Assembly: GCF_023734095.1 (NCBI RefSeq)
Contig: NZ_AP024620.1
Span: 926,501 to 990,500, forward strand
DNA from: Moorella sp. Hama-1
GTDB lineage: Bacteria; Bacillota; DSM-521; Neomoorellales; Neomoorellaceae
Length of the DNA: 64,000 nt
Direction of reading: 5' to 3'
A model generated the notes under the pieces. It saw only the letters and a list, made by a program, of their open reading frames with translations, was not told where the DNA came from and did no database searches. Within the stretch, counting starts at the first letter, position 1. The number at the start of each line of letters is the position of its first letter. Both the position numbers and the translations under genes were made by a program. Shown here in pieces: positions 1-64,000 of the stretch.

Positions 1-905
1 CCGAGATGGGCATTTACGTCCGGCCCATCCGCATCCGGGATAACCTGCAACTGCCCCCCGAGGGGTATATCTTTAAAATCCACGGGGTCGAGGCGGCCCA
101 GGGCGAGATCCGGCCCAGTCACCTGCTGGCTATGAACCCGGCCGGCAATGAAGGGCCGCCCGGGGGGATACCCACCCGGGAACCCACCTTCGGCCTGCCG
201 GCCTGGTGGGTGCCTGAAGCCAGGCGGCAGGAGGTGGAGGTGGCCGGCTTTACCGTCGTTGACGCTGCCACCGTCCTGGTGACCCACCTGACGGAATTTA
301 TTAAAGCCCACGCTGCCGAACTCATCGGCCGCCAGGAGACCCGGGAACTGCTGGACAAGGTTAAGGAGAATAATCCGGCGGTGGTGGAGGAACTGGTGCC
401 GGACCTGCTGACCGTTGGCGAGGTGCAGAAGGTCCTGGCCGGTCTTCTCCAGGAACAAGTTCCCATCCGCGACCTGGTAACCATCCTGGAGGCCCTGGCC
501 GATGCCGCCCGCAGCAGCCGGGATCTGGATTTCCTGGTGGGTGCCGCCCGCCAGGCCTTGAAGCGCACCATCAGCCGGCAGTACGCCCCGGACGGGAAAT
601 TAGTAGCCCTGACCCTGCACCCCCAGCTGGAGCAGAAGATAAGCGAAGCCATCCAGCCGACCTCCCAGGGCAGTTTCCCGGCCCTGGCCCCGGAGGAGGT
701 CCGGGATCTCCTGGGCCGGTTGGGTCAGGCTGTCGAAAAGGCCGCCCTGGGCGGGGGGCAGCCGGTACTCCTCTGTTCCGCCCGGGTGCGGCTGCCTTTG
801 CGGCGGTTGCTGCAGCGATCCTTTCCCCACCTGGCCGTACTGGCCTATAACGAGCTGGAGCCCGGTCTGGAAGTAGAGGCTGTGGAGGCGGTGAATGTAG
901 TGTGA
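1..905 (+). CDS. flhA: FlhA, flagellar export gate protein (C-terminal part)
   Basis: This is the C-terminal part of FlhA, the export-gate membrane protein of the flagellar type III secretion apparatus. The frame is open from base 3, so the Met codon at base 6 is internal and the transmembrane half lies upstream of the window. About 300 residues of the cytoplasmic domain are present, with the family segments PSHLLAMNP, GLPAWWV and VPDLLTVGEVQKVL; this domain docks chaperone-substrate complexes in known FlhA proteins. The stop codon overlaps the flhF start (GTGTGA), which suggests translational coupling in a flagellar operon. Identification is by recognised motifs and by the following flhF and flhG. 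Confidence 0.93.
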   Translation, partial: EMGIYVRPIRIRDNLQLPPEGYIFKIHGVEAAQGEIRPSHLLAMNPAGNEGPPGGIPTREPTFGLPAWWVPEARRQEVEVAGFTVVDAATVLVTHLTEFIKAHAAELIGRQETRELLDKVKENNPAVVEELVPDLLTVGEVQKVLAGLLQEQVPIRDLVTILEALADAARSSRDLDFLVGAARQALKRTISRQYAPDGKLVALTLHPQLEQKISEAIQPTSQGSFPALAPEEVRDLLGRLGQAVEKAALGGGQPVLLCSARVRLPLRRLLQRSFPHLAVLAYNELEPGLEVEAVEAVNVV

Positions 906-2113
906 AGATTAAACGTTATCTCGCCCGGGATATGCAGGAAGCCTACCTGGCCATCAGGCGGGACCTGGGGCCGGAGGCGGTCATTGTGGCTACCCGCCAA
1001 GTACGCCGGCCGGGGCTGTGGGGCTTTTTCCAGCCCCCCCGCCTGGAGGTGACGGCCGCCCTGGATACGGCAGCTGGTGGGCCGGGTGGGGCGAAGGCTA
1101 ACGGCGCGGGCGCCTACCCGCCAGCGGGGGCGGCAACAGCGCCGGCGGGCGCGGTTGGCATGGCGGAAGCTACTGCTACTGCAGGCCCGGTCGGGCCGCC
1201 CGGCGGGGCGCCGGCTTTCCCCCTTGCAGCGGCGCCAGACCGGGGCGGCTTCCCGGCCTTTGACGGCTTGCGCCGCGAACTGGCGGACATTAAAACGGCC
1301 CTGGCGCGCCTGGCCCGGCCGGAGGGCAGCGCCACTTCCCCCTGGCAGCAGGCGCTGCAGGATCAGGAACTCGCGGCGGACCTGGTCGTCGAGCTAACGG
1401 CCGGCCTTGAGGCCACGGCCGGTCCGGAGGTGGTCGGCGGGGTAGTCCGCAACCGCCTGGCGGAACGGCTGGCCGGACAGGTAGCGGCGGCATCCCGGCA
1501 GCGGGTGCAGGCCTTTATCGGTCCTACCGGGGTAGGCAAAACGACCACCCTGGCCAAGGTAGCCGCCCGCTACAGTATTTACCAGGAGCAGAAGGTCGGC
1601 CTCATCACCCTGGACACCTACCGCATCGGCGCGGTGGACCAGCTGCGGACCTACGCGGAGATTATGGGCCTGCCCCTGGAGGTAGCCATGACCCCGCGGG
1701 AGTTCCGGGAGGCCCTGGAACACCTGGGGGACCGGGATATAATTCTGGTGGATACCGCCGGCCGGGCGCCGGAGAATAAGGCCATGCTGGCGGAAACCCG
1801 GGGCTTCCTGGAGGCTATGCCCGGGGGTGACGTTTACCTGGTCTTAAGCAGCGCCACCAGGCGCCAGGACCTCCTGCAGGCGGTGGAAAGGTTCCGCCCT
1901 TTGCATTATAACCATCTGATCTTCACGAAACTCGATGAAACCAGCTGCCCGGGGGTAGTGGTTACGGTTACGGCGGCGGCGGGGGTACCCCTGGCCTATA
2001 TAACCACCGGCCAGGACGTTCCCGACGACCTGGAAGTCGCCGACCCCCACTACCTGGCCGAGCGGATATGGAAAGCGGTGGCCAGGAATGGATCAGGCGG
2101 CCAGGTTGCGTAA
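902..2113 (+). CDS. flhF: FlhF, SRP-type GTPase for flagellar placement
   Basis: FlhF is a signal-recognition-particle-type GTPase that sets the position and number of flagella together with FlhG. The protein has 403 residues: a short N-terminal B domain (MKIKRYLARDMQEAY), a low-complexity Ala/Gly/Pro linker from about residue 55 to 125, and an NG GTPase domain. The G1 loop GPTGVGKT begins near residue 207, followed by LDTYRIGAVDQL and the G3 segment DTAGR. The GTG start at 902 overlaps the flhA stop, and the 3' end overlaps flhG by 26 bases, so the three genes are probably co-translated. The linker composition is variable in this family and the GTPase core looks intact. Confidence 0.95.
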   Translation: MKIKRYLARDMQEAYLAIRRDLGPEAVIVATRQVRRPGLWGFFQPPRLEVTAALDTAAGGPGGAKANGAGAYPPAGAATAPAGAVGMAEATATAGPVGPPGGAPAFPLAAAPDRGGFPAFDGLRRELADIKTALARLARPEGSATSPWQQALQDQELAADLVVELTAGLEATAGPEVVGGVVRNRLAERLAGQVAAASRQRVQAFIGPTGVGKTTTLAKVAARYSIYQEQKVGLITLDTYRIGAVDQLRTYAEIMGLPLEVAMTPREFREALEHLGDRDIILVDTAGRAPENKAMLAETRGFLEAMPGGDVYLVLSSATRRQDLLQAVERFRPLHYNHLIFTKLDETSCPGVVVTVTAAAGVPLAYITTGQDVPDDLEVADPHYLAERIWKAVARNGSGGQVA

Positions 2114-2930
2114 ACTGGTGCTTCGCCAGCAGGAAGAGCGGGCCCGGGTGATTACAATAGCCAGCGGCAAGGGCGGCGTGGGCAAGACCAACATCACCGT
2201 CAACCTGGGGCTGATCCTGGCCCGCCAGGGCCGGCGGACCCTCCTTTTTGATGCCGACCTGGGCCTGGCCAACCTGGACATCCTCCTGGGATTGATACCC
2301 CGGCACACCATTACCGAGGTCATTGCCGGGCAGCGGGATCTGGCGGAGGTGGTAGTCCAGGGTCCCCGGGGGCTCCTCCTGGTGCCGGGGGCCACGGGTA
2401 TCCAGGAGCTGGCCGACCTCGATGCCGCCGCCCGGGACCGCCTGATCACCGACCTGGACGCCCTGGCCCGGGAAGTGGATGTGCTCCTGGTGGACTCCGG
2501 GGCCGGTATTTCCCGGACAGTCCTGGCCTTTGCGGCAGCAGCCGGCGAGACCATCGTCGTGGCTACACCCGAGCCGACTTCCATTACCGACGCTTATGGT
2601 TTGCTCAAAGGCCTGCACCGCCTGGGAGTCAAGCCCCGCCTGCTGGTGAACCGCGCCGCCACACCCGGCGAGGGTCAGCAGGCCGCCGGGCGCTTGCAGG
2701 AGACCTGCCGCCGCTTTTTACAGCTGGAACTGCCCCTCCTGGGGATTATCCCTGAAGACCGCCATGTCGGAGAAGCTGTACGTAGCCAGCAGCCCTTTAG
2801 CGAGCTTTACCCCCGTTGCCCGGCTACCCGGGCCCTGGAGGCGGCTGCCGCCGGCCTGACCGGAGCAGGGGGGCCGCCGGCAAGGATGGGGGGGTTCTGG
2901 CAGCGCCTGGGCCGGCTCCTGGGGCGATAG
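2088..2930 (+). CDS. flhG: FlhG, MinD-like ATPase partner of FlhF
   Basis: FlhG (YlxH, FleN) is a MinD/ParA-type ATPase that stimulates FlhF GTPase activity and limits flagellar number. The 280-residue protein opens with a short Gln/Arg-rich stretch (LVLRQQEERARV) resembling the N-terminal activator helix of FlhG. A deviant Walker A KGGVGKTNITVN follows near residues 27-38, then DADLGLANLD and DSGAGIS segments typical of the MinD family. The ATG at 2088 lies inside flhF, giving a 26-base overlap. A C-terminal amphipathic tail (FWQRLGRLLGR) may contact the membrane, which is inference from related proteins. Confidence 0.94.
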   Translation: MDQAARLRKLVLRQQEERARVITIASGKGGVGKTNITVNLGLILARQGRRTLLFDADLGLANLDILLGLIPRHTITEVIAGQRDLAEVVVQGPRGLLLVPGATGIQELADLDAAARDRLITDLDALAREVDVLLVDSGAGISRTVLAFAAAAGETIVVATPEPTSITDAYGLLKGLHRLGVKPRLLVNRAATPGEGQQAAGRLQETCRRFLQLELPLLGIIPEDRHVGEAVRSQQPFSELYPRCPATRALEAAAAGLTGAGGPPARMGGFWQRLGRLLGR

Positions 2931-2993
2931 AGGAAAAGCCCATTCCGGCGAAGGGGAAAATGCAGGGTAAAAAGGGGTTGGAGGTTTGAACCA

Positions 2994-3069
2994 GGTTACA
3001 GGACCAAGGCGACCTGGTCCGAGGCGTAAGATACTTGCACGAAACTGCAGCGAGGCGGCATGAACCGTG
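2994..3069 (-). repeat. Diverged copy of dispersed repeat family R2
   Basis: The flhG to PilZ spacer contains GGCGACCTGGTCCGAGGCGTAAG followed by GCAGCGAGGCGGC, recognisably related on the minus strand to the repeat copies at 22879-22972, 41829-41914 and 57193-57256. It is the most diverged copy and is interrupted by a few extra bases. No coding function is seen. Confidence 0.5.
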
Positions 3070-3101
3070 AACACGGTTTCTAGCAGGGGAGGGATGGCAG
3101 C

Positions 3102-3761
3102 ATGGCGGAGATGAAGTTTATTCTTAACAACACACCCATCATAATCGGCAGCAGGGAGAAGAAAGGCATTCGCACCCTGATCCAGGAAACAGGCGCGGAC
3201 AGCTTCGCCATCCTGGCCCCGGGCAGCGAAGAGATCGTCCTGGGACGGGGGGAACTGGTGGAGGCAGTCTATAACCGGGAAGACGCCCGCTATGAATTTA
3301 CTACCCGGGTACTGGAATATGACCCGGGGCCGCCGCCCCTTTACCGCCTGGCTTACCCGGAGGAGTACCAGCGCATCCAGGTGCGGACCCATGTGCGCGC
3401 CCGGGCGGCCCTGGAGTTTCGCTACGCCCTGTGGCCGGCGGCGGACTGGCCCCTACGACCGCCACGCCCCCATAAGCGGGGGATAACCCTGGATCTCAGC
3501 GGCGGCGGTGCCGGGGTGATCCTGAGGGAAGAAGTGCGGGCGGGGGATCTACTTTACATAGAACTGCATCTACCGGGCCGCCGCCATCACCTGCCTTTGC
3601 GCCTGGCAGCGCGAGTGAAGCGGGTGGCTCCCAGGGATATCGATGGCGTGCGCCGCTATGAGGTAGGGGTGGCCTTCGAAGGCTTGAGCGAGAGGCAGGA
3701 AGATCAGATTGTGGCTTTTGTTTTTCACAGGTTGCTGGAAGAAAGGCGCCAAAGGAGTTAA
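3102..3761 (+). CDS. PilZ-domain flagellar brake protein (YcgR-like)
   Basis: A two-domain c-di-GMP effector of the YcgR/YpfA type. The N-terminal half (about residues 1-95) is a YcgR-N-like beta domain. The PilZ domain follows, with the Arg-rich ligand motif in QRIQVRTHVR and the second motif DLSGGGAGV, matching the family pattern RxxxR ... (D/N)xSxxG. Such proteins slow or stop the flagellar motor when c-di-GMP is high. The ATG at 3102 follows a GGGGAGGG ribosome site. The gene lies five bases before fliA and is probably co-transcribed with it. Function in this organism is inferred from family and context. Confidence 0.85.
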   Translation: MAEMKFILNNTPIIIGSREKKGIRTLIQETGADSFAILAPGSEEIVLGRGELVEAVYNREDARYEFTTRVLEYDPGPPPLYRLAYPEEYQRIQVRTHVRARAALEFRYALWPAADWPLRPPRPHKRGITLDLSGGGAGVILREEVRAGDLLYIELHLPGRRHHLPLRLAARVKRVAPRDIDGVRRYEVGVAFEGLSERQEDQIVAFVFHRLLEERRQRS

Positions 3762-3766
3762 GGCCC

Positions 3767-4534
3767 ATGGCTGTTAAGGATAGCGCCCTGTGGACCTCCT
3801 ACCTGGCCGGCCGGGACAGCCCCCGGCGCCAGGAACTGGTCCTGAAGTACCTGCCCCTGGTGAAATACCACGTCAATCGCCTGGCGGTCAAGCCGCCCCG
3901 GCACCTGGACCAGGAAGACCTGGTGGGCTATGGTATTGTGGGCCTACTGGAGGCCATTGATCGTTACGACCCCTCCCGGGGTGTGAACTTCGAAACCTTT
4001 GCCTCCCAGCGCATCCGCGGGGCTATCCTCGATGCCCTGCGCCGCGCCCACTGGGCGCCCCGGACCCTGGTAGAGAAATTGCGCCAGGCCAGCAAGATTT
4101 ATCGGGAGCTGGAGCAGCAAGGTGGGGGCGAGGTTCCTGACGGGGCGGTGGCCGCGGCCATGGGGATCCCGGAAGAAGAACTGCGGGAACTCATGGAGCG
4201 GGGCGCCCAGATGGCCATCCTCTCCCTGGAAGACTTTCTCCTGGATCAGGAAGGAGAAGAGGGAACCACCCGCGGGGAACTCCTGGCCGACCCCGACAGT
4301 CCCGATCCGGTGGGTATCTATGAGCAGGGAGAACTCCATCGGGCCCTGACGGCGGCCCTGGAAAATTTGAAGGAAAAGGACCGGCTGGTCCTGACCCTCT
4401 ATTATTATGAAGGTTTGACCCTGAAGGAGATCGGCAAAATCCTGGGCATATCAGAGTCCCGGGTCTGCCAGCTCCACGGGCGGGCGGTTTTAAACCTGCG
4501 CCGGCAACTGGCTGATTTTGTCATTGACGGGTGA
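3767..4534 (+). CDS. fliA: FliA/SigD, flagellar sigma-28 factor
   Basis: RNA polymerase sigma factor for late flagellar and chemotaxis genes (FliA/SigD/WhiG group). The 255-residue protein has region 2 (DLVGYGIVGLLEAIDRY through FETFASQRIRGAILD), a region 3 segment, and region 4 with a helix-turn-helix (LTLKEIGKILGISESRVCQL). Length and motif order match the family. An AAAGGAG ribosome site precedes the ATG at 3767. The stop overlaps the start of the next gene. A sequence resembling the recognised promoter type is present before fapA at 28633-28659, so this sigma factor may act there. Confidence 0.95.
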   Translation: MAVKDSALWTSYLAGRDSPRRQELVLKYLPLVKYHVNRLAVKPPRHLDQEDLVGYGIVGLLEAIDRYDPSRGVNFETFASQRIRGAILDALRRAHWAPRTLVEKLRQASKIYRELEQQGGGEVPDGAVAAAMGIPEEELRELMERGAQMAILSLEDFLLDQEGEEGTTRGELLADPDSPDPVGIYEQGELHRALTAALENLKEKDRLVLTLYYYEGLTLKEIGKILGISESRVCQLHGRAVLNLRRQLADFVIDG

Positions 4535-5361
4535 TGGCCGTGGCTTATCTCTTTTTGACCCTGGGTGCTTTGTTAATCCTCGTTTTTATCCGGCCGGCCC
4601 TGCACTTGCTGCGGCCCGATATGGGGACACCGGCAGAGGGTTCCCTGCCCGCCGTCCCCCTAATGGCTACGGGCACTATCCCCGGGACAGGGGGGAGTCC
4701 GGGGCCGGAGTCCAGGAGCCCGGGGCCTGAGGCCGCCAGGAAAAGGGCCGAAAGGCTTAGCTCCCTGGATCTGGGCAACGGCCAGGAGAGGGAGCGGGTC
4801 CGGGAATTGGAGGAACGCCTGGCGGAACTCCAGGAGACGGTGGCCGCCCTGACGGCCCGCCTGGCTGGCATGGCCGGGGCGGAACCGGGTGCGGCCCCGA
4901 GAGCCGGTGGCAGGCCACCTGATACCATAGCGGATAAAGCCCTGGCGGGAAAAGCCTTCCGGGCCTACCTGGATGCCGCCCTGGCCGGTAGCCCGGAGAA
5001 GGCGGCGCCAGGGGCGGCCCCGGCTGGAGCCTCAGCCTTGATAACAGGCGACCAGCGGGCCATGTTTGCCGGTATTGTACCAACGGCTGCTCCTGCTTTA
5101 GTGCCTGCAGGAACCGGAAGAGATCCTGCCCCCGGCGAGGAAACCCCCAAGTCTGGTTCCGAAGGGGCCGGGGGGCTCCAAGCCCCGCCGGAGCAGGTAG
5201 AACAAGGTGGAAGGGTTGAACCCGGCGCAGGCCAGGAATTACCCGGCATCATGGCGGCCATCCGCCAGGCCCACGCCCGGGGCGAGAGCATTGAAAGCCT
5301 GGCCCGGCGCTTTGGCCGGGGAAAGGGTGAAATCGCATTAATCCTCAATTTGCACCACTGA
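4531..5361 (+). CDS. Membrane-anchored protein with coiled coil and C-terminal HTH-like segment
   Basis: No firm function is recognised. The 276-residue protein starts with one hydrophobic segment (VAYLFLTLGALLILVFI), then a charged coiled coil near residues 85-115 (RERVRELEERLAELQETVAAL), a long Pro/Ala/Gly-rich region, and a C-terminal segment IRQAHARGESIESLARRFG-RGKGEIALILNL. That last piece resembles the helix-turn-helix tail of uncharacterised proteins encoded beside fliA in other Clostridia and Bacilli (DUF6115-like). GTG at 4531 or ATG at 4534 could be the start; both overlap the fliA stop. Context implies a flagellar role, which is inference. Confidence 0.7.
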   Translation: MMAVAYLFLTLGALLILVFIRPALHLLRPDMGTPAEGSLPAVPLMATGTIPGTGGSPGPESRSPGPEAARKRAERLSSLDLGNGQERERVRELEERLAELQETVAALTARLAGMAGAEPGAAPRAGGRPPDTIADKALAGKAFRAYLDAALAGSPEKAAPGAAPAGASALITGDQRAMFAGIVPTAAPALVPAGTGRDPAPGEETPKSGSEGAGGLQAPPEQVEQGGRVEPGAGQELPGIMAAIRQAHARGESIESLARRFGRGKGEIALILNLHH

Positions 5362-5405
5362 AGCTCAGGAACGGCCCCCTGGCCCTCCTGGGTCTGGGCC
5401 TGGGG

Positions 5406-5903
5406 GTGGGGTTTTTCCTGGCAGGGCTGGTGTTCCTGGCCTGGCATCCCGGCCCTACCAGGGAGGAGATTATCGCCCGGGCCCGGGAATATGGTATGGT
5501 TTTCCGGGAGGAAGTCGTCCCCCTGGCGCCGGCACCCGGGAAGGAAGGAACCCCAGCCCCGGCCGGGCCGCCGCAGCAACCGGGCTCCAATCCCGGCCAG
5601 GAAAGCGCGGCTCTGGGCCAGGGTACGCCTACGGCCGTCAATGCCTCGCCGCCTGCCGGAGCGGCCGGGGGGAATTCCACCGCCAAAGCTGCTGCCGGGC
5701 CGGCCGGTGAGATCCTGGTTACCATCCCGGCGGGGGCCGGCCTGGAGGATATCGCCGCCGCCCTGGAGGCTAAAGGGGTCATCAGCGCGGCGACCTTTGA
5801 GGCCGAGGTCCACCGGGAGGGCCTGGGAGGCAAAATAAAAGCCGGCTCCTATTACCTCCCCCCGGGGGACGTTCAGGAGATAATCAAGCGTTTGACCAGC
5901 TAG
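5406..5903 (+). CDS. Single-pass protein with MltG/YceG-like LysM-type domain
   Basis: An uncharacterised protein of about 165 residues with an N-terminal membrane segment (FFLAGLVFLAW), a low-complexity Pro/Ala/Gly linker, and a C-terminal domain (IPAGAGLEDIAAALEAKGVIS ... IKAGSYYLPPGDVQEIIKRL). The latter matches the LysM-like N-terminal module of the cell-wall lytic transglycosylase MltG, but the catalytic domain is absent, so it may only bind glycan. GTG 5406 is the first conventional start. An in-frame CTG at 5358, at the end of the preceding gene, would add KLRN before the membrane segment and fits the positive-inside rule better. Its place before rod genes suggests a role at the wall during flagellar assembly. 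Confidence 0.65.
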   Translation: MGFFLAGLVFLAWHPGPTREEIIARAREYGMVFREEVVPLAPAPGKEGTPAPAGPPQQPGSNPGQESAALGQGTPTAVNASPPAGAAGGNSTAKAAAGPAGEILVTIPAGAGLEDIAAALEAKGVISAATFEAEVHREGLGGKIKAGSYYLPPGDVQEIIKRLTS

Positions 5904-5943
5904 CTCGGCAAAATAATTTTCGGAGAAAAAGGATGGTGTTTGC

Positions 5944-6768
5944 ATGCTCAGGGGTTTATACCTGGCATCCACAGGCATGGTGGCCCAGGAGATGCGCCAG
6001 GACGTCATCAGCAACAACCTGGCCAACGCTACGACCCCCGGTTTCAAGGGCGAGACGGCTACGGTCCGGTCCTTTCCCGAAATGCTCCTGCAGCGGATGG
6101 CCGATAATAAAGCCACACCTATTGGCCCCTTCAGCCCCGGGGTGATGATCGACGGTATCCACACCAACTTTACCCCGGGCACCCTGACGGAAACCGGGCA
6201 GGCCACGGACCTGGCCCTGATGCAACCCGGCGTCGGGGTTACACCGGCCTTTTTCACCGTACGGACCCCGGGCGGCCTGGCCTATACCCGTAATGGGAAC
6301 TTCCACCTCGATGCCAACGGCGTGCTGGTTACTGCCGAAGGCTACCCCGTCCAGGGGCAAAATGGAGACATCACTTTCCGAAATCAATATACCAATGAGT
6401 TAATGCTTGAGCCCCACTTTAAAGTCGATAGTAACGGCCAGGTAATTATTCACTGGCCGGACCAGCAAGGCCTGCAGCAGGAATACCCGTTAGATTACCT
6501 GCAGATTACCACCTTTGCCAACGCCGACCTGCCCCTCCTCCAGCGCCAGGGGGATAACCTCTTTGCCGCCCCGGCGGGGGTTCAGCCCCTACCGGCTGCC
6601 AATGTCCAGGTCAGGCAGGGCTGGCTGGAGCAAGCCAATATTGATCCCGCCCGGGAAATGGTAGATATGCTCTCCGTCTTGAGGAGTTATGAGGCCAACC
6701 AGAAGGTCATCCAGACAGAGGACCAGACCCTGGGCAAGAGCGTTAACGAGGTAGGCAGCCTGCGGTAA
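5944..6768 (+). CDS. flgF: Flagellar basal-body rod protein (FlgF/FlhO type)
   Basis: A flagellar rod/hook family protein of 274 residues, probably the proximal-rod member FlgF (FlhO in Bacillus). It has the N-terminal signature LYLASTGM followed by ISNNLANATTPGFKG, the central TPGGLAYTRNGNFHLD motif, and the C-terminal domain VDMLSVLRSYEANQKVIQ that packs with the N-terminal helix. It lacks a signal peptide because it is exported by the flagellar apparatus. It is followed within 41 bases by a second family member. The choice between FlgF and a generic hook-basal-body protein rests on gene order and length, so the exact symbol is less certain than the family. Confidence 0.8.
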   Translation: MLRGLYLASTGMVAQEMRQDVISNNLANATTPGFKGETATVRSFPEMLLQRMADNKATPIGPFSPGVMIDGIHTNFTPGTLTETGQATDLALMQPGVGVTPAFFTVRTPGGLAYTRNGNFHLDANGVLVTAEGYPVQGQNGDITFRNQYTNELMLEPHFKVDSNGQVIIHWPDQQGLQQEYPLDYLQITTFANADLPLLQRQGDNLFAAPAGVQPLPAANVQVRQGWLEQANIDPAREMVDMLSVLRSYEANQKVIQTEDQTLGKSVNEVGSLR

Positions 6769-6808
6769 CCATTTTTTGGCGAAGTCTATTTTGGGAGGGG
6801 ATAGAAGT

Positions 6809-7648
6809 ATGATTGGAGTCCTCTGGCGGGGGGCCGGCGGTATGCGGGCCCAGCAGGTCCAGGTGGACAGCCTGGCCAATGACATCGCCAACGTCAACAC
6901 TAACGGCTACAAGCAGGCCCGGGTCAATTTCGCCGATCTGGTTTACCGGCCCGTCGAGGAAGGGGGTATGCCGGTGGACCATCCCCCGGCCCCGGCCCGG
7001 CCGCCGGCCCTGGGGGCGGGGGTGAAGGTGGCCAGCATAGATAAAGACTTCAGCCAGGGGACCCTGGTGCAGACGGGCGATCCCCTGAACCTGGCTATCC
7101 AGGGGGATGGGTTCTTCGTTGTGGTGGACCAGGCGGGGAATAGATATCTCACCCGGGACGGCAATTTCCACCGGGATGACGCCGGTTACGTGGTAAATGC
7201 CAGCGGCTACTACCTTCTCGGCAGTGATGGCAATCCCTTAAGCCTGCCGCCGGAGGCGGAAAACATCGCCGTCACCCCGGACGGCACCATCACCGGCGTA
7301 ATCAACGGTGCGAGCCAGGACCTGGGCTATCTGGATCTCTACGCGGTCACCAACCCCGGCGGCCTGGAGGCTGCAGGCGACAACCTTTTCCGGGAGACGG
7401 CTGCCAGTGGCCAGGTGTTTTATGGTATGCCTGGCGCGCCGGGGGCCCCTATTCCCGGTGCCCCTGCAACCGCTGGCACTACCGGACCCCTGGGGACCCT
7501 GCGTTCCGGCTACCTGGAAGCCGCCAACGTCGACCTGGCGGCGACCATGACGAAAATGATCGTTGCCCAGCGGGCTTACGAGTTAAACTCCCGCTCTGTC
7601 CGGGTGGCCGACGAGATGTGGGGCCTGGCTAACAACCTGCGGCGTTAA
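6809..7648 (+). CDS. flgG: Flagellar basal-body rod protein FlgG (FlhP type)
   Basis: A distal-rod/hook family protein of about 279 residues. Motifs are WRGAGGMRAQQVQVDSLAN with DIANVNTNGYKQ at the N-terminus, the PLNLAIQGDGFFVV core segment, and the C-terminal MIVAQRAYELNSRSVRVADEM. The ATG at 6809 is chosen because it follows TTGGGAGGGGATAG at good spacing and begins exactly at the conserved N-terminal helix; a longer in-frame extension from 6776 has no family match. A short Pro/Gly/Ala insertion is present near residue 205 (MPGAPGAPIPGAPATAG). It probably ends a transcription block because the next gene is on the other strand. Confidence 0.85.
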   Translation: MIGVLWRGAGGMRAQQVQVDSLANDIANVNTNGYKQARVNFADLVYRPVEEGGMPVDHPPAPARPPALGAGVKVASIDKDFSQGTLVQTGDPLNLAIQGDGFFVVVDQAGNRYLTRDGNFHRDDAGYVVNASGYYLLGSDGNPLSLPPEAENIAVTPDGTITGVINGASQDLGYLDLYAVTNPGGLEAAGDNLFRETAASGQVFYGMPGAPGAPIPGAPATAGTTGPLGTLRSGYLEAANVDLAATMTKMIVAQRAYELNSRSVRVADEMWGLANNLRR

Positions 7649-7682
7649 GGGAACTCCACTCTAAGCAACAGAACCAGGCGGA

Positions 7683-8285
7683 CTACCTTTTTTTAGAGGC
7701 CGGGGGCCCCGGGCAGCCCCTGTGCCCGACCTTATCAATCAGGGCCAGGCCGCGGCGGGCGCCGATCTGGACAGGGTCGCGCTCGAGGACGTAGGTATAC
7801 TCCCGCCGGGCCGCTTCCGCCAGACCCAGGAGCAGGTATGTGGTGCCCAGGTTGATCCGGGCCGCCAGGTAATCTGGTTTGAGGCGCCCTACCCGGGTCA
7901 GGTGGTAACGGGCGGCGCTGAGGTTGCGGTTGTAGAGAAAGTATGTACCCAGGTTGAAGTGGGCCAGGTAATTCTCCGGGTTGGTCTGGAGGCTGGTTTC
8001 CCACCAGGAGAGGGCCCTGTCCACCTGGCCCTCCTGCCAGGCCTGGCAGCCCAGATTGAAGCTGGCTTCCCAGTTATCCGGGTCGGCAGCCAGGGCCGCG
8101 CGGTAGAAGAGGCTGGCCAGCTGGGGCCGCCGGTGCTCCCGGGAGAAGTTACCCAGGAGAATCCAAAGGGCAGCCTCCCGGCGCGACCGGGCCTTAAAAG
8201 CCGGGTCACTATCATCAGAGTTACAATCAGGGCAAAAGCGCCAGCCGGGCGGGAGGGGTTGGCCGCACCGTGAACAATAAACCAT
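7683..8285 (-). CDS. Zinc-ribbon TPR protein
   Basis: An uncharacterised 200-residue protein. It begins with a zinc-ribbon (CSRCGQPLPPGWRFCPDC) and continues with three to four tetratricopeptide repeats, seen as NWEASFNLGCQAWQEGQVDRAL, NYLAHFNLGTYFLYNRNLSAA and DYLAARINLGTTYLLLG. Proteins like this act as scaffolds for protein contacts, but no partner is evident. AGGAGG lies eight bases before the ATG. The gene is the only reverse-strand gene inside the flagellar/chemotaxis block, so it may be a later insertion or an independently controlled unit. No T-rich terminator is clear at its end. Confidence 0.8.
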   Translation of the reverse strand: MVYCSRCGQPLPPGWRFCPDCNSDDSDPAFKARSRREAALWILLGNFSREHRRPQLASLFYRAALAADPDNWEASFNLGCQAWQEGQVDRALSWWETSLQTNPENYLAHFNLGTYFLYNRNLSAARYHLTRVGRLKPDYLAARINLGTTYLLLGLAEAARREYTYVLERDPVQIGARRGLALIDKVGHRGCPGPPASKKR

Positions 8286-8400
8286 CTTCGGACCTCCTGT
8301 TGGGAAATTGGGTGGCAGGAACTATATTGTATTATGGCCCGAAGGGTGCTAAAATATGACAGGTCAAGGTAAAACTTAACAAAACGAGAGAGGAAAGGCC

Positions 8401-8904
8401 TTGGAGGCTTTAATCAAACCACAAGAGGTTAAAGTAGGCATAGCCGAATGGCAAGTCCTGGGGGCACCAGGGCGCCTGGTTACCCTGGGCTTGGGCTCCT
8501 GCGTGGGCATCGCCCTTTATGATCCCCGGAACCGCCTGGGTGGGTTGGCCCACATTATGCTGCCGGACAGCAGCCAGTTCCAGGACCGCAGCAACCGGGC
8601 CAAGTTTGCCGACCTGGCCATCCCTGATCTGGTGGCGGCCCTGGGGCGGCAGGGCGCCCGGCCGGGGCGGCTGGTGGCCAAAATAGCCGGCGGCGCCCAG
8701 ATGTTCACCTCCGGGGACCGGCACCTTTCCCTGTTAAATATCGGCCAGCGCAACGCCGCCATGGTGCGTAAAACCCTGGCCGATCTGGCCATCCCCTTGG
8801 TGGCGGAAGACACCGGCGGCAACTACGGTCGCACCATGATCTTTGACCTGGAAAAGGGTGATGTCCTGATCCGGACCATCGGCCAGCCTATCAAAGTAAT
8901 TTAA
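8401..8904 (+). CDS. cheD: CheD, chemoreceptor glutamine deamidase
   Basis: CheD deamidates glutamines on methyl-accepting chemotaxis receptors and, in Firmicutes, pairs with CheC to tune CheY-P levels. The 167-residue protein has the family core LGLGSCVGIALYDP, with the catalytic Cys in GSCVG, then GLAHIMLPDS with the catalytic His, followed by KIAGGAQMF and NIGQRN. Start is TTG at 8401, after GAGAGGAAAGG. It begins a chemotaxis run (cheD, cheR, cheC, cheY, fliM, fliY) on the + strand, opposite the TPR gene, so a promoter is expected in 8286-8400, although no strong consensus was found there. Confidence 0.94.
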   Translation: MEALIKPQEVKVGIAEWQVLGAPGRLVTLGLGSCVGIALYDPRNRLGGLAHIMLPDSSQFQDRSNRAKFADLAIPDLVAALGRQGARPGRLVAKIAGGAQMFTSGDRHLSLLNIGQRNAAMVRKTLADLAIPLVAEDTGGNYGRTMIFDLEKGDVLIRTIGQPIKVI

Positions 8905-8905
8905 T

Positions 8906-9065
8906 AGCAGAACCCTATTTTCGGCGGAGCCCCTCATGACGGCATACCGCCGCCAGCGAACGGGAGAAATGAGAGTTCGGTAAGCTTTAATCTGAAACTG
9001 GCGCAGCCAGTTTCGACAAGCCTCCCACCTCTAACCTCCCACCTCAAACATCTCATTCCGGAGGA
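8906..9065 (+). repeat. Dispersed repeat family R1, complete copy before cheR
   Basis: A 160-base intergenic repeat. It begins with AGAACCCTATTTTCGG, contains a perfect hairpin at 8994-9014 (GAAACTGGC, loop GCA, GCCAGTTTC), and ends with CATCTCATTCCGGAGGA. The final GGAGGA is the ribosome binding site of cheR. Near-identical copies lie at 54784-54933 (+) and 25228-25392 (-). Confidence 0.8.
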
Positions 9066-9069
9066 AAAG

Positions 9070-9840
9070 ATGGATTTTGCCGAGTTTAAACAGGAGGTGC
9101 ACCGGCGCTTCGGCCTCTACCTGGACGGCTATAAAGAGCCCCAGCTGAAACGGCGCATTGACAGCCTGATGGCCGTCCTGCAGGTGCCCGATTACGCCGC
9201 CTACCTGAACCTGCTGGCCGGGGACAGCCAGCAGTGGCAGCGGTTTATTGATAAAATCACCATCAACGTTTCCGAGTTTTTTCGTAACCCGGAAATTTTT
9301 GCCAGGCTGGAGAAAGAGATTCTGCCGCCCCTGCTGGCTACCTTTCATAACCTGAAGGTCTGGAGCGCCGGCTGCGCCGACGGGCCCGAACCCTACTCGG
9401 TGGCCATTTTGCTGGCGGAACTGGCCCCAGGGGGCCGGCACCAGATCCAGGCCACAGATATTGACCCCGGCGCCCTGGCGGCGGCGCGCCGGGCCGTCTA
9501 TGGCGAGCGCTCCGTCCAGGCCGTCACGCCTGACCGCCAGGCCCGTTATTTCCAGCGGGAAGGAGAAGGCTTCCGCCTCCGGGAGCAGATCCGGGGTATG
9601 GTCAATTTCCGCCAGCTGGATCTCTTAAAAGACCCCTACGGCAGCGGCTACCACCTGCTTATTTGCCGCAATGTAGTCATCTACTTTACCGCCGCCACCC
9701 AGAATGAACTCTACCGGCGTTTTTACCAGGCCCTGGCGCCGGGAGGCGTGCTCTTTATCGGCGCCACAGAGAGCCTGTTTCAATACCGGGAGCTGGGGTA
9801 CGAAAAGATCGCCCCCTGGTTCTACCGCCGCCCTGCATAG
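9070..9840 (+). CDS. cheR: CheR, chemoreceptor methyltransferase
   Basis: CheR transfers methyl groups from S-adenosylmethionine to glutamates of chemotaxis receptors. The 256-residue protein has an all-alpha N-terminal domain (FAEFKQEVHRRFGLYLDGYK) and a Rossmann methyltransferase domain with WSAGCADGPEPYSVAILL (the SAM-binding loop), ATDIDPGALAAARRAVY, and LLICRNVVIYFTAATQ. The ATG at 9070 is preceded by CGGAGGAAAAG, a ribosome site contributed by the end of the R1 repeat. Its neighbours cheD and cheC fit a complete Bacillus-type adaptation module. Confidence 0.95.
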   Translation: MDFAEFKQEVHRRFGLYLDGYKEPQLKRRIDSLMAVLQVPDYAAYLNLLAGDSQQWQRFIDKITINVSEFFRNPEIFARLEKEILPPLLATFHNLKVWSAGCADGPEPYSVAILLAELAPGGRHQIQATDIDPGALAAARRAVYGERSVQAVTPDRQARYFQREGEGFRLREQIRGMVNFRQLDLLKDPYGSGYHLLICRNVVIYFTAATQNELYRRFYQALAPGGVLFIGATESLFQYRELGYEKIAPWFYRRPA

Positions 9841-9861
9841 ATGCCCTGGGAGGGAGGAGTA

Positions 9862-10482
9862 ATGGATACCTGGGATAAACTCAACGCCCTGCACCTGGAC
9901 GCCCTGAGGGAGATCGGCAATATCGGCGCCGGTAATGCCGCTACTTCCCTGGCCGGGCTCCTGAACAACCGGATCCAGATGACCGTACCCCGGGCCGGGG
10001 TCCTGCCCTTGAAGGATATAGCCGGCCTGGTGGGCAACGAGGAAGACCCGGTGGCCTGTGTGGAGTTTACCGTTACCGGCCCGGCCCCGAGCAAGATCCT
10101 TTTCCTCCTCAGCGAAGCCAGCGCCTACCTGCTGGTGGACCTGCTCCTGGGCCGGCCCCGGGGAACGACGACGGCCCTGGAGGAAATGGGGAGTTCCGTC
10201 CTGACGGAGGTCAGCAACATCCTGACGGGTTCCTTTTTAAGCGCCTTTGCCGATTTCACCCATCTCAATTTTAAACCCACAGTCCCGGCCTTTGCCTTTG
10301 ATATGCTGGGGGCGGTCTTGAGTTCCGCCTTCCTGGAGGGGGGTTACTTTTCCGACCGGGCTTTAGTTATCGAGACGAGGTTTTATGGAGAAGAAATTAC
10401 CATCGACGGGCACTTTTTCCTGATTCCTGAAGACCGGGCCCTGGGTAAAATCCTGCAATCCCTGGGGCTCCAGTTAGATTGA
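9862..10482 (+). CDS. cheC: CheC, CheY-P phosphatase
   Basis: CheC dephosphorylates CheY-P and binds CheD. Two phosphatase motifs of the form (D/S)xxxExxN are visible: DALREIGNIGAGNAATSLAG near residues 12-31, and SVLTEVSNILTGSF in the second half, each followed by a conserved Pro. The protein has about 206 residues, the usual length. ATG 9862 is chosen over the in-frame ATG 9841 because GGGAGGAGTA precedes it directly and the family begins with this helix. Translation from 9841 would only add seven residues abutting the cheR stop. Confidence 0.92.
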   Translation: MDTWDKLNALHLDALREIGNIGAGNAATSLAGLLNNRIQMTVPRAGVLPLKDIAGLVGNEEDPVACVEFTVTGPAPSKILFLLSEASAYLLVDLLLGRPRGTTTALEEMGSSVLTEVSNILTGSFLSAFADFTHLNFKPTVPAFAFDMLGAVLSSAFLEGGYFSDRALVIETRFYGEEITIDGHFFLIPEDRALGKILQSLGLQLD

Positions 10483-10504
10483 AAATGGGGGGACGCCAAG
10501 ATTT

Positions 10505-10867
10505 ATGGGCAAGCGCGTATTAGTTGTCGACGATGCGGCCTTCATGCGCATGATGATCAAAGACATCCTGCTGAAAAACGGTTATGAAATAGCCGGCGAA
10601 GCGGAAAACGGGCAGAAGGCCGTGGCCTTGTACCAGGAACTCCGGCCGGACGTGGTGACCATGGATATCACCATGCCGGAAATGGACGGCATTGCCGCCG
10701 TCAAGGCCATCAAGCAGATCGACCCCCAGGCGCGGATAATCATGTGCAGCGCCATGGGCCAGCAGTTGATGGTCATGGAAGCCATCCAGGCCGGCGCCCG
10801 GGATTTTATAGTCAAGCCCTTCCAGCAGGATCGGGTTCTCCAGTCCCTGGAAAAGGCCCTGGCCTAG
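10505..10867 (+). CDS. cheY: CheY, chemotaxis response regulator
   Basis: A single-domain receiver of 120 residues. The acidic pocket (VVDDAAFMRMM), phosphoacceptor Asp (VVTMDITMPEMDG), the Ser/Thr switch (IIMCSAMGQ) and the conserved Lys (DFIVKPF) are all present. Phosphorylated CheY binds FliM and FliY at the motor switch, and those genes follow directly. It starts with ATG at 10505 after a GGGGGGACGCC ribosome site. Confidence 0.95.
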   Translation: MGKRVLVVDDAAFMRMMIKDILLKNGYEIAGEAENGQKAVALYQELRPDVVTMDITMPEMDGIAAVKAIKQIDPQARIIMCSAMGQQLMVMEAIQAGARDFIVKPFQQDRVLQSLEKALA

Positions 10868-10882
10868 GACGGGGGAGCTGCT

Positions 10883-11854
10883 ATGGCCGACGTCCTGTCC
10901 CAGGCGGAAATTGACGCCCTTCTGCAGGCCATGACCAGCGGCGAGGTCCAGACCGAAGCTATCAAGGAAGAGGCCGCTCCCAAGGCCAAGAAGTACGATT
11001 TCCGCCGGCCCAATAAGTTTTCTAAGGAACACCTGCGGACCCTTTACATGATCCATGAGAATTACGGGCGCCTGGTGGCCAACTTCCTGTCGGCCTACCT
11101 GCGGGCCAATATCCAGGTCAAAATCGTCTCGGTAGAGCAGATGACCTACGAGGATTTTATCCTCTCCCTGCCGACGCCGACCTTGATGAATATCTTTACC
11201 ATGGAGCCCCTGAAGGGTTCGGCTGTCCTGGAGACCAATATGAGTTTCATTTTCCCCATTATCGACCTGCTCTTCGGCGGCCGGGGGGAGATGGTGTCCC
11301 AGAACCGGGAATTAACGGAGATCGAGCTCCACGTCCTGCGGCGGTTGAACGGCCGCATCCTGGAGCAGTTGTCCTATTCCTGGTCGGACATCCAGGGCAT
11401 TACGCCCAAACTGGAGAATATGGAGACCAACCCCCAGTTTACCCAGGCCATCTCCCCCAATGAGACCGTGGCCGTCATCACCCTGGGCACCACGGTGGGA
11501 CAGTACGAGGGTCTCTTGAACCTCTGCCTGCCTTACCTGCTCCTGGAGCCCGTTATCTCTCGCTTGTCAGCCAGCCATTGGTTCGCCGCCGGCACCGAGG
11601 GGGAGGTCCGGCCCGATTACCGGGCGGTGGTGGAGCAGATCCTGGCCGGGGTGCCGGTGGAACTCATCGCTTATATCGGCCGGACCCGCCTGCCGGTACG
11701 GGATTTTATCCAGCTCCAGGTGGGGGATGTCATTACCCTGGAGAAAACAGTGGGCGAGGACCTGGAACTCTACGTCGACGGGCATCATAAGTTCCAGGTG
11801 CAGCCGGGGACTGTAAATAAAAAAATTGCCGTCCAGGTAACGGAGGTGGTATAA
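10883..11854 (+). CDS. fliM: FliM, flagellar motor switch protein
   Basis: FliM forms the middle of the motor C-ring and binds CheY-P. The 323-residue protein begins with the CheY-binding peptide LSQAEIDALLQAM. A CheC-like middle domain follows (FSKEHLRTLYMIHENYGRL, SVEQMTYEDFI, PIIDLLFGGRG), and the C-terminal SpoA/FliN-like domain includes LPVRDFIQLQVGDVI. Length and order match the family. The stop codon abuts the GTG start of fliY. Confidence 0.96.
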   Translation: MADVLSQAEIDALLQAMTSGEVQTEAIKEEAAPKAKKYDFRRPNKFSKEHLRTLYMIHENYGRLVANFLSAYLRANIQVKIVSVEQMTYEDFILSLPTPTLMNIFTMEPLKGSAVLETNMSFIFPIIDLLFGGRGEMVSQNRELTEIELHVLRRLNGRILEQLSYSWSDIQGITPKLENMETNPQFTQAISPNETVAVITLGTTVGQYEGLLNLCLPYLLLEPVISRLSASHWFAAGTEGEVRPDYRAVVEQILAGVPVELIAYIGRTRLPVRDFIQLQVGDVITLEKTVGEDLELYVDGHHKFQVQPGTVNKKIAVQVTEVV

Positions 11855-13144
11855 GTGGCGGATTTTTTATCCCAGGAAGAGATAGACGCCCTGTTGAGCG
11901 GCAAGGGGGGCTCCCCAGGGAGTGGTGCAACGGAACCTGCCGCTACGCCCAGTCTGGAAGATGCCCTGACCGACCTGGAAAAAGATACTCTGGGGGAAAT
12001 CGGTAATATCTCCATGGGCAGCGCGGCTACGGCCCTGTCCCAGATTCTCAATAAAAGGGTGTTGATCACCACCCCGACCATCAAGATTATGACCCCGGCG
12101 GAGCTGTTTGCCACCTTTCAGATTCCTTACGTCCTGGTGGAGGTAAACTTCACCGACGGCCTCCAGGGTTCCAACCTCCTGATTATCAAGGTCAGTGACG
12201 CGGCCATTATTGCCGACCTGATGATGGGCGGCAGCGGCCAGGGGGTAACCCCGGAACTGGATGAAATCAAGAGCAGTGCCGTGGCCGAGGCCATGAATCA
12301 AATGGTCGGCAGCGCCGCCACCTCCATGGCTACCATTTTCCAGCGCAGTGTCAAGATCACCCCGCCGCACCTGACGGCGGTTAATTTTCAAAACGAAACT
12401 TATAATTCACCCTGGGCTGCGGAACAGGCCATAGCTGTGGTTTACTTTCGAATGGAAATCGAGGGCCTGGTAGACAGCCAGATCATGCAGGTAATACCGG
12501 TGGAAGTGGCCCGGGACGAAGTTGATATGTTAATGAACGGTAATGCCGCGGCGCCGGCTGCAGATGAGGAAGCCGCGGCGACCGGTGCTGTGACCCCGGC
12601 ACCGGCCGCCACTGGTGCGGTCGCCGGCGCGGCAGCCCCGGCAGGGGAAAATGGGCCTGGCTCCCAAATGTCGGGCGCCGGTTCTTATGCCACCGGCCAG
12701 GTGCCACTGGCACCGGCTATAACTGGTGCTGCCCCGGCCAGCCCGGCGCCGCCAGTTAGCGGCCCTCAGATGCCGCCGCCAGCCGGCCAGCCGGTACTTT
12801 CCAGCAGTACCCAGGGCTCCGGTAGAAGCGGAAGCGCGGCTGGAGGTGGTGCCCGCCAGGGACAGGTCTACGGCGCCCCGTCCCGCAATATTGACCTCAT
12901 CCTGGATGTGCCCCTGGACATTGAGGTGATCTTGGGTTCGGCCCTGAAACGCATCCAGGATATCCTGAGCCTGGCCCCGGGGTCCATTGTCGAGCTGGAC
13001 CGCCTGGCGGAAGAGCCGGTGCAGATCACCGTCAACGGCACCCCCATTGCCCAGGGGGAAGTAGTCATTGTTAACGAAAACTTTGGCGTGCGTATCACCC
13101 ATATCCTGGAACCCCAGGAGCGTATCAACCACCTGCGCCAGTAG
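11855..13144 (+). CDS. fliY: FliY, motor switch phosphatase (FliN fusion)
   Basis: FliY replaces FliN in many Firmicutes and combines a CheC-type phosphatase with the FliN surface domain. The N-terminus repeats the FliM-like CheY-binding peptide (LSQEEIDALLSGKG). The middle has DTLGEIGNISMGSAAT and SAVAEAMNQMVGSA, two phosphatase-type motifs. A long Ala/Pro/Gly linker runs from about residue 225 to 335, and the C-terminal SpoA domain is LDVPLDIEVILGSALKRIQDIL through GVRITHIL. At 429 residues it is longer than B. subtilis FliY, mostly because of the linker. It ends the flagellar run in this window. Confidence 0.94.
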   Translation: MADFLSQEEIDALLSGKGGSPGSGATEPAATPSLEDALTDLEKDTLGEIGNISMGSAATALSQILNKRVLITTPTIKIMTPAELFATFQIPYVLVEVNFTDGLQGSNLLIIKVSDAAIIADLMMGGSGQGVTPELDEIKSSAVAEAMNQMVGSAATSMATIFQRSVKITPPHLTAVNFQNETYNSPWAAEQAIAVVYFRMEIEGLVDSQIMQVIPVEVARDEVDMLMNGNAAAPAADEEAAATGAVTPAPAATGAVAGAAAPAGENGPGSQMSGAGSYATGQVPLAPAITGAAPASPAPPVSGPQMPPPAGQPVLSSSTQGSGRSGSAAGGGARQGQVYGAPSRNIDLILDVPLDIEVILGSALKRIQDILSLAPGSIVELDRLAEEPVQITVNGTPIAQGEVVIVNENFGVRITHILEPQERINHLRQ

Positions 13145-13288
13145 GCAGCCGCCGGTGAGACTGGCACCATCTTCTCGCAGATCCGGTGGGCCGGTTTAGC
13201 CCTCCAGTAGACTTGCGGCCTGCAGGTCGGGGTGAGGAGCTACCCGGATATGGTGAGCCGTTACTGCGATTATTCGCGGTAGTATATC

Positions 13289-13314
13289 AAAAAACCGGAG
13301 CCTGAGGGCTCCGG
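13289..13314 (-). terminator. Rho-independent terminator of the SASP gene
   Basis: On the minus strand CCGGAGCC pairs with GGCTCCGG around a short loop and is followed by six T residues. It lies just beyond the stop of the 13324-13503 gene. Confidence 0.85.
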
Positions 13315-13323
13315 CGAGGGCAG

Positions 13324-13503
13324 TTACAAGTGGTTATTCACCAGCGACTGTTCAGCTTTTTCAATGGCTAGTCGGACCAGGTTGCCGCACTGGCGGGACG
13401 GCACGCCGCCCCACCCTTCAGTGGCCACGGTGTCGGCGACGCCTAACTCCTTGGCCAGCTCCCATTTCAGAGCATCGGACATAATCCCGCGCCTTCTGGC
13501 CAT
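13324..13503 (-). CDS. Alpha/beta-type small acid-soluble spore protein
   Basis: Alpha/beta SASPs coat and protect DNA in the dormant spore and are degraded at germination. The 59-residue protein has LKWELAKELGV, which holds the germination-protease cleavage region, and the DNA-binding C-terminal part GNLVRLAIEKAEQSL, in the usual order and length. ATG 13503 is chosen because AGGAGG lies seven bases upstream; an in-frame TTG six bases earlier would overlap that site. It ends at a strong terminator. The gene indicates a spore-former. It should be under forespore sigma-G control, but I did not identify the promoter. Confidence 0.88.
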   Translation of the reverse strand: MARRRGIMSDALKWELAKELGVADTVATEGWGGVPSRQCGNLVRLAIEKAEQSLVNNHL

Positions 13504-13654
13504 GAGCAAGCCTCCTTTTGGTACTGCCCTCCGCTAATTAGCTTCGACCGTCACCGCCCTTCCCATACAAGACATTACTGGAAAACGAGATTGCCGGTGG
13601 ATACCTGCGCCGTCACGTACCAGTAGAGGTTAAAAAGGGTTCACCTGTATAGCA

Positions 13655-13684
13655 AAGGCCGGGTCGCAGAGGCAACCCGGCCTT
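13655..13684 (-). terminator. Terminator-like hairpin after the YflT-like gene
   Basis: AAGGCCGGGT and ACCCGGCCTT form a ten-base-pair stem 17 bases beyond the stop of the 13701-14195 gene. The following T-run is short on either strand, so strength is uncertain. Confidence 0.65.
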
Positions 13685-13700
13685 ACTTTTACTCCGGAAA

Positions 13701-14195
13701 CTAGTGGATACGGACCTGGTCGGCGCCGTGATCCTTGAGAATCTTATTGGCCTGGTCAGCCCGCTGCTCGTCGCAGCGGACAGAGACCAGCATTTTGCCC
13801 TGGCGGATGTCGTTCTCATACTCCCGGCTCTCGGTTTCGGGGATGCCCCAGTCAATGAGCCCGCCGGCGACACCTCCGGTGGCCGCACCCGAGAGGAGGC
13901 CGGCAATGGGGCCGGCGGCAATGAGGGGGCCGATACCGGGGATTACCAGGGCCCCGGCCCCGGCTGCCAGGCCGGCCAGGCCACCGAGAACACCGCCGGT
14001 GGTCATGCCGTCGCTGATGCCGCCGGCATCGGCGCCAGCACCCATGTTCAGGCCGCCTTCCCGGTCACCGCCCTCCCGGCCCTGATCCCGGGCCAGGATG
14101 GATATTTCGCGGTCAAAACCGGCCCGCCGCAGGTCCTCAATAGCCTCTTTAGCCACCTGTTCGTTACTGAAGACGGCAATCACAGTCTTTGCCAT
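13701..14195 (-). CDS. YflT/GsiB-class general stress protein with glycine-zipper
   Basis: A 164-residue protein with an N-terminal YflT-like alpha/beta domain (KTVIAVFSNEQVAKEAIEDL ... FDREISILARD), a central Gly/Ala-rich hydrophobic stretch (LGGLAGLAAGAGALVIPGIG and GLLSGAATGGVAGGLI) resembling a glycine-zipper membrane hairpin, and a C-terminal DUF1269-like domain (GKMLVSVRCDEQRADQANKIL). Such proteins are annotated as general stress proteins without a known biochemical role. A good AGGAGG ribosome site precedes the ATG. The gene stands alone with its own terminator-like hairpin. Confidence 0.8.
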   Translation of the reverse strand: MAKTVIAVFSNEQVAKEAIEDLRRAGFDREISILARDQGREGGDREGGLNMGAGADAGGISDGMTTGGVLGGLAGLAAGAGALVIPGIGPLIAAGPIAGLLSGAATGGVAGGLIDWGIPETESREYENDIRQGKMLVSVRCDEQRADQANKILKDHGADQVRIH

Positions 14196-14308
14196 AGCAA
14201 ATTCCTCCTTTGGCTAATCCAATTTATTTTTATTATGGCCTTTTACCTCGTCACTATGCGGATATAATTAATAATTAATAGGAGACTAATCGTAAGAGGT
14301 GACTTTTC

Positions 14309-15442
14309 TTGCAGTACGACGTTTTAATCTGCGGCGCCGGCCCGGCGGGGAGTACCTGCGGTCGCCTGCTGGCCCGCCAGGGCTTTAAAGTAGCCATCTT
14401 CGACCGGGCGCGTTTTCCCCGCTATAAACCCTGCGGTGGCGGTCTGACGGGCAAGGCCCAGGGCGAGTTGGAAAAAGGCTGGGAAGATTTAGTAGAAGAT
14501 ACTACCCACGAAGTTGTTTTTTACCACCGCCAGGAACAGCCCCTGAGGGTGACCAGCGACCGGCCGGTGGTCAGAATGGTCAGCCGGGAGAGATTGGACG
14601 CCTGGCTCCTGGAGGGGGCGATAAAGGCCGGGGTGACGGTCAGGGATGGTTACCCATTAGCGGTGGTTACGGAAACGGAAACCGGGGTAGCGGTTGGGGG
14701 GGTGGATGGCCATACCTGGGAGGGAAGTTTCCTGGTGGGGGCCGACGGCGCCCGCAGCCTGGTGCGGCGCAGCCTGCCCTTTCAAACCGGCGGGACGGCC
14801 GGCATAACCCTGGAGTGCGAAATGCCGCTTGACGCCGGTCATCTGGCGAGTTACCGGGGCCAGGTTCACCTGAGCTATGGCGGTATTCCCTCCGGCTACG
14901 GCTGGGTCTTTCCCAAGGGTGACCACCTCTCGGTGGGGATAGGCTCCTTCACCCGCCAGGTTAAGGGCCTGCGGCGCTACTTCGACACCTTCTGCCGCGG
15001 CCTGGGGCTGAAGGTGCCGGCGAATTTGCGCTGCCGGGGGGCGGTTATTCCGGCGGCCGGCGGCCAGGGGGGCGTCTTTCATACCCGCCGCGCCCTTTTA
15101 GTCGGCGATGCCGCCGGTTTGGTGGACCCCTTTTCCGGCGAAGGTATCTACTATGCCCTCCGCAGCGGCCGCCTGGCGGCGACGGCCATCCAGACCGCTG
15201 CTGACGGCGGTGGTGGCCTGGAGGCTTACTCTCGCCAGTTGAACGATGAGTTATTGCAACCCCTGCACTACGCCCGGCGAATCGCCCGGGTAGTCTATGC
15301 CCTGACCCCGGTAGTCCATCGCCTGGTAACGGCCAACCCTGAGGTGGCCCGGCGTCTGGTGGAGGTCCTCTTCGGGGGCGCTACCTATGCCGACCTGTGG
15401 CACTACTTGAGGGAACGCTACGCCATTTTTCGTTTAGCCTGA
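14309..15442 (+). CDS. FAD-dependent geranylgeranyl reductase family protein
   Basis: A 377-residue flavoprotein of the geranylgeranyl reductase/p-hydroxybenzoate hydroxylase fold. The N-terminal dinucleotide motif is LICGAGPAGSTCGRLLARQG, followed by the family motif PRYKPCGGGLTGKA and the second FAD motif VGDAAGLVDPFSGEGIYYAL. Related enzymes reduce double bonds of isoprenoid chains such as menaquinone or lipid precursors; the substrate here cannot be told from sequence. It starts with TTG at 14309 after AAGAGGTGA. It is monocistronic, with a terminator directly downstream. Confidence 0.85.
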   Translation: MQYDVLICGAGPAGSTCGRLLARQGFKVAIFDRARFPRYKPCGGGLTGKAQGELEKGWEDLVEDTTHEVVFYHRQEQPLRVTSDRPVVRMVSRERLDAWLLEGAIKAGVTVRDGYPLAVVTETETGVAVGGVDGHTWEGSFLVGADGARSLVRRSLPFQTGGTAGITLECEMPLDAGHLASYRGQVHLSYGGIPSGYGWVFPKGDHLSVGIGSFTRQVKGLRRYFDTFCRGLGLKVPANLRCRGAVIPAAGGQGGVFHTRRALLVGDAAGLVDPFSGEGIYYALRSGRLAATAIQTAADGGGGLEAYSRQLNDELLQPLHYARRIARVVYALTPVVHRLVTANPEVARRLVEVLFGGATYADLWHYLRERYAIFRLA

Positions 15443-15448
15443 TAACAG

Positions 15449-15503
15449 GCCTGACGCATGCTCCTATAGGTTGGTACCATATGTAGGATGAGTCAGGCTT
15501 TTT
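15449..15503 (+). terminator. Terminator of the geranylgeranyl reductase gene
   Basis: GCCTGAC (15449-15455) pairs with GTCAGGC (15492-15498), followed by TTTTT. The loop is long (36 bases). Confidence 0.7.
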
Positions 15504-15646
15504 GGCACGGCAAAGGCCTCAAGCCTGGCATGATAAAAAAAGTAGTGGCCAAAAAGCGCCGGAACATGCTAAAATAAGGTAGGATACGCATAACAAAGCT
15601 GGCCTCACCCACCGGGGACCCGGTTCCCAAAAGGGGGTGAGGCACT

Positions 15647-15766
15647 ATGGTACAGGTATCAGATGCTATTCAAATTGTAATAGCCGTTCTGCTACTGGAT
15701 CCGTGGTTGTCTCCATTTTCAACCTGCGGAAATAAGTTGACCTCTTATCCTGCTGCATCAGGTTAA
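15647..15766 (+). pseudogene. Short hydrophobic peptide, possible broken holin-like toxin
   Basis: ATG at 15647 follows a strong GGGGGTGAGG ribosome site that is buried in a hairpin (GCCTCACCC 15602-15610 with GGGTGAGGC 15635-15643), as in type I toxin mRNAs. The first 17 residues, MVQVSDAIQIVIAVLLL, look like the start of a small membrane toxin. In frame it then reads on for 22 non-hydrophobic residues to a TAA at 15764-15766. One base away, another frame supplies VVVSIFNLRK and a stop at 15733, the expected tail of a small holin-like toxin. A single-base loss near GGATCC at 15697 would explain this. The toxin reading is inference. Confidence 0.4.
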
Positions 15767-15828
15767 GAGGCCTTCTGAAACCCCGGTTGGGTGGGGCACG
15801 ACCCACAGCTTTAGTTTTGCGTATCCTT
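15734..15828 (-). ncRNA. Putative antisense/structured RNA (family R4, copy A)
   Basis: A minus-strand promoter (TTGCAA, 17 bases, TATAAT, at 15863-15835) places a start near 15828. The predicted RNA begins AAGGATACGCAAAACTAA, contains a GC-rich hairpin region and then a stem GGCCTCTTA/TAAGAGGTC, and would run into the 3' end of the short toxin-like ORF on the other strand. A second copy is at 44709-44803. The arrangement resembles antitoxin RNAs such as RatA. No Rfam family was firmly recognised. Confidence 0.45.
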
Positions 15829-15834
15829 AAATTT

Positions 15835-15863
15835 ATTATACCCGGTGCTAAGAATGATTGCAA
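15835..15863 (-). promoter_or_regulatory. Sigma-A-type promoter on the minus strand
   Basis: TTGCAA (15863-15858) and a perfect TATAAT (15840-15835) are separated by 17 bases, reading towards lower coordinates into the R4 RNA-like sequence. Confidence 0.65.
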
Positions 15864-15888
15864 GCACTGGCTGATAATATTTCAACTA

Positions 15889-15945
15889 CAAAATGAGAAT
15901 AAAAGGTTCTACCCCCTTGATATTGCGCCGGCAAAATGAGAATAA
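15889..15945 (+). promoter_or_regulatory. Direct repeat pair and hairpin before hdrC
   Basis: CAAAATGAGAATAA occurs at 15889-15902 and again at 15932-15945, 43 bases apart. Between and after them ACCCCC (15911-15916) can pair with GGGGGT (15948-15953), followed by seven T residues, which resembles an attenuator. The repeats could be an operator for the hdr-flx operon. No regulator is identified. Confidence 0.4.
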
Positions 15946-16074
15946 CCGGGGGTATTTTTTTAGGCCCGCCTTTTTTTCTAACGAAAAGAGGATTTTTAGC
16001 GGCCAGCAAGAATATAAAAGAGGAGTATTTTTTGAGCGTTTAAGTTCCGGCAGGAACAAGAGAGGGTGAGAAAC

Positions 16075-16647
16075 ATGGAACGGGTGGAATTAGCCGGCGC
16101 TTTGCGCCAGCATAAAGCCCTGCAGGAGCAGTTTGAGACCGCCAGCGGCGTTGCTTTAAGGGACTGCTACCAATGCGGCAAGTGTTCGGCCGGTTGCCCG
16201 GTGGCCTTTGCCATGGACTACACGCCGCGCCAGGTTATCCGCCTGCTGCAGCTGGGCCTGGCCGAGGAGGCTTTACGGAGCCGCACCCCCTGGCTCTGCG
16301 CCAGCTGCCAGGCCTGTTATACCCGTTGCCCCCGGGAAGTCAACCTGCCACGCCTCATGGAGGCTGTCCGCCAGGAGGCCCGGCGCCGGGGCTTGATTAA
16401 TGACAAAAAGGTGGACATCTTTGACCGCGCCTTCCTGGGCACCATCGAACGCTACGGCCGCGCCCACGAAATGGGCCTCATGGTCCAGTACAACCTACAG
16501 TCGGGCCAGCCCTTGAAGGACGCCCTCCTGGCACCGCCCCTGCTCCTGAAGGGGAAGATCAGTCCTTTCCCCATGAAGATCAAGGACGTGGCGTCAGTGA
16601 AGAATATCTTTGCCCGGGCCCGGGCTCAAGGAGGTGGCCGTTCGTGA
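16075..16647 (+). CDS. hdrC: HdrC-like ferredoxin subunit of heterodisulfide-reductase-type complex
   Basis: A 190-residue iron-sulfur protein with two [4Fe-4S] motifs, CYQCGKCSAGCPV and CASCQACYTRCPRE, followed by an alpha-helical C-terminal part. It matches HdrC, which carries electrons between HdrA and the catalytic subunit HdrB. ATG 16075 follows GAGAGGGTGAGAAAC; an in-frame GTG at 16066 is less well spaced. Its stop overlaps hdrB, and it opens a seven-gene run to 22702. The organism is not expected to make CoM-S-S-CoB, so the natural substrate of the HdrBC part is unknown. Confidence 0.9.
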   Translation: MERVELAGALRQHKALQEQFETASGVALRDCYQCGKCSAGCPVAFAMDYTPRQVIRLLQLGLAEEALRSRTPWLCASCQACYTRCPREVNLPRLMEAVRQEARRRGLINDKKVDIFDRAFLGTIERYGRAHEMGLMVQYNLQSGQPLKDALLAPPLLLKGKISPFPMKIKDVASVKNIFARARAQGGGRS

Positions 16648-17543
16648 AATACGCCTATTACCCCGGCTGCTCCCTGGAGGCTACAGCCAAGGAGTACAAC
16701 CAGTCAGCCAAGCTGGTGGCCCGGCACCTGGGGGTGGATTTGTGGGAGATCCCCGATTGGAGCTGCTGCGGCGCTACGGCCGCCCATAACAACAACCACC
16801 TGCTTTCCCTGGCCCTGCCGGCCCGGAACCTGGCCCTCGCCGAGGCCGAAGGCCTGGACGTGGCCGTACCCTGCGCCGCCTGCTTCAACCGCCTGCGGGC
16901 CGCCGAGGCGGCCGTGCGGGAATCGGAGGCAATGCAGGCCACCATTAGCCAGGTTATCGGCCGGGAGTACCGGGGGACGAACCGCACCCGGGCCTTCCTG
17001 GACATTATGGTCAACGAGGTGGGGTTGGAGAAGATTAAGGAGCAGGTGGTCAAGCCCCTGGCCGGCCTGAAGCTGGCTGCCTATTACGGCTGCCTGCTGG
17101 TGCGGCCGCCGAAGTTGACAGCCTTTGACGACCCGGAGGACCCCATGACCATGGACCGGCTAATTGAGGCCCTGGGGGGCGAGGCCGTTACCTGGTCCTA
17201 TAAAACGGAGTGTTGCGGCGGCAGCCTGGCCACGGCCCGAGGGGACATTGGCGTCCGGATGATCTACCAGGTCCTGCGCCACGCCCGGGACGCCGGCGCT
17301 GAAGGCGTCGTCACCGCCTGCCCCTTATGCTTCCTGAACCTGGACATGCGGGAGGCCCAGGCGGCGGCAGCCCACGGCGACCAGCTGCAACTCCCCATCT
17401 TCTACTTTACGGAACTTATGGGCCTGGCCCTGGGCTACGCGCCCAAGGACCTGGGGCTTACCACCCACTTTGTTAACCCGCTGCCCTTGCTGGAGGCTAA
17501 AGAAATCCTGCGGCATCCGGCCACAAGGAGGGAAACAGCATGA
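16644..17543 (+). CDS. hdrB: HdrB-like CCG-domain subunit
   Basis: HdrB is the thiol/disulfide-active subunit of heterodisulfide reductase and binds two non-cubane [4Fe-4S] clusters through CCG domains. Both are visible: the first from YYPGCSLEATAKEY through WSCCG to CAACFNRL, the second from YYGCLLVRPPK through ECCGGSL to CPLCFLNLD. Length (299) is normal. The start is GTG 16644, overlapping the hdrC stop, and the stop overlaps hdrA, so all three are probably translated in a coupled way. The clusters look intact, so the protein should be catalytic, with an unidentified disulfide or other substrate. Confidence 0.92.
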   Translation: MKYAYYPGCSLEATAKEYNQSAKLVARHLGVDLWEIPDWSCCGATAAHNNNHLLSLALPARNLALAEAEGLDVAVPCAACFNRLRAAEAAVRESEAMQATISQVIGREYRGTNRTRAFLDIMVNEVGLEKIKEQVVKPLAGLKLAAYYGCLLVRPPKLTAFDDPEDPMTMDRLIEALGGEAVTWSYKTECCGGSLATARGDIGVRMIYQVLRHARDAGAEGVVTACPLCFLNLDMREAQAAAAHGDQLQLPIFYFTELMGLALGYAPKDLGLTTHFVNPLPLLEAKEILRHPATRRETA

Positions 17544-19522
17544 AGCGCATTGGCGTCTTCATCTGCCACTGCGGCACCAATATCGCCTCGGTGGTGGATG
17601 TCAAAAAGGTGGCGGAAACGGCGAAAACCTTTCCCGGGGTGGCCTACGCCACTGACTACCAGTATATGTGTTCCGACCCCGGCCAGGAGCTGATCCGCAA
17701 GGCCATCAAGGAACAGCGCCTGGACCGGGTGGTGGTGGCCTCCTGCTCGCCCCGCCTCCACGAGCCGACCTTTCGCAAGACGGTGGCGAGCGCCGGGATC
17801 AACCCCTATCTCTTTGAAATGGCCAACATCCGCGAGCAGTGCGCCTGGGTCCACGCCCGGGATAAAGAGAAGGCTACCGCCAAGGCCATGGACCTGGTGC
17901 GGGCCGCCGTGGCCAAGGTGGGCCGGGACGGCCCCCTGCAGCCCGACGCCATTCCTGTAACCAAGAAGGCCCTGGTCATCGGCGCCGGTATTGCCGGTAT
18001 GCAGGCGGCCCTGGATATCGCCGATACGGGCTACGAGGTGGTGTTGTTAGACCGGGAACCGACCATCGGCGGCAATATGGTCAAGCTGGACAAGACCTTT
18101 CCGACCCTGGACTGCTCTGCTTGAATAAGCACGCCGAAAATGGTTGCTGCGGCGCAGCACCCTCACATCAAACTCATGACCTATGCTGAAGTGGAGAATA
18201 TCGCCGGCTATGTCGGCAACTTTGAAGTAACTATTCGCCAGAAGGCTCGCTCGGTGGATCCGGTGAAGTGTACCGGCTGCGGGACCTGCTGGGAGAAGTG
18301 CCCGACGAAGGTCGACAGCGAGTTCGACCTGGGTTTGGGCAAACGTAAGGCCATCTACCTGCCCTTCCCCCAGGCGGTGCCGGCAGTGCCGGTCATCGAT
18401 CGCGAACACTGCCGCCAGTTCACCAAAGGTAAATGCGGCGTCTGCCAGAAGGTCTGCCCGGCGAAGGCCGTCGACTATGAGCAGCAGGACCAGGTTATTA
18501 CCGAGAACTTCGGCGCCATTGTCGTGGCTACCGGTTATGACCTTTTTAAATGGGAAGAGGTTTACGGCGAGTACGGCTACGGCAAGTACCCGGACGTCAT
18601 CACCGGTATGCACTTCGAGCGCCTGAACAACGCTTCCGGCCCCACCGGCGGCAAGATCCTGCGGCCCTCCGACGGTAAAGAACCCCAAACGGTGGTCTTC
18701 ATCAAGTGCGTGGGTTCCAGGGACGAGGCCAAGGGTAAGAGCTACTGCTCCCGGGCTTGCTGCATGTACACGGCCAAACACGCCCACCAGGTGCTGGAGA
18801 AAATCCCCGATTCCCAGGCCATCGTCTTTTATATGGACATCCGGACCCCGGGCAAGGCCTACGAGGAGTTCCAGCAGCGCTCCGTCCACGAGGGAGCAGT
18901 CTACGTCCGCGGCCGGGTGAGCCGGGTCTTCCAGGAGGGCGACAAGCTCATCGTCCGCGGTGAGGATACCCTCCTCGGCCGGCAGGTGGAGGTCGCCGCC
19001 GATATGGTGGTCCTGGCTACGGCTATGGTCCCCAGCGCGGGCTGGGAGGATGTAGCCAAGATGCTTGGCTTGCAGGCCGATAAAGACGGTTTCTTCCAGG
19101 AGGCCCACCCCAAGCTGCGGCCGGTGGAGACCTTTACTGCCGGCGTCTTCCTGGCCGGGGCCTGCCAGGGACCCAAGGATATCCCCGATACCGTCGCCCA
19201 GGCCAGCGCGGCGGCCGTCAAGGTCTGCCAGCTCTTTGCCAAAGATGAGATGGCCACCGATCCCATGATCGCCGCCGTAGATGAGAGCATCTGCTCCGGC
19301 TGCGCCATGTGCGAAAAGCTCTGTCCTTACAAGGCCATTTCCATTAAGACCATTACGGAACGGGTAGCCGGCAAGCAGGTCAGCCGCCGGGTGGCGTTGG
19401 TGAACAACGGCTTGTGCCAGGGCTGCGGCACCTGCTCGGTGGCCTGCCCGTCCAGCGCCATGAATCTCCGTGGCTTTACCAACGAACAAATACTGGCGGA
19501 GGTGGATGCGGTATGTCTGTAG
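17540..19522 (+). CDS. hdrA: HdrA, flavin electron-bifurcating subunit, selenocysteine-containing
   Basis: HdrA holds FAD and several [4Fe-4S] clusters and is the electron-bifurcating core of Hdr complexes. The reading frame continues through an in-frame TGA at 18122-18124 (codon 195); both sides are in the same frame, giving 660 residues. Order: an N-terminal domain ([11 protein letters not shown]), FAD motif [16 protein letters not shown], then PTLDCSA-TGA-ISTPKM. HdrA proteins normally read CSACxLTPKM here, so the TGA replaces a conserved Cys and most likely encodes selenocysteine. Four later cluster motifs are [33 protein letters not shown] and [18 protein letters not shown]-like hairpin lies at 18142-18161. 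It overlaps hdrB and mvhD. Confidence 0.9.
18142..18161 (+). promoter_or_regulatory. Bacterial SECIS-like hairpin in hdrA
   Basis: GGT, a bulged T at 18145, then GCTGC pair across loop GGC (18151-18153) with GCAGC and ACC. The loop lies 27 bases beyond the TGA, inside the range accepted for bacterial SECIS elements, and the core is very like the E. coli fdhF element (GGUU-GCA ... UGC-ACC), including the bulged U. Confidence 0.8.
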
Positions 19523-19947
19523 CCCAAGCGCCGGGCTGGGAGCCCAAAATCGTGGCCTTTTGCTGCAACTGGTGCGCCTACGCCGGGGCCGACCTGGCGG
19601 GCCTCAACCGCCTGCAGTACCCGGCCAACGTGCGGGTTATCCGGGTGCCCTGCTCGGGCCGGGTGAACCCCCAGTTTGTCCTGCGGGCCTTCCAGCGCGG
19701 GGCCGATGGGGTCCTGGTTTCCGGCTGACACCCGGGCGACTGCCACTATGCTAGTGGCAATTACTTCACCCGCCGCCGTTTCCTCTTAATGCAGCGGGTC
19801 CTGCAGTTTATGGGCCTGGAGCCGGAACGCCTCCAGGCACGCTGGGTGTCGGGCTCGGAGGGCCCCCGTTTCGCCCAGGTCATCACCCAGATAACCGAGG
19901 AAATCCGGGCCCTGGGGCCCAACAGGAAGTTGAGGGATGGCGCATGA
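19513..19947 (+). CDS. mvhD: MvhD/FlxD delta subunit, selenocysteine-containing
   Basis: MvhD-family proteins carry a [2Fe-2S] cluster and pass electrons from a hydrogenase, formate dehydrogenase or flavoprotein to HdrA. ATG 19513 overlaps the hdrA end by ten bases. The frame reads [18 protein letters not shown], then [13 protein letters not shown], then GVLVSG-TGA-HPGDCHY, and on to a TGA at 19945-19947 (144 residues). The internal TGA (19726-19728) replaces the first Cys of the family motif GCHPGDCHY, the same site that is Sec in VhuD of some methanogens. The downstream half ([21 protein letters not shown]) is clearly family-like, so the first TGA is not the true end. A hairpin follows at 19741-19759. 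Confidence 0.88.
19741..19759 (+). promoter_or_regulatory. SECIS-like hairpin in mvhD
   Basis: TGCCACTA and TAGTGGCA form a perfect eight-base-pair stem with loop TGC (19749-19751), 21 bases after the TGA. G in the second loop position fits the bacterial SECIS rule. There is no bulged U, so it is a weaker match than the hdrA element. Confidence 0.65.
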
Positions 19948-20855
19948 GTAGCCTGCAAGAACAAATGCGTGCCCGGGCCCGGGAGCTGTTGACCAAGAAT
20001 GAGGTCCAGATGGTTATCGGCTGGGAGAAGGGGACCTTCTGGTACCTGTCGCCACCGGTCTTTATCACCGACCCGGAGGATTGCGACCGCCTGGTCTGGG
20101 ATGAGTTTTGTACCAACAACCTGGCCAAGTACCTCCTGGACTACAAGCACACGGAGGATAAAATCGCCCTCTTCGTCAAGGGCTGCGACGCCCGGGGCAT
20201 CAACCGCCTCCTCCAGGATAACCAGATCCAGCGGGAGCGAGTCTACCTCCTGGGCATCAACTGCCCGGGGGTCAAGGACGGCCGCCAGGCGGCGGCCCTG
20301 GGGGCAGACCGGCGGGATGAGGTGCCCCTGGCGGAGAAGTGCCTCTACTGCACCCACCCCGAGCCGGTGATCTACGACGAACTCCTCCAGGCTGAAGGGA
20401 ATGCCGGGGTCCGGGAAGCGGCGGCCACGGCTGAGGGCCGTTTTGCCACCGTGGAGAAGGTAGAAGCCCTGACCCCTGACGAGCGCTACGCCTACTGGAC
20501 GAGCCAGTACGACCGCTGCCTGCGCTGCTACGCCTGCCGCAACGTCTGCCCGGCCTGCAACTGCCGCGAGTGCATCTTTGACCGCAGCCAGTCCGGCTGG
20601 TGCGGCAAGCAAATGAGCCGCAGCGAGAACCAGTTCTTCGCCATTACCCGGGCCATGCACGTGGCCGGCCGCTGCATCGAGTGCGGCGAGTGCGAGCGGG
20701 TCTGCCCGGAGGGCATTCCCATTATGAGCCTGAATAAGAAGATCATCAAAGACCTGAACGAACTCTTCGGCGAGTACGAAGCCGGTCTGGACCTGGAGAC
20801 CTGGCCGCCCCTGGGCCAGTACAACCTCCAGGATCCGGATGAGTTCAGTAAATAG
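19944..20855 (+). CDS. Iron-sulfur protein of Hdr-Flx complex (FlxC-like)
   Basis: A 303-residue soluble protein with an N-terminal domain like the electron-input domains of sulfite reductase/formate dehydrogenase beta proteins (VKGCDARGINRLLQDNQI, a conserved CDxR-type segment), then Cys pairs at INCPGV and EKCLYCTHPEP. Its two ferredoxin motifs are CLRCYACRNVCPACNCRECIF and CIECGECERVCPEGIP. It starts at ATGA overlapping the mvhD stop. By position and composition it corresponds to one of the two iron-sulfur Flx proteins described beside hdrABC in sulfate reducers; the letter assignment (FlxC) is tentative. Confidence 0.82.
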   Translation: MSSLQEQMRARARELLTKNEVQMVIGWEKGTFWYLSPPVFITDPEDCDRLVWDEFCTNNLAKYLLDYKHTEDKIALFVKGCDARGINRLLQDNQIQRERVYLLGINCPGVKDGRQAAALGADRRDEVPLAEKCLYCTHPEPVIYDELLQAEGNAGVREAAATAEGRFATVEKVEALTPDERYAYWTSQYDRCLRCYACRNVCPACNCRECIFDRSQSGWCGKQMSRSENQFFAITRAMHVAGRCIECGECERVCPEGIPIMSLNKKIIKDLNELFGEYEAGLDLETWPPLGQYNLQDPDEFSK

Positions 20856-20870
20856 GGGGGAGGTGGCGTC

Positions 20871-21872
20871 ATGTTGAAGATTAACCGGACCAAACTGCCG
20901 GAACTGCTCGCTATCTGGGCCAGGGAGGCCAGGGTCTTTGTTCCCCAGGAGCGGGAGGGGACCAGTGTTTTTGCCCCCTGGGAGGGGGAGGGCCAGCTGA
21001 CCCTGGGCCAGGGCAATACCCTGGAACCGCCCAAGGACCTCTTCTTCCCCCGGACAGAAACTATGTACCGCTACCAGGTAGACGGCGCGGCTGCCACCCT
21101 GGAAACGCTGCCCCCCCTGGAAGAGCAGCGGGTGCTGGTGGGCATCCGTTCCTGTGACGCCCGCAGCCTGGGGATCATGGACGATGCCTTCTTGACCCGC
21201 GGCTATGTCGATGAGTTTTACCGCCAGCGGCGGGAGAACACCCGTATCGTCGCCCTGGCCTGCACCGGGGCCCAGCCCACCTGTTTTTGTACGGCTTTTA
21301 GCATTGACCCCGGCCGCGCCGAAGGGGCTGATGTCCAGATGTGGCCGGTGGACGATGCTTACCTCCTGGAGGCCGTCACCCCGGCCGGTCAGGAGCTGCT
21401 CCAGCAGGCCGGCGACCTCCTGGCAGAGGCCGGCGACGCCCCACTCCCGGCGGCGGCAGTGCCGAATCTGCCGGTGGATGTCAGCGGCGTGACGGAGAAA
21501 CTGCAGCAAATGTTTGAGCACCCCTACTGGACGGCCCTCAGCCGCAAGTGCCTGGGGTGCGGCGCCTGCACTTACCTCTGTCCCACCTGCTATTGCTTTG
21601 ACATCCAGGGCGAAAATCAGGGTAACAGCGGCTATAAATTCCGCTGCTGGGATTCCTGCATGTTCTCCGAATACACCCGCATGGCTGGTGGCCACAACCC
21701 GCGGCCCTCGAAAAAGGAGCGCCTGCGCAACCGTTTCCTGCACAAGCTCCAGTACTTCCCGGAGCGGTACGGTAAATTCGCCTGTGTGGGCTGCGGCCGC
21801 TGCCTGGATCGCTGCCCGGTGAATGTGGATATTACCCGGGTGATCCGTGAGGTCAAGGAGGTGACCCTGTAA
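20871..21872 (+). CDS. Iron-sulfur protein of Hdr-Flx complex (FlxB, AsrA/HydB-like)
   Basis: A 333-residue protein of the anaerobic sulfite reductase subunit A/sulfhydrogenase beta family. It has the conserved segment VGIRSCDARSLGIMDDAFL, the cysteine-bearing CTGAQPTCFCTAF segment, and two C-terminal [4Fe-4S] motifs, CLGCGACTYLCPTCYCFD and CVGCGRCLDRCPVNVDI. Members link an NAD(P)H flavoprotein to other iron-sulfur subunits, and the next gene encodes such a flavoprotein. A GGGGGGAGGTG ribosome site precedes the ATG. The stop overlaps flxA by one base. Confidence 0.85.
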   Translation: MLKINRTKLPELLAIWAREARVFVPQEREGTSVFAPWEGEGQLTLGQGNTLEPPKDLFFPRTETMYRYQVDGAAATLETLPPLEEQRVLVGIRSCDARSLGIMDDAFLTRGYVDEFYRQRRENTRIVALACTGAQPTCFCTAFSIDPGRAEGADVQMWPVDDAYLLEAVTPAGQELLQQAGDLLAEAGDAPLPAAAVPNLPVDVSGVTEKLQQMFEHPYWTALSRKCLGCGACTYLCPTCYCFDIQGENQGNSGYKFRCWDSCMFSEYTRMAGGHNPRPSKKERLRNRFLHKLQYFPERYGKFACVGCGRCLDRCPVNVDITRVIREVKEVTL

Positions 21873-22702
21873 TGGCGGCAGCAGCGCGGGTCAATCCCCT
21901 GGTGCCCCAGGTGGGCCGGATTACGAAGATTATCGATGAGACCCCGGATGTGAAAACCTTCCACGTCACCACCGATTCCGGCAAACCCTTTACTCCCCTG
22001 CCAGGGCAGCTGGCCATGCTCTCCCTACTGGATGTGGGGGAGGCCATGTTTTCTATCACCTCCCAGGGGCCGGAGCACCTGGAACTGGCCATTAAGAAGG
22101 TCGGGATGCTGACGGACGCCCTCCACGAGGCCGAACCGGGGCAGGCGGTGGGCATCCGCGGGCCCTATGGCAATGGTTTCCCCCTGGAGATGATGCGGGG
22201 TAAGGACCTGCTCTTTATCGGCGGCGGTATCGGCCTGGCGCCGGTGCGTTCCCTGATTAACTACTGCATCGAGCACCGCCAGGACTACGGTCACCTGTGG
22301 ATTATCTACGGCGCCCGCTCGCCGGCCGATCTGTGCTTCAAGGACGACCTGGCCAACAACTGGCCCCAGGTGGAAAACTGCCGGGTGGATGTGACCGTCG
22401 ACCGGGGCGACGGGACCTGGCAGGGGCATGAGGGCTTTGTGCCGGCCTTTGTCGAGGAACTGGGGCCCAAACCTGAGGGCAAGGTGGCCATCACCTGCGG
22501 GCCGCCCATTATGATCAAGTTTGTCCTCCAGTCCATGGAGAAGCTGGGCTTTAAGGACGAGCAGATTGTCACCACCCTGGAGATGCGCATGAAGTGCGGC
22601 ATCGGCAAATGCGGCCGCTGCAACCTGGGCAGCTGCTACGTCTGCCTGGACGGTCCCGTCTTTACCCTGGCCCAGCTGAAAAAGCTGCCGGCTGAGTATT
22701 AA
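21872..22702 (+). CDS. FAD/NAD(P)-binding oxidoreductase of Hdr-Flx complex (FlxA-like)
   Basis: A 276-residue ferredoxin-reductase-type flavoprotein close to AsrB and sulfhydrogenase gamma. It has the FAD-binding barrel (PLPGQLAMLSL, then MFSIT), the nucleotide site LLFIGGGIGLAPVRSLI, the CGPPIMIK segment, and a C-terminal [2Fe-2S] motif MRMKCGIGKCGRCNLGSCYVC. It probably accepts hydride from NADH or NADPH and feeds electrons through FlxB/C and MvhD to HdrA for bifurcation between ferredoxin and HdrB. It is the last gene of the cluster, and its stop is followed by two intergenic repeats. The coenzyme preference cannot be read from sequence. Confidence 0.87.
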   Translation: MAAAARVNPLVPQVGRITKIIDETPDVKTFHVTTDSGKPFTPLPGQLAMLSLLDVGEAMFSITSQGPEHLELAIKKVGMLTDALHEAEPGQAVGIRGPYGNGFPLEMMRGKDLLFIGGGIGLAPVRSLINYCIEHRQDYGHLWIIYGARSPADLCFKDDLANNWPQVENCRVDVTVDRGDGTWQGHEGFVPAFVEELGPKPEGKVAITCGPPIMIKFVLQSMEKLGFKDEQIVTTLEMRMKCGIGKCGRCNLGSCYVCLDGPVFTLAQLKKLPAEY

Positions 22703-22714
22703 GCGGCCAGCATA

Positions 22715-22789
22715 AGCTCAAGGCTGACGGCTACAGGCTCCGGGCTCCAGTGGTTCTCGGCTAGCAAACTTGGCGCTCAGCCTTGCTCA
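22715..22789 (+). repeat. Dispersed repeat family R3, copy A
   Basis: The sequence CTCAAGGCTGACGGCTACAG ... GGTTCTCGGCTAGCAAACTT ... CTCAGCCTTGCTC has an inverted copy at 49329-49399. Its outer ends are themselves loosely complementary (CAAGGCTGA/TCAGCCTTG). Confidence 0.65.
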
Positions 22790-22835
22790 GCGGCGGGGGT
22801 GGCCTGGCTTATCCCTTTGAACAATCGTTATAGGG

Positions 22836-22862
22836 CGTGCCTTTTCTTGTTCTTGAAGGCAC
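22836..22862. other. Isolated hairpin
   Basis: CGTGCCTT and AAGGCACG pair around an 11-base loop. No T-run follows on the + strand, so it is not a clear terminator. It lies between repeats R3 and R2. Confidence 0.4.
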
Positions 22863-22878
22863 GTTACGATCCCCATCC

Positions 22879-22972
22879 CGTTCACCGCCGCCTCGCCGCG
22901 GCTTCGCTGAGTTTGCTAACGCCTCGAACCAAGTCGCCCTCCGCCTGTACCCGTCAGCCCTTGCCTGGCCTG
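22879..22972 (+). repeat. Dispersed repeat family R2, copy A
   Basis: The sequence reads CCGTTCACCGCCGCCTCGCC, then GGCTTCGCTGAGTTTGCTAA, then CGCCTCGAACCAAGTCGCCC and CCTGTACCCGTCAGCCCTTG. Close copies lie at 41829-41914 (+) and 57193-57256 (-), with a diverged one at 2994-3069. It fills the space between flxA and the PHP gene. Confidence 0.75.
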
Positions 22973-23000
22973 CCAATAAAACTGCGAGGAGTTCCACAAT

Positions 23001-23756
23001 ATGCCGGCTGATTATCATATCCACGGGCTGGCCCACCAGGGGCCGCCCCATACCGTCGAACGCTTGCTGCCGTACGTTGAAGCGGCCAGGGGGGCGGGCC
23101 TGACGGCCATGGGCTTTGCCGAACACGATCGTTACCTGGAAGGCCTGGATTTCAACGTCTTCACCGAACTGGAGAGGCTAACCGGTATGCCCGTCCGGGC
23201 CGGCCTGGAGGTAGACTTCCGGCCAGATAAGGACCACCAGGAGCAGTTGGCTGGCCGGCCCTGGGATTACCTGATCGGCTCCGTCCACGCCGTGGGCGAT
23301 TGGGAGTTTGACCGGCCCGGGCAGGAAGCCGGCTTTGAGACCTGGGATCTGGACGAACTCTATGCCACCTATTTTGACCTGGTAGCCCGGGCGGCAGCCA
23401 CCGGCCTCTTTCAGATCATCGGCCACCTGGACCTGATCAAAATTTACGGCCACCGGCCCCGCCGGCCGGTGCTTGAGCTGGCCGAACCGGCCCTCCAGGC
23501 CGTGGCCCGGAGCGGCGCCGCCCTGGAACTCAATACTGCCGGATTATTTAAACCGGTGGGGGAGATCTACCCCTCCCGGGACATCCTGGCCCGGGCCTTT
23601 GAACTAAACATCCCGGTTATTATCAGTTCCGATGCCCACGCTCCCGGGGAGGTGGCCAGGGAACGGGAACAGGCGCGGGAGCTTTTACGCCAGATCGGTT
23701 ATACCTGCCTGGCAACCTTCTCCAGCCGGGGGATGGCTATGGACCCACTTATTTAA
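23001..23756 (+). CDS. PHP-domain phosphoesterase, histidinol-phosphatase-like
   Basis: A 251-residue PHP (polymerase and histidinol phosphatase) family metalloenzyme. Metal ligands are visible in order: YHIHG (HxH), AEHDRY, the Glu/Asp segment RAGLEVDF, IGSVHAVGDW, GHLDLIK, and the C-terminal SSDAHAPGEV. The arrangement fits HisK-type histidinol-phosphate phosphatase, but no other histidine genes are nearby, so the substrate is open. A GAGGAG ribosome site precedes the ATG. The gene appears monocistronic between repeats and a riboswitch-controlled gene. Confidence 0.82.
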   Translation: MPADYHIHGLAHQGPPHTVERLLPYVEAARGAGLTAMGFAEHDRYLEGLDFNVFTELERLTGMPVRAGLEVDFRPDKDHQEQLAGRPWDYLIGSVHAVGDWEFDRPGQEAGFETWDLDELYATYFDLVARAAATGLFQIIGHLDLIKIYGHRPRRPVLELAEPALQAVARSGAALELNTAGLFKPVGEIYPSRDILARAFELNIPVIISSDAHAPGEVAREREQARELLRQIGYTCLATFSSRGMAMDPLI

Positions 23757-23917
23757 ATTGCCGCCGTAGTGGGCGCAAGATGTTAAATGAGGCTTTATTG
23801 TGAAAATCGGTACAAAAACGGTGTTGAAGCGGAGATGGTCTAGAGAATATCCCGGGGAAGCGCTGTTAAGTAATATTTAACCCTATGCTGATCCCTCCGG
23901 TCTTCCCGAAATTAGAC

Positions 23918-23946
23918 TTGACAGCGACCAAACCTTCCTTTATGAT
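23918..23946 (+). promoter_or_regulatory. Sigma-A promoter for the riboswitch-exchanger unit
   Basis: A perfect TTGACA at 23918-23923, a 17-base spacer, and TATGAT at 23941-23946. The start would fall about ten bases before the aptamer. Confidence 0.85.
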
Positions 23947-23961
23947 GAAATTACGAAAATT

Positions 23962-24090
23962 GCGGTTTAGGGGAGTAGCCCCGAATTGTTCCGGTACCAG
24001 GTTCGTCAAGACGGCCAACCGGCCCGGACCTGGTAGGTAACGCGCGAGACCTTCACCGCTCCTCAAAGGGGGCGATGGAGGTTTTTTTTA
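23962..24090 (+). promoter_or_regulatory. yybP-ykoY (Mn2+) riboswitch with expression platform
   Basis: The conserved core GGGGAGTAGCC near the 5' side and AACGCGCGAGACC near the 3' side match the yybP-ykoY aptamer, which senses Mn2+. The closing stem is GCGGTTTAGG (23962-23971) with CCTTCACCGC (24050-24059). That second strand is also the 5' arm of a terminator ending GGAGG and eight T residues (to 24089), so the two folds exclude each other. Ligand binding should therefore permit transcription of the exchanger gene. The logic is inferred from base pairing. Confidence 0.85.
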
Positions 24091-24148
24091 TTTAAATAAA
24101 ATAAGGAATGACAGGTAACGGAAAAATAACGGGGAAAGGGGAGAAAGT

Positions 24149-25153
24149 ATGCTTGATATCGTTTTGCTTTTAATCAGCCTGGGAGTCATTCTTCTAGGGG
24201 CGGAGGGCTTTACCAACGGTGTGGAGTGGTTGGGCAAAAAGCTGCACTTAACTGAAGGGGCGGTAGGCAGTATCCTGGCGGCAGTAGGTACGGCCCTGCC
24301 GGAGACCATGATCCCCATTATTGCCATTCTCTTCGGCGGTGGCCACGCCGGCGAGGAGATTGGCATCGGCGCCATCCTGGGGGCGCCCTTTATGCTCAGC
24401 ACCCTGGCTTTTTTTATCACCGGGGTGGCGGTCATCGCCTACCGCAGTCGCCGGCCCAATTACCCGCGTATGAACCTGGATACTGCGACCATGGGCCGGG
24501 ATTTGGGGTTCTTCCTCTGCGTTTATTCAGTGTCCGTCCTGGCCTCCTTCCTGGGAGCCCATATCTGGAAACAACTGGTGGCGGTTGGGTTGGTGATCGC
24601 CTATGCTACCTATGCCTATCTGACGGTTACCCGGGGCAATACCCTGGAAGAGGGGGAGGATTTAAATCCCCTCTACCTGGCCCGCCGGGCGGCTGAACCC
24701 GCTTCTGTCCTGGTTGTCCTGCAGATAATCCTGGCCCTGGGCATGATTGTCAGCGGCGCCCGCCTCTTTGTTACCGGGGTGGAGGACCTGGCGCGGCTCA
24801 TCGGCATCCCGCCCTTTGTTCTGGCGTTGATCATTGCTCCCGTAGCCACCGAATTGCCGGAGAAGTTTAATAGCGTTATCTGGGTCGGCCGGGGCAAGGA
24901 TACCCTGGCCCTGGGTAATATCACCGGGGCCATGGTCTTCCAGAGTTCCATGATCCCGGCCCTGGGCATCACCATGACCAGCTGGGAATTGACCACGGGG
25001 GCTTTAATCAGCGCTGTCCTGGCCATCTTTTCCGCCGGCCTGGTCTTTTTCCAGATCACCCGGCACCGTTACCTGACCCCCTATACCCTGGTGAGCGGTG
25101 GCGTCTTTTACGGCATTTTCGTCATTTTAATCTTTAACGGCGTTATCCGTTAG
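24149..25153 (+). CDS. CaCA-family cation exchanger, Mn-riboswitch controlled
   Basis: A 334-residue integral membrane protein with about ten helices of the Ca2+/cation antiporter superfamily. The two alpha repeats are visible: GAVGSILAAVGTALPETMIP near residue 40 and PPFVLALIIAPVATELPEKFNS in the second half, with the acidic GTALPE and ATELPE signatures that bind the ion. A yybP-ykoY riboswitch lies directly upstream, so the likely job is Mn2+ (or Ca2+) export or exchange under Mn2+ excess. ATG 24149 follows GGGGAGAAAG. A strong terminator ends the unit, so it is monocistronic. Confidence 0.87.
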   Translation: MLDIVLLLISLGVILLGAEGFTNGVEWLGKKLHLTEGAVGSILAAVGTALPETMIPIIAILFGGGHAGEEIGIGAILGAPFMLSTLAFFITGVAVIAYRSRRPNYPRMNLDTATMGRDLGFFLCVYSVSVLASFLGAHIWKQLVAVGLVIAYATYAYLTVTRGNTLEEGEDLNPLYLARRAAEPASVLVVLQIILALGMIVSGARLFVTGVEDLARLIGIPPFVLALIIAPVATELPEKFNSVIWVGRGKDTLALGNITGAMVFQSSMIPALGITMTSWELTTGALISAVLAIFSAGLVFFQITRHRYLTPYTLVSGGVFYGIFVILIFNGVIR

Positions 25154-25164
25154 CCCCCCAGATC

Positions 25165-25199
25165 GGGGCGGTCCCGTTATTCGGGACCGCCCCTTTTTT
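25165..25199 (+). terminator. Rho-independent terminator after the exchanger gene
   Basis: GGGGCGGTCCCG and CGGGACCGCCCC form a 12-base-pair stem followed by six T residues. Confidence 0.92.
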
Positions 25200-25227
25200 G
25201 TGCCTGCCGCCAGCTACCATGTGCGGC

Positions 25228-25392
25228 TCCTCCGAAATGAGATGTGTGAGGTTGGAGGTGAGAGGTGGGATTCTTGTCGAAACTGGCTGCGCCAGTTTCA
25301 GATTAAAGCTTGCTCGCCTCTCATTTCTTCCCTTCGTTGGTGGCGGCCCGCCGCCATGAGGGGCTCTTCCGCAAATAGGCCCTACCAGAAAT
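25228..25392 (-). repeat. Dispersed repeat family R1, inverted copy
   Basis: Full-length R1 in reverse orientation, from TCCTCCGAAATGAGATGT at the left to GAGGGGCTCTTCCGCAAATA at the right, including the perfect GAAACTGGC/GCCAGTTTC hairpin. It lies between the exchanger terminator and the FAD oxidoreductase gene and accounts for most of that spacer. Confidence 0.8.
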
Positions 25393-25475
25393 GATTACTT
25401 TAGCCGGCGGTGGATTAAAATAAGGGTTAAACGCACCGTTAGTATAATAGGAATATACTGGAGTAAACAGGAAGG

Positions 25476-26777
25476 ATGGTGGGCATAGTGCCCCGGGTAG
25501 TAGTCGTAGGGGGCGGTTGGGCGGGCTGCGCTGCCGCCCTGGCTGCCCGCCGGGCCGGGGCGGCAGTAACCCTCCTGGAGCGGACGGATATGCTCCTGGG
25601 GACCGGCCTGGTGGGGGGCATCATGCGTAACAACGGCCGCTTTACGGCGGCTGAGGAAATGCTGGCCCTGGGCGGCGGGGAGCTATTCCGGGTTACCGAT
25701 GCCGCCGCCAGGCACCGGAATATCGATTTTGCCGGCCACCGCCATGCCTGGCTTTACGACGTGACCAGGATCGAGCCCCGGGTGCGCCGGCTCCTGGAGG
25801 AGGCCGGGGTGGAAGTCTACCCCTTGAGCCGGGTCACGGCCGTCCACCTCGATAAAGACAGGATCACCGCCGTCCAGACGGAGGGCGGCCAGACCTGTGC
25901 CGGGGAAGCCTTTGTCGATGCCACCGGTACGGCCGGGCCGCCGGCCAACTGCCGCCGCTATGGCAACGGCTGCGCCATGTGCATCTATCGCTGCCCGGCC
26001 TTTGGCGGCCGGGTGGGCCCGGCCGCCCTGGCCGGGGTGCAGGAGTATGCCGCCCTCCGCCGGGGTGGCGGCCGTGGTGCCCTGAGCGGTTCCTGCAAGC
26101 TCCACAAGGGTTCCCTGGCACCGTGGTTGGTGAGCCGACTGGAGGCCGAGGGAGTAGCCCTGCTTCCTTTGCCTGCGGACCTACCGCCTAAAGGGGATTT
26201 GCTCCAGCGGAAGGCCTGCCAGCAGTACGCCCTGCCGGAGTATGCGGCGAATATCATTCTCCTGGATACCGGCCCGGCCAAACTGATGGCGCCCTTTTTT
26301 CCCCTGGAGGTTTTGCGGCGGATCGGGGGCCTGGAAAAGGCCCGCTTTGAGGACCCCTATGCCGGCGGCCTGGGCAACTCGGTACGCTTCCTGGCCATGG
26401 TACCCCGGGATAATACCCTCAAGGTTGAGGGCCTGGCTAACCTCTTTTGTGCCGGCGAAAGGGCGGGGCCTTTCGTCGGCCATACCGAGGCCATTGTCAC
26501 CGGAACCCTGGCCGGCCATAATGCCGCCCGCCTCCTGGCGGGGATAGAGCCTCTGGTTCTGCCGGCCAACCTGGCCGTAGGCGATATCATCAGCTATACC
26601 CGCCTCCAGGTGGCTGGCGGCGACGGTCTCTACCAGCGTTTTACCTTTTCCGGTGCCGGTTATTTCGCCAGGATGCAGAAGCTGGGGCTCTATACCACCG
26701 ACCGGGAGGCCATCAAACAGCGGGCCGGCGACCTGGCCGGGGTATTTTCCCGCCCCCTCCCGGGCAGGAAAAAGTAG
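25476..26777 (+). CDS. FAD-dependent oxidoreductase with CxxCxxxC motif
   Basis: A 433-residue flavoprotein related to succinate dehydrogenase/GidA-like FAD-dependent oxidoreductases of Firmicutes. The FAD motif is VVVGGGWAGCAAALAARRAG near the N-terminus. A Cys cluster CAMCIYRCPAFGG near residue 166 may bind iron-sulfur, and a late FAD-contacting segment is LFCAGERAGPFVGHTEA. The substrate is not known. The ATG at 25476 touches its putative ribosome site; GTG 25488 with GGAAGG upstream is an alternative. A TATAAT at 25444-25449 may be its -10 box, though the -35 is weak. It is probably monocistronic. Confidence 0.78.
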   Translation: MVGIVPRVVVVGGGWAGCAAALAARRAGAAVTLLERTDMLLGTGLVGGIMRNNGRFTAAEEMLALGGGELFRVTDAAARHRNIDFAGHRHAWLYDVTRIEPRVRRLLEEAGVEVYPLSRVTAVHLDKDRITAVQTEGGQTCAGEAFVDATGTAGPPANCRRYGNGCAMCIYRCPAFGGRVGPAALAGVQEYAALRRGGGRGALSGSCKLHKGSLAPWLVSRLEAEGVALLPLPADLPPKGDLLQRKACQQYALPEYAANIILLDTGPAKLMAPFFPLEVLRRIGGLEKARFEDPYAGGLGNSVRFLAMVPRDNTLKVEGLANLFCAGERAGPFVGHTEAIVTGTLAGHNAARLLAGIEPLVLPANLAVGDIISYTRLQVAGGDGLYQRFTFSGAGYFARMQKLGLYTTDREAIKQRAGDLAGVFSRPLPGRKK

Positions 26778-26822
26778 ACCGGCGCCGAATAATAAGAAAT
26801 GCAGGCTGTGGTAAGGGGCTGG

Positions 26823-26845
26823 GGGTACAGGTTCCGCCTGTACCC
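26823..26845. repeat. Hairpin and R2-like fragment
   Basis: GGGTACAGG and CCTGTACCC pair perfectly around TTCCG. The second half with the following CGTCAACCCC resembles the end of repeat R2 (CCTGTACCCGTCAGCCC). Confidence 0.5.
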
Positions 26846-26859
26846 GTCAACCCCGCAGC

Positions 26860-26886
26860 GGTTGCTGTAAGTTGCAACCATTTTTG
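26860..26886 (+). terminator. Terminator after the FAD oxidoreductase gene
   Basis: GGTTGC pairs with GCAACC around an eight-base loop and is followed by A and five T residues. Confidence 0.7.
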
Positions 26887-26888
26887 CC

Positions 26889-26911
26889 AGAACCCTATTT
26901 TCGGAGGAGCA
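26889..26911 (+). repeat. R1 5'-end fragment supplying a ribosome site
   Basis: AGAACCCTATTTTCGGAGGA matches the first bases of the R1 copy before cheR. Its GGAGGA is the ribosome binding site of the LysE-family gene starting at 26917. Confidence 0.6.
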
Positions 26912-26916
26912 AACCC

Positions 26917-27579
26917 GTGGAACTACTGGCCCTCTTCAGCACCGCCTTTTTGGTAGGCCTCTCCGGCGCCCTGATGCCGGGACCCCTGCTGACGGTAACC
27001 ATAGAAGAGAGTACCCGCCGGGGAGCTGGAGCCGGACCCCTGCTGGTCCTGGGTCATGGCCTGCTGGAACTCTTGCTGGTGGGGCTCCTCCTCTTCGGCC
27101 TGGGCGGGTTTCTCACCCAGCCGGTGGTGGGCCGCCTGGTAGCCTTCCTGGGCGGTCTGGTCCTCCTCTGGATGGGGAGGGAGATGCTTAAAGGAGCCAG
27201 GACAGGGGCCGTGCAGTTGCAGCTGACCGGGGCGGAGACAGCCGCCCTTTTCCCGGCCCGACCGGCCTGGCGAGCGGTGCTGGCCGGCGGAGTCATTAGC
27301 CTGGCCAACCCTTACTGGCTGCTGTGGTGGGCGACCATTGGCGCCGCCTTCCTGGCCCAGGCCGAGGGGCTGGGCGCCGGGGGCGTGACCTCCTTTTTTA
27401 GCGGTCACATCCTTGCTGACCTGGGCTGGTACTCCCTCATCGCCGCCGGAGTGGCCGCCGGCAGGCGCTTTATCAGCCAGCGCCTCTACCAGTATTTAAT
27501 TATGGGCTGCGGTATTTTCCTCTTAATCCTGGGAGCCCTCTTTATCCTGGCTGGTTACCGCGGCCCCCTGAACGTATAA
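26917..27579 (+). CDS. LysE/RhtB-family exporter
   Basis: A 220-residue membrane protein with six predicted helices of the LysE/RhtB amino acid exporter superfamily. The N-terminal signature is FLVGLSGALMPGPLLTVTI (the family GPxxxxxxxx motif), and the second half has LANPYWLLWWATIGAAFL, the matching NPK/NPY-type motif. The transported compound cannot be deduced. GTG 26917 is chosen because GGAGGAGCAAACCC precedes it and it starts just before the first helix; the frame is open further upstream to 26872 but without a family match. Confidence 0.82.
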   Translation: MELLALFSTAFLVGLSGALMPGPLLTVTIEESTRRGAGAGPLLVLGHGLLELLLVGLLLFGLGGFLTQPVVGRLVAFLGGLVLLWMGREMLKGARTGAVQLQLTGAETAALFPARPAWRAVLAGGVISLANPYWLLWWATIGAAFLAQAEGLGAGGVTSFFSGHILADLGWYSLIAAGVAAGRRFISQRLYQYLIMGCGIFLLILGALFILAGYRGPLNV

Positions 27580-27719
27580 TTGTGAGCTCCGGAGACGACC
27601 TTTTCTACCTGGGCTGATCCGGGGGTAAAAGGTACGGGCCGGTGCCTGATGAAGAGAGACCGCCGGAAGGTTGGCTACTGCCCGGCCCCGGGGTATCTTG
27701 AAGATGGGAGGGATTCATT

Positions 27720-28082
27720 GTGGAAGTCTACGACTGCGCCCACCAGCTGGCGCGAGAACTGGCCCGGAGTTCCGAGTATAATGACCTGCGCCTCGCCCGG
27801 GCCAAATTGGAGAGCAACCCGGCCAATGTGGACATGCTCCGGGATTTTCGCCGCCGCCAGCTGGCCCTGGAGGTAGCCGCTTTAAACGGTAAGGAGCCCG
27901 GGGAGGGGGAGAAGCGGGCCCTGGAGGAGAGCTACCGGATTATTAGCCTGAACCCGGCCATCACCGCCTACCTGGAGGCGGAGCAGAGGATGGCACGGCT
28001 GCTGGCCGATATCCAAAAAATACTTATCGAGGCCCTGCCGGAATGGGAACAGGATCTCAAGGACGAGATTGACAAGGAATAA
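27720..28082 (+). CDS. YlbF/YmcA-family protein
   Basis: A 120-residue helical protein of the YlbF/YmcA (Com_YlbF) family, seen in [20 protein letters not shown], in [20 protein letters not shown] and in [21 protein letters not shown]. In Bacillus, YlbF works with YmcA and YaaT to affect RNase Y activity and development. A paralogue with a cysteine cluster is not visible here. The GTG start follows GGGAGGGATTCATT. It sits just upstream of perR with 55 bases between. Confidence 0.8.
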
Positions 28083-28085
28083 GTC

Positions 28086-28114
28086 TTGACGTATAATGTT
28101 ACTAGTAATAATCG
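28086..28114 (+). promoter_or_regulatory. perR promoter with internal palindrome
   Basis: TTGACG (28086-28091), 17 bases, TAATCG (28109-28114). The spacer contains the palindrome TTACTAGTAA (28099-28108), a likely operator for autoregulation, related to but not identical with the PerR box TTATAATNATTATAA. Confidence 0.55.
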
Positions 28115-28137
28115 TTACCAATAAGTGGTGAGAGCTA

Positions 28138-28542
28138 ATGGAACCCACGGTAGGCAAGCGCATGACCAAACAGAAGAAGATTATCCTGGATATTCTCCGC
28201 CATACGGATACCCACCCTACAGCCGATTGGGTTTACGCCCAGGCGCGCAAGGTTTTACCCGATATCAGCCTGGGGACCGTTTACCGGAACCTGGGGGTTT
28301 TAAAAGAAGCCGGCGAGATAATGGAGCTCAACTATGGCAGCACCTACAGCCGTTACGACGGCAACCCGGAGAATCACTATCACTGCGTCTGCCTGAACTG
28401 CGGTCGTATCATCGACCTGCCCATGCCGTTGCACCATGAACTAGAGAAGGAAGCGGCAACCAGCGGCTGCAGTAAAATCCTTTATCACCGGCTGGAGTTC
28501 TATGGCGTTTGTTCCGAATGCCAGGAGAAAAAACAACACTAG
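28138..28542 (+). CDS. perR: PerR-type peroxide sensor, Fur family
   Basis: A 134-residue Fur-family repressor. The winged-helix part contains HPTADWVY and ISLGTVYRNLGVLKEAGEI. The regulatory metal site is PerR-like: His in HPTA, Asp in SRYDGN, both His in NHYHC, and Asp in IIDLP, which correspond to B. subtilis PerR H37, D85, H91/H93 and D104. Structural zinc ligands are CLNC and CSEC. The two Asp ligands favour PerR over Fur, though this is residue-level inference. The adjacent palindrome-bearing promoter fits autoregulation. A terminator ends the gene. Confidence 0.85.
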   Translation: MEPTVGKRMTKQKKIILDILRHTDTHPTADWVYAQARKVLPDISLGTVYRNLGVLKEAGEIMELNYGSTYSRYDGNPENHYHCVCLNCGRIIDLPMPLHHELEKEAATSGCSKILYHRLEFYGVCSECQEKKQH

Positions 28543-28570
28543 GCCAGGCAAGAAACCTGGCTTTTTGTTT
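28543..28570 (+). terminator. Rho-independent terminator after perR
   Basis: GCCAGG and CCTGGC pair around CAAGAAA and are followed by TTTTTGTTT, starting right at the stop codon. Confidence 0.85.
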
Positions 28571-28632
28571 ATATTAACGTGGGAAGACCGGTCAATGGGC
28601 ATCTACTGGGGGGAATATTTCCGGGGTGTATT

Positions 28633-28659
28633 TAAAGGATTACGGGTTTTAACCGAGAA
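28633..28659 (+). promoter_or_regulatory. FliA (sigma-28)-type promoter before fapA
   Basis: TAAAGGAT, an 11-base spacer, then ACCGAGAA, against the consensus TAAAGTTT-N11-GCCGATAA. Six of eight match in each half with the right spacing. Confidence 0.55.
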
Positions 28660-28699
28660 TTAAAATTAAAGAGAAATCAGCTTCCGGGGGTGAAGGAGA

Positions 28700-30871
28700 G
28701 TGGCGGCTGAAGAGGTCAGGACCGAGGGTAGGACAGTGGCTGAAGCAATCCGCCAGGCGGCGGCCATCCTGGAGGTGCTGCCAGAGGACCTGGAGGTGGA
28801 AGTGGTTCAGCATGAAAGTAACGGTTTTCTAGGGATCGGCCGCCGGCCGGCAGTGATTATCGCTCGTAGGGCCGGGGAACCGGCGGCCGGCGGGGAAGGA
28901 GCCTCCCTATCCCCGGAAGAGGATGCCGCCGCTCCCCGGATAATGCTAGAGGTCGGTGGGGAGGAAACCCTCGCTTCCCCGGCGGCCGGGGTAGAAAGGA
29001 CGCCGGGCACGGTGGCTGAACCAGGGGCGGATAATAGCCCGGTGATAACCACCGTGGCGGACGCCGGTGCCGGCGCGGGGATGACCCTGGCGGCAGCAGG
29101 GGAGGATGTCGACCGGCCCGGGTATGCCTGGGTGGAAGGCGGCCGGGTACAGGTAGGGGGTGGCGAGCCCCCGGCCACGATTATTGCCGGGGACCAGTTT
29201 GACCTGTATGTCAACGGACAGCAGGTGGCCGGCGAGGCTACGGTTCGCTCCGGGGATAAGGTGGAAGTACGGCCCCGGGTGGAGACGGAAAAGGCTCAGT
29301 GGAAATTAACCATCAGCGGCGACGGCCTGGCGGCCCGGCTGGTACTGAAGCCCGGCTTCCAAAAAACCTGGCGGTTAAAGGACCAGTTTCCGGCAGCGCG
29401 CCTGCAGCTGGAAGGAGAAGGAGTGGCCCGGGCCCTGCCGGCCCTGACCCGGGAGGAACTCCTGGCCGAGTTGCAGCGCCAGCAAGTTGTTTTTGGTATT
29501 GATGAGGAGGCTATCCGCCAGGCATTAACCGCCACTGAGGCCAGGGAGATAATTGTCGCCCGGGGCCGGCCGCCCCAGCCCGGCGAGGACGGCCGGGTGG
29601 AGTGTCTTTTCCCTACTGCCGGCGCCAACCGCGTGGAGGTAGGTGAAGAAGAGCGGGTGGATTACCGGGAGATGGTGGTCCGGGCCTCGGCTGCTACCGG
29701 CGATCTCCTGGCGGTCAAGGTGCCGCCCCGGCCGGGTAAGCCGGGTCAGACGGTCACGGGCAAGGTGATCACCCCGCCGGAGCCCCGGGATGTGGAATTG
29801 GTGGCCGGCAAGGGCACGGAAGTTATCGACGGCCAGCGTTGTGTGGCCCGGGAGGAAGGGCAACCCCAGTTACACCAGCGGCGCGGCCAGGTAGTGATTG
29901 ATATTATTCCCGTCCTTCTCCACCGGGGGGATGTGGACCTGGCTTCGGGCAACCTTAAATTCAAGGGCGGCATCAATATTACCGGTAACGTTACGGAGAC
30001 CATGCAGGTCGCGGCCAGCCAGGATGTAGAGATTAGCGGTGATGTTACCCAGGCTACGGTCAAGGCCGGCGGTTCAATTATTATCCGCCGTAACTGTATT
30101 GGCTCGACCCTGGTGGCAGGTGGGGTGCATGGCGTCTACCAGAGCGTGGAACCCCTACTGGCGGACCTGGCCCAGCAGTTGCCCCTGCTTCAGACAGCCC
30201 TCCAGCAATTAGAGCGAGGGGCCAGCAGGCAGCGCCAGCCGGGGCGCCAGTTCAATACCGGCTACCTGGTTAACATCCTGGTAGAAAACAAATTTAAAAA
30301 AATACCAGCCCAGGCCTGTAAATTGGAGCAACTGACAAAGGGCGTCCAGGGGGGGCCCCAGGAACAAAGGCTGGTCCAGCTGGCCCAGGAACTGGTCCGC
30401 GCCTTCCGCAATCCGGCAGCCATGCAGGGCCTGGGCTCGGCTAACCTGGAACGGTTGATAACCGGTGTTCGGGAAATGGCGGCCTATTGCCGGGAAATAC
30501 CCCAGGACGGCGGCCACATCACCCTGAATTATGCCCTGAACAGCAAACTGCAGGCCAGCGGTCAGGTCAAGGTCACCGGCCGGGGCTGTTTTAATACCGA
30601 AATTATTGCCGGGGGCAAGGTGGAGATCCATGGGGTCTTCCGGGGCGGCAGCATCTATGCCAGTGATGACGTCTTTGCCCAGGAAGTGGGTTCCAGTGGC
30701 GGCGCCAGGACCCTGATCCGGGTGGCTGAGGGTAAAACTATTAAAGCCGGCAAGATCTGGACAAACTGCACCCTGCAGGTAGGAAAACGCATCCGCCAGA
30801 TTGACAAAGAAGAGAGCCTCCTGATGGCTTATTTAAATCACGAGGGCGATCTGGTCCTGGGCACTTTTTAA
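28700..30871 (+). CDS. fapA: FapA (DUF342) with N-terminal Jag domain
   Basis: A 723-residue protein of the FapA/DUF342 family, linked to polymer assembly and motility. Residues 1-53 form a Jag-N domain (VAEAIRQAAAILEVLPEDLEVEVV ... GFLGIGRRPA). A Pro/Ala/Gly linker follows, then the FapA region with the beta-helical repeats visible as FKGGINITGNVTETMQV, VEISGDVTQATVKAGGSI and GKVEIHGVFRGGSIYASDDV. A coiled-coil segment lies between the repeat blocks (LLADLAQQLPLLQTALQQLE). A FliA-type promoter precedes it, consistent with the flagellar regulon. GTG 28700 is the most likely start, although AAGGAG lies very close to it. Confidence 0.82.
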   Translation: MAAEEVRTEGRTVAEAIRQAAAILEVLPEDLEVEVVQHESNGFLGIGRRPAVIIARRAGEPAAGGEGASLSPEEDAAAPRIMLEVGGEETLASPAAGVERTPGTVAEPGADNSPVITTVADAGAGAGMTLAAAGEDVDRPGYAWVEGGRVQVGGGEPPATIIAGDQFDLYVNGQQVAGEATVRSGDKVEVRPRVETEKAQWKLTISGDGLAARLVLKPGFQKTWRLKDQFPAARLQLEGEGVARALPALTREELLAELQRQQVVFGIDEEAIRQALTATEAREIIVARGRPPQPGEDGRVECLFPTAGANRVEVGEEERVDYREMVVRASAATGDLLAVKVPPRPGKPGQTVTGKVITPPEPRDVELVAGKGTEVIDGQRCVAREEGQPQLHQRRGQVVIDIIPVLLHRGDVDLASGNLKFKGGINITGNVTETMQVAASQDVEISGDVTQATVKAGGSIIIRRNCIGSTLVAGGVHGVYQSVEPLLADLAQQLPLLQTALQQLERGASRQRQPGRQFNTGYLVNILVENKFKKIPAQACKLEQLTKGVQGGPQEQRLVQLAQELVRAFRNPAAMQGLGSANLERLITGVREMAAYCREIPQDGGHITLNYALNSKLQASGQVKVTGRGCFNTEIIAGGKVEIHGVFRGGSIYASDDVFAQEVGSSGGARTLIRVAEGKTIKAGKIWTNCTLQVGKRIRQIDKEESLLMAYLNHEGDLVLGTF

Positions 30872-30894
30872 GGATAGGGAGATGGTGCTGGCTA

Positions 30895-31572
30895 ATGGCC
30901 GACAGCTGGGAGTTTCTAAGGCAGGTACCGGTCTTTGCCGGGTTAAACCCGGAGGAGCTGCAGCATATTGCCTCCCTGGCCCTCCGGCGGCGTTACCGCA
31001 AGAATATGTATATCTTTATGGAAGGCGAGCCCGGGGATGCCATCTATTTTGTCACCAGGGGCGCCATCAAGCTTTTCCAGGTCCTGGAGGACGGCCGGGA
31101 AAAGATCCTCCACTTCGTCCGGGAAGGGGAGATCTTTGCCGAGGTGTTACTGTTTGAGGGCGGCCTCTATCCGGCCACGGCCCAGACCCTGGAAGATACA
31201 GAAGTCGGCATTATCCGTAATGCCGATATGGAAGAGCTCTTGAGCCGGCACGGTGAAATGGCAGTCAAGATTATCAAGGTCATGAGCCGCCGCCTGCGCC
31301 AGGCCCAGAACCACATTCGCGACCTGGCCTTGAAGGGGGCTTACGGCCGCCTGGCCAGCAGCCTGCTACAACTAGCCCGGCAGTATGGCAAACCCCGGGA
31401 GGACGGGGTGACCATTGACCTCAACCTGAGCCAGCAGGAACTGGCCAGCCTCATCGGCACTTCCCGGGAGACGGTGGCCCGGATCTTGAGTGACTTCAAA
31501 CGCCTGGGTACGGTTGAGGTCGAGCGCCAGCGGATTACCATTATAGAACCGGAAAAGCTGCGCGAATGGTAG
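30895..31572 (+). CDS. Crp/Fnr-family transcription regulator
   Basis: A 225-residue regulator with a cyclic-nucleotide-binding-like barrel (KNMYIFMEGEPGDAIYFVTRGAIKLF) and a C-terminal HTH_Crp domain (LSQQELASLIGTSRETVARILSDFK). The N-terminal cysteines needed for an Fnr iron-sulfur cluster are absent, so it is not an oxygen-sensing Fnr. Ligand and target genes are unknown. It begins 23 bases after fapA, and an imperfect GGGAG site lies upstream. It may be co-transcribed with fapA. No terminator is clear after it. Confidence 0.85.
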   Translation: MADSWEFLRQVPVFAGLNPEELQHIASLALRRRYRKNMYIFMEGEPGDAIYFVTRGAIKLFQVLEDGREKILHFVREGEIFAEVLLFEGGLYPATAQTLEDTEVGIIRNADMEELLSRHGEMAVKIIKVMSRRLRQAQNHIRDLALKGAYGRLASSLLQLARQYGKPREDGVTIDLNLSQQELASLIGTSRETVARILSDFKRLGTVEVERQRITIIEPEKLREW

Positions 31573-31703
31573 GTACTTGAGCATCGCTGGAAGCATAGAG
31601 GTGTTGGCCTGGCTGCCGCCGGTCGGTGAAAGGGTCAGCAGCACCGCCGGAGAAGCATTTCGCGCCTCCTGCCGGGCCAAAACAGCTATTCAGCCCCCAG
31701 CCC

Positions 31704-31731
31704 TTGCGTAAAAACAGGCAGGTATTATAAT
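31704..31731 (+). promoter_or_regulatory. Sigma-A-type promoter for the small ORF/MoxR unit
   Basis: TTGCGT (31704-31709), 16 bases, perfect TATAAT (31726-31731), about 60 bases before the small ORF. Confidence 0.6.
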
Positions 31732-31789
31732 AAGTAGTACAGCACAACAGTGACTGCAAGGGTAAGCCTGGTTAAAGGAGGGCGGGAAG

Positions 31790-31918
31790 ATGCTTGATAA
31801 GCCCCAGATACCCAACAGTAAGTCGGAGCCGGGTGTGGAGTGGCTGGAACGCCTGCAATGGCTGGGCATCAGGGTGGAGGAGCCCGGAAAAAAAGGCCAG
31901 GATCAAGCCGCCATGTGA
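31790..31918 (+). CDS. 42-residue hypothetical peptide
   Basis: A short ORF with ATG at 31790, preceded by a strong AAAGGAGGGCGGG ribosome site. The peptide begins MLDKPQIPNSKSEPGVEWLE and is soluble and charged, with a tryptophan-containing LERLQWLGIRV segment. It has its own promoter upstream and a large hairpin directly after the stop. No family is recognised. It could be a genuine small protein or a leader peptide for the MoxR gene. Confidence 0.55.
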   Translation: MLDKPQIPNSKSEPGVEWLERLQWLGIRVEEPGKKGQDQAAM

Positions 31919-31930
31919 TGGAGATAATAG

Positions 31931-31986
31931 AAAACCCTGCGGTGACCCTTTATAATAGGGTCAGGAAAAGCCGCAGGGTTTTCCTT
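31931..31986 (+). terminator. Large two-part hairpin, terminator or attenuator
   Basis: AAAACCCTGCGG (31931-31942) pairs with CCGCAGGGTTTT (31971-31982), and the inner TGACCCT with AGGGTCA. The 3' arm ends in TTTTCCTT. It separates the small ORF from the MoxR gene and would limit read-through. Confidence 0.7.
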
Positions 31987-32018
31987 ATGTTTCATCTCAT
32001 TTTGAAGGAGTGGTCCTA

Positions 32019-32912
32019 TTGCCACTGGAAGTTACCCTGTCCTGGCTGGGCGAGGCCTTCGCCCGGGACGGCTATATCTGCGGGGAGGAGATCCTGGTAC
32101 CGGTTTATCTCTCTTTAAAGCTGGAAAAACCCCTCCTCATTACCGGGGCGCCGGGGGTGGGCAAGACCGAGATAGCCAAGGTTTTAAGCCGGGTCCTGGC
32201 TACGGACCTCATCCGCCTGCAGTGTTATGAAGGTCTGGATGAGAATAAGGCCCTGTACGAGTGGAATTACCAGAAACAGCTCCTGATGATTGAATTGCTG
32301 CGCCGGGATTGTTCCCTGGAAGAGGTCCGGTCGGACCTCTTTGCCGAGGAATACCTGCTGGAGCGGCCCCTGCTCAAGGCCCTGCGCCTTTCCCGGCGGC
32401 CGGTGCTTCTAATCGATGAGATCGACAAGAGCGACCAGGAGTTTGAAGCCTTTCTGCTGGAGGTTCTCTCCGACTTCCAGGTTTCCATCCCGGAGCTGGG
32501 CACCATCAAGGCCAGCCAGGTGCCGGTAGTCGTTTTAACCAGCAACGGCGAACGGGAACTATCCGATGGCTTAAAGCGGCGCTGCCTCTTTCTTTATATC
32601 GATTACCCGGATATAGATAAAGAAACCCGGATTATCCGCACCAGAGTGCCGGAGGCCGGCGAGACCCTGGCCCGGCAGGTGGCGGCAGCGGTAAACCGGA
32701 TCCGTTCGGAGCTGGACCTGCGCAAAAAACCGGCCATCGCCGAGACCATCGACTGGGCCCGGGCCCTGGTCCTTATGGAAGCCCGGGGCCTGGAGCCCAA
32801 CCTGGTGCGCCGGACCCTGAACCTGCTCCTGAAAGACCAGGAAGACCTGGCAACCCTGAACCAGGAACTGGGGGTGGAGGAACTGTGCCGGCAGGTTACC
32901 AGCCGGGGCTGA
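32019..32912 (+). CDS. MoxR-family AAA+ ATPase
   Basis: A roughly 297-residue MoxR-type AAA+ ATPase, a chaperone-like family that usually activates or inserts cofactors into partner complexes. Walker A is TGAPGVGKTEIAK, Walker B PVLLIDEIDKSDQEF, with sensor 1 VVVLTSNGERELSDGLKRRC. TTG 32019 is preferred because AAGGAG lies eight bases upstream; a GTG at 32010 lies inside that ribosome site. The gene overlaps the following VWA gene by 28 bases, the classic MoxR/CoxE-type pair. No CO dehydrogenase or other obvious target lies adjacent. Confidence 0.87.
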   Translation: MPLEVTLSWLGEAFARDGYICGEEILVPVYLSLKLEKPLLITGAPGVGKTEIAKVLSRVLATDLIRLQCYEGLDENKALYEWNYQKQLLMIELLRRDCSLEEVRSDLFAEEYLLERPLLKALRLSRRPVLLIDEIDKSDQEFEAFLLEVLSDFQVSIPELGTIKASQVPVVVLTSNGERELSDGLKRRCLFLYIDYPDIDKETRIIRTRVPEAGETLARQVAAAVNRIRSELDLRKKPAIAETIDWARALVLMEARGLEPNLVRRTLNLLLKDQEDLATLNQELGVEELCRQVTSRG

Positions 32913-34225
32913 CCCTGGAAGCCAACTTGGTGCAATTTATCCACCTCCTGCGCCGGCTGGGCCTGCGGGTCAGCACGGCGGAAACCCTGACGGCCCTGGC
33001 AGCCCTGCAGGACCTCCCCTTGGATCGGGAAGAAGTGGTTCGGGCGGCCCTCCAGGCGACCCTGGTCAAGGATGAGGACCGGGTAGCCCTTTTTCGCCAG
33101 GCCTGGGCCTACTTTTTTCATCCGGGCGGGGAAGAGAACCCGGACCTGCAGCCGCCGCCGGATGACGCCGGCCCGGTAGAACCAGCGGCTGGTCCCGATC
33201 CAGAGCAGGACCTCCTTTTCCGGGGTCGCCCCCTGGAACTGCCGGCTGCGGACCGGGAGGTCTACCAGCAGCTGGCGCCAGAGATCCGGCAGCGCCTGCA
33301 GCAGTTCGTCCAGGCCAGCGATGCCGGCGCCCCGGATGACGAACGCTTCCGCCCCCTGCTGGCGGCCCTGGTCAGCGGCCAGTTGAACTACTGGCGGCGC
33401 CAGCTGGCTGAGGAGAGGGCGATGCTCACCCCCCGGGAAGGAGCAGTGCTGGATGCCGCGCTAGCCCGGATAGTAGCGGCAGCAGACCAGGATACCGGCA
33501 TCCTCTGGGCCGATCTTAAAGAATTGGCTACGGCCGACCCGGAGAGGGTAACCCGGGTCATTCGCCGCCTGGTCCGGCGCCTGGCCACGGTTTTGGCGCG
33601 GCGCTACCGCCCGGCCCGGAAAAAGGGGGCTATCAACTGGCGGCAGAGTATCCGCCGCAACCTCCAGTACGGCGGCCTGCCCCTGCGCCTGGCCTACCGG
33701 GCCCGGCGGGTGAAAAAGCCCCGCCTCCTGCTGCTGGCCGATGTCTCCGGCTCCATGGCCCGCTACGCCACCTTTGTCATGGAATTTATTTACGGCCTGG
33801 GCCAGGTAGTCGGCGGGGTGGAGGCCTTTGTCTTTGCGGAGGACTTCCGGCGGGTAACGCCCCTCCTGGATAAGCGACTGGCGCCGGCGGAACTCCAGGC
33901 CAAACTAATGGCGGCGACTCCCACCTGGGGTAAGGGCACGCGCCTGGACCTGGCCCTGACAGGTATCTTGAAGGAGTACCCGGCCCTGTTCCAGAAGAAT
34001 ACCGTGGTGCTCCTTATCAGCGACACCAAAACCCTGCAGCTGCCGGCCGCGGCTGGGGCCCTGAAAAAGTGGCGGGGCAGGGTGAAGGACATCCTGTGGT
34101 TGAATACCCTGCCCCGGGAGGAGTGGCCCCATTGGCATTCCGTAGCCGCCTTCCGGCCTTACTGCCGCATGTTCCCCTGCCGCTCCCTGGGCCAGCTGGA
34201 ACTAATCCTGCGGGAGCATTTGTAG
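32885..34225 (+). CDS. CoxE-like VWA-domain protein
   Basis: A 446-residue protein with a C-terminal von Willebrand A domain. The MIDAS metal motif is DVSGSMARYATF, and a conserved segment CRMFPCRSLGQLE ends the protein, as in CoxE-like proteins. The N-terminal half is charged and helical with a helical LRRLGLRVSTAETLTAL start. These proteins work with the adjacent MoxR ATPase, here encoded in an overlapping gene, in maturing metal centres or membrane complexes. GTG 32885 follows GTGGAGGAACT. The client is unknown. Confidence 0.85.
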   Translation: MPAGYQPGLTLEANLVQFIHLLRRLGLRVSTAETLTALAALQDLPLDREEVVRAALQATLVKDEDRVALFRQAWAYFFHPGGEENPDLQPPPDDAGPVEPAAGPDPEQDLLFRGRPLELPAADREVYQQLAPEIRQRLQQFVQASDAGAPDDERFRPLLAALVSGQLNYWRRQLAEERAMLTPREGAVLDAALARIVAAADQDTGILWADLKELATADPERVTRVIRRLVRRLATVLARRYRPARKKGAINWRQSIRRNLQYGGLPLRLAYRARRVKKPRLLLLADVSGSMARYATFVMEFIYGLGQVVGGVEAFVFAEDFRRVTPLLDKRLAPAELQAKLMAATPTWGKGTRLDLALTGILKEYPALFQKNTVVLLISDTKTLQLPAAAGALKKWRGRVKDILWLNTLPREEWPHWHSVAAFRPYCRMFPCRSLGQLELILREHL

Positions 34226-34269
34226 GGGCCTAACGCCAGCGCCAGGGAACCGTTATCTGCCCGCACATA

Positions 34270-34298
34270 TTGACAGCGAAAACCGTTAATAGTAGAAT
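34270..34298 (+). promoter_or_regulatory. Sigma-A promoter for fmdB
   Basis: TTGACA (34270-34275), 17 bases, TAGAAT (34293-34298). Confidence 0.75.
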
Positions 34299-34330
34299 AT
34301 TAATAGTTAAAACGGTAGGGGGTGAAAGTG

Positions 34331-34528
34331 ATGCCAACTTATGATTTCCGCTGCCAGGAGTGCGGCGAGCGTTTTACAGTCAAGATGTCCTTGAAGGAAA
34401 AAGATAAAGCCACCTGCCCCGCCTGCGGCAGCCAGAAACTGCAGCAGCTCTTTACGGGGATTACCATCCTCGGCGGCAGCAGTGGGGGTGGCGGCTGCGC
34501 GGCTCCAGCCGGGAGCAGCTTCAGTTGA
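34331..34528 (+). CDS. FmdB-family zinc-ribbon protein
   Basis: A 65-residue putative regulatory protein of the FmdB family. It begins with the family-typical PTYDFRCQECGERF, completes the zinc ribbon with CPACGSQKLQQLF, and ends in a Gly/Ser-rich tail with two more residues of Cys/Ala character (GGGGCAAPAGSSFS). ATG 34331 is preferred over GTG 34322 because the family begins MPTY and GGGGGTG precedes it. FmdB proteins were named from formamidase operons, and their role is still unclear. Confidence 0.88.
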   Translation: MPTYDFRCQECGERFTVKMSLKEKDKATCPACGSQKLQQLFTGITILGGSSGGGGCAAPAGSSFS

Positions 34529-34540
34529 GGGGGTTAAATA

Positions 34541-34556
34541 AAGGGGCCGGCGGCCC
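34541..34556. terminator. Shared hairpin between convergent genes
   Basis: GGGGCC, GGC, GGCCCC-type palindrome located between the fmdB stop and the end of the minus-strand gene. It may serve both. T-runs are short. Confidence 0.45.
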
Positions 34557-34808
34557 CTAATACATTTTATACTCTGTGTAGCGTTTTTGCTGGATGTCCC
34601 CGGTGGCACGGGTCAGCAAATCCTCAAAACGGGATTCATCTTCGGGTGATAAAGACCAGAAATCCTCTTCCCCTAATTCCCCATCAATTTTAATATTAAT
34701 ATCGAAATCACGGGCTATTACCTGGAGGAGTTCGCGCAGTTCTTCCTTTGTCAGCTGATCTCTTCTAATTGCGGCCAGGTGTTTAACAACTTTTGGCGAT
34801 GGCAGCAT
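34557..34808 (-). CDS. Hypothetical 83-residue acidic protein
   Basis: No family recognised. The protein is small and helical, beginning MLPSPKVVKHLAAIRRDQLT, with an acidic middle (ELGEEDFWSLSPEDESRFEDL) and a basic/aromatic tail. An AAGGGGGGTAA ribosome site precedes the ATG. It is divergent from the TPR gene at 34916, sharing the 34809-34915 intergenic space, and converges on fmdB. Its base composition is more AT-rich than its neighbours, which hints at a different history, but this is weak evidence. Confidence 0.6.
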   Translation of the reverse strand: MLPSPKVVKHLAAIRRDQLTKEELRELLQVIARDFDINIKIDGELGEEDFWSLSPEDESRFEDLLTRATGDIQQKRYTEYKMY

Positions 34809-34865
34809 TTTAAATTACCCCCCTTGAGGCCATTATATCGTTCCAGACGGGAATATACAACTATG

Positions 34866-34894
34866 TTGACACCCGTCAGGCCTTACGTTATGAT
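34866..34894 (+). promoter_or_regulatory. Sigma-A promoter for the TPR protein gene
   Basis: TTGACA (34866-34871), 17 bases, TATGAT (34889-34894), 22 bases before the ATG. Confidence 0.85.
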
Positions 34895-34915
34895 GGGGCA
34901 GAGAGGGGTGGAGCA

Positions 34916-35653
34916 ATGGGCATGATGTCTTCCCTGCGCCGGCTCAGTAAAAAGCGGCCGGTCTTGGGGATTTTATTTGTAGTCGTCTTAAGTATCGGCC
35001 TGGTGGGTAGCTATGCCATCTTTTCGGCTCCCAAAACGCCGGGAGTTCCCCCGGCGAGCCAGGCCCAGACCCCGGACGCCAACCAGCAGCAGGCGGAAGC
35101 CATGCAGAAGGCGGCCCAGGAGCAAATAGGCAAACTGGAAACCGATATCGGCAACCTGCAGAAGGAACTGCAGGCCAAACCCAACGACGCGGCCACGGCC
35201 CTGAAGCTGGGGGACAGCCAGTACAACCTGGGGACCCTTTACCTGTTTGTTAACAACGACCAGGAAAAGGCCGCCGCGACCTTTAAAGGAGCGGTAGCCA
35301 GTTACCAGCAGGTGTTAAAGCTGAACCCTAAAGAAAAGGGTATCAATTTGCGCCTGGCCGGGGCGGCCCTCTACGCCGGCGACAGCAAACTGGCGGAAGA
35401 TAATTTCCAGGCTGCCATTAAAGCCGACCCTAACGATAATAACGCCCGCATGACCTACGGCATGTACCTGGCCTCCATGAAGGGCGATTACCAGGGGGCT
35501 ATTGACCAGTGGCAGGAGGTTTTAAAGCATAACCCGGATAAGGATACGGCCAGCCAGGTCCAGGAAATGATCAAGCAGGCCGAGGCGGCTAAAGAAAGCG
35601 CCAATAAGCCTGTTCCCGGCCAGTCACCGGCGGGCGGGGGGCAGTCCCCATAA
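34916..35653 (+). CDS. Membrane-anchored TPR protein
   Basis: A 245-residue protein with an N-terminal membrane anchor (VLGILFVVVLSIGLVGSYAIF), a Gln-rich coiled segment (QTPDANQQQAEAMQKAAQEQI), then tetratricopeptide repeats (DAATALKLGDSQYNLGTLY, KGINLRLAGAALYAGDSKLAE, NARMTYGMYLASMKGDYQGAI) and a Pro/Gly-rich tail. It is likely exposed outside the cytoplasm and acts in protein contacts. No catalytic residues are seen. It has its own strong promoter and terminator. Confidence 0.82.
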   Translation: MGMMSSLRRLSKKRPVLGILFVVVLSIGLVGSYAIFSAPKTPGVPPASQAQTPDANQQQAEAMQKAAQEQIGKLETDIGNLQKELQAKPNDAATALKLGDSQYNLGTLYLFVNNDQEKAAATFKGAVASYQQVLKLNPKEKGINLRLAGAALYAGDSKLAEDNFQAAIKADPNDNNARMTYGMYLASMKGDYQGAIDQWQEVLKHNPDKDTASQVQEMIKQAEAAKESANKPVPGQSPAGGGQSP

Positions 35654-35720
35654 ATAGTGGGCAATCCCCGGCTAACGGGGAACCAAGCAGCTGGCAATAA
35701 AGAAGTGAACTTAATTAATA

Positions 35721-35760
35721 AAAGCCCCGGGTACCATAAACGGGTATCCGGGGCTTTTTT
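35721..35760. terminator. Bidirectional terminator
   Basis: AAAGCCCCGG and CCGGGGCTTT, with inner GTACC/GGTAT pairing, form a long stem. T-runs follow on both strands, so it can serve the TPR gene and the convergent radical SAM gene. Confidence 0.88.
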
Positions 35761-35813
35761 AGCGGGGGAATGGGGTTATAAAACCTTAGGAAACCAGATG
35801 AGACGGTCATTTT

Positions 35814-37148
35814 TTACTGCCTGGCCAGGGACGGCTGGGGCATAATAAGGTTATCCGCACGCAGCTTTTCGACGAAGTGGTTGAAGCGTTTGCGGATGTT
35901 CAGGTTCAGGGCCCAGAGGATGGCGGCGTGCCGCTTGGTTAGACCCAGACGCCGGGAGATAGAGCCCAGGGAGTAGAATTCCTGCCAGGCCCAGTTAAAG
36001 CCTTCCTGCAGGGTCTTAGCGCTCATGTTCTTGGGCTCAAAGACCACCTTGCTAATGGTATATTCGCCCCAGTCGCTGTTGGTAATGCGGCCCTCGCGCT
36101 CCAGGGTTGCTCGCAGGGGTGTGCCCGGGAAGGGAGTCAGGATGCCGAACTGGGCGGCTTCCAGACGGTTCTCCTGGGCAAATTTGACGGTGCGTTCAAA
36201 AACGCCGTCGTCGTCTTCGTCCAGGCCGAAGACGAAGGCGCCTTCGATGGCGATGCCGTGATCATGGAGTTTTTTAATGGCCTGCTGGTAATCCGCTATC
36301 AGGTTGACCTTTTTACCGATGGCCTGGAGGTTGGCCGGGGACAGGGATTCAAAGCCGATAAAGAGCCCGATGCAGCCGCTCGCGGCCGCCAGCTGCAGCA
36401 GTTCCTCATCCCGGGCGATGTTCAGGGACCCCTGGCTGAACCACTTGATCTTTTTCGGCAGCCGGGCCAGTTCGGTGAACAGGCGGCGGGCGTAACCGGG
36501 GTTACCGACAATATTGTCGTCGATGAAGGCGACAACTTCACCTTCCAGGTTCTGGACTTCCCGGACTACTTCTTCCACCGGCCGGAAGCGAAACTCATGG
36601 CCGAAGAACTGGCTGACGGTGCAGAAGGAACAGGCGAAGGGGCAACCGCGGGTGGTTTGGACGGTATCGGGGATCAGGTAGCGGTCCCGCTGCAAGAGGT
36701 CCCGGCGGGGGGCGACCATATGTTCCAGGACGGGTCTCTCCTCCTGGCGGTAGAAGGTTCGCAGCTGGCCGTTTTCTAGATCCGCCAGGAGTCGCTGCCA
36801 GGAACCCTCGGCTTCACCGACAACCACGGCATCGGCGTGACCGGCGGCCTCCTCCGGCAGGGCCGAGGGATGCATGCCACCCAGGACCACCCTGGTCCCT
36901 TTTTCCCGGAAGCCATCGGCAATCTCATAGGCCCGGGGTGCCAGGGCCGTCATGGCCGAAATGCCGACCAGATCGTACTTCTCATTGAAGTCGAGATCGG
37001 TTAAACTTTCATCCAGGATAGTCACCTCGTGCTGGGGTGGCGTCAGGGCTGCCAGGGTAACGAGGTTCAGAGGCGGGAAAATAGACTTTTCCTTTTCAGT
37101 CTCCCAGAGGGGGTCGTGCCAGGCCGGGGCAATCAAGGCGATCTTCAT
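35814..37148 (-). CDS. B12-binding-domain radical SAM protein
   Basis: A 444-residue class B-type radical SAM enzyme. The N-terminal part resembles a cobalamin-binding fold (PLNLVTLAALTPPQHEVTIL, then LVGISAMT and VVLGGMHPSALPEEA). The radical SAM motif is TTRGCPFACSFCTV (CxxxCxxC), followed by VVAFIDDNIVGNPGY and the C-terminal FGLDEDDDGVFERTV region typical of the family. Members methylate or rearrange diverse substrates; the product here is unknown. A GGAGG ribosome site precedes the ATG. It is monocistronic. Confidence 0.87.
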   Translation of the reverse strand: MKIALIAPAWHDPLWETEKEKSIFPPLNLVTLAALTPPQHEVTILDESLTDLDFNEKYDLVGISAMTALAPRAYEIADGFREKGTRVVLGGMHPSALPEEAAGHADAVVVGEAEGSWQRLLADLENGQLRTFYRQEERPVLEHMVAPRRDLLQRDRYLIPDTVQTTRGCPFACSFCTVSQFFGHEFRFRPVEEVVREVQNLEGEVVAFIDDNIVGNPGYARRLFTELARLPKKIKWFSQGSLNIARDEELLQLAAASGCIGLFIGFESLSPANLQAIGKKVNLIADYQQAIKKLHDHGIAIEGAFVFGLDEDDDGVFERTVKFAQENRLEAAQFGILTPFPGTPLRATLEREGRITNSDWGEYTISKVVFEPKNMSAKTLQEGFNWAWQEFYSLGSISRRLGLTKRHAAILWALNLNIRKRFNHFVEKLRADNLIMPQPSLARQ

Positions 37149-37265
37149 TTTCTATACCTCCAGCAAAAGGTTTTAGCCATAATATGACCGCTACGCCTAG
37201 AAATCATGTATATTGTTCTTGGTGGTTATACAAAATCCTGCATTTTTCGGAAGGAGTGGTTGAAG

Positions 37266-38201
37266 TTGTGCCTTTTGGGTATCGATCTCGGCGGGACGTC
37301 GATTAAGGCCGGCCTGGTAGATAAAAAGGGGAAGATCCTGGTCAAGGGGCAGGTGCCGACCGGGGCCGGGGAAGGGGCGGTAGCAGTCCTGGGCCGCATC
37401 CGGGACCTGGCCCGGAACCTGGCCGGGGAACGGGGGTTGGCCCTGGCGGACATCGCCGGGGTGGGGATCGGCATCCCCGGTTCTGTTGACGTGGAAAGAG
37501 GGGAGGTCCGCCTGGCCCCCAACCTTTTCTGGCGCGACTTTCCCCTGCGGGAGGAACTGGCGGCTTCATTAGATCTGCCGGTGGTCGTGGAGAACGACGC
37601 CCATGTGGCCGCCCTGGGGGAGATGTGGCAGGGTGCTGGACGGGGATTTCATTCTCTACTTATGATAACCATCGGCACCGGCATTGGTTCGGGGTTGATT
37701 ATCGCCGGCCGCATTCATCATGGAGTTTTTGGCTACGGTGCCGAAATGGGGCACCTGAAGATGGTCCGTGACGGCCGGCAGTGCCACTGCGGCGGCCAGG
37801 GCTGCCTGGAGACCCTGGCTTCGGCCACAGCCATGGTCCGCTCCTTCCGGGAGTACCTGGCTGCCGGTCACCCCTCCCGGTTGCCGGACAGCCCCGACCT
37901 GGGGGCCAGGGAGATCCTGGCCGCCGCCACCGGGGGTGACGAACTGGCGGCGCGGGTTATCGACGAGGCTGCTTATTACCTGGGAACGGCCCTGGCCAAT
38001 GCCGTCCTGCTAGCCGGGCCGGAAGGGGTCATTATCGGCGGTGGGCCGGCCCAGGCCGGGGAAATAATCCTGGCGCCCATTCGCAAACACATGGCTGCCG
38101 CCCTGGGGGCCTGGCAGCTAAAACCAGTGCCGGTCCTAGGGGCGGAACTGGGCAATGACGCTGGCATTATCGGCGCCGCCCGGCTGCAGTTGCTCAGATA
38201 A
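37266..38201 (+). CDS. ROK-family glucokinase
   Basis: A roughly 311-residue ROK sugar kinase, most likely glucokinase. It has the phosphate-binding start LGIDLGGTSIKAGLVD, the sugar-binding segment VVVENDAHVAALGE, the second phosphate loop TIGTGIGSGLII, the catalytic-region GHLKM and the ROK zinc motif CHCGGQGCLE. TTG 37266 is preferred, because AAGGAG lies nine bases upstream and the family begins here; the open frame reaches back to 37206 with no matching residues. It stands alone, without sugar-transport genes nearby. Confidence 0.85.
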   Translation: MCLLGIDLGGTSIKAGLVDKKGKILVKGQVPTGAGEGAVAVLGRIRDLARNLAGERGLALADIAGVGIGIPGSVDVERGEVRLAPNLFWRDFPLREELAASLDLPVVVENDAHVAALGEMWQGAGRGFHSLLMITIGTGIGSGLIIAGRIHHGVFGYGAEMGHLKMVRDGRQCHCGGQGCLETLASATAMVRSFREYLAAGHPSRLPDSPDLGAREILAAATGGDELAARVIDEAAYYLGTALANAVLLAGPEGVIIGGGPAQAGEIILAPIRKHMAAALGAWQLKPVPVLGAELGNDAGIIGAARLQLLR

Positions 38202-38743
38202 GCAATCCGGCTTTAAGCCTGATTTTATATTTTATTCATGGCCGGCTTCGGGGGGAACGGGGGTTTTTATGGCCTTGTTTAGCTCCATGCCGGGTATAAT
38301 CTGATGGCCTGAGATCCTCCTGGATTCAGTATTCTTTTCTATGAGGCTTAATTTTTTACGTCTCCAAGAAGGGATTTTCTTCTGAATGTAGAATAATTAA
38401 CTTTGGTAGGACCACTGAGGTCGGGTATTTTTTGGTGGTTAGCAGATTGTCGAAGGGAGAAGGGGTTGGACCGGAGAGCAATATGGACGGTCGCGCCCAC
38501 CATAGATGCTTACTTATAGATGCTTGAGTCGAGATCAAGCCATTATGTTTCAGAATCTAATAAATGGCAGTTTCCGCGGGCAGTGTTCTTTTGATATAAT
38601 TTTAATATAATTTAACAAGGGAATTTCTTCACATAGCCAGGCGGTAATTTGTTTGGAGGAGGTGAGTGGGAAAGAAGAAGGAAAAATTTACACAACCGGA
38701 TGCCTGATGCCAGAACAAAAAACTAGGGGAGGAATGTTTCACC
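38202..38743. other. 542-base intergenic region
   Basis: No convincing gene is seen. After the kinase there is a weak GGCT/AGCC hairpin with T-rich sequence (38210-38240). AT-rich DNA at 38590-38612 carries two TATAAT sequences (38595 and 38606) but no good -35 box. A leader of about 130 bases with GGAGGAGGTGAG at 38655 then precedes tctC. A 60-codon minus-strand frame at 38356-38538 lacks a convincing ribosome site. Confidence 0.5.
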
Positions 38744-39724
38744 ATGCGTGGGAAAGCAAGATACTTGTTAGCCCTGGTGCTCGCGGGTGCCCTGCTGCTG
38801 GCGGCTGGCTGCGGCAAGTCCCAACCCCAGGCCCAGAAGGCAGCCGACAAGTACCCGGAAAAACCCATTACCTACTTGATCACTTTTGATCCCGGCGGGC
38901 AATCCGATCGGGAGGCCAGGCGGCAACAGCCCCTCCTGGAGAAATCCCTGGGCCAGAAGATACTCATCGACTATAAAGTCGGCGGCGGTGGGGCCGTGGG
39001 CTGGAGTGAACTGGTACGGGCCAAACCTGATGGTTATACCATAGCCGGTATTAACCTGCCCCACATTATCCTGCAGCCCCTGCAGCAGTCTACAGGTTAT
39101 AAGACGGAGCAGATTATCCCGGTAGCCATGTTCCAGTCGACCCCCCTGGGCCTGGCGGTTTTGAAGGACAGCCCTTATAAGACCCTGGAGGATTTCCTCA
39201 ATGCCGCCAAACAGAAAAACGGCGAACTCTCCATCGGTGGCTCGGGAACCTTTTCCGGGCACCAGATGGGTACCATGCGGTTGGAGAAGATGACCGGTAC
39301 CAAGTTTAAATATGTACCCTTTACCGGCTCGGCTCCCCAGATGACGGCCTTCCTGGGCGGTCATGTGGACGCCGTTTTCGCCAACTCCGACGACCTGGTC
39401 AAACAGAAGGACAAGATTCGCGTTCTGGCCTTTGCCGGCAACGAGCGCTTTGAAGCCTTCCCAGATGCGCCGACCTTCAAAGAAAAGGGCTTCGACCTGG
39501 TGGAGACCATTGACCGGGGCGTAGCCGTCCCACCGGGAACACCGGACAACGTCATTAAGAAGCTGGAGACAGCCTTCCTGGATATCGCCAAGAATCCGGA
39601 GATTCAGGCCCAGATGAAGAAAGAGGGCTTTGTCCCCATTGCCATGGGCCATGACGAATCCGTCGCCCACATCCAGAAGATGACCGGCATCTACAAAGAT
39701 CTGGCTGCTGAACTCAAAAAATAA
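38744..39724 (+). CDS. tctC: TctC-type tricarboxylate-binding lipoprotein
   Basis: The extracytoplasmic substrate-binding protein of a tripartite tricarboxylate transporter (TTT). It has a lipoprotein signal peptide with lipobox LLLAAGC, after which Cys is lipidated, then the mature domain from YPEKPITYLITFDPGGQSD, with the family segments KVGGGGAVGWSEL and YVPFTGSAPQMTAFLGGHVD. TTT ligands are usually citrate or related carboxylates, but the family is broad. GGAGGAATG precedes the ATG. tctB and tctA follow directly. Confidence 0.9.
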   Translation: MRGKARYLLALVLAGALLLAAGCGKSQPQAQKAADKYPEKPITYLITFDPGGQSDREARRQQPLLEKSLGQKILIDYKVGGGGAVGWSELVRAKPDGYTIAGINLPHIILQPLQQSTGYKTEQIIPVAMFQSTPLGLAVLKDSPYKTLEDFLNAAKQKNGELSIGGSGTFSGHQMGTMRLEKMTGTKFKYVPFTGSAPQMTAFLGGHVDAVFANSDDLVKQKDKIRVLAFAGNERFEAFPDAPTFKEKGFDLVETIDRGVAVPPGTPDNVIKKLETAFLDIAKNPEIQAQMKKEGFVPIAMGHDESVAHIQKMTGIYKDLAAELKK

Positions 39725-39747
39725 CCGCGGGACAGGTGAGAGACCCC

Positions 39748-40212
39748 ATGCGTACGCAACGAATGGCGGACATGACCAGCGGCGCTTTCCTGGCCGCCCT
39801 GGGAGTTCTGTCCCTGGTTGCTTCTTATAATATTGCCGGGGTTACGGGGGAGCAACTGCACCCCCGTACCCTCCCCGTTTTCTTAAGCTGGGTCATCACC
39901 CTGGCCGGGGTGGCCCTGATCTTCGGGGGCTGGCGCAACCAGGACGAATCGCAAACTATTGACTGGCCGGATAAAGCAGGCTTTAAGCGCCTTCTGATGG
40001 CCATGGCTTGCATGATTCTTTATCTGCTTTTAATTGAACCCCTAGGCTTCGCCACCAGCAGCTTTTTAATGCTGGCTTTCCTGATCTGGTACCTGAGTCA
40101 TTATCATCCGGTGATTGTTGTCCTCTTAAGCCTGGTTACAGCTGTAATTATCTATTTTCTCTTTATCCAGTTCCTGGGCCTGACCTTCCCGGTAGGGCCC
40201 CTGGGCTGGTAG
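39748..40212 (+). CDS. tctB: TctB, small membrane subunit of TTT transporter
   Basis: A 154-residue small membrane protein with four predicted helices (from SGAFLAALGVLSLVASYNIA, via FLSWVITLAGVALIFGG and LLMAMACMILYLLLIEPLGF, to VLLSLVTAVIIYFLFIQFLG). This is the TctB/DUF1468 pattern. ATG 39748 has AGGTGAG upstream; GTG 39736 would overlap the ribosome site. It lies between tctC and tctA and completes the three-part transporter. Confidence 0.88.
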   Translation: MRTQRMADMTSGAFLAALGVLSLVASYNIAGVTGEQLHPRTLPVFLSWVITLAGVALIFGGWRNQDESQTIDWPDKAGFKRLLMAMACMILYLLLIEPLGFATSSFLMLAFLIWYLSHYHPVIVVLLSLVTAVIIYFLFIQFLGLTFPVGPLGW

Positions 40213-40224
40213 GAGGTAAGATTA

Positions 40225-41733
40225 ATGAATTTTTCCTGGAGTTATTTACTGCATGGCTTTGCCCAGGCTGCTACGCCCTTAAACCTGGCCTACGCTCTGC
40301 TGGGCAGCCTGGTGGGCACCCTGGTGGGGGTATTGCCGGGTATCGGCCCGACCTCGGCCATTGCCATCCTTTTACCCCTGACGACGATCCTGCCGCCTAT
40401 CCCGGCCATAATCATGATGGCTGCCATCTACTACGGCGCCATGTACGGCGGCTCAACCACAGCTATTGTCGTTAATATTCCCGGCGAGGCCTCTTCGGTG
40501 CCCACGGCCATGGACGGTTATCAACTGGCGCGCCAGGGCCGGGGCGGGCCGGCCCTGGGCATCTCGGCCATCTCCTCCTTTGTGGCCGGGACCCTGAGCC
40601 TGGTGGGTTTAACCTTCTTCGCCCCCTTGCTGGCCAATGTCGCCCTGGCCTTCGGCCCGCCGGAGTATTTCGCCCTCATGTTCATGGCCCTGAGCCTGGT
40701 GGTCAGTCTCTCCGGTCGGGCCCTGTTGAAGGGCCTCATTGCCACCGCCCTGGGTCTTTTGGTATCGATGATGGGCCTGGATCCCCTGACGGGGGAGGCC
40801 CGCCTGACCTTCGGTACAGTTTCCCTGATGGCCGGGGTGAATTTTATCAGCGTCATCATCGGTCTCTTTGCCATTGGCGAGGTGCTGGTCAATATTGAAA
40901 GGGCCGTGGCAACTATCTATGAGAATAAGGTGCGCGACTGGCTGCCCACCAGGGAAGACCTAAAACATAGCTGGGGGGCCATGTTGCGCTCTTCTGTCAT
41001 CGGCTTCTTCCTGGGGCTTTTGCCGGGTTGCAGCCCGGCGGTGACAACCTTTATCGCCTACGACGCGGAAAAAAAGGTTTCCAAGCGGCCCCACCTCTTC
41101 GGCCATGGCGCCATCGAGGGGGTTGCCGCGGCGGAGGGCGCCAACAACGCTACCTGCAGCGGTGGTTTTGTACCCCTGTTTTCCTTCGGCATTCCTTCCG
41201 GGCCGGCCCTGGCAGTCCTTCTGGGTGGGTTTATGATGTACGGCCTGCAGCCGGGACCCATGCTCTTTAAAGAGAATCCAGATTTGGTGTGGGCGGTTAT
41301 TGCCAGTATGTACCTGGGGAATATCATCTTGCTGGTCTTAAACCTGCCCCTGGTGGGGCTCTGGGCGCGGATCGCCCTCATTCCCTTCCCCATCCTGGGA
41401 CCGATGATCATCCTCTTTTCCGTTATTGGCGCCTACAGTGTCCGCTTCCTCATGTTTGACGTCTGGGTGGCCCTGATCTTTGGGGTCCTGGGGTATTTGA
41501 TGCGTAAGCTGGGCTTCCCCCTGGCGCCCATGGTCCTGGCTACCGTTTTGACCCAGATGCTGGAGACTTCCCTGAAACAATCCATGGTCCTCTCCGATGG
41601 TTCGCCGTTGATTTTCTTCACCAGACCCCTGGCGGCCGTCTTTATGGTCCTGGCATTTATCATGATCGCCTGGGGGGTATGGCTGCAGTTCAGCGGCCGG
41701 GGTAAGGAACTGGCGGCCGACGATAGCGATTAG
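40225..41733 (+). CDS. tctA: TctA, large permease of TTT transporter
   Basis: A 502-residue permease with about eleven helices. The TctA signature VGVLPGIGPTSAIAILLP is near the N-terminus and a matching second motif FFLGLLPGCSPAVTTFIAYD lies in the middle, both typical of the family's inverted repeat. GGAGGTAAGATT precedes the ATG. It ends the tctCBA operon, which closes with a terminator at 41790-41820. The operon may import a carboxylate by a sodium or proton gradient, which is family knowledge. Confidence 0.92.
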   Translation: MNFSWSYLLHGFAQAATPLNLAYALLGSLVGTLVGVLPGIGPTSAIAILLPLTTILPPIPAIIMMAAIYYGAMYGGSTTAIVVNIPGEASSVPTAMDGYQLARQGRGGPALGISAISSFVAGTLSLVGLTFFAPLLANVALAFGPPEYFALMFMALSLVVSLSGRALLKGLIATALGLLVSMMGLDPLTGEARLTFGTVSLMAGVNFISVIIGLFAIGEVLVNIERAVATIYENKVRDWLPTREDLKHSWGAMLRSSVIGFFLGLLPGCSPAVTTFIAYDAEKKVSKRPHLFGHGAIEGVAAAEGANNATCSGGFVPLFSFGIPSGPALAVLLGGFMMYGLQPGPMLFKENPDLVWAVIASMYLGNIILLVLNLPLVGLWARIALIPFPILGPMIILFSVIGAYSVRFLMFDVWVALIFGVLGYLMRKLGFPLAPMVLATVLTQMLETSLKQSMVLSDGSPLIFFTRPLAAVFMVLAFIMIAWGVWLQFSGRGKELAADDSD

Positions 41734-41789
41734 TAAGAGTAGTAAGAGCAGAGCTATTTACGGGCAGCATATATAAGGTTATAATAATG

Positions 41790-41820
41790 TGGAAGCCGTC
41801 CAGGGGCTTCCATAATTTTT
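41790..41820 (+). terminator. Rho-independent terminator after tctA
   Basis: TGGAAGCC pairs with GGCTTCCA and is followed by TAATTTTT. Confidence 0.85.
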
Positions 41821-41828
41821 ATCATCCT

Positions 41829-41914
41829 GTTCACCGCCGCTTCGCTGCGGCTTTGCTGAGTTTGCTTACGCCTCGAACCAAGTCGCCTTCAGCCTGTACC
41901 CGCCAGCTCTTGTC
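41829..41914 (+). repeat. Dispersed repeat family R2, copy B
   Basis: GTTCACCGCCGCTTCGCTGC, GCTGAGTTTGCTTACGCCTC and GAACCAAGTCGCC match copy A at 22879-22972 with small differences. It occupies the tctA to larA-like spacer. Confidence 0.75.
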
Positions 41915-42013
41915 TCAACTAGCATTTTTATAGTTCTCTGGCGGGGGTATTGGTCCCATGAATGATTCCTGGGTATTGCTGCAAGATAACAACGGAAGGG
42001 GTTGGAGTTAAAA

Positions 42014-43273
42014 GTGACAACTATCAAGATACCCTATGGTCAAGGATACCTTACCGGCGAACTGCCGGGAAATATAAAGGTACAGGAGGCAGCCCCGCGG
42101 GAGGTGGCCGGGGTACCGGACGCGGCGGCCGAGGTGCGCCGGGCCCTGGAGCAGCCTACCGGCAACCGTGGGTTAGAGGAACTACGGGGAGCCCGACGGG
42201 TAGTAATCGTCGTCAGCGACTTGACCCGGCCGGTGCCCAACGAGATTATCTTGCTTGTCTTGCTGGAGAAACTAAATGCCATCGGCATCAAAGACGAACA
42301 GATCACCATCCTGGTGGGGGCCGGCTTGCACCGGCCGGCGCCGCCGGAGGAATTCCCCCAAATAGTCGGCACAGCAATAGCTGCCAGGGTAAAGGTCATC
42401 AGCCACGATGCCTATGCTCCGGGCATCCTGCAACCGGTGGGGGTTTCCTCCCGGGGGACGCCCATCTGGATCAACCGCCACTACCTGGAGGCTGACGGCC
42501 GCATCCTGATCGGCATGATTGACCCCCACCAGATCGTCGGCTACAGCGCCGGGGCCAAGTCCCTGGTTATCGGCTGCGGCGGCGAGGCCACCATCCGGGC
42601 CAACCACGCTCACCTGGTAGAACCGGAGGCCACCCTGGGCCGGGTGGAGGGTAACCCGGCCCGGGAGGATATCGATGAAATCGGTGGCCTGGTGGGCATT
42701 AACCTGATCATTAATGTCGTCTTGAACAGCCACAAGGGGATTGTCCGGGCCGTGGCCGGCCATTACCTGGCGGCCCACCGGGCCGGGGTGGCCATTGCCC
42801 GCCAGGTATGTGAGGTGCCGGTGCCGGAGATAGCCGACCTGGTTATTGCTTCACCAGGCGGTTTCCCTAAGGACATCAACCTCTATCAAGCCCAGAAGGG
42901 GTTGGCCCACGCCGCCAGGGTAGTTAAGGAAGGGGGGGTGATTATCCTTGGCGCCGAATGCCGCGAAGGAGCCGGGGAGGACCGTTTCCTGGCGGGAATG
43001 CAGGCCGGCAGCACCCCGGAGGAGGTAATTGCAGCCTTTCGCAAGAAGGAGTTTCAAATGGGCCAGCATAAAGCCTTCCTCTGGTGCCGTTCCCTGGTCC
43101 GGGCACGGGTAATCGTGGTGGGCGACGGGGTGGACGATGAATTGGCCCGGGTGGTAATGGTTCGGAAGGCTCCGAGCCTGCAAGCAGCCATAGAGATGGC
43201 CCTGCAGGAATTGCCGGGGGCTAAGGTGGCAACCGTAATGCCCAAAGCCAACTCAACCATCCCGGAGCTTTAG
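42014..43273 (+). CDS. LarA-family (DUF2088) nickel-pincer enzyme
   Basis: A roughly 419-residue protein of the lactate racemase LarA family, whose members use a nickel-pincer nucleotide to racemise or epimerise 2-hydroxy acids. Key residues are visible: His in GAGLHRPAP, His in VISHDAY, the HQIVGYSAGAKSLVIG segment holding the His/Lys pair that binds the cofactor, and a C-terminal FQMGQHKAFLW. Cofactor-building genes larB, larC and larE are not in the window, so substrate and activity are open. GTG 42014 has GGAG upstream; TTG 42002 is an alternative. The neighbouring carboxylate transporter and ThiS-like gene may be related. Confidence 0.82.
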   Translation: MTTIKIPYGQGYLTGELPGNIKVQEAAPREVAGVPDAAAEVRRALEQPTGNRGLEELRGARRVVIVVSDLTRPVPNEIILLVLLEKLNAIGIKDEQITILVGAGLHRPAPPEEFPQIVGTAIAARVKVISHDAYAPGILQPVGVSSRGTPIWINRHYLEADGRILIGMIDPHQIVGYSAGAKSLVIGCGGEATIRANHAHLVEPEATLGRVEGNPAREDIDEIGGLVGINLIINVVLNSHKGIVRAVAGHYLAAHRAGVAIARQVCEVPVPEIADLVIASPGGFPKDINLYQAQKGLAHAARVVKEGGVIILGAECREGAGEDRFLAGMQAGSTPEEVIAAFRKKEFQMGQHKAFLWCRSLVRARVIVVGDGVDDELARVVMVRKAPSLQAAIEMALQELPGAKVATVMPKANSTIPEL

Positions 43274-43375
43274 AGCCTTTTCCGCGAAACGCCCATCCCG
43301 CTGGGCGACACTGGAGAAAGACGCCTCACCTTCATTTGGGGATAAGCGCTGGGAATATTGCCAGGGGGGTAACCC

Positions 43376-43576
43376 ATGATCCGGGTTTGGTTAAACGACA
43401 AACAACTGCAAGTAGCCGCAGGCACTACAGTGGCTAATTTACTGGCCGGGGAAGGACTGCTGACCCCCATTGCCACGGTGGCGGTCAATGGCAGGCTTTT
43501 ACCGCGGCGGGAATGGGGTGACTCCCTCCAGGACGGGGATAGGGTGGAGGTTATCAGCATGATGGCTGGCGGCTAA
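43376..43576 (+). CDS. ThiS/MoaD-like sulfur carrier
   Basis: A 66-residue ubiquitin-like sulfur carrier ending in the essential Gly-Gly (MMAGG), with the MIRVWLNDKQLQVAAGTTVAN beta-grasp start and the LQDGDRVEVIS strand near the end. Thiocarboxylation at the terminal Gly is needed for sulfur transfer. Thiazole or molybdopterin partner genes are not nearby, so the pathway is unknown. It stands between the LarA-family gene and the MetE-C-like gene, which hints at sulfur-linked metabolism. Confidence 0.8.
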   Translation: MIRVWLNDKQLQVAAGTTVANLLAGEGLLTPIATVAVNGRLLPRREWGDSLQDGDRVEVISMMAGG

Positions 43577-43638
43577 AGGAGGAAAAACTCCGGCCGGTGG
43601 CGAATAGGAAGCAAAAGTCTGTTTTCGGAGGAATGAAC

Positions 43639-44718
43639 ATGGCCCTACCCGGTGATTTCCAGGCACTGGGCATCGGTAGCCTGCCCTACCACGAGCCCGG
43701 ACCAGCCATAGATCTCATCCTGAAAACCACCCCCGCCATTCCCCACTGGCCCCAGCTGCCCAAACGGGGCCACCAGGAACACTTCGTTTACCAGAGCCTG
43801 GCCCCCCTGGTCCGCCTGGGCTTGATCAAAGAAAGCCCGGGGGAGATGCCGGTCTTTACCGATGACGACCCCGGCTGGGCCGACAGGTTGACGGCTTTCT
43901 ACAGCCTTTACCTGGAGGCTGAGGCTGGGGCCGGAGAGGCCCTGGCGGCCTTTGCCATCCCCCGGGAGGCGGGGGTTGGTTTTTACGCCCTGCTGGAATA
44001 CCTGGAACAGAAGGGTACCGGGCCGGCCCGCTTTCTAAAGGGACAGGTGGCGGGGCCCATAACCGCCGGCCTGTATCTGACCTGCAGCTCCGGCCGCAGC
44101 GCTTTTTATGACCCCCAGCTACGGGACCTCATAGTGAAAACAACGGCCATGCAGGCCTGCTGGCAGGCCCGGGAGCTGGGTCGCTTTAACCTCCCGGTCC
44201 TGGTTTTTGTCGATGACCCGGCCCTGGCGGCCTATGGCACTTCCACCCATGTGGCCTTGCAGCGGGACGACCTGGTGGCTGCCCTGGCGGGGATTGTGGC
44301 GGGCATTGAGGCCGGCGGGGGCCTGGCGGGGGCCCATTCCTGCAGCGGGGTGGAGTGGCCTGTATTTTTCGAGGCCGGCTACCGGGTCCTGAGTTTTGAT
44401 GCCTATAACTACTTTACCTCCCTCCAGGTCTTTGCCGCCGACGTGGCCAACTTTATGGCAGAAGGCGGGGTCCTGGCCTGGGGAATCGTACCTACCTATG
44501 AACAGGCCTGGCAGGAAACACCGGCCACCCTGACGGCCAGGTTGCAGGAACAAATCGGGGAACTGGCCCGGCGGGGTGTAGATCAGGAAAGCCTTTACCG
44601 TCAGGCCCTGGTAACCCCTTCCTGCGGCACCGGGGTTCTGGAGGTAGACCTGGCGGAGCATATCTACGGGCTGGCTGCTGCTGTTGCCGCAATAATGGCT
44701 GCTAAGGCAATAAGTTGA
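43639..44718 (+). CDS. MetE-C/UROD-superfamily zinc methyltransferase-like protein
   Basis: A 359-residue TIM-barrel protein of the cobalamin-independent methionine synthase (MetE C-terminal)/uroporphyrinogen decarboxylase superfamily. Likely zinc ligands are His and Cys in GAHSCSGVEW, and Cys in TPSCGTGVL, as in the MetE pattern. It begins with the segment ALGIGSLPYHEPGPAIDLIL, typical of archaeal-style MetE paralogues. The N-terminal half of full MetE is absent. ATG 43639 has GGAGGA at proper spacing. The R4 repeat supplies the last codons (AIS) and the stop. The methyl donor and acceptor are unknown. Confidence 0.75.
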   Translation: MALPGDFQALGIGSLPYHEPGPAIDLILKTTPAIPHWPQLPKRGHQEHFVYQSLAPLVRLGLIKESPGEMPVFTDDDPGWADRLTAFYSLYLEAEAGAGEALAAFAIPREAGVGFYALLEYLEQKGTGPARFLKGQVAGPITAGLYLTCSSGRSAFYDPQLRDLIVKTTAMQACWQARELGRFNLPVLVFVDDPALAAYGTSTHVALQRDDLVAALAGIVAGIEAGGGLAGAHSCSGVEWPVFFEAGYRVLSFDAYNYFTSLQVFAADVANFMAEGGVLAWGIVPTYEQAWQETPATLTARLQEQIGELARRGVDQESLYRQALVTPSCGTGVLEVDLAEHIYGLAAAVAAIMAAKAIS

Positions 44719-44803
44719 CCCCTATCTGTTAACGGCAGATTAGGGGTCGTTGAAAGCCCCGGTTGGCGAGGCACCACATGCAGCCTTAGTTTTGCGTATC
44801 CTT
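44709..44803 (-). ncRNA. Structured-RNA-like repeat (family R4, copy B)
   Basis: On the minus strand this copy begins AAGGATACGCAAAACTAA like the R4 sequence at 15734-15828, keeps the CAACCGGGG segment, and ends with a GACCCCTA/TAGGGGTC stem and GTCAACTTATT. The stem bases differ from copy A but pairing is kept, which supports a functional structure. A TTGACA at 44840-44835 could be a -35 box but no good -10 is present. Confidence 0.45.
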
Positions 44804-44886
44804 GAACTAAAGCAAACATATCCATGGCAGTAGTTGTCAAGGTTGTGGCGGCGGAAGGGCCGCTATTTTTCTTGCATCGGCGATAG

Positions 44887-44920
44887 AAACTCTCCCTCAT
44901 TCGGGGAGAGTTTATTTTTA
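44887..44920 (+). terminator. Terminator upstream of mraZ
   Basis: AAACTCTCCC and GGGAGAGTTT form a ten-base-pair stem followed by ATTTTTA. It insulates the dcw cluster from the MetE-like gene. Confidence 0.88.
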
Positions 44921-44955
44921 TACCAGGCAGGAATTTTTATCCTTGCGGCGAATAT

Positions 44956-45003
44956 AGAGTGGTGTAAAGTGGGGCAAAGTGGCTCAAAGTGGTATAAAAG
45001 TGG
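44956..45003 (+). promoter_or_regulatory. MraZ box array before mraZ
   Basis: AAAGTGG boxes start at 44966, 44976, 44986 and 44997, with a degenerate AGAGTGG at 44956. The period is 10 bases (11 for the last). MraZ binds tandem GTGG/TGGG repeats with this spacing, so this is very likely the autoregulatory operator of mraZ and the dcw cluster. Confidence 0.85.
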
Positions 45004-45014
45004 GAGCAAAGCCC

Positions 45015-45446
45015 ATGTTCATGGGGGAGTACCAGCATACCATTGATGATAAGGGGCGTTTGATTATCCCGGCCCGCTTTCGGGAGGAACTGGGGATGAA
45101 GTTTGTGATCACCAAGGGCCTGGATAACTGCCTCTTTGCCTACCCCATGCCGGGCTGGGCGGAAATGGAGCAGAAACTGCGGAGCCTGCCCTTTACCCGT
45201 GCCGACGCCCGGGCCTTCGTCCGTTTCTTCTTTTCCGGCGCTACCGAATGTGAACTTGACCGCCAGGGGAGAATACTGCTGCCAGGAAATTTACGGGAAT
45301 ACGCCCGCCTGGAGAAAGAAGTTGTGGTGGTGGGTGTATCTACCCGGGTTGAGATTTGGAGCCGGGTCCTGTGGGAGAAATACTGCCAGGAAACGGCCGA
45401 CCAGTACGAGGACCTGGCGGAAAAAATCGTCGACTTTAATATATAA
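45015..45446 (+). CDS. mraZ: MraZ, transcriptional regulator of the dcw cluster
   Basis: MraZ is an AbrB-like dimeric DNA-binding protein that regulates the dcw operon. The 143-residue protein has two MraZ domains with the paired DxxxR motifs [10 protein letters not shown] and [12 protein letters not shown] 45015 is chosen because the family begins [11 protein letters not shown] and a GTGGGAG ribosome site precedes it; an upstream GTG at 44979 lies inside the operator. The preceding box array fits autoregulation. It starts the cell-division/wall cluster, with rsmH following. Confidence 0.95.
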
Positions 45447-45502
45447 GAGCCTTTTATGGAGCGCCAACGTCCTTCTGACGAACCACGATAACTGGGGCGT
45501 GT

Positions 45503-45548
45503 AGGTTCTCACTTCCAACCTCCCACTTCCCACATCTTTTTAAGAGGT
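45503..45548 (+). repeat. Partial R1 repeat before rsmH
   Basis: GGTTCTCACTTCCAACCTCC followed by CACTTCCCACATCTTTTTAAGAGG resembles the last third of R1 (54895-54933). The ribosome site AAGAGG of rsmH lies at its end. Confidence 0.5.
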
Positions 45549-45555
45549 GGCGGCT

Positions 45556-46512
45556 TTGCCCTTTGCCCACCAACCAGTATTACTAGCAGAAGTTGTCCAA
45601 CTCCTTGATCCCAGGCCGGGGGAGTTCTTCGTCGATGCCACGGTGGGTGGCGGTGGCCATAGCGCCGCCATCCTGCCCCGGCTGCTCCCCGGTGGACATC
45701 TCCTGGGTCTTGATCGCGACGCTGCGGCTGTGACCGCCGCCAGGGAACGCCTGGCTCCCTTCGGCACTGGAGCGGAGATCGTCCAGGCCAATTTTCGGGA
45801 TCTGGCGGCTGTCCTGGCGGCCAGGGGCATCCAGGGGGTGGATGGCCTCCTTTTTGACCTGGGGGTATCCTCCTACCAGCTGGATAATCCGGAACGCGGT
45901 TTCAGTTACCAGGTCGATGCCCCCCTGGACATGCGTATGGGGCAGGATCAGGATTTGACGGCGGCCAAGGTAGTTAATAATTGGCCCGCCGATAAACTGG
46001 CAGCTGTGATCTGGCAATATGGCGAAGAGCGTTGGGCGACGCGGATTGCCGACTTTATCGTCGCCGCCCGGCAGGAAAGGCCCATTACGACCACCGGGCA
46101 GTTGGTGACGATTATCAAAGAAGCAATTCCGGCCGGGGCCAGGAGGTCCGGACATCATCCCGCCAAGCGGACCTTCCAGGCCCTCCGGATTGCCATAAAT
46201 GGCGAGCTGGACGCCCTGCAGTCCGCCCTGGCCGAACTGGAGGCCATTTTAAAGCCCGGCGGCCGGGTAGGGGTTATCTCCTTTCATTCCCTGGAGGACA
46301 GGATTGTTAAAGAAGTCTTTCGCAATTTGAGCGGCCGGTGTACCTGCCCGCCAGGCCTGCCGGTCTGCACCTGTGGCCGGCGCCAGGTACTGGTGCCGGT
46401 TACCCGTAAACCCGTAGTTCCCACGGCAACAGAAATCGCCGGTAATCCCAGGGCCCGTAGCGCCAGGTTGCGGGTGGCCCGGCGGGTTCTAAAGAACAAG
46501 GACGGTGAATAA
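45556..46512 (+). CDS. rsmH: RsmH (MraW), 16S rRNA C1402 N4-methyltransferase
   Basis: RsmH methylates N4 of cytidine 1402 of 16S rRNA. The roughly 318-residue protein begins [16 protein letters not shown], has the SAM loop [18 protein letters not shown], the conserved [19 protein letters not shown] and [15 protein letters not shown] segments, and a C-terminal [15 protein letters not shown] 45556 is preferred over GTG 45547 because it matches the family N-terminus and spacing from AAGAGGTGG. Its place between mraZ and ftsL is the classic dcw order. Confidence 0.95.
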
Positions 46513-46515
46513 GCT

Positions 46516-47040
46516 ATGATAGCGGCGCCAAGGGAAGCGGCCTATATGCCAGGCCCGGTTACAGGGAGCAAGTATTCCTTACGGACCGGTGCCGCCGGCC
46601 GGCACCAGAAGACCGGGGCCAGACAAAAGGTAATCCTTCTAGGCCTGGTGTTGCTGGCTATTATAACCGGTCTGGCCCTGACCTTTTTGTCCATGCAGCT
46701 GGTAATAAAAGGATACAAGATTGATAGCATAAAACAGGAACTGGGTACTTTGCAAAGGGAGAATGAACAGCTACAATTAGAGGTGGCCCGCTTGAAGGCA
46801 CCGGAACGAGTGGCCAGGGTTGCAACTGCTAAGTTGGGGATGATTGAACCCCAAACCGAGCAGATTTATTATGTGCCGGATAAGGCCGGGACCGGGAAAC
46901 AGGTCCAGGTAGCGGCAGCGGCACCGGCCGGTACGGCGGTAACCAGCCCGGCACCAGGGGGACAGTCATGGTGGGTGGCTCTGACGGAAGCCCTGCACCA
47001 GTGGCTGGGACCAGGGCGCCCGGCCCGGGCCGGGGCTTAG
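46516..47040 (+). CDS. ftsL: FtsL/DivIC-type division protein
   Basis: A small bitopic septal protein of 174 residues: a basic cytoplasmic head, one membrane helix (VILLGLVLLAIITGLALTFL), and an extracytoplasmic coiled coil (QELGTLQRENEQLQLEVARL), ending with the segment RVARVATAKLGMIEP that is typical of FtsL. It works with FtsQ/DivIB and FtsB/DivIC in the divisome. A Pro/Ala-rich C-terminal extension follows the coiled coil. Identification rests on topology and its position between rsmH and a PBP gene. Confidence 0.82.
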   Translation: MIAAPREAAYMPGPVTGSKYSLRTGAAGRHQKTGARQKVILLGLVLLAIITGLALTFLSMQLVIKGYKIDSIKQELGTLQRENEQLQLEVARLKAPERVARVATAKLGMIEPQTEQIYYVPDKAGTGKQVQVAAAAPAGTAVTSPAPGGQSWWVALTEALHQWLGPGRPARAGA

Positions 47041-47088
47041 GCAGTCCTTCACCGCCGATCAGCGGGGCGCCGGCAAGGGGCGACATCA

Positions 47089-49224
47089 GTGCAAACGAAT
47101 GTCAACATCCGTAAACGCCTGGTCCTTATTTTTTTAATCCTGGCAGGTTGCCTGGTAACGATTTTATTGCGGTTGGCCTGGTTACAGTTCGTCCGCGGTG
47201 GCGAGCTGCAGCAAAAGGCCCTCAATAACCGGCTCAATGTCCTGCCGGTGGCGGCCCAACGGGGCGTCATTTATGACCGTAACCGGCATGAGCTGGCCGT
47301 AAGCGTTGCGACTGACTATATTGGCGCCTTCCCACCGGAAGTCAGGGATTCGGGCCGGGCCCAGGAGATAGCCGACAAACTGGGCGCTATCCTCGGCCTG
47401 CCCCCGGACAAGGTCCTGGAGAAGATAACCCGCAATACAGGCTTCGAATTTGTCGAACGCCAGGTGGAATATGCTAAAGCTCAGCAAATAAGGGATCTGG
47501 TTAAGAATAAGAAGTTACCAGGAATCGAAGTGGTGCCGGAGAACCGGCGCTATTATCCCAATGGCCCCCTGGCCGCCCAGATACTGGGGTTCTGCGGTAT
47601 TGATAACCAGGGTCTGGAAGGCATTGAGGCCATGTATGACAAGGAATTGGCCGGGGAACCCGGCAAAATTGTGATGGAATTCGACGCCCTGGGGCATGAG
47701 ATACCCCGGGCCACCCACCGCTATATGGCACCCCAAAACGGCCACAGCCTGGTGCTGACCATCGACCAGACGATCCAGTATATTGCCGAACGTGAACTGG
47801 ATAAGATCATGGCCAGCCCCACCAACCCGAAAAAAGCCAATATCATTGTCATGGATCCTAAAACCGGCGAGATCCTGGCTATGGCCAGCCGGCCGGCCTT
47901 TGATCCGAATAACTTTAATAAGTACCCCAACAGCGTCTGGGGTAACCCCCTGGTGCGGGACGCCTACGAACCGGGTTCGGCCTTTAAGATCATCACCGCG
48001 GCGGCTGCCCTGGAGGAGGGTGTGGTAAAGCCGACGGATCGGTTTTACGACCCTGGCTACATCAAGGTTGGCCCGGACACTATTAACTGCTGGTTGCCCG
48101 GGGGTCACGGTAGCGAGACCTTTGTTGAAGGGGTGAAAAACTCCTGCAACCCGGTCTTCGTCCAGACGGCCCTGCGGTTGGAAGAAAAGAAAGCCGGCCT
48201 CTTTTATAATTACATCAAGGCCTTTGGTTTCGGCCGGCCCACGGGCATCGATTTAACCGGCGAAGGCAGCGGTTTACTCATTCCCCAGCAGGAGCTGAAA
48301 CCCATCAATATCGCCACCATTGGTATCGGCCAGGGTATTGCCGTCACGCCCCTGCAACTGGTAACGGCCGTTTCGGCCGTCGCCAATGGCGGCCAGCTGA
48401 TGCGGCCCCACCTGGTGAAAGAGGTTCTGGACGACCAGGGTAAAGTGGTGAAAGAGATTGCCCCGGAGGCGGAGCGGCAGGTAATATCCCCGGAAACGGC
48501 CAAACAGCTGCGGGAGATGTTAGAAGCCGTTGTCAGTGAGGGTACCGGTCGTAACGCCTACATCCCCGGTTACCGGGTCGGCGGCAAAACGGGTACGGCC
48601 CAGAAGGCCGGGCCCGGCGGCTATATGGAAGGCAAGTATGTAGCTTCCTTTATCGGTATGGCTCCGGTGAACGACCCCCGTCTGGTGGCCCTGGTAACCA
48701 TTGACGAACCAAAGGGATATCCTTATTATGGTGGTACCCTGGCGGCGCCTATCTTCCAGCGAGTGGTGGCCGATGCCCTCCATTACCTGAAGGTACCGCC
48801 CCAGTATGATAGTAAACAGGCCAATAAAGAAAAACCGGCGGCCCCGGTCACCGTACCCAATGTTACCGGCCTTGACCTGGCGGCAGCCCGGGCCGAACTG
48901 GAGAAGGCCGGCCTGGCGGTCCGGGTCGAGGGCGAGACTGGTAAGGTAATAGCCCAGATGCCCCGGGCCGGAGCCGTGGTATCGTCGGGCACCAAAGTGA
49001 TCCTCTACCTGCAGGGTGATCCCAACCGGCCGCGGGTTCCGGATGTTAACGGTTTGCGGGTGACCGAGGCGGCCGAGGTCCTGGCGGCATACGGTCTGCA
49101 ACTGGTGCCCGCGGGAACGGGCCAGGCCGGGGAGCAAAACCCCATTCCCGGCACCCTGGTTACACCGGGAACGAGTATCCACGTCAAGTTCCATGAACCG
49201 GCCCAGGAGGTTCTGGGGCCTTAA
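47089..49224 (+). CDS. spoVD: SpoVD/FtsI-type penicillin-binding protein with two PASTA domains
   Basis: A class B transpeptidase of 711 residues: an N-terminal membrane segment (LVLIFLILAGCLVTILLRLAWL), a dimerisation domain, and a transpeptidase domain with SAFK (SxxK nucleophile, in YEPGSAFKIITAA), SCN and KTGTAQ. Two PASTA domains follow (VTVPNVTGLDLAAARAEL and PRVPDVNGLRVTEAAEVL). This composition resembles SpoVD, which cross-links cortex peptidoglycan, but as the only PBP in the cluster it may also serve septation. GTG 47089 follows GCAAGGGGCGACATCA. A GC-rich hairpin without a long T-run lies after the stop. Confidence 0.88.
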   Translation: MQTNVNIRKRLVLIFLILAGCLVTILLRLAWLQFVRGGELQQKALNNRLNVLPVAAQRGVIYDRNRHELAVSVATDYIGAFPPEVRDSGRAQEIADKLGAILGLPPDKVLEKITRNTGFEFVERQVEYAKAQQIRDLVKNKKLPGIEVVPENRRYYPNGPLAAQILGFCGIDNQGLEGIEAMYDKELAGEPGKIVMEFDALGHEIPRATHRYMAPQNGHSLVLTIDQTIQYIAERELDKIMASPTNPKKANIIVMDPKTGEILAMASRPAFDPNNFNKYPNSVWGNPLVRDAYEPGSAFKIITAAAALEEGVVKPTDRFYDPGYIKVGPDTINCWLPGGHGSETFVEGVKNSCNPVFVQTALRLEEKKAGLFYNYIKAFGFGRPTGIDLTGEGSGLLIPQQELKPINIATIGIGQGIAVTPLQLVTAVSAVANGGQLMRPHLVKEVLDDQGKVVKEIAPEAERQVISPETAKQLREMLEAVVSEGTGRNAYIPGYRVGGKTGTAQKAGPGGYMEGKYVASFIGMAPVNDPRLVALVTIDEPKGYPYYGGTLAAPIFQRVVADALHYLKVPPQYDSKQANKEKPAAPVTVPNVTGLDLAAARAELEKAGLAVRVEGETGKVIAQMPRAGAVVSSGTKVILYLQGDPNRPRVPDVNGLRVTEAAEVLAAYGLQLVPAGTGQAGEQNPIPGTLVTPGTSIHVKFHEPAQEVLGP

Positions 49225-49237
49225 ACCCCCGGCCCGG

Positions 49238-49260
49238 CGCCAGCAGGGCGCCGGGCTATC
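49238..49260 (+). terminator. GC-rich hairpin after the PBP gene
   Basis: GCCCGGCGCC and GGCGCCGGGC pair around a short loop. The following sequence is not T-rich, so it may be a pause or processing site more than a terminator. Confidence 0.4.
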
Positions 49261-49328
49261 TAACCTTCAGGGGCTTAATTTGTCATCAGCTGGTAAGAAT
49301 AGAATAGATGGAAGGGGCTGGTAGTTAC

Positions 49329-49399
49329 AGAGCAAGGCTGAGGGCCAAGTTTGCTCGCCGAGAACCATCGGAGCCTGAAGCCTGTATCACCAGCCCATA
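49329..49399 (-). repeat. Dispersed repeat family R3, copy B
   Basis: AGAGCAAGGCTGAGGGCCAA, TTTGCTCGCCGAGAACCAT and GGAGCCTGAAGCCTGTAT are the reverse complement of the sequence at 22715-22789, with about one difference in eight bases. Confidence 0.65.
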
Positions 49400-49430
49400 G
49401 TTAGGTACTTCGCTAGTGATAGTTTTTTGA

Positions 49431-49452
49431 CAGAACCCTATTGTCGAGGAGG
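49431..49452 (+). repeat. R1 5'-end fragment before murE
   Basis: CAGAACCCTATTGTCGAGGAGG resembles the start of R1, and its AGGAGG is the ribosome site of murE, ten bases before the GTG start. Confidence 0.5.
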
Positions 49453-49463
49453 CCTATTCAGTA

Positions 49464-50996
49464 GTGACCCTGGCGGAACTGGTAGCACCATTATCAATCA
49501 TCGCCCGGGGTGGAAACCAGCAAACGCCCCTGGCGGGCATCCATTATGACTCCCGCCGGATCCAACCCGGATTTCTCTTCGTGGCCATCAAGGGCTTTAA
49601 AACCGATGGCCACGATTACATTGGTAAAGCCCTGGAAGGGGGAGCTGTAGCTGTCGTCCTGGCTGAGGAACGTCCCCTGCCTCCCGGCGTGGCCTGGGTC
49701 CAGGTGGCCGATACTCGCCAGGCCCTGGGCTTGCTGGCGGCCCGTTTCTACGATTACCCCAGCCGGCGGCTGCGCTTAATCGGGGTTACCGGTACCAACG
49801 GTAAGACTACCACTACCCACCTGATCCAGGCTATTTTGGAGGCCGGCGGGCAGCCGGCCGGGTTGCTGGGTACCATTGGCAACCGCCTGGGGGACCGGGT
49901 GTTACCGGCCGAGCATACGACACCAGAATCCCTGGACCTGCAGCAGCTCCTGCACCAGATGGTGGCCCTGCAGGCCCGGGCCGTGGTAATGGAAGTCTCA
50001 TCCCATGCCCTGGCCCTGCACCGGGTGGCCGGGGCCGAGTTCGATGCCGCCGTTTTCACCAACCTGACCCAGGACCATCTGGATTTCCACCGCGCTATGG
50101 AGGATTATTTTAACTGTAAAGCCCGGCTCTTCCGGGACCTGGACCGGGGGGTAAAGGCCGGGCCGAAGTACGCCGTCATCAACGGTGACGACCCCCACGG
50201 CAGCCGCCTGGCCGCCCTGACACCGGTGCCGGTAATCACCTACGGCTGTAGTCCCGGCTGCCAGGTCCGGGCGCGGGATATCCACCTGGAAGCCAGTGGC
50301 TCGACGGCCTTGCTAAATTGGCCCGGAGGCGAGGCCCTCATGAAACTCCGGCTTACCGGGCAGTACAATATTTATAATGCCCTGGCCGCCTTTACGGTAG
50401 CCCTGCAAGAAGGTATCGACCCCAGGGTGGCCCTGGCCACCCTGGGCCGCGTTCCCGGGGTGCCCGGGCGCCTGGAGTTAATCGACCAGGGCCAGCCCTT
50501 TACAGTGGTGGTTGATTATGCCCATACCCCGGACGGCCTGGAGAACGTCCTCCAGGCGGCCCGCCAGGTCACCTGGGGCCGGTTGCTGGTTGTCTTTGGT
50601 TGCGGCGGTGACCGGGACCGGGGCAAGCGACCGTTAATGGGCCGGGCTGCTGCGAGCTTAAGCGATTACTGTATTATTACCTCCGATAACCCCCGCAGCG
50701 AGGAGCCGGAGGCCATTATTGCCGACATTCTGCCCGGGGTGCGGGAGGTTGCCGGTGCCAGCTACCAGGTGCTGGTTGACCGGCGCCAGGCCATAGCCGC
50801 CGCCTTGGCCCTGGCCCGGCCGGGGGACATGGTGGTTATTGCCGGTAAGGGTCATGAAACCTATCAAATAGTTAAGGATAAAACCTTGCCCTTTGACGAC
50901 CGCCAGGTGGCCAGGGAGGAACTGGCCGCCATGGGTTATGGTGGGCATTCCAGGGCCGCACAGGGGGCACCAGCGAGGGATGGTCCATCATGTTAA
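49464..50996 (+). CDS. murE: MurE, UDP-MurNAc-tripeptide synthetase (meso-DAP)
   Basis: MurE adds the third residue of the peptidoglycan stem peptide in the cytoplasm. The 510-residue protein has the N-terminal uridine domain (HYDSRRIQPGFLFVAIKG), the ATP loop [16 protein letters not shown], the EVSSHAL segment, and GCGGDRDRGKRP in the C-terminal domain. The selectivity motif TSDNPRSEEP (DNPR) marks a meso-diaminopimelate-adding enzyme, not a lysine one. GTG 49464 follows CGAGGAGG. It overlaps murF by seven bases. Confidence 0.95.
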   Translation: MTLAELVAPLSIIARGGNQQTPLAGIHYDSRRIQPGFLFVAIKGFKTDGHDYIGKALEGGAVAVVLAEERPLPPGVAWVQVADTRQALGLLAARFYDYPSRRLRLIGVTGTNGKTTTTHLIQAILEAGGQPAGLLGTIGNRLGDRVLPAEHTTPESLDLQQLLHQMVALQARAVVMEVSSHALALHRVAGAEFDAAVFTNLTQDHLDFHRAMEDYFNCKARLFRDLDRGVKAGPKYAVINGDDPHGSRLAALTPVPVITYGCSPGCQVRARDIHLEASGSTALLNWPGGEALMKLRLTGQYNIYNALAAFTVALQEGIDPRVALATLGRVPGVPGRLELIDQGQPFTVVVDYAHTPDGLENVLQAARQVTWGRLLVVFGCGGDRDRGKRPLMGRAAASLSDYCIITSDNPRSEEPEAIIADILPGVREVAGASYQVLVDRRQAIAAALALARPGDMVVIAGKGHETYQIVKDKTLPFDDRQVAREELAAMGYGGHSRAAQGAPARDGPSC

Positions 50997-52438
50997 CAAC
51001 CACAGCCGCGGAAATCGCTTCAGTCACCGGTGGTCGTCTGGTTGCCGGGGCGGCGGGCACCACGGTTAAGGGCCTCAGTACCGACAGCCGGGCGATCCAG
51101 GCGGATATGGTTTTTGTGGCCCTCAAGGGGGAGCGTTTTGACGGCCATGATTTTATTGGTGCGGCCCTGGCCGGTGGCGCGGCAGCAGTTTTGGGCCACC
51201 GTTTCCCGGCGGAACAGGTGGCCGGGCGCCGTCCCACCCAGGCTTTAATCCAGGTGGATGATCCCCTCCTGGCCCTCCAGAGGCTGGCCTCCTTCCACCG
51301 CAGCCGGGTTTTAAAGGGTCCTCTGATTGGCGTCACCGGCTCAAGTGGTAAAACGACGACCAAAAACCTCATTGCTGCCGTTTTACAGCCGGCCATGCGG
51401 GTCCTGAAGACGCCGGGGAATTTTAATAATGAGATCGGGCTCCCCCTGACTTTGTTACGCTTGACCCCCGGGGACCAGGCGGCGGTGGTGGAGATGGCCA
51501 TGCGGGGTCCAGGTGAGATTGCCGCCCTGGCAGCCATAGCCCGGCCGACCATGGGCGTCATTACCAATATCGGTACTACCCACCTGGAACTCCTGGGCTC
51601 AGTTGCCAACATCGCTGCTGCCAAGGGCGAGTTGCTGGCCGCCCTGCCCCGGGAAGGGGTGGCCGTTTTAAACGGCGATAATGAGTGGTGCCGCCGCCTG
51701 GCGGCTACCTGCCCCTGCCGGGTAGTCTTTTTCAGCGTCTGGGGCCGGGGGGAGATTGCCGCCCGGGATATAGAAAACCGGGGCCTGGCGGGAACGACCT
51801 TTACGGCCGTTTTCCCCGGCCGGGAGGTGCCGGTGCAGATACCCGTACCGGGGCGGCACAACGTCGAAGATACCCTGGCCGCCCTGGCAGTGGGTTATGC
51901 CTTGGGCCTGGAACCAGAAGCCATGGTCAGGGGCCTGGCTAACTGGCCGGCCGAGCACCTGCGCCAGGAATTACGGCTGGGCCCGGGGGGCTGCCTGGTC
52001 TTTAACGATGCCTATAACGCCAACCCGGAGTCCATGCGGGCCGCCCTGCAAACCCTGGCCAGCCTGCCGGGCCGTCGGGTAGCCGTCCTGGGGGCCATGC
52101 TGGAGCTGGGGCCGGCGGCAGCCGCTTTACACCGGCAGGTAGGTCAAATGGCGGCTACCCTGGGCCTTTACCGCCTGGTAACCGTAGGCGAGCTGGCGGG
52201 GGAGATTGCCGCCGGGGCCCGGGATGCCGGCCTGCCACCGGAACAAATCTTTACCTGCACCAGTTACCAGGAGGCAGCCAGGTGCCTGCAGGACCTGGGC
52301 AGCGGGGATGTGGTCCTGTTTAAGGGCTCCCGCCTGGCGGGCATGGAAAAGGTCCTGCAGGAATGGGAGACAGCCTCCCCGGCAGGCGCTAATTTACTAC
52401 AGGAGAAAGTGAAAACTGATGGGAACGGCAATAACTGA
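50990..52438 (+). CDS. murF: MurF, UDP-MurNAc-tripeptide D-Ala-D-Ala ligase
   Basis: MurF ligates D-alanyl-D-alanine to the UDP-MurNAc-tripeptide. The 482-residue protein begins TAAEIASVTGGRLV, has GVTGSSGKTTTKNLIAAV, the TNIGTTHLELLGS and NDAYNANPESM segments, and the LELGPAAAALHRQVGQ C-terminal region, all in normal order. ATG 50990 lies inside murE, and the murF end overlaps mraY by 20 bases, which suggests translational coupling. Confidence 0.95.
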   Translation: MLTTTAAEIASVTGGRLVAGAAGTTVKGLSTDSRAIQADMVFVALKGERFDGHDFIGAALAGGAAAVLGHRFPAEQVAGRRPTQALIQVDDPLLALQRLASFHRSRVLKGPLIGVTGSSGKTTTKNLIAAVLQPAMRVLKTPGNFNNEIGLPLTLLRLTPGDQAAVVEMAMRGPGEIAALAAIARPTMGVITNIGTTHLELLGSVANIAAAKGELLAALPREGVAVLNGDNEWCRRLAATCPCRVVFFSVWGRGEIAARDIENRGLAGTTFTAVFPGREVPVQIPVPGRHNVEDTLAALAVGYALGLEPEAMVRGLANWPAEHLRQELRLGPGGCLVFNDAYNANPESMRAALQTLASLPGRRVAVLGAMLELGPAAAALHRQVGQMAATLGLYRLVTVGELAGEIAAGARDAGLPPEQIFTCTSYQEAARCLQDLGSGDVVLFKGSRLAGMEKVLQEWETASPAGANLLQEKVKTDGNGNN

Positions 52439-53387
52439 GGCGCTGCAGGCCCTGGTCCTGGCGGCAGCGGTGACCGTTATCCTGGGGCCACCGGTTCTCG
52501 CCCTTCTTCGGCGTCTGAAGGCCGGGCAGGCTATCCGGAGCGACGGCCCTCGCAGCCACCTGGCCAAAAGCGGCACTCCGACCATGGGCGGCGTCCTGTT
52601 TCTAATTGGCCTGACTGTGGCCACCCTGATCCTGGCGCCGTCTTCACCCCTGACCCTGTCGGCCCTGATCCTTACCTGGGGGTACGCCCTCATCGGCCTG
52701 GTTGACGATGGTTTAAAGGTAGTCCTCCGCCGCCCCCTGGGCCTGCTGGCCCGGCAAAAAATGGGTGGCCAGGTCCTCCTGGGGCTGGCGGCAGGGGTAG
52801 TGGCCATGCTCTGGCTGGGCCGGGGGAGCGTTGTTCAGGTACCCGTAACCGGCTGGCGCTGGGACCTGGGATGGTATTATCCCCTCCTGGCGGCCCTGCT
52901 CCTGGTGGCGGCTTCCAATGCCGTCAACCTCACGGACGGCCTGGACGGCCTGGCGGCGGGCATTACCTTCTGGGTGGCCCTGGCCTACGGCTTCCTGGCC
53001 CTGACCCTGGGCCAGCGGGAAATGGTTGTATTTGCCATGGCCCTGGCAGGAGGATGTTTGGGATTTTTAGTGTATAATTTTCATCCGGCGAGGGTTTTTA
53101 TGGGGGACACCGGCTCCCTGGCCCTGGGGGCAGCCATCGGTTTCCTGGCCATTATGACCAGGACGGAACTGGTCCTGCCCATCCTGGGGGGTGTCTATGT
53201 CCTGGAGGTCCTGTCGGTTATCCTCCAGGTGGTTTCCTTTCGCCTCACGGGCCGGCGCCTTTTCCGCATGAGCCCCCTGCACCATCATTTTGAGCTGGGG
53301 GGCTGGTCGGAAAACAGGGTCGTCTTTTGCTTCTGGGGTCTGGCTATAGTCCTGGCCCTGGCCGGTATCTATATAATGACTATCTAG
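52419..53387 (+). CDS. mraY: MraY, phospho-MurNAc-pentapeptide translocase
   Basis: MraY moves phospho-MurNAc-pentapeptide to undecaprenyl phosphate, forming lipid I. The 322-residue protein has about ten helices and the family motifs IRSDGPRSHLAKSGTPTMGG, the Asp pair in VDDGLKVV, NLTDGLDGLAAG, and GDTGSLALGAAIG with SPLHHHFEL near the end. The start overlaps murF. An ATG at 52419 with AAGTGAAAACTG before it is consistent with coupled translation. Confidence 0.96.
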   Translation: MGTAITEALQALVLAAAVTVILGPPVLALLRRLKAGQAIRSDGPRSHLAKSGTPTMGGVLFLIGLTVATLILAPSSPLTLSALILTWGYALIGLVDDGLKVVLRRPLGLLARQKMGGQVLLGLAAGVVAMLWLGRGSVVQVPVTGWRWDLGWYYPLLAALLLVAASNAVNLTDGLDGLAAGITFWVALAYGFLALTLGQREMVVFAMALAGGCLGFLVYNFHPARVFMGDTGSLALGAAIGFLAIMTRTELVLPILGGVYVLEVLSVILQVVSFRLTGRRLFRMSPLHHHFELGGWSENRVVFCFWGLAIVLALAGIYIMTI

Positions 53388-53412
53388 GGTATAGGGAAGA
53401 AGGTAGAAAGAG

Positions 53413-54780
53413 ATGTCCTGGCAGGGACAAAGTATTCTGGTAGTCGGCCTGGGCCGCAGCGGCCGGGCGGCGGCGGTAGAACTGGCCCGCCAGGGAGCCA
53501 GGGTAACCGCCTGCGATCGTCAACTCCTGGAGGGGGAAGAACTGGCGGCCTTAAGCCGGGCCGGGGTAAAGCTAATCCTGGGCGGCTACCCGGAAATAGG
53601 GGAATGGCGACCGGAGCTGGTGATCACCAGCCCCGGCGTACCCTCCGGGGAACCTCCCCTGGTGGAAGCCCGGAAACTGGGTATCCCCATTTGGAGTGAA
53701 CTGGAACTGGCCTACCGGCTACTGCCGGCGGGGGTCAAGGTCATAGCCATCACCGGCACCAACGGCAAGACTACGACTACCTCCCTGTGCGGCCGGATCC
53801 TGCAGGAAACCGGCCTGCCGGCGGTGGTGGGGGGGAATATTGGCATCCCCCTGGTCAAGGAACTGCAGGATATAAAACCGGGAAGCTATGTAGTCTGCGA
53901 GGTAAGCAGTTTTCAGCTGGAGGCCATAACCTCCTTTCACCCCAGGGTAGCGGCTATCTTGAACATTACCCCGGATCACCTGGACCGCCACGGCAGCCTG
54001 GCGAATTATATCGCTGCCAAGGAACGGGTTATGGCCTACCAGGAGGCCGGCGATTTCGTTGTCTTAAACTATGATGACCCCGTTACCCGGGCCATGGCCT
54101 CCAGGGCCCGGGGGCAGGTTTTGTTCTTCAGCCGCCAGGGGCGGCCGCCCCGGGGGGCCTGGCTGGAGGAAGGGGCTATCTACTATGATCTGGGCCCCGG
54201 TAACCCGGCGCGCCTTTGCCCCCGGGAGGAGCTTTCCCTGAAGGGCAACCACAACCTGGAGAATTCCATGGCCGCCTCCCTGGTAGCCCTGGCCCTGGGG
54301 GTAGAACCGATGCGGTTACGGCAGACCCTGAAGACCTTCCCCGCCGTCCCCCATCGCCTGGAACCGGTGGCGGAGATCAACGGGGTGCATTATATCAATG
54401 ATTCCAAGGGCACCAATCCTGAGGCTACTATGAAGGCCCTGGAAGCCTATCCCAATCCCCTGGTCCTTATTGCCGGGGGCCGGAATAAGGGCAGTGACTT
54501 CACCCTGCTGGCGCAACAGATGGTGGGCCGGGTGAAACACTTAGTACTGGTGGGAGAAGCGGCGCCGGAACTGGAGGAGGCCGCCAGGAAGGCGGGGCTC
54601 ACCTCCATTTACCGGGCCCGGGACTTTGCCGTTGCCGTCCGGGAAGCCAGCAGGGCCGCTGCGCCCGGGGATATCGTCATGCTTTCACCGGCCTGCGCCA
54701 GCTGGGATATGTTCAAGAACTATGAAGAACGGGGCGATATTTTCAAATCCCTGGTCCGGCAGATGCAGGACGCAGGTTAA
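53413..54780 (+). CDS. murD: MurD, UDP-MurNAc-Ala D-glutamate ligase
   Basis: MurD adds D-glutamate to UDP-MurNAc-L-Ala. The 455-residue protein has the N-terminal Rossmann domain ([20 protein letters not shown]), the ATP loop [16 protein letters not shown], the carbamoylated-Lys region [12 protein letters not shown], and the C-terminal [11 protein letters not shown] and [10 protein letters not shown]. It starts with ATG 53413 after AGAAGGTAGAAAG and is followed by a repeat that precedes ftsW. Confidence 0.96.
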
Positions 54781-54783
54781 ACT

Positions 54784-54933
54784 TTTGTTTTAGGAGGAGC
54801 CCCTCATGGGGGCAAACTCCACCAGCGAACTGGAGAAATGAGAGGTAAGGCTTTAATCTGAAACTGGCGCAGCCAGTTTCGACAAGAATCCCACCTCTCA
54901 CTTCCAACCTCACACATCTCATTTCGGAGGAGG
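54784..54933 (+). repeat. Dispersed repeat family R1, complete copy before ftsW
   Basis: Nearly identical to the 8906-9065 copy, with the hairpin GAAACTGGC/GCCAGTTTC and closing GAAATGAGA ... TCTCATTTC inverted pair. The terminal CGGAGGAGGA is the ribosome site of the ftsW/spoVE gene. Confidence 0.8.
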
Positions 54934-54943
54934 AGGAATGGCG

Positions 54944-56038
54944 ATGCGCCGCCGGGCGGGCCCCTTCGATTTCTGGTTGTTCCTGGCTGTCATGCTGCTC
55001 CTGGGTATGGGAGTAATCATGATTTTTAGCGCCAGCGCCCTTACCTCGTCCTATAATTATGGCGACGCCCTTTACTTTCTAAAACGCCAGCTAATATGGG
55101 CGCTGCTGGGACTAACGGGCCTCTTCCTGGCTGTCCAGTTCGACTACTCCCGGCTAAAACCACTGGCGGCACCCTTCCTGGCCCTGGCCCTGGTTCTCCT
55201 GATTCTGGTGCTGGCCATAGGTATCGCCACCCGGGGGTCGGCTCGCTGGCTGGGAGTAGGTTCCCTGGCCTTCCAGCCCTCGGAGACCATCAAGCTGGCT
55301 ATGGTCATCTTCCTGGCTGCCAGCCTGGCCGATAACCGTCGTTACCTGGGTAATCTGGTGCGAGGGCTGGGGCCTTACCTGGCCCTGCTGGTTGTTGTCT
55401 GCCTGCTAATCCTGGCCCAGCCTGACCTGGGGACGGCGGTGGCCGTCGCCGGTACCACTTATCTGATGCTTGCGGCGGCCGGGGCCGATAAACGGCACCT
55501 GGCTCTCCTGGCTGCCCTGGGGGTAGGGGCGGTGGCGCTGGCTATTATCATTGCCCCCTACCGGATGGCCCGGTTTACCGCTTTTCTCGACCCCTGGGCC
55601 GATGCCCGGGGAAATGGTTTCCAGACCGTTCAATCCCTGCTGGCCATTGGTTCCGGCGGGCTCTTCGGTACCGGCCTGGGCCAGGGCCGTCAGAAGCTCT
55701 ACTACGTACCGGAGAATCACACCGACTTTATCTTTGCCATTTTAAGTGAAGAACTGGGCTTTATCGGGGCTGCCCTGGTAGTCATCCTCTTCTTACTCCT
55801 GGTATGGCGGGGCTTTCAGACCGCCTTCAAGGCACCTGATACCTTTGGCAGTCTCCTGGCTGCCGGGATCACTACCATGCTGGCCCTCCAGGCCATTATC
55901 AATATGGGGGTAGTCACCGGTCTGATGCCGGTGACGGGGATTACTTTGCCCCTGGTCAGTTACGGTGGCTCCTCCCTGATCTTCTCTTTACTGGGGATAG
56001 GTATTCTACTCAATATATCCCGTTATGCGGGCAGTTAG
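54944..56038 (+). CDS. spoVE: FtsW/SpoVE-type SEDS glycosyltransferase
   Basis: A SEDS-family membrane protein of about 364 residues with ten helices, a peptidoglycan polymerase for septation (FtsW) or cortex (SpoVE). It has FGAxARWLGVGSLAFQPSE-like segment (SARWLGVGSLAFQPSE), the ILAQPDLGTAV motif and ENHTDFIFAILSEELGF, and a Pro/Gly-rich LPLVSYGGSSL near the C-terminus. ATG 54944 is chosen because AGGAGG lies eight bases upstream; the ATG at 54938 is too close to it. FtsW and SpoVE cannot be separated from sequence alone. Confidence 0.9.
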   Translation: MRRRAGPFDFWLFLAVMLLLGMGVIMIFSASALTSSYNYGDALYFLKRQLIWALLGLTGLFLAVQFDYSRLKPLAAPFLALALVLLILVLAIGIATRGSARWLGVGSLAFQPSETIKLAMVIFLAASLADNRRYLGNLVRGLGPYLALLVVVCLLILAQPDLGTAVAVAGTTYLMLAAAGADKRHLALLAALGVGAVALAIIIAPYRMARFTAFLDPWADARGNGFQTVQSLLAIGSGGLFGTGLGQGRQKLYYVPENHTDFIFAILSEELGFIGAALVVILFLLLVWRGFQTAFKAPDTFGSLLAAGITTMLALQAIINMGVVTGLMPVTGITLPLVSYGGSSLIFSLLGIGILLNISRYAGS

Positions 56039-56050
56039 GAGGAATCCTTG

Positions 56051-57178
56051 GTGCGGGTTATTATTACCGGCGGTGGCACCGGGGGCCATGTTTACCCGGC
56101 CCTGGCTATTGGCCGGGGTTTGCAGGCAGCCAGGCCGGATATAGAGCTACTTTATATCGGCACCGCCAGGGGACTGGAAGCCGACGTGGTACCCCGGTCC
56201 GGCCTGCCCCTGGTGACCATTAACGTCCGGGGCCTGGACCGGCGCCGGGTGTGGAAGAATATCCCTGCCCTGGTAAAAACGGCTCGCGGCCTGGGGGAGG
56301 CCTGGCTGCGGGTGCAACGTTTTCACCCCGATGCCGTTGTCGGTACCGGCGGTTATGTCAGCGGCCCGGTCTGCCTGGCCGCTGCCCTGCAGGGAATCCC
56401 GGTGATCCTTCACGAGCAAAATGCCTTCCCGGGTGTTACCAACCGCCTGCTAGCGGTTCTGGCCCGTACCGTTTGCCTGACCTTCCCGGAGGCGGCCTCC
56501 CGTTTTCCCCGGCGGACCAGGCTGGTTACCACCGGGTTGCCGGTGCGGCCGGAGATCCTCCAGGCCGACCGGGAAAACTGCCGGCGGGAACTGGGCCTGC
56601 AGCCAGGGCAGTTATTAATCCTGGCGGCCGGCGGCAGCCAGGGGGCCCGGAGCCTTAACGAGGCCTTGTTACCCCTAATCAAGGACCTGGCCGGCCGCCC
56701 GGACGTCAGCCTGCTTCAGGTGACAGGCCGCCGGGATTATGACGACTACCGGCAGCAGGTACAGGCCCGGGGAATAGATCTGGATAAAAGCGGTAATATT
56801 ACCATTAAACCCTATATATACAATATGGAGCAGGCCCTGGCTGCGGCTGACCTGGTTATTGGCCGGGCCGGGGCTTCTTTTTTAGCTGAGATTCTAGCCC
56901 GCGGTTTACCGTCCATTTTGATTCCCTTCCCCTATGCGACGGCCAACCACCAGGAGTATAACGCCCGCGCTTTAGCCCGGCAGGGGGCGGCTAAGGTGAT
57001 CCTCGATCGGGAACTCAAGACCGGACGCCTGTACCGGTCAGTAATGGAACTCCTGGGTGCCCGGGAAAAACTCCAGGCTATGGCGACCGCGGCCGCTTCC
57101 CTGGGCCGTCCCGGGGCCCTGGAGGCCATTGTCCAGGTAGTCATGGCTGCGGTGGAACACCGGGGGCGCCCCTCATGA
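56051..57178 (+). CDS. murG: MurG, lipid II GlcNAc transferase
   Basis: MurG adds GlcNAc to lipid I to form lipid II on the inner face of the membrane. The roughly 375-residue GT-B protein starts with the GGGTGGHVYPALAIG glycine loop, has the second loop AAGGSQGARSLNEAL, the acceptor segment VIGRAGASFLAEILARGLPSIL, and PYATANHQEYNARAL. GTG 56051 is favoured over the in-frame TTG at 56048 because of spacing from AGGAGG. It follows ftsW within 13 bases. Confidence 0.95.
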   Translation: MRVIITGGGTGGHVYPALAIGRGLQAARPDIELLYIGTARGLEADVVPRSGLPLVTINVRGLDRRRVWKNIPALVKTARGLGEAWLRVQRFHPDAVVGTGGYVSGPVCLAAALQGIPVILHEQNAFPGVTNRLLAVLARTVCLTFPEAASRFPRRTRLVTTGLPVRPEILQADRENCRRELGLQPGQLLILAAGGSQGARSLNEALLPLIKDLAGRPDVSLLQVTGRRDYDDYRQQVQARGIDLDKSGNITIKPYIYNMEQALAAADLVIGRAGASFLAEILARGLPSILIPFPYATANHQEYNARALARQGAAKVILDRELKTGRLYRSVMELLGAREKLQAMATAAASLGRPGALEAIVQVVMAAVEHRGRPS

Positions 57179-57192
57179 AAATGCAGGTTGAG

Positions 57193-57256
57193 GCAAAGGG
57201 TTGATGGGTACAGACGGAGGGCGACTTGGTTCGAAGCGTTAGCAAACTCAGCGAGG
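57193..57256 (-). repeat. Dispersed repeat family R2, copy C (inverted)
   Basis: GGGTACAGACGGAGGGCGAC, TTGGTTCGAAGCGTTAGCAA and ACTCAGCGAGG are the reverse complement of the R2 core at 22879-22972. It lies between murG and murC. Confidence 0.7.
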
Positions 57257-57308
57257 TTTTATAAAGCTTTATTTACGTCAAGGCGGACAGGCTCCTGTCA
57301 CCAGGAAC

Positions 57309-57337
57309 GTTACGCCTGCATATGATGCAGGTGTAAC
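57309..57337. other. Strong hairpin before murC
   Basis: GTTACGCCTGCAT and ATGCAGGTGTAAC form a 13-base-pair stem with one G-T pair and loop ATG. No T-run follows. It could be an RNA processing site or an operator. Confidence 0.45.
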
Positions 57338-57382
57338 GGGCCCGGGGAGGGAGTCTGCTCCACCAGGAAGGAGTTGGCAGAT

Positions 57383-58780
57383 TTGGGAGCAGGGGGTTGG
57401 ACCCATTTTGTCGGCATCGGCGGGGTCGGTATGAGCGGCCTGGCTCGGATCCTAATGACCAGGGGTTACCGGGTTTCGGGTTCGGACCTGAAGGAGAACC
57501 AGTTTACCCGGAGCCTGGCAGCGGCCGGGGCTACTATCTACCACCGGCATGATGCCGCCAATCTGGCCCCAGGAGTACAGGAAGTAGTTATTTCTTCGGC
57601 GGTACCGCCGACCAATCCTGAAGTTATAGCCGCCCGGCAGCGGTCTCTGTCGGTAATTAAGCGGGGTGAGTTGCTGGCCCGGCTCTTTAACGACCACCGG
57701 GGGGTGGCCGTAGCCGGCGCCCACGGCAAGACGACAACCTCGGCCCTGGTGGCCCTGGTATTGCAAGCTGGCGGCCTAGATCCGGTAGCCGTTATCGGCG
57801 GCTATGTCCGGGAGTTTGGCAGCAATGTTTACCCCGGACAGGGGGCCTTCCTGGTGGCTGAGGCTGACGAAAGCGACGGTTCTTTCCTGTGGCTGCGGCC
57901 GGAGATCGCCCTGATAACCAATATTGAAGCCGATCACCTGGATCATTATGGTAGCCTGGAGCGGATCGTGGCGGCCTTTACCAGTTTTATCAAACAGGTC
58001 CGGCCCGGCGGCAGGATTGTCTTGTGTGCCGATGACCCCCGGGTTGCCGCCCTGGCCGAACATGGCTCCCAGCAGGTTTTAACCTATGGGTTCAATGGCC
58101 AACCGGATTACCGGGCTACCGGGGTCCAGCTGGCCGGTATGGAGGGGCGAGCCGCCATATACTACCGGGACCACTACCTGGGGCAACTGACCCTGGCAGT
58201 TCCGGGCCGGCATAATATCCTCAATGCCCTGGGGGCCATTGCCGTGGGCCACCAGCTGGGGATTCCCTTTGCCGTTATGGCCTGGGCCCTGACAGAGTTC
58301 CGGGGGGTAGGGCGGCGCTTTGAGATCCTCTGGGACGACGGGAGTATCCGGGTGGTTGACGACTATGCCCATCACCCGACGGAGGTCCAGGCGACCCTGG
58401 CGGCTGCCAGCCAGGTGGGAGCACGCCGGGTGTTGGCTGTTTTTCAACCCCATCGCTATACCCGGACCCACCACCTCTACCGGCAGTTCGGGCAGGTCTT
58501 CCGGCAGGCCGATGTGGTCATTGTCAATGACATCTACCCGGCCGGGGAGGCCCCCCTGCCTGGCGTTAGTTCCCAGCTTATAACCAGGGAGATTAAGGGT
58601 AACGGCCATCAGCAGGTCTACTACCTGCCTACCCTGGAGGAAACCCTGGCCTTTTTAAAGGAAACCTGTTCCCCGGGCGATCTGGTGTTAACCCTGGGGG
58701 CCGGGGATGTCTGGCGGGTTGGCAGGGATCTGGCCCAATTTCTGGCGGATAAGCAAACCCTGTCCGGAGTGGGAGCGTAA
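57383..58780 (+). CDS. murC: MurC, UDP-MurNAc L-alanine ligase
   Basis: MurC adds L-alanine to UDP-MurNAc, the first stem-peptide residue. The roughly 465-residue protein has [18 protein letters not shown] at its start, the ATP loop [26 protein letters not shown], and [14 protein letters not shown] with [16 protein letters not shown] 57383 is chosen because AAGGAG lies nine bases upstream; the upstream TTG 57374 touches that site. A 196-base spacer with a repeat separates it from murG. Confidence 0.94.
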
Positions 58781-58782
58781 GC

Positions 58783-59694
58783 ATGCAGGATCTGACAGCC
58801 CTGGCGCGGGAATTGCAGCCCGGCCTGCAGGAGCAGGTTTTAACCTGCGAGCCTTTAAGCCGCCATACTACCTGGCGCCTGGGCGGCCCGGCCGATCTCC
58901 TGGCCCGGCCCCGGTCCCGGGAGGAACTGGATTACTGCCTGGCCTTTGCCCGGCATAAAGGCCTGCCCCTGCATATCCTGGGCAATGGTTCCAATATCCT
59001 GGTTCGTGACGGCGGTGTCCGGGGGCTGGTGGTGCAGACCAGGGAATGGTGCCAGATCACTATCCAGGGGAGGGTGATCCGGGCCGCCGCCGGGGCCCTG
59101 TTGCCCCGGTTGCTGCAGGTCGCCGGCCAGCATGGCCTGGGAGGGCTGGAGTTTGCCGCCGGTATCCCGGCGACTATCGGTGGAGCGGTAGTTATGAATG
59201 CCGGGACCCCGGCCGGCTGCCTGGGGGAACGGGTTGCAGGGGTGGAGGTCCTGGATCCTGATGGTAACAGGAAAACCCTGGCCCGCCAGGAGGTCACTTT
59301 TAGCTACCGCCATAGCTCCCTGCGCCAGGCGGGTATAGTGGTGGCCGTCAGCCTGGAACTGGAACCTGGTGACCCCGCGTCTATCCGGGAGAGGGTCGCG
59401 GCCCAGCTGCGTTGCCGTCGGGACCGCCAGCCCCTGGAATGGCCCAATGCCGGTAGCGTCTTTAAAAATCCCCCGGGGCATTACGCCGGCCAGCTCATCG
59501 AGGCGGTGGGCGCCAAGGGCTGGCGGGTGGGCGGGGCCGAGGTGGCTTCCAAGCATGCCAACTTCATTATTAACCGGGGGCAAGGGACTGCTGCTGATGT
59601 CCTGGCCCTCATCACCAGGGTCCAGGAGGCGGTGGCCAGCCAGCTGGGGGTTAATCTGGAATTGGAGATTGAGGTTTGGGGTGAAGGCCTATAG
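58783..59694 (+). CDS. murB: MurB, UDP-N-acetylenolpyruvoylglucosamine reductase
   Basis: MurB reduces UDP-GlcNAc-enolpyruvate to UDP-MurNAc with NADPH and FAD. The 303-residue protein has the FAD-binding LGNGSNILVRDGGVRGLV, the GGLEFAAGIPATIGGAVVMNAG segment, FSYRHSSLR with an Arg-rich stretch, and WPNAGSVFKNPPG with the catalytic Ser. Length fits the shorter type II MurB of Firmicutes. ATG 58783 lies two bases after murC. Confidence 0.95.
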   Translation: MQDLTALARELQPGLQEQVLTCEPLSRHTTWRLGGPADLLARPRSREELDYCLAFARHKGLPLHILGNGSNILVRDGGVRGLVVQTREWCQITIQGRVIRAAAGALLPRLLQVAGQHGLGGLEFAAGIPATIGGAVVMNAGTPAGCLGERVAGVEVLDPDGNRKTLARQEVTFSYRHSSLRQAGIVVAVSLELEPGDPASIRERVAAQLRCRRDRQPLEWPNAGSVFKNPPGHYAGQLIEAVGAKGWRVGGAEVASKHANFIINRGQGTAADVLALITRVQEAVASQLGVNLELEIEVWGEGL

Positions 59695-59711
59695 TCGGGG
59701 AGGGATAGGCC

Positions 59712-60968
59712 TTGGAGGTATTAGTTGTTAACGGGGGCCGGCGCCTGGAAGGGGCGGTGACTATCCAGGGGGCCAAGAATGCCGCCTTACCCGTTATGGC
59801 TGCCATGCTCCTGGCTACCGGGGAGTGTCGCCTGCAACGGGTGCCCCACCTACAAGATGTGAACGTCATGGTGGCGGTGATCCGTTCCCTGGGGGTGCGG
59901 GTGGAACGCAGCGGCCAGGACCTGCTGGTTACCCCTGAAGCCCGGCTGACCCCGGAAGTGCCGGCGGAATTAATGCGGCAACTACGGGCCTCCAATCTGG
60001 TGATGGGGCCCTTGCTGGGGCGGGCGCGTTATTTCCGGGTACCCTACCCCGGCGGTTGCGCCATCGGTTCCCGGCCCATGGACCTGCACCTCAAGGGCTT
60101 AATGGCCATGGGGGCCGAGGTTACGGAGAAACAGGGTTACATCGAAGCCCGCACTACCGGGCTCAGAGGAACGAATATCTACCTGGATTTTCCCAGCGTT
60201 GGGGCAACGGAAAACCTGATGATGGCCGCGGTCCTGGCCGATGGGGTGACTAACCTGCATAACGCTGCCCGGGAGCCGGAGATTGTCGACCTGCAGAATT
60301 TCCTCAATGCCATGGGGGCCAGGATTCACGGTGCCGGGCGGGATACTATCCGCATTGAAGGAGTTAAGGAGTTGCGGGGATGTGATTACAAGATAATTCC
60401 CGATCGGATCGAAGCCGGTACCTTCCTGGCTGCGGCTGCGGCTACCAGGGGCGACGTCCTGGTCCAAAACTGTCAACCCGGGCACCTGCTGGCCGTCCTG
60501 GCCAAACTACGGGAGATGGGGGCCAGGGTAATCATCAAAAAGGATGCCATCCGCATCCAGGGAACCGGGCGGCTGCAGGCCACCGACTGCAAGACCCTGC
60601 CCTATCCCGGCTTTCCCACGGATATGCAGCCCCAGTTTATGACCCTCATGGCTGTAGCCGAGGGTACGAGTGTTATAGTCGAGAGCATCTTTGAAAACCG
60701 TTATAAACAGGCGGCTGAATTACGGCGCCTGGGAGCCGATATAAGAATCGAGGGGCGGGTGGCAGTGATTAACGGTGTCCCGGCTTTAAGCGGCAGCGTG
60801 GTGGAGGCTTCCGACCTCCGGGCCGGGGCGGCCCTGGTCATTGCCGGGTTGGTAGCGGAAGGCCAGACCAACATTGAAGGCATCCACCACCTGGATCGGG
60901 GTTATGAACAATTGGAAAGCCGCCTGCGTAATCTAGGTGCCGACATCCAGCGCCGGAGTGAGAAGTGA
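59712..60968 (+). CDS. murA: MurA, UDP-GlcNAc enolpyruvyl transferase
   Basis: MurA starts peptidoglycan precursor synthesis by adding enolpyruvate from PEP to UDP-GlcNAc. The 418-residue protein starts [29 protein letters not shown], has the catalytic Cys in [19 protein letters not shown] (the fosfomycin target), and later [22 protein letters not shown] 59712 follows GGGGAGGGATAGG. A GTGAGAAGT/ACTTCTCAC hairpin (60958-60981) spans the end of the gene. Confidence 0.95.
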
Positions 60969-60981
60969 TCTAACTTCTCAC
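60958..60981 (+). terminator. Hairpin at the end of murA
   Basis: GTGAGAAGT pairs with ACTTCTCAC around GATCTA, followed by TTCTTCC. It is a weak terminator candidate just before a promoter. Confidence 0.5.
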
Positions 60982-60990
60982 TTCTTCCAG

Positions 60991-61018
60991 TGGACAGGCT
61001 TGTTCTTTCTGGTATAAT
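60991..61018 (+). promoter_or_regulatory. Sigma-A-type promoter before ftsQ
   Basis: TGGACA (60991-60996), 16 bases, perfect TATAAT (61013-61018), 22 bases before the ftsQ ATG. It could start a separate ftsQ-sbp-ftsA-ftsZ transcript. Confidence 0.65.
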
Positions 61019-61039
61019 GGCATTAAACGAGGTGGGAAG

Positions 61040-61831
61040 ATGGCTGTCCCGGCCCACTCGCCCCGGGTTTACCGGCGGCGCCGGCAGAGAATTCGTCGCC
61101 TCCTGTTTTTCTTCCTGGCAATTACGGCCTTATTTTATTTTATCCATTCCGGCTTTTTCTCCCTGGAAAATATCGTTATCACCGGTAACGATCATATAGC
61201 TACCACCGACCTGGAGGGTTTGCTGGGGGTGACCAGGGGTACCAACCTCTGGCAGCTGGATACCGGTACCCTGGCCCGGCGGCTGGCGACCCACCCCCTG
61301 GTGGCCGGGGCCCAGGTTTCCCGCCGCTGGCCCCATACCCTGCTGGTCAGGATCCAGGAAAGGGTACCGGTGGCCCTTCTGGTTGCCGACGGCAGTTTCC
61401 TCCTGGTGGATGCTACCGGGATGGTCATGGAGCGGGTATCCCAGGTTGGGTCCCTAAATCTGCCCCTCATTTCTGGCCTGGATAAACTGGCCAAGATCGG
61501 CCCCGGTTCCCGGATTGATAACCCGGCCCTCGCGGCCGCCCTGGCGGTCTTGCAACAGGTGCCGGCCGCTGATTTAAACCAGCTACGGGAGATAGTCGCC
61601 CCCGCGCCCGGCAACCTGCAGCTGATCTGGGCCGGCCAGATCCGGGTTCGTTTCGGCGACAGCCAGCAGGTAGCCGCCAAACTGGATCGGTTGCACGAGG
61701 CCCTGCAGGGCCTGCCTGGTAATAGTGCCGTAGATTATATTGATGTTAGTTTTGCCGGGCCGCCAGTTATTAAGTTCACCCAAAATGGTAACCCGGTTCA
61801 GGACCAGGCCAGAAAAGGAGTGAAGCAGTGA
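61040..61831 (+). CDS. ftsQ: FtsQ/DivIB division protein
   Basis: A bitopic septum protein of 263 residues: a basic cytoplasmic head (SPRVYRRRRQRIRRLL), one membrane helix (FFFLAITALFYFIHSGFF), a POTRA domain (LENIVITGNDHIATTDLEGLLGVT), and an FtsQ beta domain. It links FtsA/FtsZ-driven assembly with peptidoglycan synthesis. ATG 61040 follows GAGGTGGGAAG, downstream of a good promoter. The stop overlaps the next gene. Confidence 0.9.
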   Translation: MAVPAHSPRVYRRRRQRIRRLLFFFLAITALFYFIHSGFFSLENIVITGNDHIATTDLEGLLGVTRGTNLWQLDTGTLARRLATHPLVAGAQVSRRWPHTLLVRIQERVPVALLVADGSFLLVDATGMVMERVSQVGSLNLPLISGLDKLAKIGPGSRIDNPALAAALAVLQQVPAADLNQLREIVAPAPGNLQLIWAGQIRVRFGDSQQVAAKLDRLHEALQGLPGNSAVDYIDVSFAGPPVIKFTQNGNPVQDQARKGVKQ

Positions 61832-62160
61832 TGTGGATACCGTTAATCGGCCTTCTAGCCGGTGTTGTCGCCGGCCTTCTCCTCCCGGTCAAGATACCGG
61901 TTATTTATAGCAAGTATATGTCGGTAGCTGTACTGGCAGCCCTGGATTCTGTTTTCGGCGGCCTGCGGGCGAGTATGGAGGATAACTTCGATAACGCCAT
62001 TTTCCTGACGGGTTTTTTCTCCAATACCTTGCTGGCAGCCTTTCTGGCCTACATCGGCGACCAGCTGGGGGTGGAACTCTACCTGGCGGCGGTTCTGGTT
62101 TTTGGGGTCCGCCTTTTCCAGAACCTGGCCATCATCCGGCGGCACCTCTTAAAAAGATAA
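61828..62160 (+). CDS. Small basic protein (Sbp, DUF1290)
   Basis: A 110-residue membrane protein with three helices (IPLIGLLAGVVAGLLLPVKIP, MSVAVLAALDSVFGGLRA, and FLTGFFSNTLLAAFLAYIG), of the DUF1290/Sbp family found between ftsQ and ftsA in Firmicutes and Actinobacteria. Its role is unknown. Start may be GTG 61828 or ATG 61831; the first overlaps the ftsQ stop. Confidence 0.88.
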   Translation: MMWIPLIGLLAGVVAGLLLPVKIPVIYSKYMSVAVLAALDSVFGGLRASMEDNFDNAIFLTGFFSNTLLAAFLAYIGDQLGVELYLAAVLVFGVRLFQNLAIIRRHLLKR

Positions 62161-62261
62161 GAAAAAACGCCTGTAAAAAAAGGGAAAGGGAAAGTTGTGT
62201 TGAATTCTCCTTCATAAATAATAGCCGGAAAGAACCGGGGGAAACCTGGAGGTGCCGGAGT

Positions 62262-63494
62262 TTGCCCAAAGACAATATAGTTGTCGGTCTCGATATTGGC
62301 ACCACCAAGGTGGTCGCGATCGTGGCGGAGGTTACGCCTGAGGGCCGCCTGAATATCATTGGCCTGGGGGAAACCCCGTCCGGCGGCCTGCGTAAAGGGA
62401 TTATTGTTGATATTGAGAATACAGCCCGGGCTATAGCCGGGGCAGTGCAGCAGGCCGAGCGTATGAGCGGCTGCCAGGTCCATTCCGCCTATGTCGGCCT
62501 GACGGGACCCCATATTAGTTCCATTAACAACCGGGGGGTTGTCGCCGTCGCCGGTGAGGACGGGGAGATCAGCGTCGAAGACGTGGACAGGGTCCTTCAG
62601 GCGGCCCGGGTGATCCCTTTGCCGGCGGAACGGCGTATCATTCATGTCCTGCCCCGCCAGTACATAGTCGACGGCTATGATGGCGTGATGGATCCCATTG
62701 GCATGTGTGGCTCCCGCCTGGAGGTGGAGACCCAGATTGTTACCGCCGCCGGGGCCGCCGTCCAGAATATCATGAAGAGTGTTCAGCGGGCCGGCCTGGG
62801 GGTGGACGAACTGGTTTTAAGCCCCCTGGCTTCAGCCGGGGCCGTCCTCCAGCAGGCCGAAAAGGAGCTGGGGGCCGTGGTGGTAGATATCGGCGGCGGG
62901 ACTACGGAAATCGCCATCATCGCCCAGGGCGGTTTATGGTTTGCTTCGGTCTTGCCCATTGGCAGCGAGCATATAACCAGCGACCTGGCCGTTGGCCTGC
63001 GGACGCCCATTGTCCAGGCTGAAATCATCAAGAAAGAGCATGGCTGTGTCCTAGCGGATAACGTCCCTGATAATCAGGTTGTGGAAGTGCCCCCCGTCGG
63101 CGGCAAGGAGAAGCGCCGGATTGCCAGGAAAATGCTTGCTGCCATTATTGAACCACGGGTAGAAGAGATCTTTACCCTGGTGCGCCGGGAGATAAATGCT
63201 GCCCAGTTCCAGGGACTATTGCCGGGCGGGGTGATCCTGACCGGTGGTGGCGCCTTATTAGAAGGGATTACCCGCATGGGGTCCGAAATCCTGGCCATGC
63301 CGGTACGCCTGGGCTGGCCGGAAGGCAGCGGCGGGCTGGCGGATATGGTAGCCGCGCCGGCCTATGCCACCGCCGCCGGATTGGTGAACTATGGTGCCCG
63401 TCGCCTGGCCCACCCCCAGGCGGCAGCTACCAGAGAGACAGGGTGGGAGAATTTTTGGTCACGGCTAAAAAGCTGGTGGCATGAACTCTTTTAA
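62262..63494 (+). CDS. ftsA: FtsA, actin-like membrane anchor of FtsZ
   Basis: FtsA is an actin-like ATPase that tethers FtsZ to the membrane. The 410-residue protein begins IVVGLDIGTTKVVAIVAEV, has the phosphate-2 loop VVDIGGGTTEIAIIAQGG and the adenosine loop ILTGGGALLEGI, and ends with an amphipathic helix FWSRLKSWWHELF that binds the membrane. TTG 62262 follows GGAGGTG at eight bases. It is 21 bases before ftsZ. Confidence 0.94.
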   Translation: MPKDNIVVGLDIGTTKVVAIVAEVTPEGRLNIIGLGETPSGGLRKGIIVDIENTARAIAGAVQQAERMSGCQVHSAYVGLTGPHISSINNRGVVAVAGEDGEISVEDVDRVLQAARVIPLPAERRIIHVLPRQYIVDGYDGVMDPIGMCGSRLEVETQIVTAAGAAVQNIMKSVQRAGLGVDELVLSPLASAGAVLQQAEKELGAVVVDIGGGTTEIAIIAQGGLWFASVLPIGSEHITSDLAVGLRTPIVQAEIIKKEHGCVLADNVPDNQVVEVPPVGGKEKRRIARKMLAAIIEPRVEEIFTLVRREINAAQFQGLLPGGVILTGGGALLEGITRMGSEILAMPVRLGWPEGSGGLADMVAAPAYATAAGLVNYGARRLAHPQAAATRETGWENFWSRLKSWWHELF

Positions 63495-63515
63495 GAATAA
63501 AAGGAGGAGTACCGG

Positions 63516-64000
63516 GTGCTGGAATTCGAGGACGGCGATCTCAACCAGTTTGCCGCCATTAAGGTGGTGGGAGTAGGTGGCGGCGGTAATAACGCCGTTA
63601 ACCGCATGATAGCTGCCGGCTTGCGCGGGGTCGAGTTTATCAGCGTCAATACCGATGCCCAGGCTCTGCGCCTTTGCCAGGCCGAGCAGAAGATCCAGAT
63701 CGGTGCCAAGCTGACCAAGGGCCTGGGTGCCGGGGCCAACCCCGAGATTGGTAAAAAAGCGGCCGAAGAGAGCCGGGAGGAGCTAGCCCAGCGTTTGCAG
63801 GGTGCGGATATGGTCTTTGTCACCGCCGGTATGGGTGGCGGTACGGGAACCGGTGCCGCCCCGGTGGTGGCCCAGATAGCCAAGGAGGCCGGCGCCCTGA
63901 CAGTGGGGGTTGTCACCCGCCCCTTCAGTTTTGAGGGGCGCAAACGGGCCAACCAGGCGGAATCCGGGGTCGCCGAGTTAAAGACCAAGGTCGATACCCT
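63516..64000 (+). CDS. ftsZ: FtsZ, tubulin-like division GTPase (N-terminal part)
   Basis: The first 161 codons of FtsZ, cut by the end of the window. It has [18 protein letters not shown], then [10 protein letters not shown], and the tubulin signature [13 protein letters not shown] with the following [15 protein letters not shown] 63516 follows AAGGAGGAGTACCGG. It completes the usual ftsQ-sbp-ftsA-ftsZ order. Confidence 0.96.

Follow-up and report, generated by a model that had tools for sequence, protein, structure and literature searches.

Two described systems stand closest to the leader discussed here. The first is the yybP-ykoY riboswitch (Rfam family RF00080) of L. lactis and X. oryzae, whose solved structures contain a four-arm junction and in which an adenosine in loop L3 contacts Mn2+, as described in the accessible text of PMC6754395. 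According to the accessible parts of PMC11087558 and PMC6754395, the closing helix P1.1 and the terminator of the Mn2+ riboswitch are mutually exclusive. The second is B. pertussis BP3410, annotated as a calcium:cation antiporter and preceded by a Mn-responsive yybP-ykoY leader. In the accessible portion of the published account (PMC8546581), transcription halts in this leader without Mn and is on with Mn, calcium is without effect on BP3410 expression, and cells with functional BP3410 contain about 5-fold less Mn; the protein exports Mn2+. Thus, as far as this account goes, a Mn2+ exporter of the CaCA superfamily under a yybP-ykoY riboswitch is already in print (PMC8546581). In our literature search no paper was found in which yybP, riboswitch and Moorella are all mentioned.

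In the window (the whole 64-kb stretch of Moorella DNA analysed here) a riboswitch and a terminator precede a CaCA gene, which confirms what the first-pass annotation had observed. The exchanger gene lies between a PHP-domain gene (23001-23756) and an FAD-dependent oxidoreductase gene (25476-26777). Since it carries its own terminator, it forms a single-gene unit. The promoter, previously called perfect, agrees with the consensus in 11 of 12 letters and is better described as nearly perfect. The features of the locus are:

23918-23946, + strand: predicted sigma-70-type promoter TTGACA-17-TATGAT, from the consensus match alone (-35 TTGACA at 23918-23923, spacer of 17 nt, -10 TATGAT at 23941-23946)
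About 23962-24059, + strand: yybP-ykoY (Mn2+) riboswitch aptamer, from the match of covariance model R3 (61.9 bits, E=7.6e-14)
23962-23971, + strand: 5' strand of the closing (switch) helix P1.1, GCGGU and AGG, pairing with 24050-24052 and 24055-24059
23970-23978, + strand: conserved 5' segment of L1, GGGGAGUAG, unchanged in all 18 leaders of alignment A5
23981-23994, + strand: second arm of the junction, a CCG..CGG hairpin that is weak in the window's sequence (-2.0 kcal/mol)
23995-24035, + strand: P3-L3-P4 arm with covarying P3 and P4 (P3 at 23995-24004/24026-24035, L3 at 24005-24012, P4 at 24013-24016/24021-24024)
24042-24052, + strand: 3' segment of L1, GCGCGAGACCU, with GC.AGACCTT invariant in A5
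24046-24089, + strand: intrinsic terminator, from folding (-23.5 kcal/mol for the segment), its 5' arm taking the 3' strand of P1.1
24136-24144, + strand: probable ribosome binding site, from sequence
24149-25153, + strand: CaCA-superfamily cation exchanger (Na_Ca_ex), 334 aa, from PF01699 (E=1.6e-25)
25165-25199, + strand: intrinsic terminator 3' of the exchanger gene, from a terminator scan

The leader is a member of the yybP-ykoY class. It shares with the L. lactis and X. oryzae structures the L1 strands GGGGAGUAG and AGACC, the invariant CA of L3 and the P3/P4 arm, and with the L. lactis switch the use of the P1.1 3' strand as a terminator arm. The core that had been proposed for it is present, with letters GGGGAGTAG at 23970-23978 and ACGCGCGAGACC at 24040-24051 and with the closing helix, and an independently built covariance model matches. 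By position, A24008 is the Mn-contacting adenosine; the CA of L3 is invariant in all 18 leaders of A5. In contrast to the four-way junction of the solved structures, the window leader has three arms, the fourth being replaced by the linker GGUAACGC, and it falls below Rfam detection. A crude hairpin test applied to the TerC, P-type ATPase and GDT1 leaders, 60 in all, likewise found the fourth arm missing in 18, and both side arms present in just 8. Hence, as far as this crude test can tell, the four-way junction does not define the class.

The absence of a match to RF00080 (Rfam 15; 177 positions, cut-off 45 bits) had been set beforehand as a refuting test, and the model is indeed silent here, with no match in the window at the gathering cut-off and none on 23900-24170 at E<=10. 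The L3 motif and the pairing of P1 can be recognised by eye at the site. We attribute this miss to an insensitivity of the model in Bacillota rather than to a failure of class membership; the test would consequently have discarded a true finding. In a search of 16 loci (59,686 bases), the leader of the M. mulderi ortholog (L008) was the only one matched (E=0.0044), with no match to 13 other exchanger leaders. Searched alone, L008 reached E=2.2e-5 and 25.5 bits, which is under the cut-off. The P3/L3 region in the RF00080 alignment to L008 is displaced relative to the real motif. The best RF00080 site in the window's own genome (G000) is a TerC leader, with a weak 17.5 bits (E=0.014). Among 119 Bacillota genomes RF00080 matched at E<=0.01 in 29 and above the cut-off in 2. 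R3 matched in 76 of 119 genomes drawn in the same way, some of which had contributed to its training. Compared by eye, 34 of the 37 sites matched by RF00080 are also matched by R3. The RF00080 matches include CaCA leaders in five genomes (G058, G025, G070, G097 and G092) at E<=1.1e-5.

Three covariance models of our own were used. R1, built from 12 exchanger leaders, gave 49.6-62.6 bits for four held-out leaders (L018, L019, L020 and L026); its match to L100 was no better than E=0.21. Within 22 genomes of the window's class it also matched leaders of TerC genes (TerC by Pfam), with 33.1 bits in the window's own genome and 36.3 bits in G011, a member of the same family; G011 further gave a weak match, at 21.3 bits and E=0.08, for the leader of a GDT1-like gene. 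R2, built from 14 leaders including two of TerC genes, gave matches in 152 of the 398 Bacillota genomes searched. R3 was built from 60 TerC, P-type ATPase and GDT1 leaders and contains no exchanger leader and none of the window's family, a separation that is qualified by some circularity, since its leaders were collected and aligned using R2. Its sole match in the 64 kb is the leader of the exchanger, at about 23961-24059. In 48 sources it gave 34 matches, which include every leader known there. R3 matched all 16 CaCA leaders from the family and order to which the window belongs (L006-L020 and L026), as well as L100, a leader from a distant Bacillota MAG, and each of the 13 additional CaCA leaders from the phylum on which it was run. 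Weak R1 and R2 matches elsewhere in the window (45544-45699, 37423-37547 and 26301-26427; E 0.11-0.55) were judged to be chance, as were R1 matches to L134-L136 and L138 (E 0.03-0.06), where the core motif is absent.

P3 and P4 covary in the leader alignments. Independent folding of A5, a MAFFT alignment, gives 13 pairs, of which 11 lie in P3-L3-P4 and six are changed on both sides, while covariation on alignments A3 and A7 leans on the model that built them. On A5, RNAalifold also chose a GG/CC pairing within L1; P1.1, with hardly any variation, was not recovered. Since P1.1 is nearly invariant in the exchanger leaders, its support comes from conservation and from the pairing itself instead of covariation; its AAGG/CCUU part is conserved in nearly all leaders aligned. 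Among the 60 TerC, P-type ATPase and GDT1 leaders, three of four P1.1 pairs are changed on both sides in a model-fitted alignment.

The terminator stem spans 24046-24085 and is followed by a run of eight U residues (24082-24089). A simple terminator scan missed this hairpin, which was revealed by folding. Folding also bears out the proposal that its 5' arm is the closing strand of the aptamer, since the arm includes 24050-24059. An equivalent hairpin with the P1.1 3' strand as its 5' arm was found in 20 of 20 folded leaders; in L016 and L020 it is followed by a weak U tract. The stretch separating terminator and gene in L016 (G007) carries two copies of a repeat (TTTCTATTATATATATAAACCCGGGAA) about 27 bases long. 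The whole leader folds 3.6 standard deviations under its dinucleotide shuffles, of which 1 in 200 is equally good. The free fold favours the terminator state (-59.3 kcal/mol, against -43.5 kcal/mol with P1.1 forced), energies that exclude metal and tertiary contact. This is the expectation for a switch that needs its ligand to stay on. The overlap of terminator and closing helix, as in the L. lactis ON switch, lends support by analogy to a putative ON switch with metal, and the earlier reading of class, gene and switch direction is supported. The free-fold hairpin GGGG-AGUAG-CCCC was rejected as the true structure, since its CCCC is not conserved outside the genus (L017-L020, L100), where the letters of L1 and P1.1 are kept.

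Conservation was followed by a motif scan upstream of 110 exchanger loci, 30 from whole genomes and 80 from GTDB contigs, with some genomes present in both sets. The GGAGTAG...AGACC pair was found at 16 of the 30 and 7 of the 80 loci, respectively. The leader stands ahead of the orthologous exchanger gene in all 11 genomes of the genus, and beyond it the motif pair occurs in four more members of the family, one of the order and the MAG of L100. By the same scan the pair is missing upstream of the exchanger in G011 and of the Geobacter and Syntrophomonas homologues. The G011 exchanger (L021) has no aptamer and keeps a terminator, ACAAGACCTTC...GAAGGTCTTTTTT, resembling the remnant of a riboswitch without its 5' part. 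At L100 a sub-threshold T-box leader (1502-1770; 80.7 bits, cut-off 93) lies downstream of the exchanger.

If the leader were no riboswitch at all, its likeness to the core having arisen by chance in an attenuator or a fortuitous terminator, this would agree with the RF00080 blank and with the aptamer part alone not being unusually stable (z = -0.99; 29 of 200 shuffles equally good). This reading is contradicted by the R3 E-value, and both the covariation of P3 and P4 and the retention of the leader throughout the genus argue against it. We give it hardly any credence and continue with the yybP-ykoY riboswitch.

Pfam assigned the 120 proteins downstream of R2 matches to TerC (42), P-type ATPase (26), Na_Ca_ex (23), GDT1 (8), OAD_beta (5) and a few others. 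The OAD_beta cases are beta subunits of the Na+-pumping oxaloacetate decarboxylase (L147, L150, L168, L182 and L246); genes for DUF5685, LemA, M48 and Zn_peptidase_2 proteins likewise stand behind yybP-ykoY leaders. Of the 23 riboswitch-linked CaCA genes, seven come from the window's own family or order and 16 from ten other families, some of them in near-duplicate genomes. Within the genus the class also precedes genes for P-type ATPase (G001-G004, by eye), GDT1 (G005) and TerC (G000), and in G006 a riboswitch match lies beside GDT1 hits. MntP-family genes are present in the genus, with no R3 match beside them in G000; the exchanger thus need not be the sole Mn exporter. In the TerC leader of G000 (L133; G000:C1:1053665-1053763, minus strand) the terminator lies several hundred bases ahead of the TerC gene. 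Two riboswitch matches on opposite strands, about 140 bases apart, were seen at G125:C1:3264711-3265051 and possibly form a divergent pair.

With regard to the ligand, the accessible text of a review considers that certain yybP variants may respond to divalent ions other than Mn2+ (PMC7266159). A yybP-ykoY variant sensing another divalent ion is nevertheless improbable at this locus, since the L1 and L3 letters are identical to those of the TerC leader of the same genome (GGGGAGUAGC, CGUCAAGACGG and GCGAGACC) and the Mn-contacting adenosine is invariant in A5. The analysis itself establishes that the leader belongs to the class, its structure and conservation, its linkage to the gene and its overlap with the terminator; that Mn2+ is the ligand, which way expression responds to it and which ion the exchanger carries are inferred.

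The exchanger contains two Na_Ca_ex repeats (PF01699, 90.3 bits, cut-off 24.9). Its score with the calcium/sodium antiporter model TIGR00367 (77.9 bits) is below the curated cut-off of 179.65. By sequence it belongs to the same family as the Na+/Ca2+ exchanger NCX_Mj (PDB entries 3v5u, 5hwx and others; E 1.6e-7). Both alpha-repeat glutamates, E54 and E213 in NCX_Mj, are retained. In the second repeat GTSLPE is replaced by ATELPE (ATELPEK), and the positions of S236 and D240, which we take to be ion ligands, are Ala and Gln in the alignment. One could envisage that the Moorella exchanger leaders are a three-armed yybP-ykoY variant adapted to some divalent ion in place of Mn2+, with the ATELPEK exchanger and its altered ion-site letters exporting that ion, but the chances of this are slim in our view. 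ATELPE is common to nearly all homologues in our tree, with or without the riboswitch, and is thus a mark of the subfamily and not of the metal. The ion-site letters were for the same reason discarded as proof of Mn2+. The ordinary GT(S/T)LPE type is represented by six of the exchangers linked to the riboswitch. In the tree of 112 homologues 86 have no riboswitch, including that of G011, so that the linkage is not universal. The riboswitch label changes at least six times on this tree, three changes being forced by well-supported branches. Hence, the riboswitch was gained or lost repeatedly.

A Mn2+-sensing riboswitch could also control an exchanger that moves mainly Ca2+ (or Na+), Mn2+ being only the signal, for example because of Mn2+/Ca2+ competition in the cell envelope. 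The annotation and the Na_Ca_ex family agree with this, as do the 26 P-type cation ATPases and five Na+-pump subunits among the 120 proteins behind the same leader class. On the other hand, two distinct CaCA groups are recurrently linked to the riboswitch, and in G058 and G025 one exchanger copy has the leader and its sister copies do not. Furthermore, BP3410 is a CaCA protein that exports Mn2+ in the accessible account (PMC8546581). We therefore regard a predominant Ca2+ or Na+ transport as unlikely, and less remote than the other alternatives. BP3410 is likened to the window gene by its published description as a CaCA-superfamily gene under a yybP-ykoY leader; it comes from another phylum, and its leader matches Rfam, with a published E of 8.5e-15 (PMC8546581). 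With this tested precedent, the Mn2+ role of the Moorella exchanger is probable by analogy.

Altogether, we are highly confident that the leader is a yybP-ykoY transcriptional ON switch and that the exchanger most likely exports Mn2+. Transcription would begin at the 23918-23946 promoter. If metal is lacking, the terminator stem would capture the 3' strand of P1.1 (24050-24059) and transcription would stop at about 24089. Mn2+, with Mg2+, bridging L1 and L3 would hold P1.1, so that the terminator is blocked and the exchanger is made. The exchanger would then most likely carry Mn2+ out of the cell against Na+ or H+.

A switch of this kind is already known; the surprises are the insensitivity of RF00080 in the phylum and the frequency of CaCA exchangers behind the riboswitch. 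Since RF00080 at its cut-off misses most such riboswitches in the phylum, genome annotation underreports them. For a group of Bacillota exchangers, those of Moorella included, that carry a calcium/sodium antiporter annotation, the riboswitch linkage, which is the same as that tested for BP3410 of B. pertussis, suggests a concrete likely function, namely the export of Mn2+.
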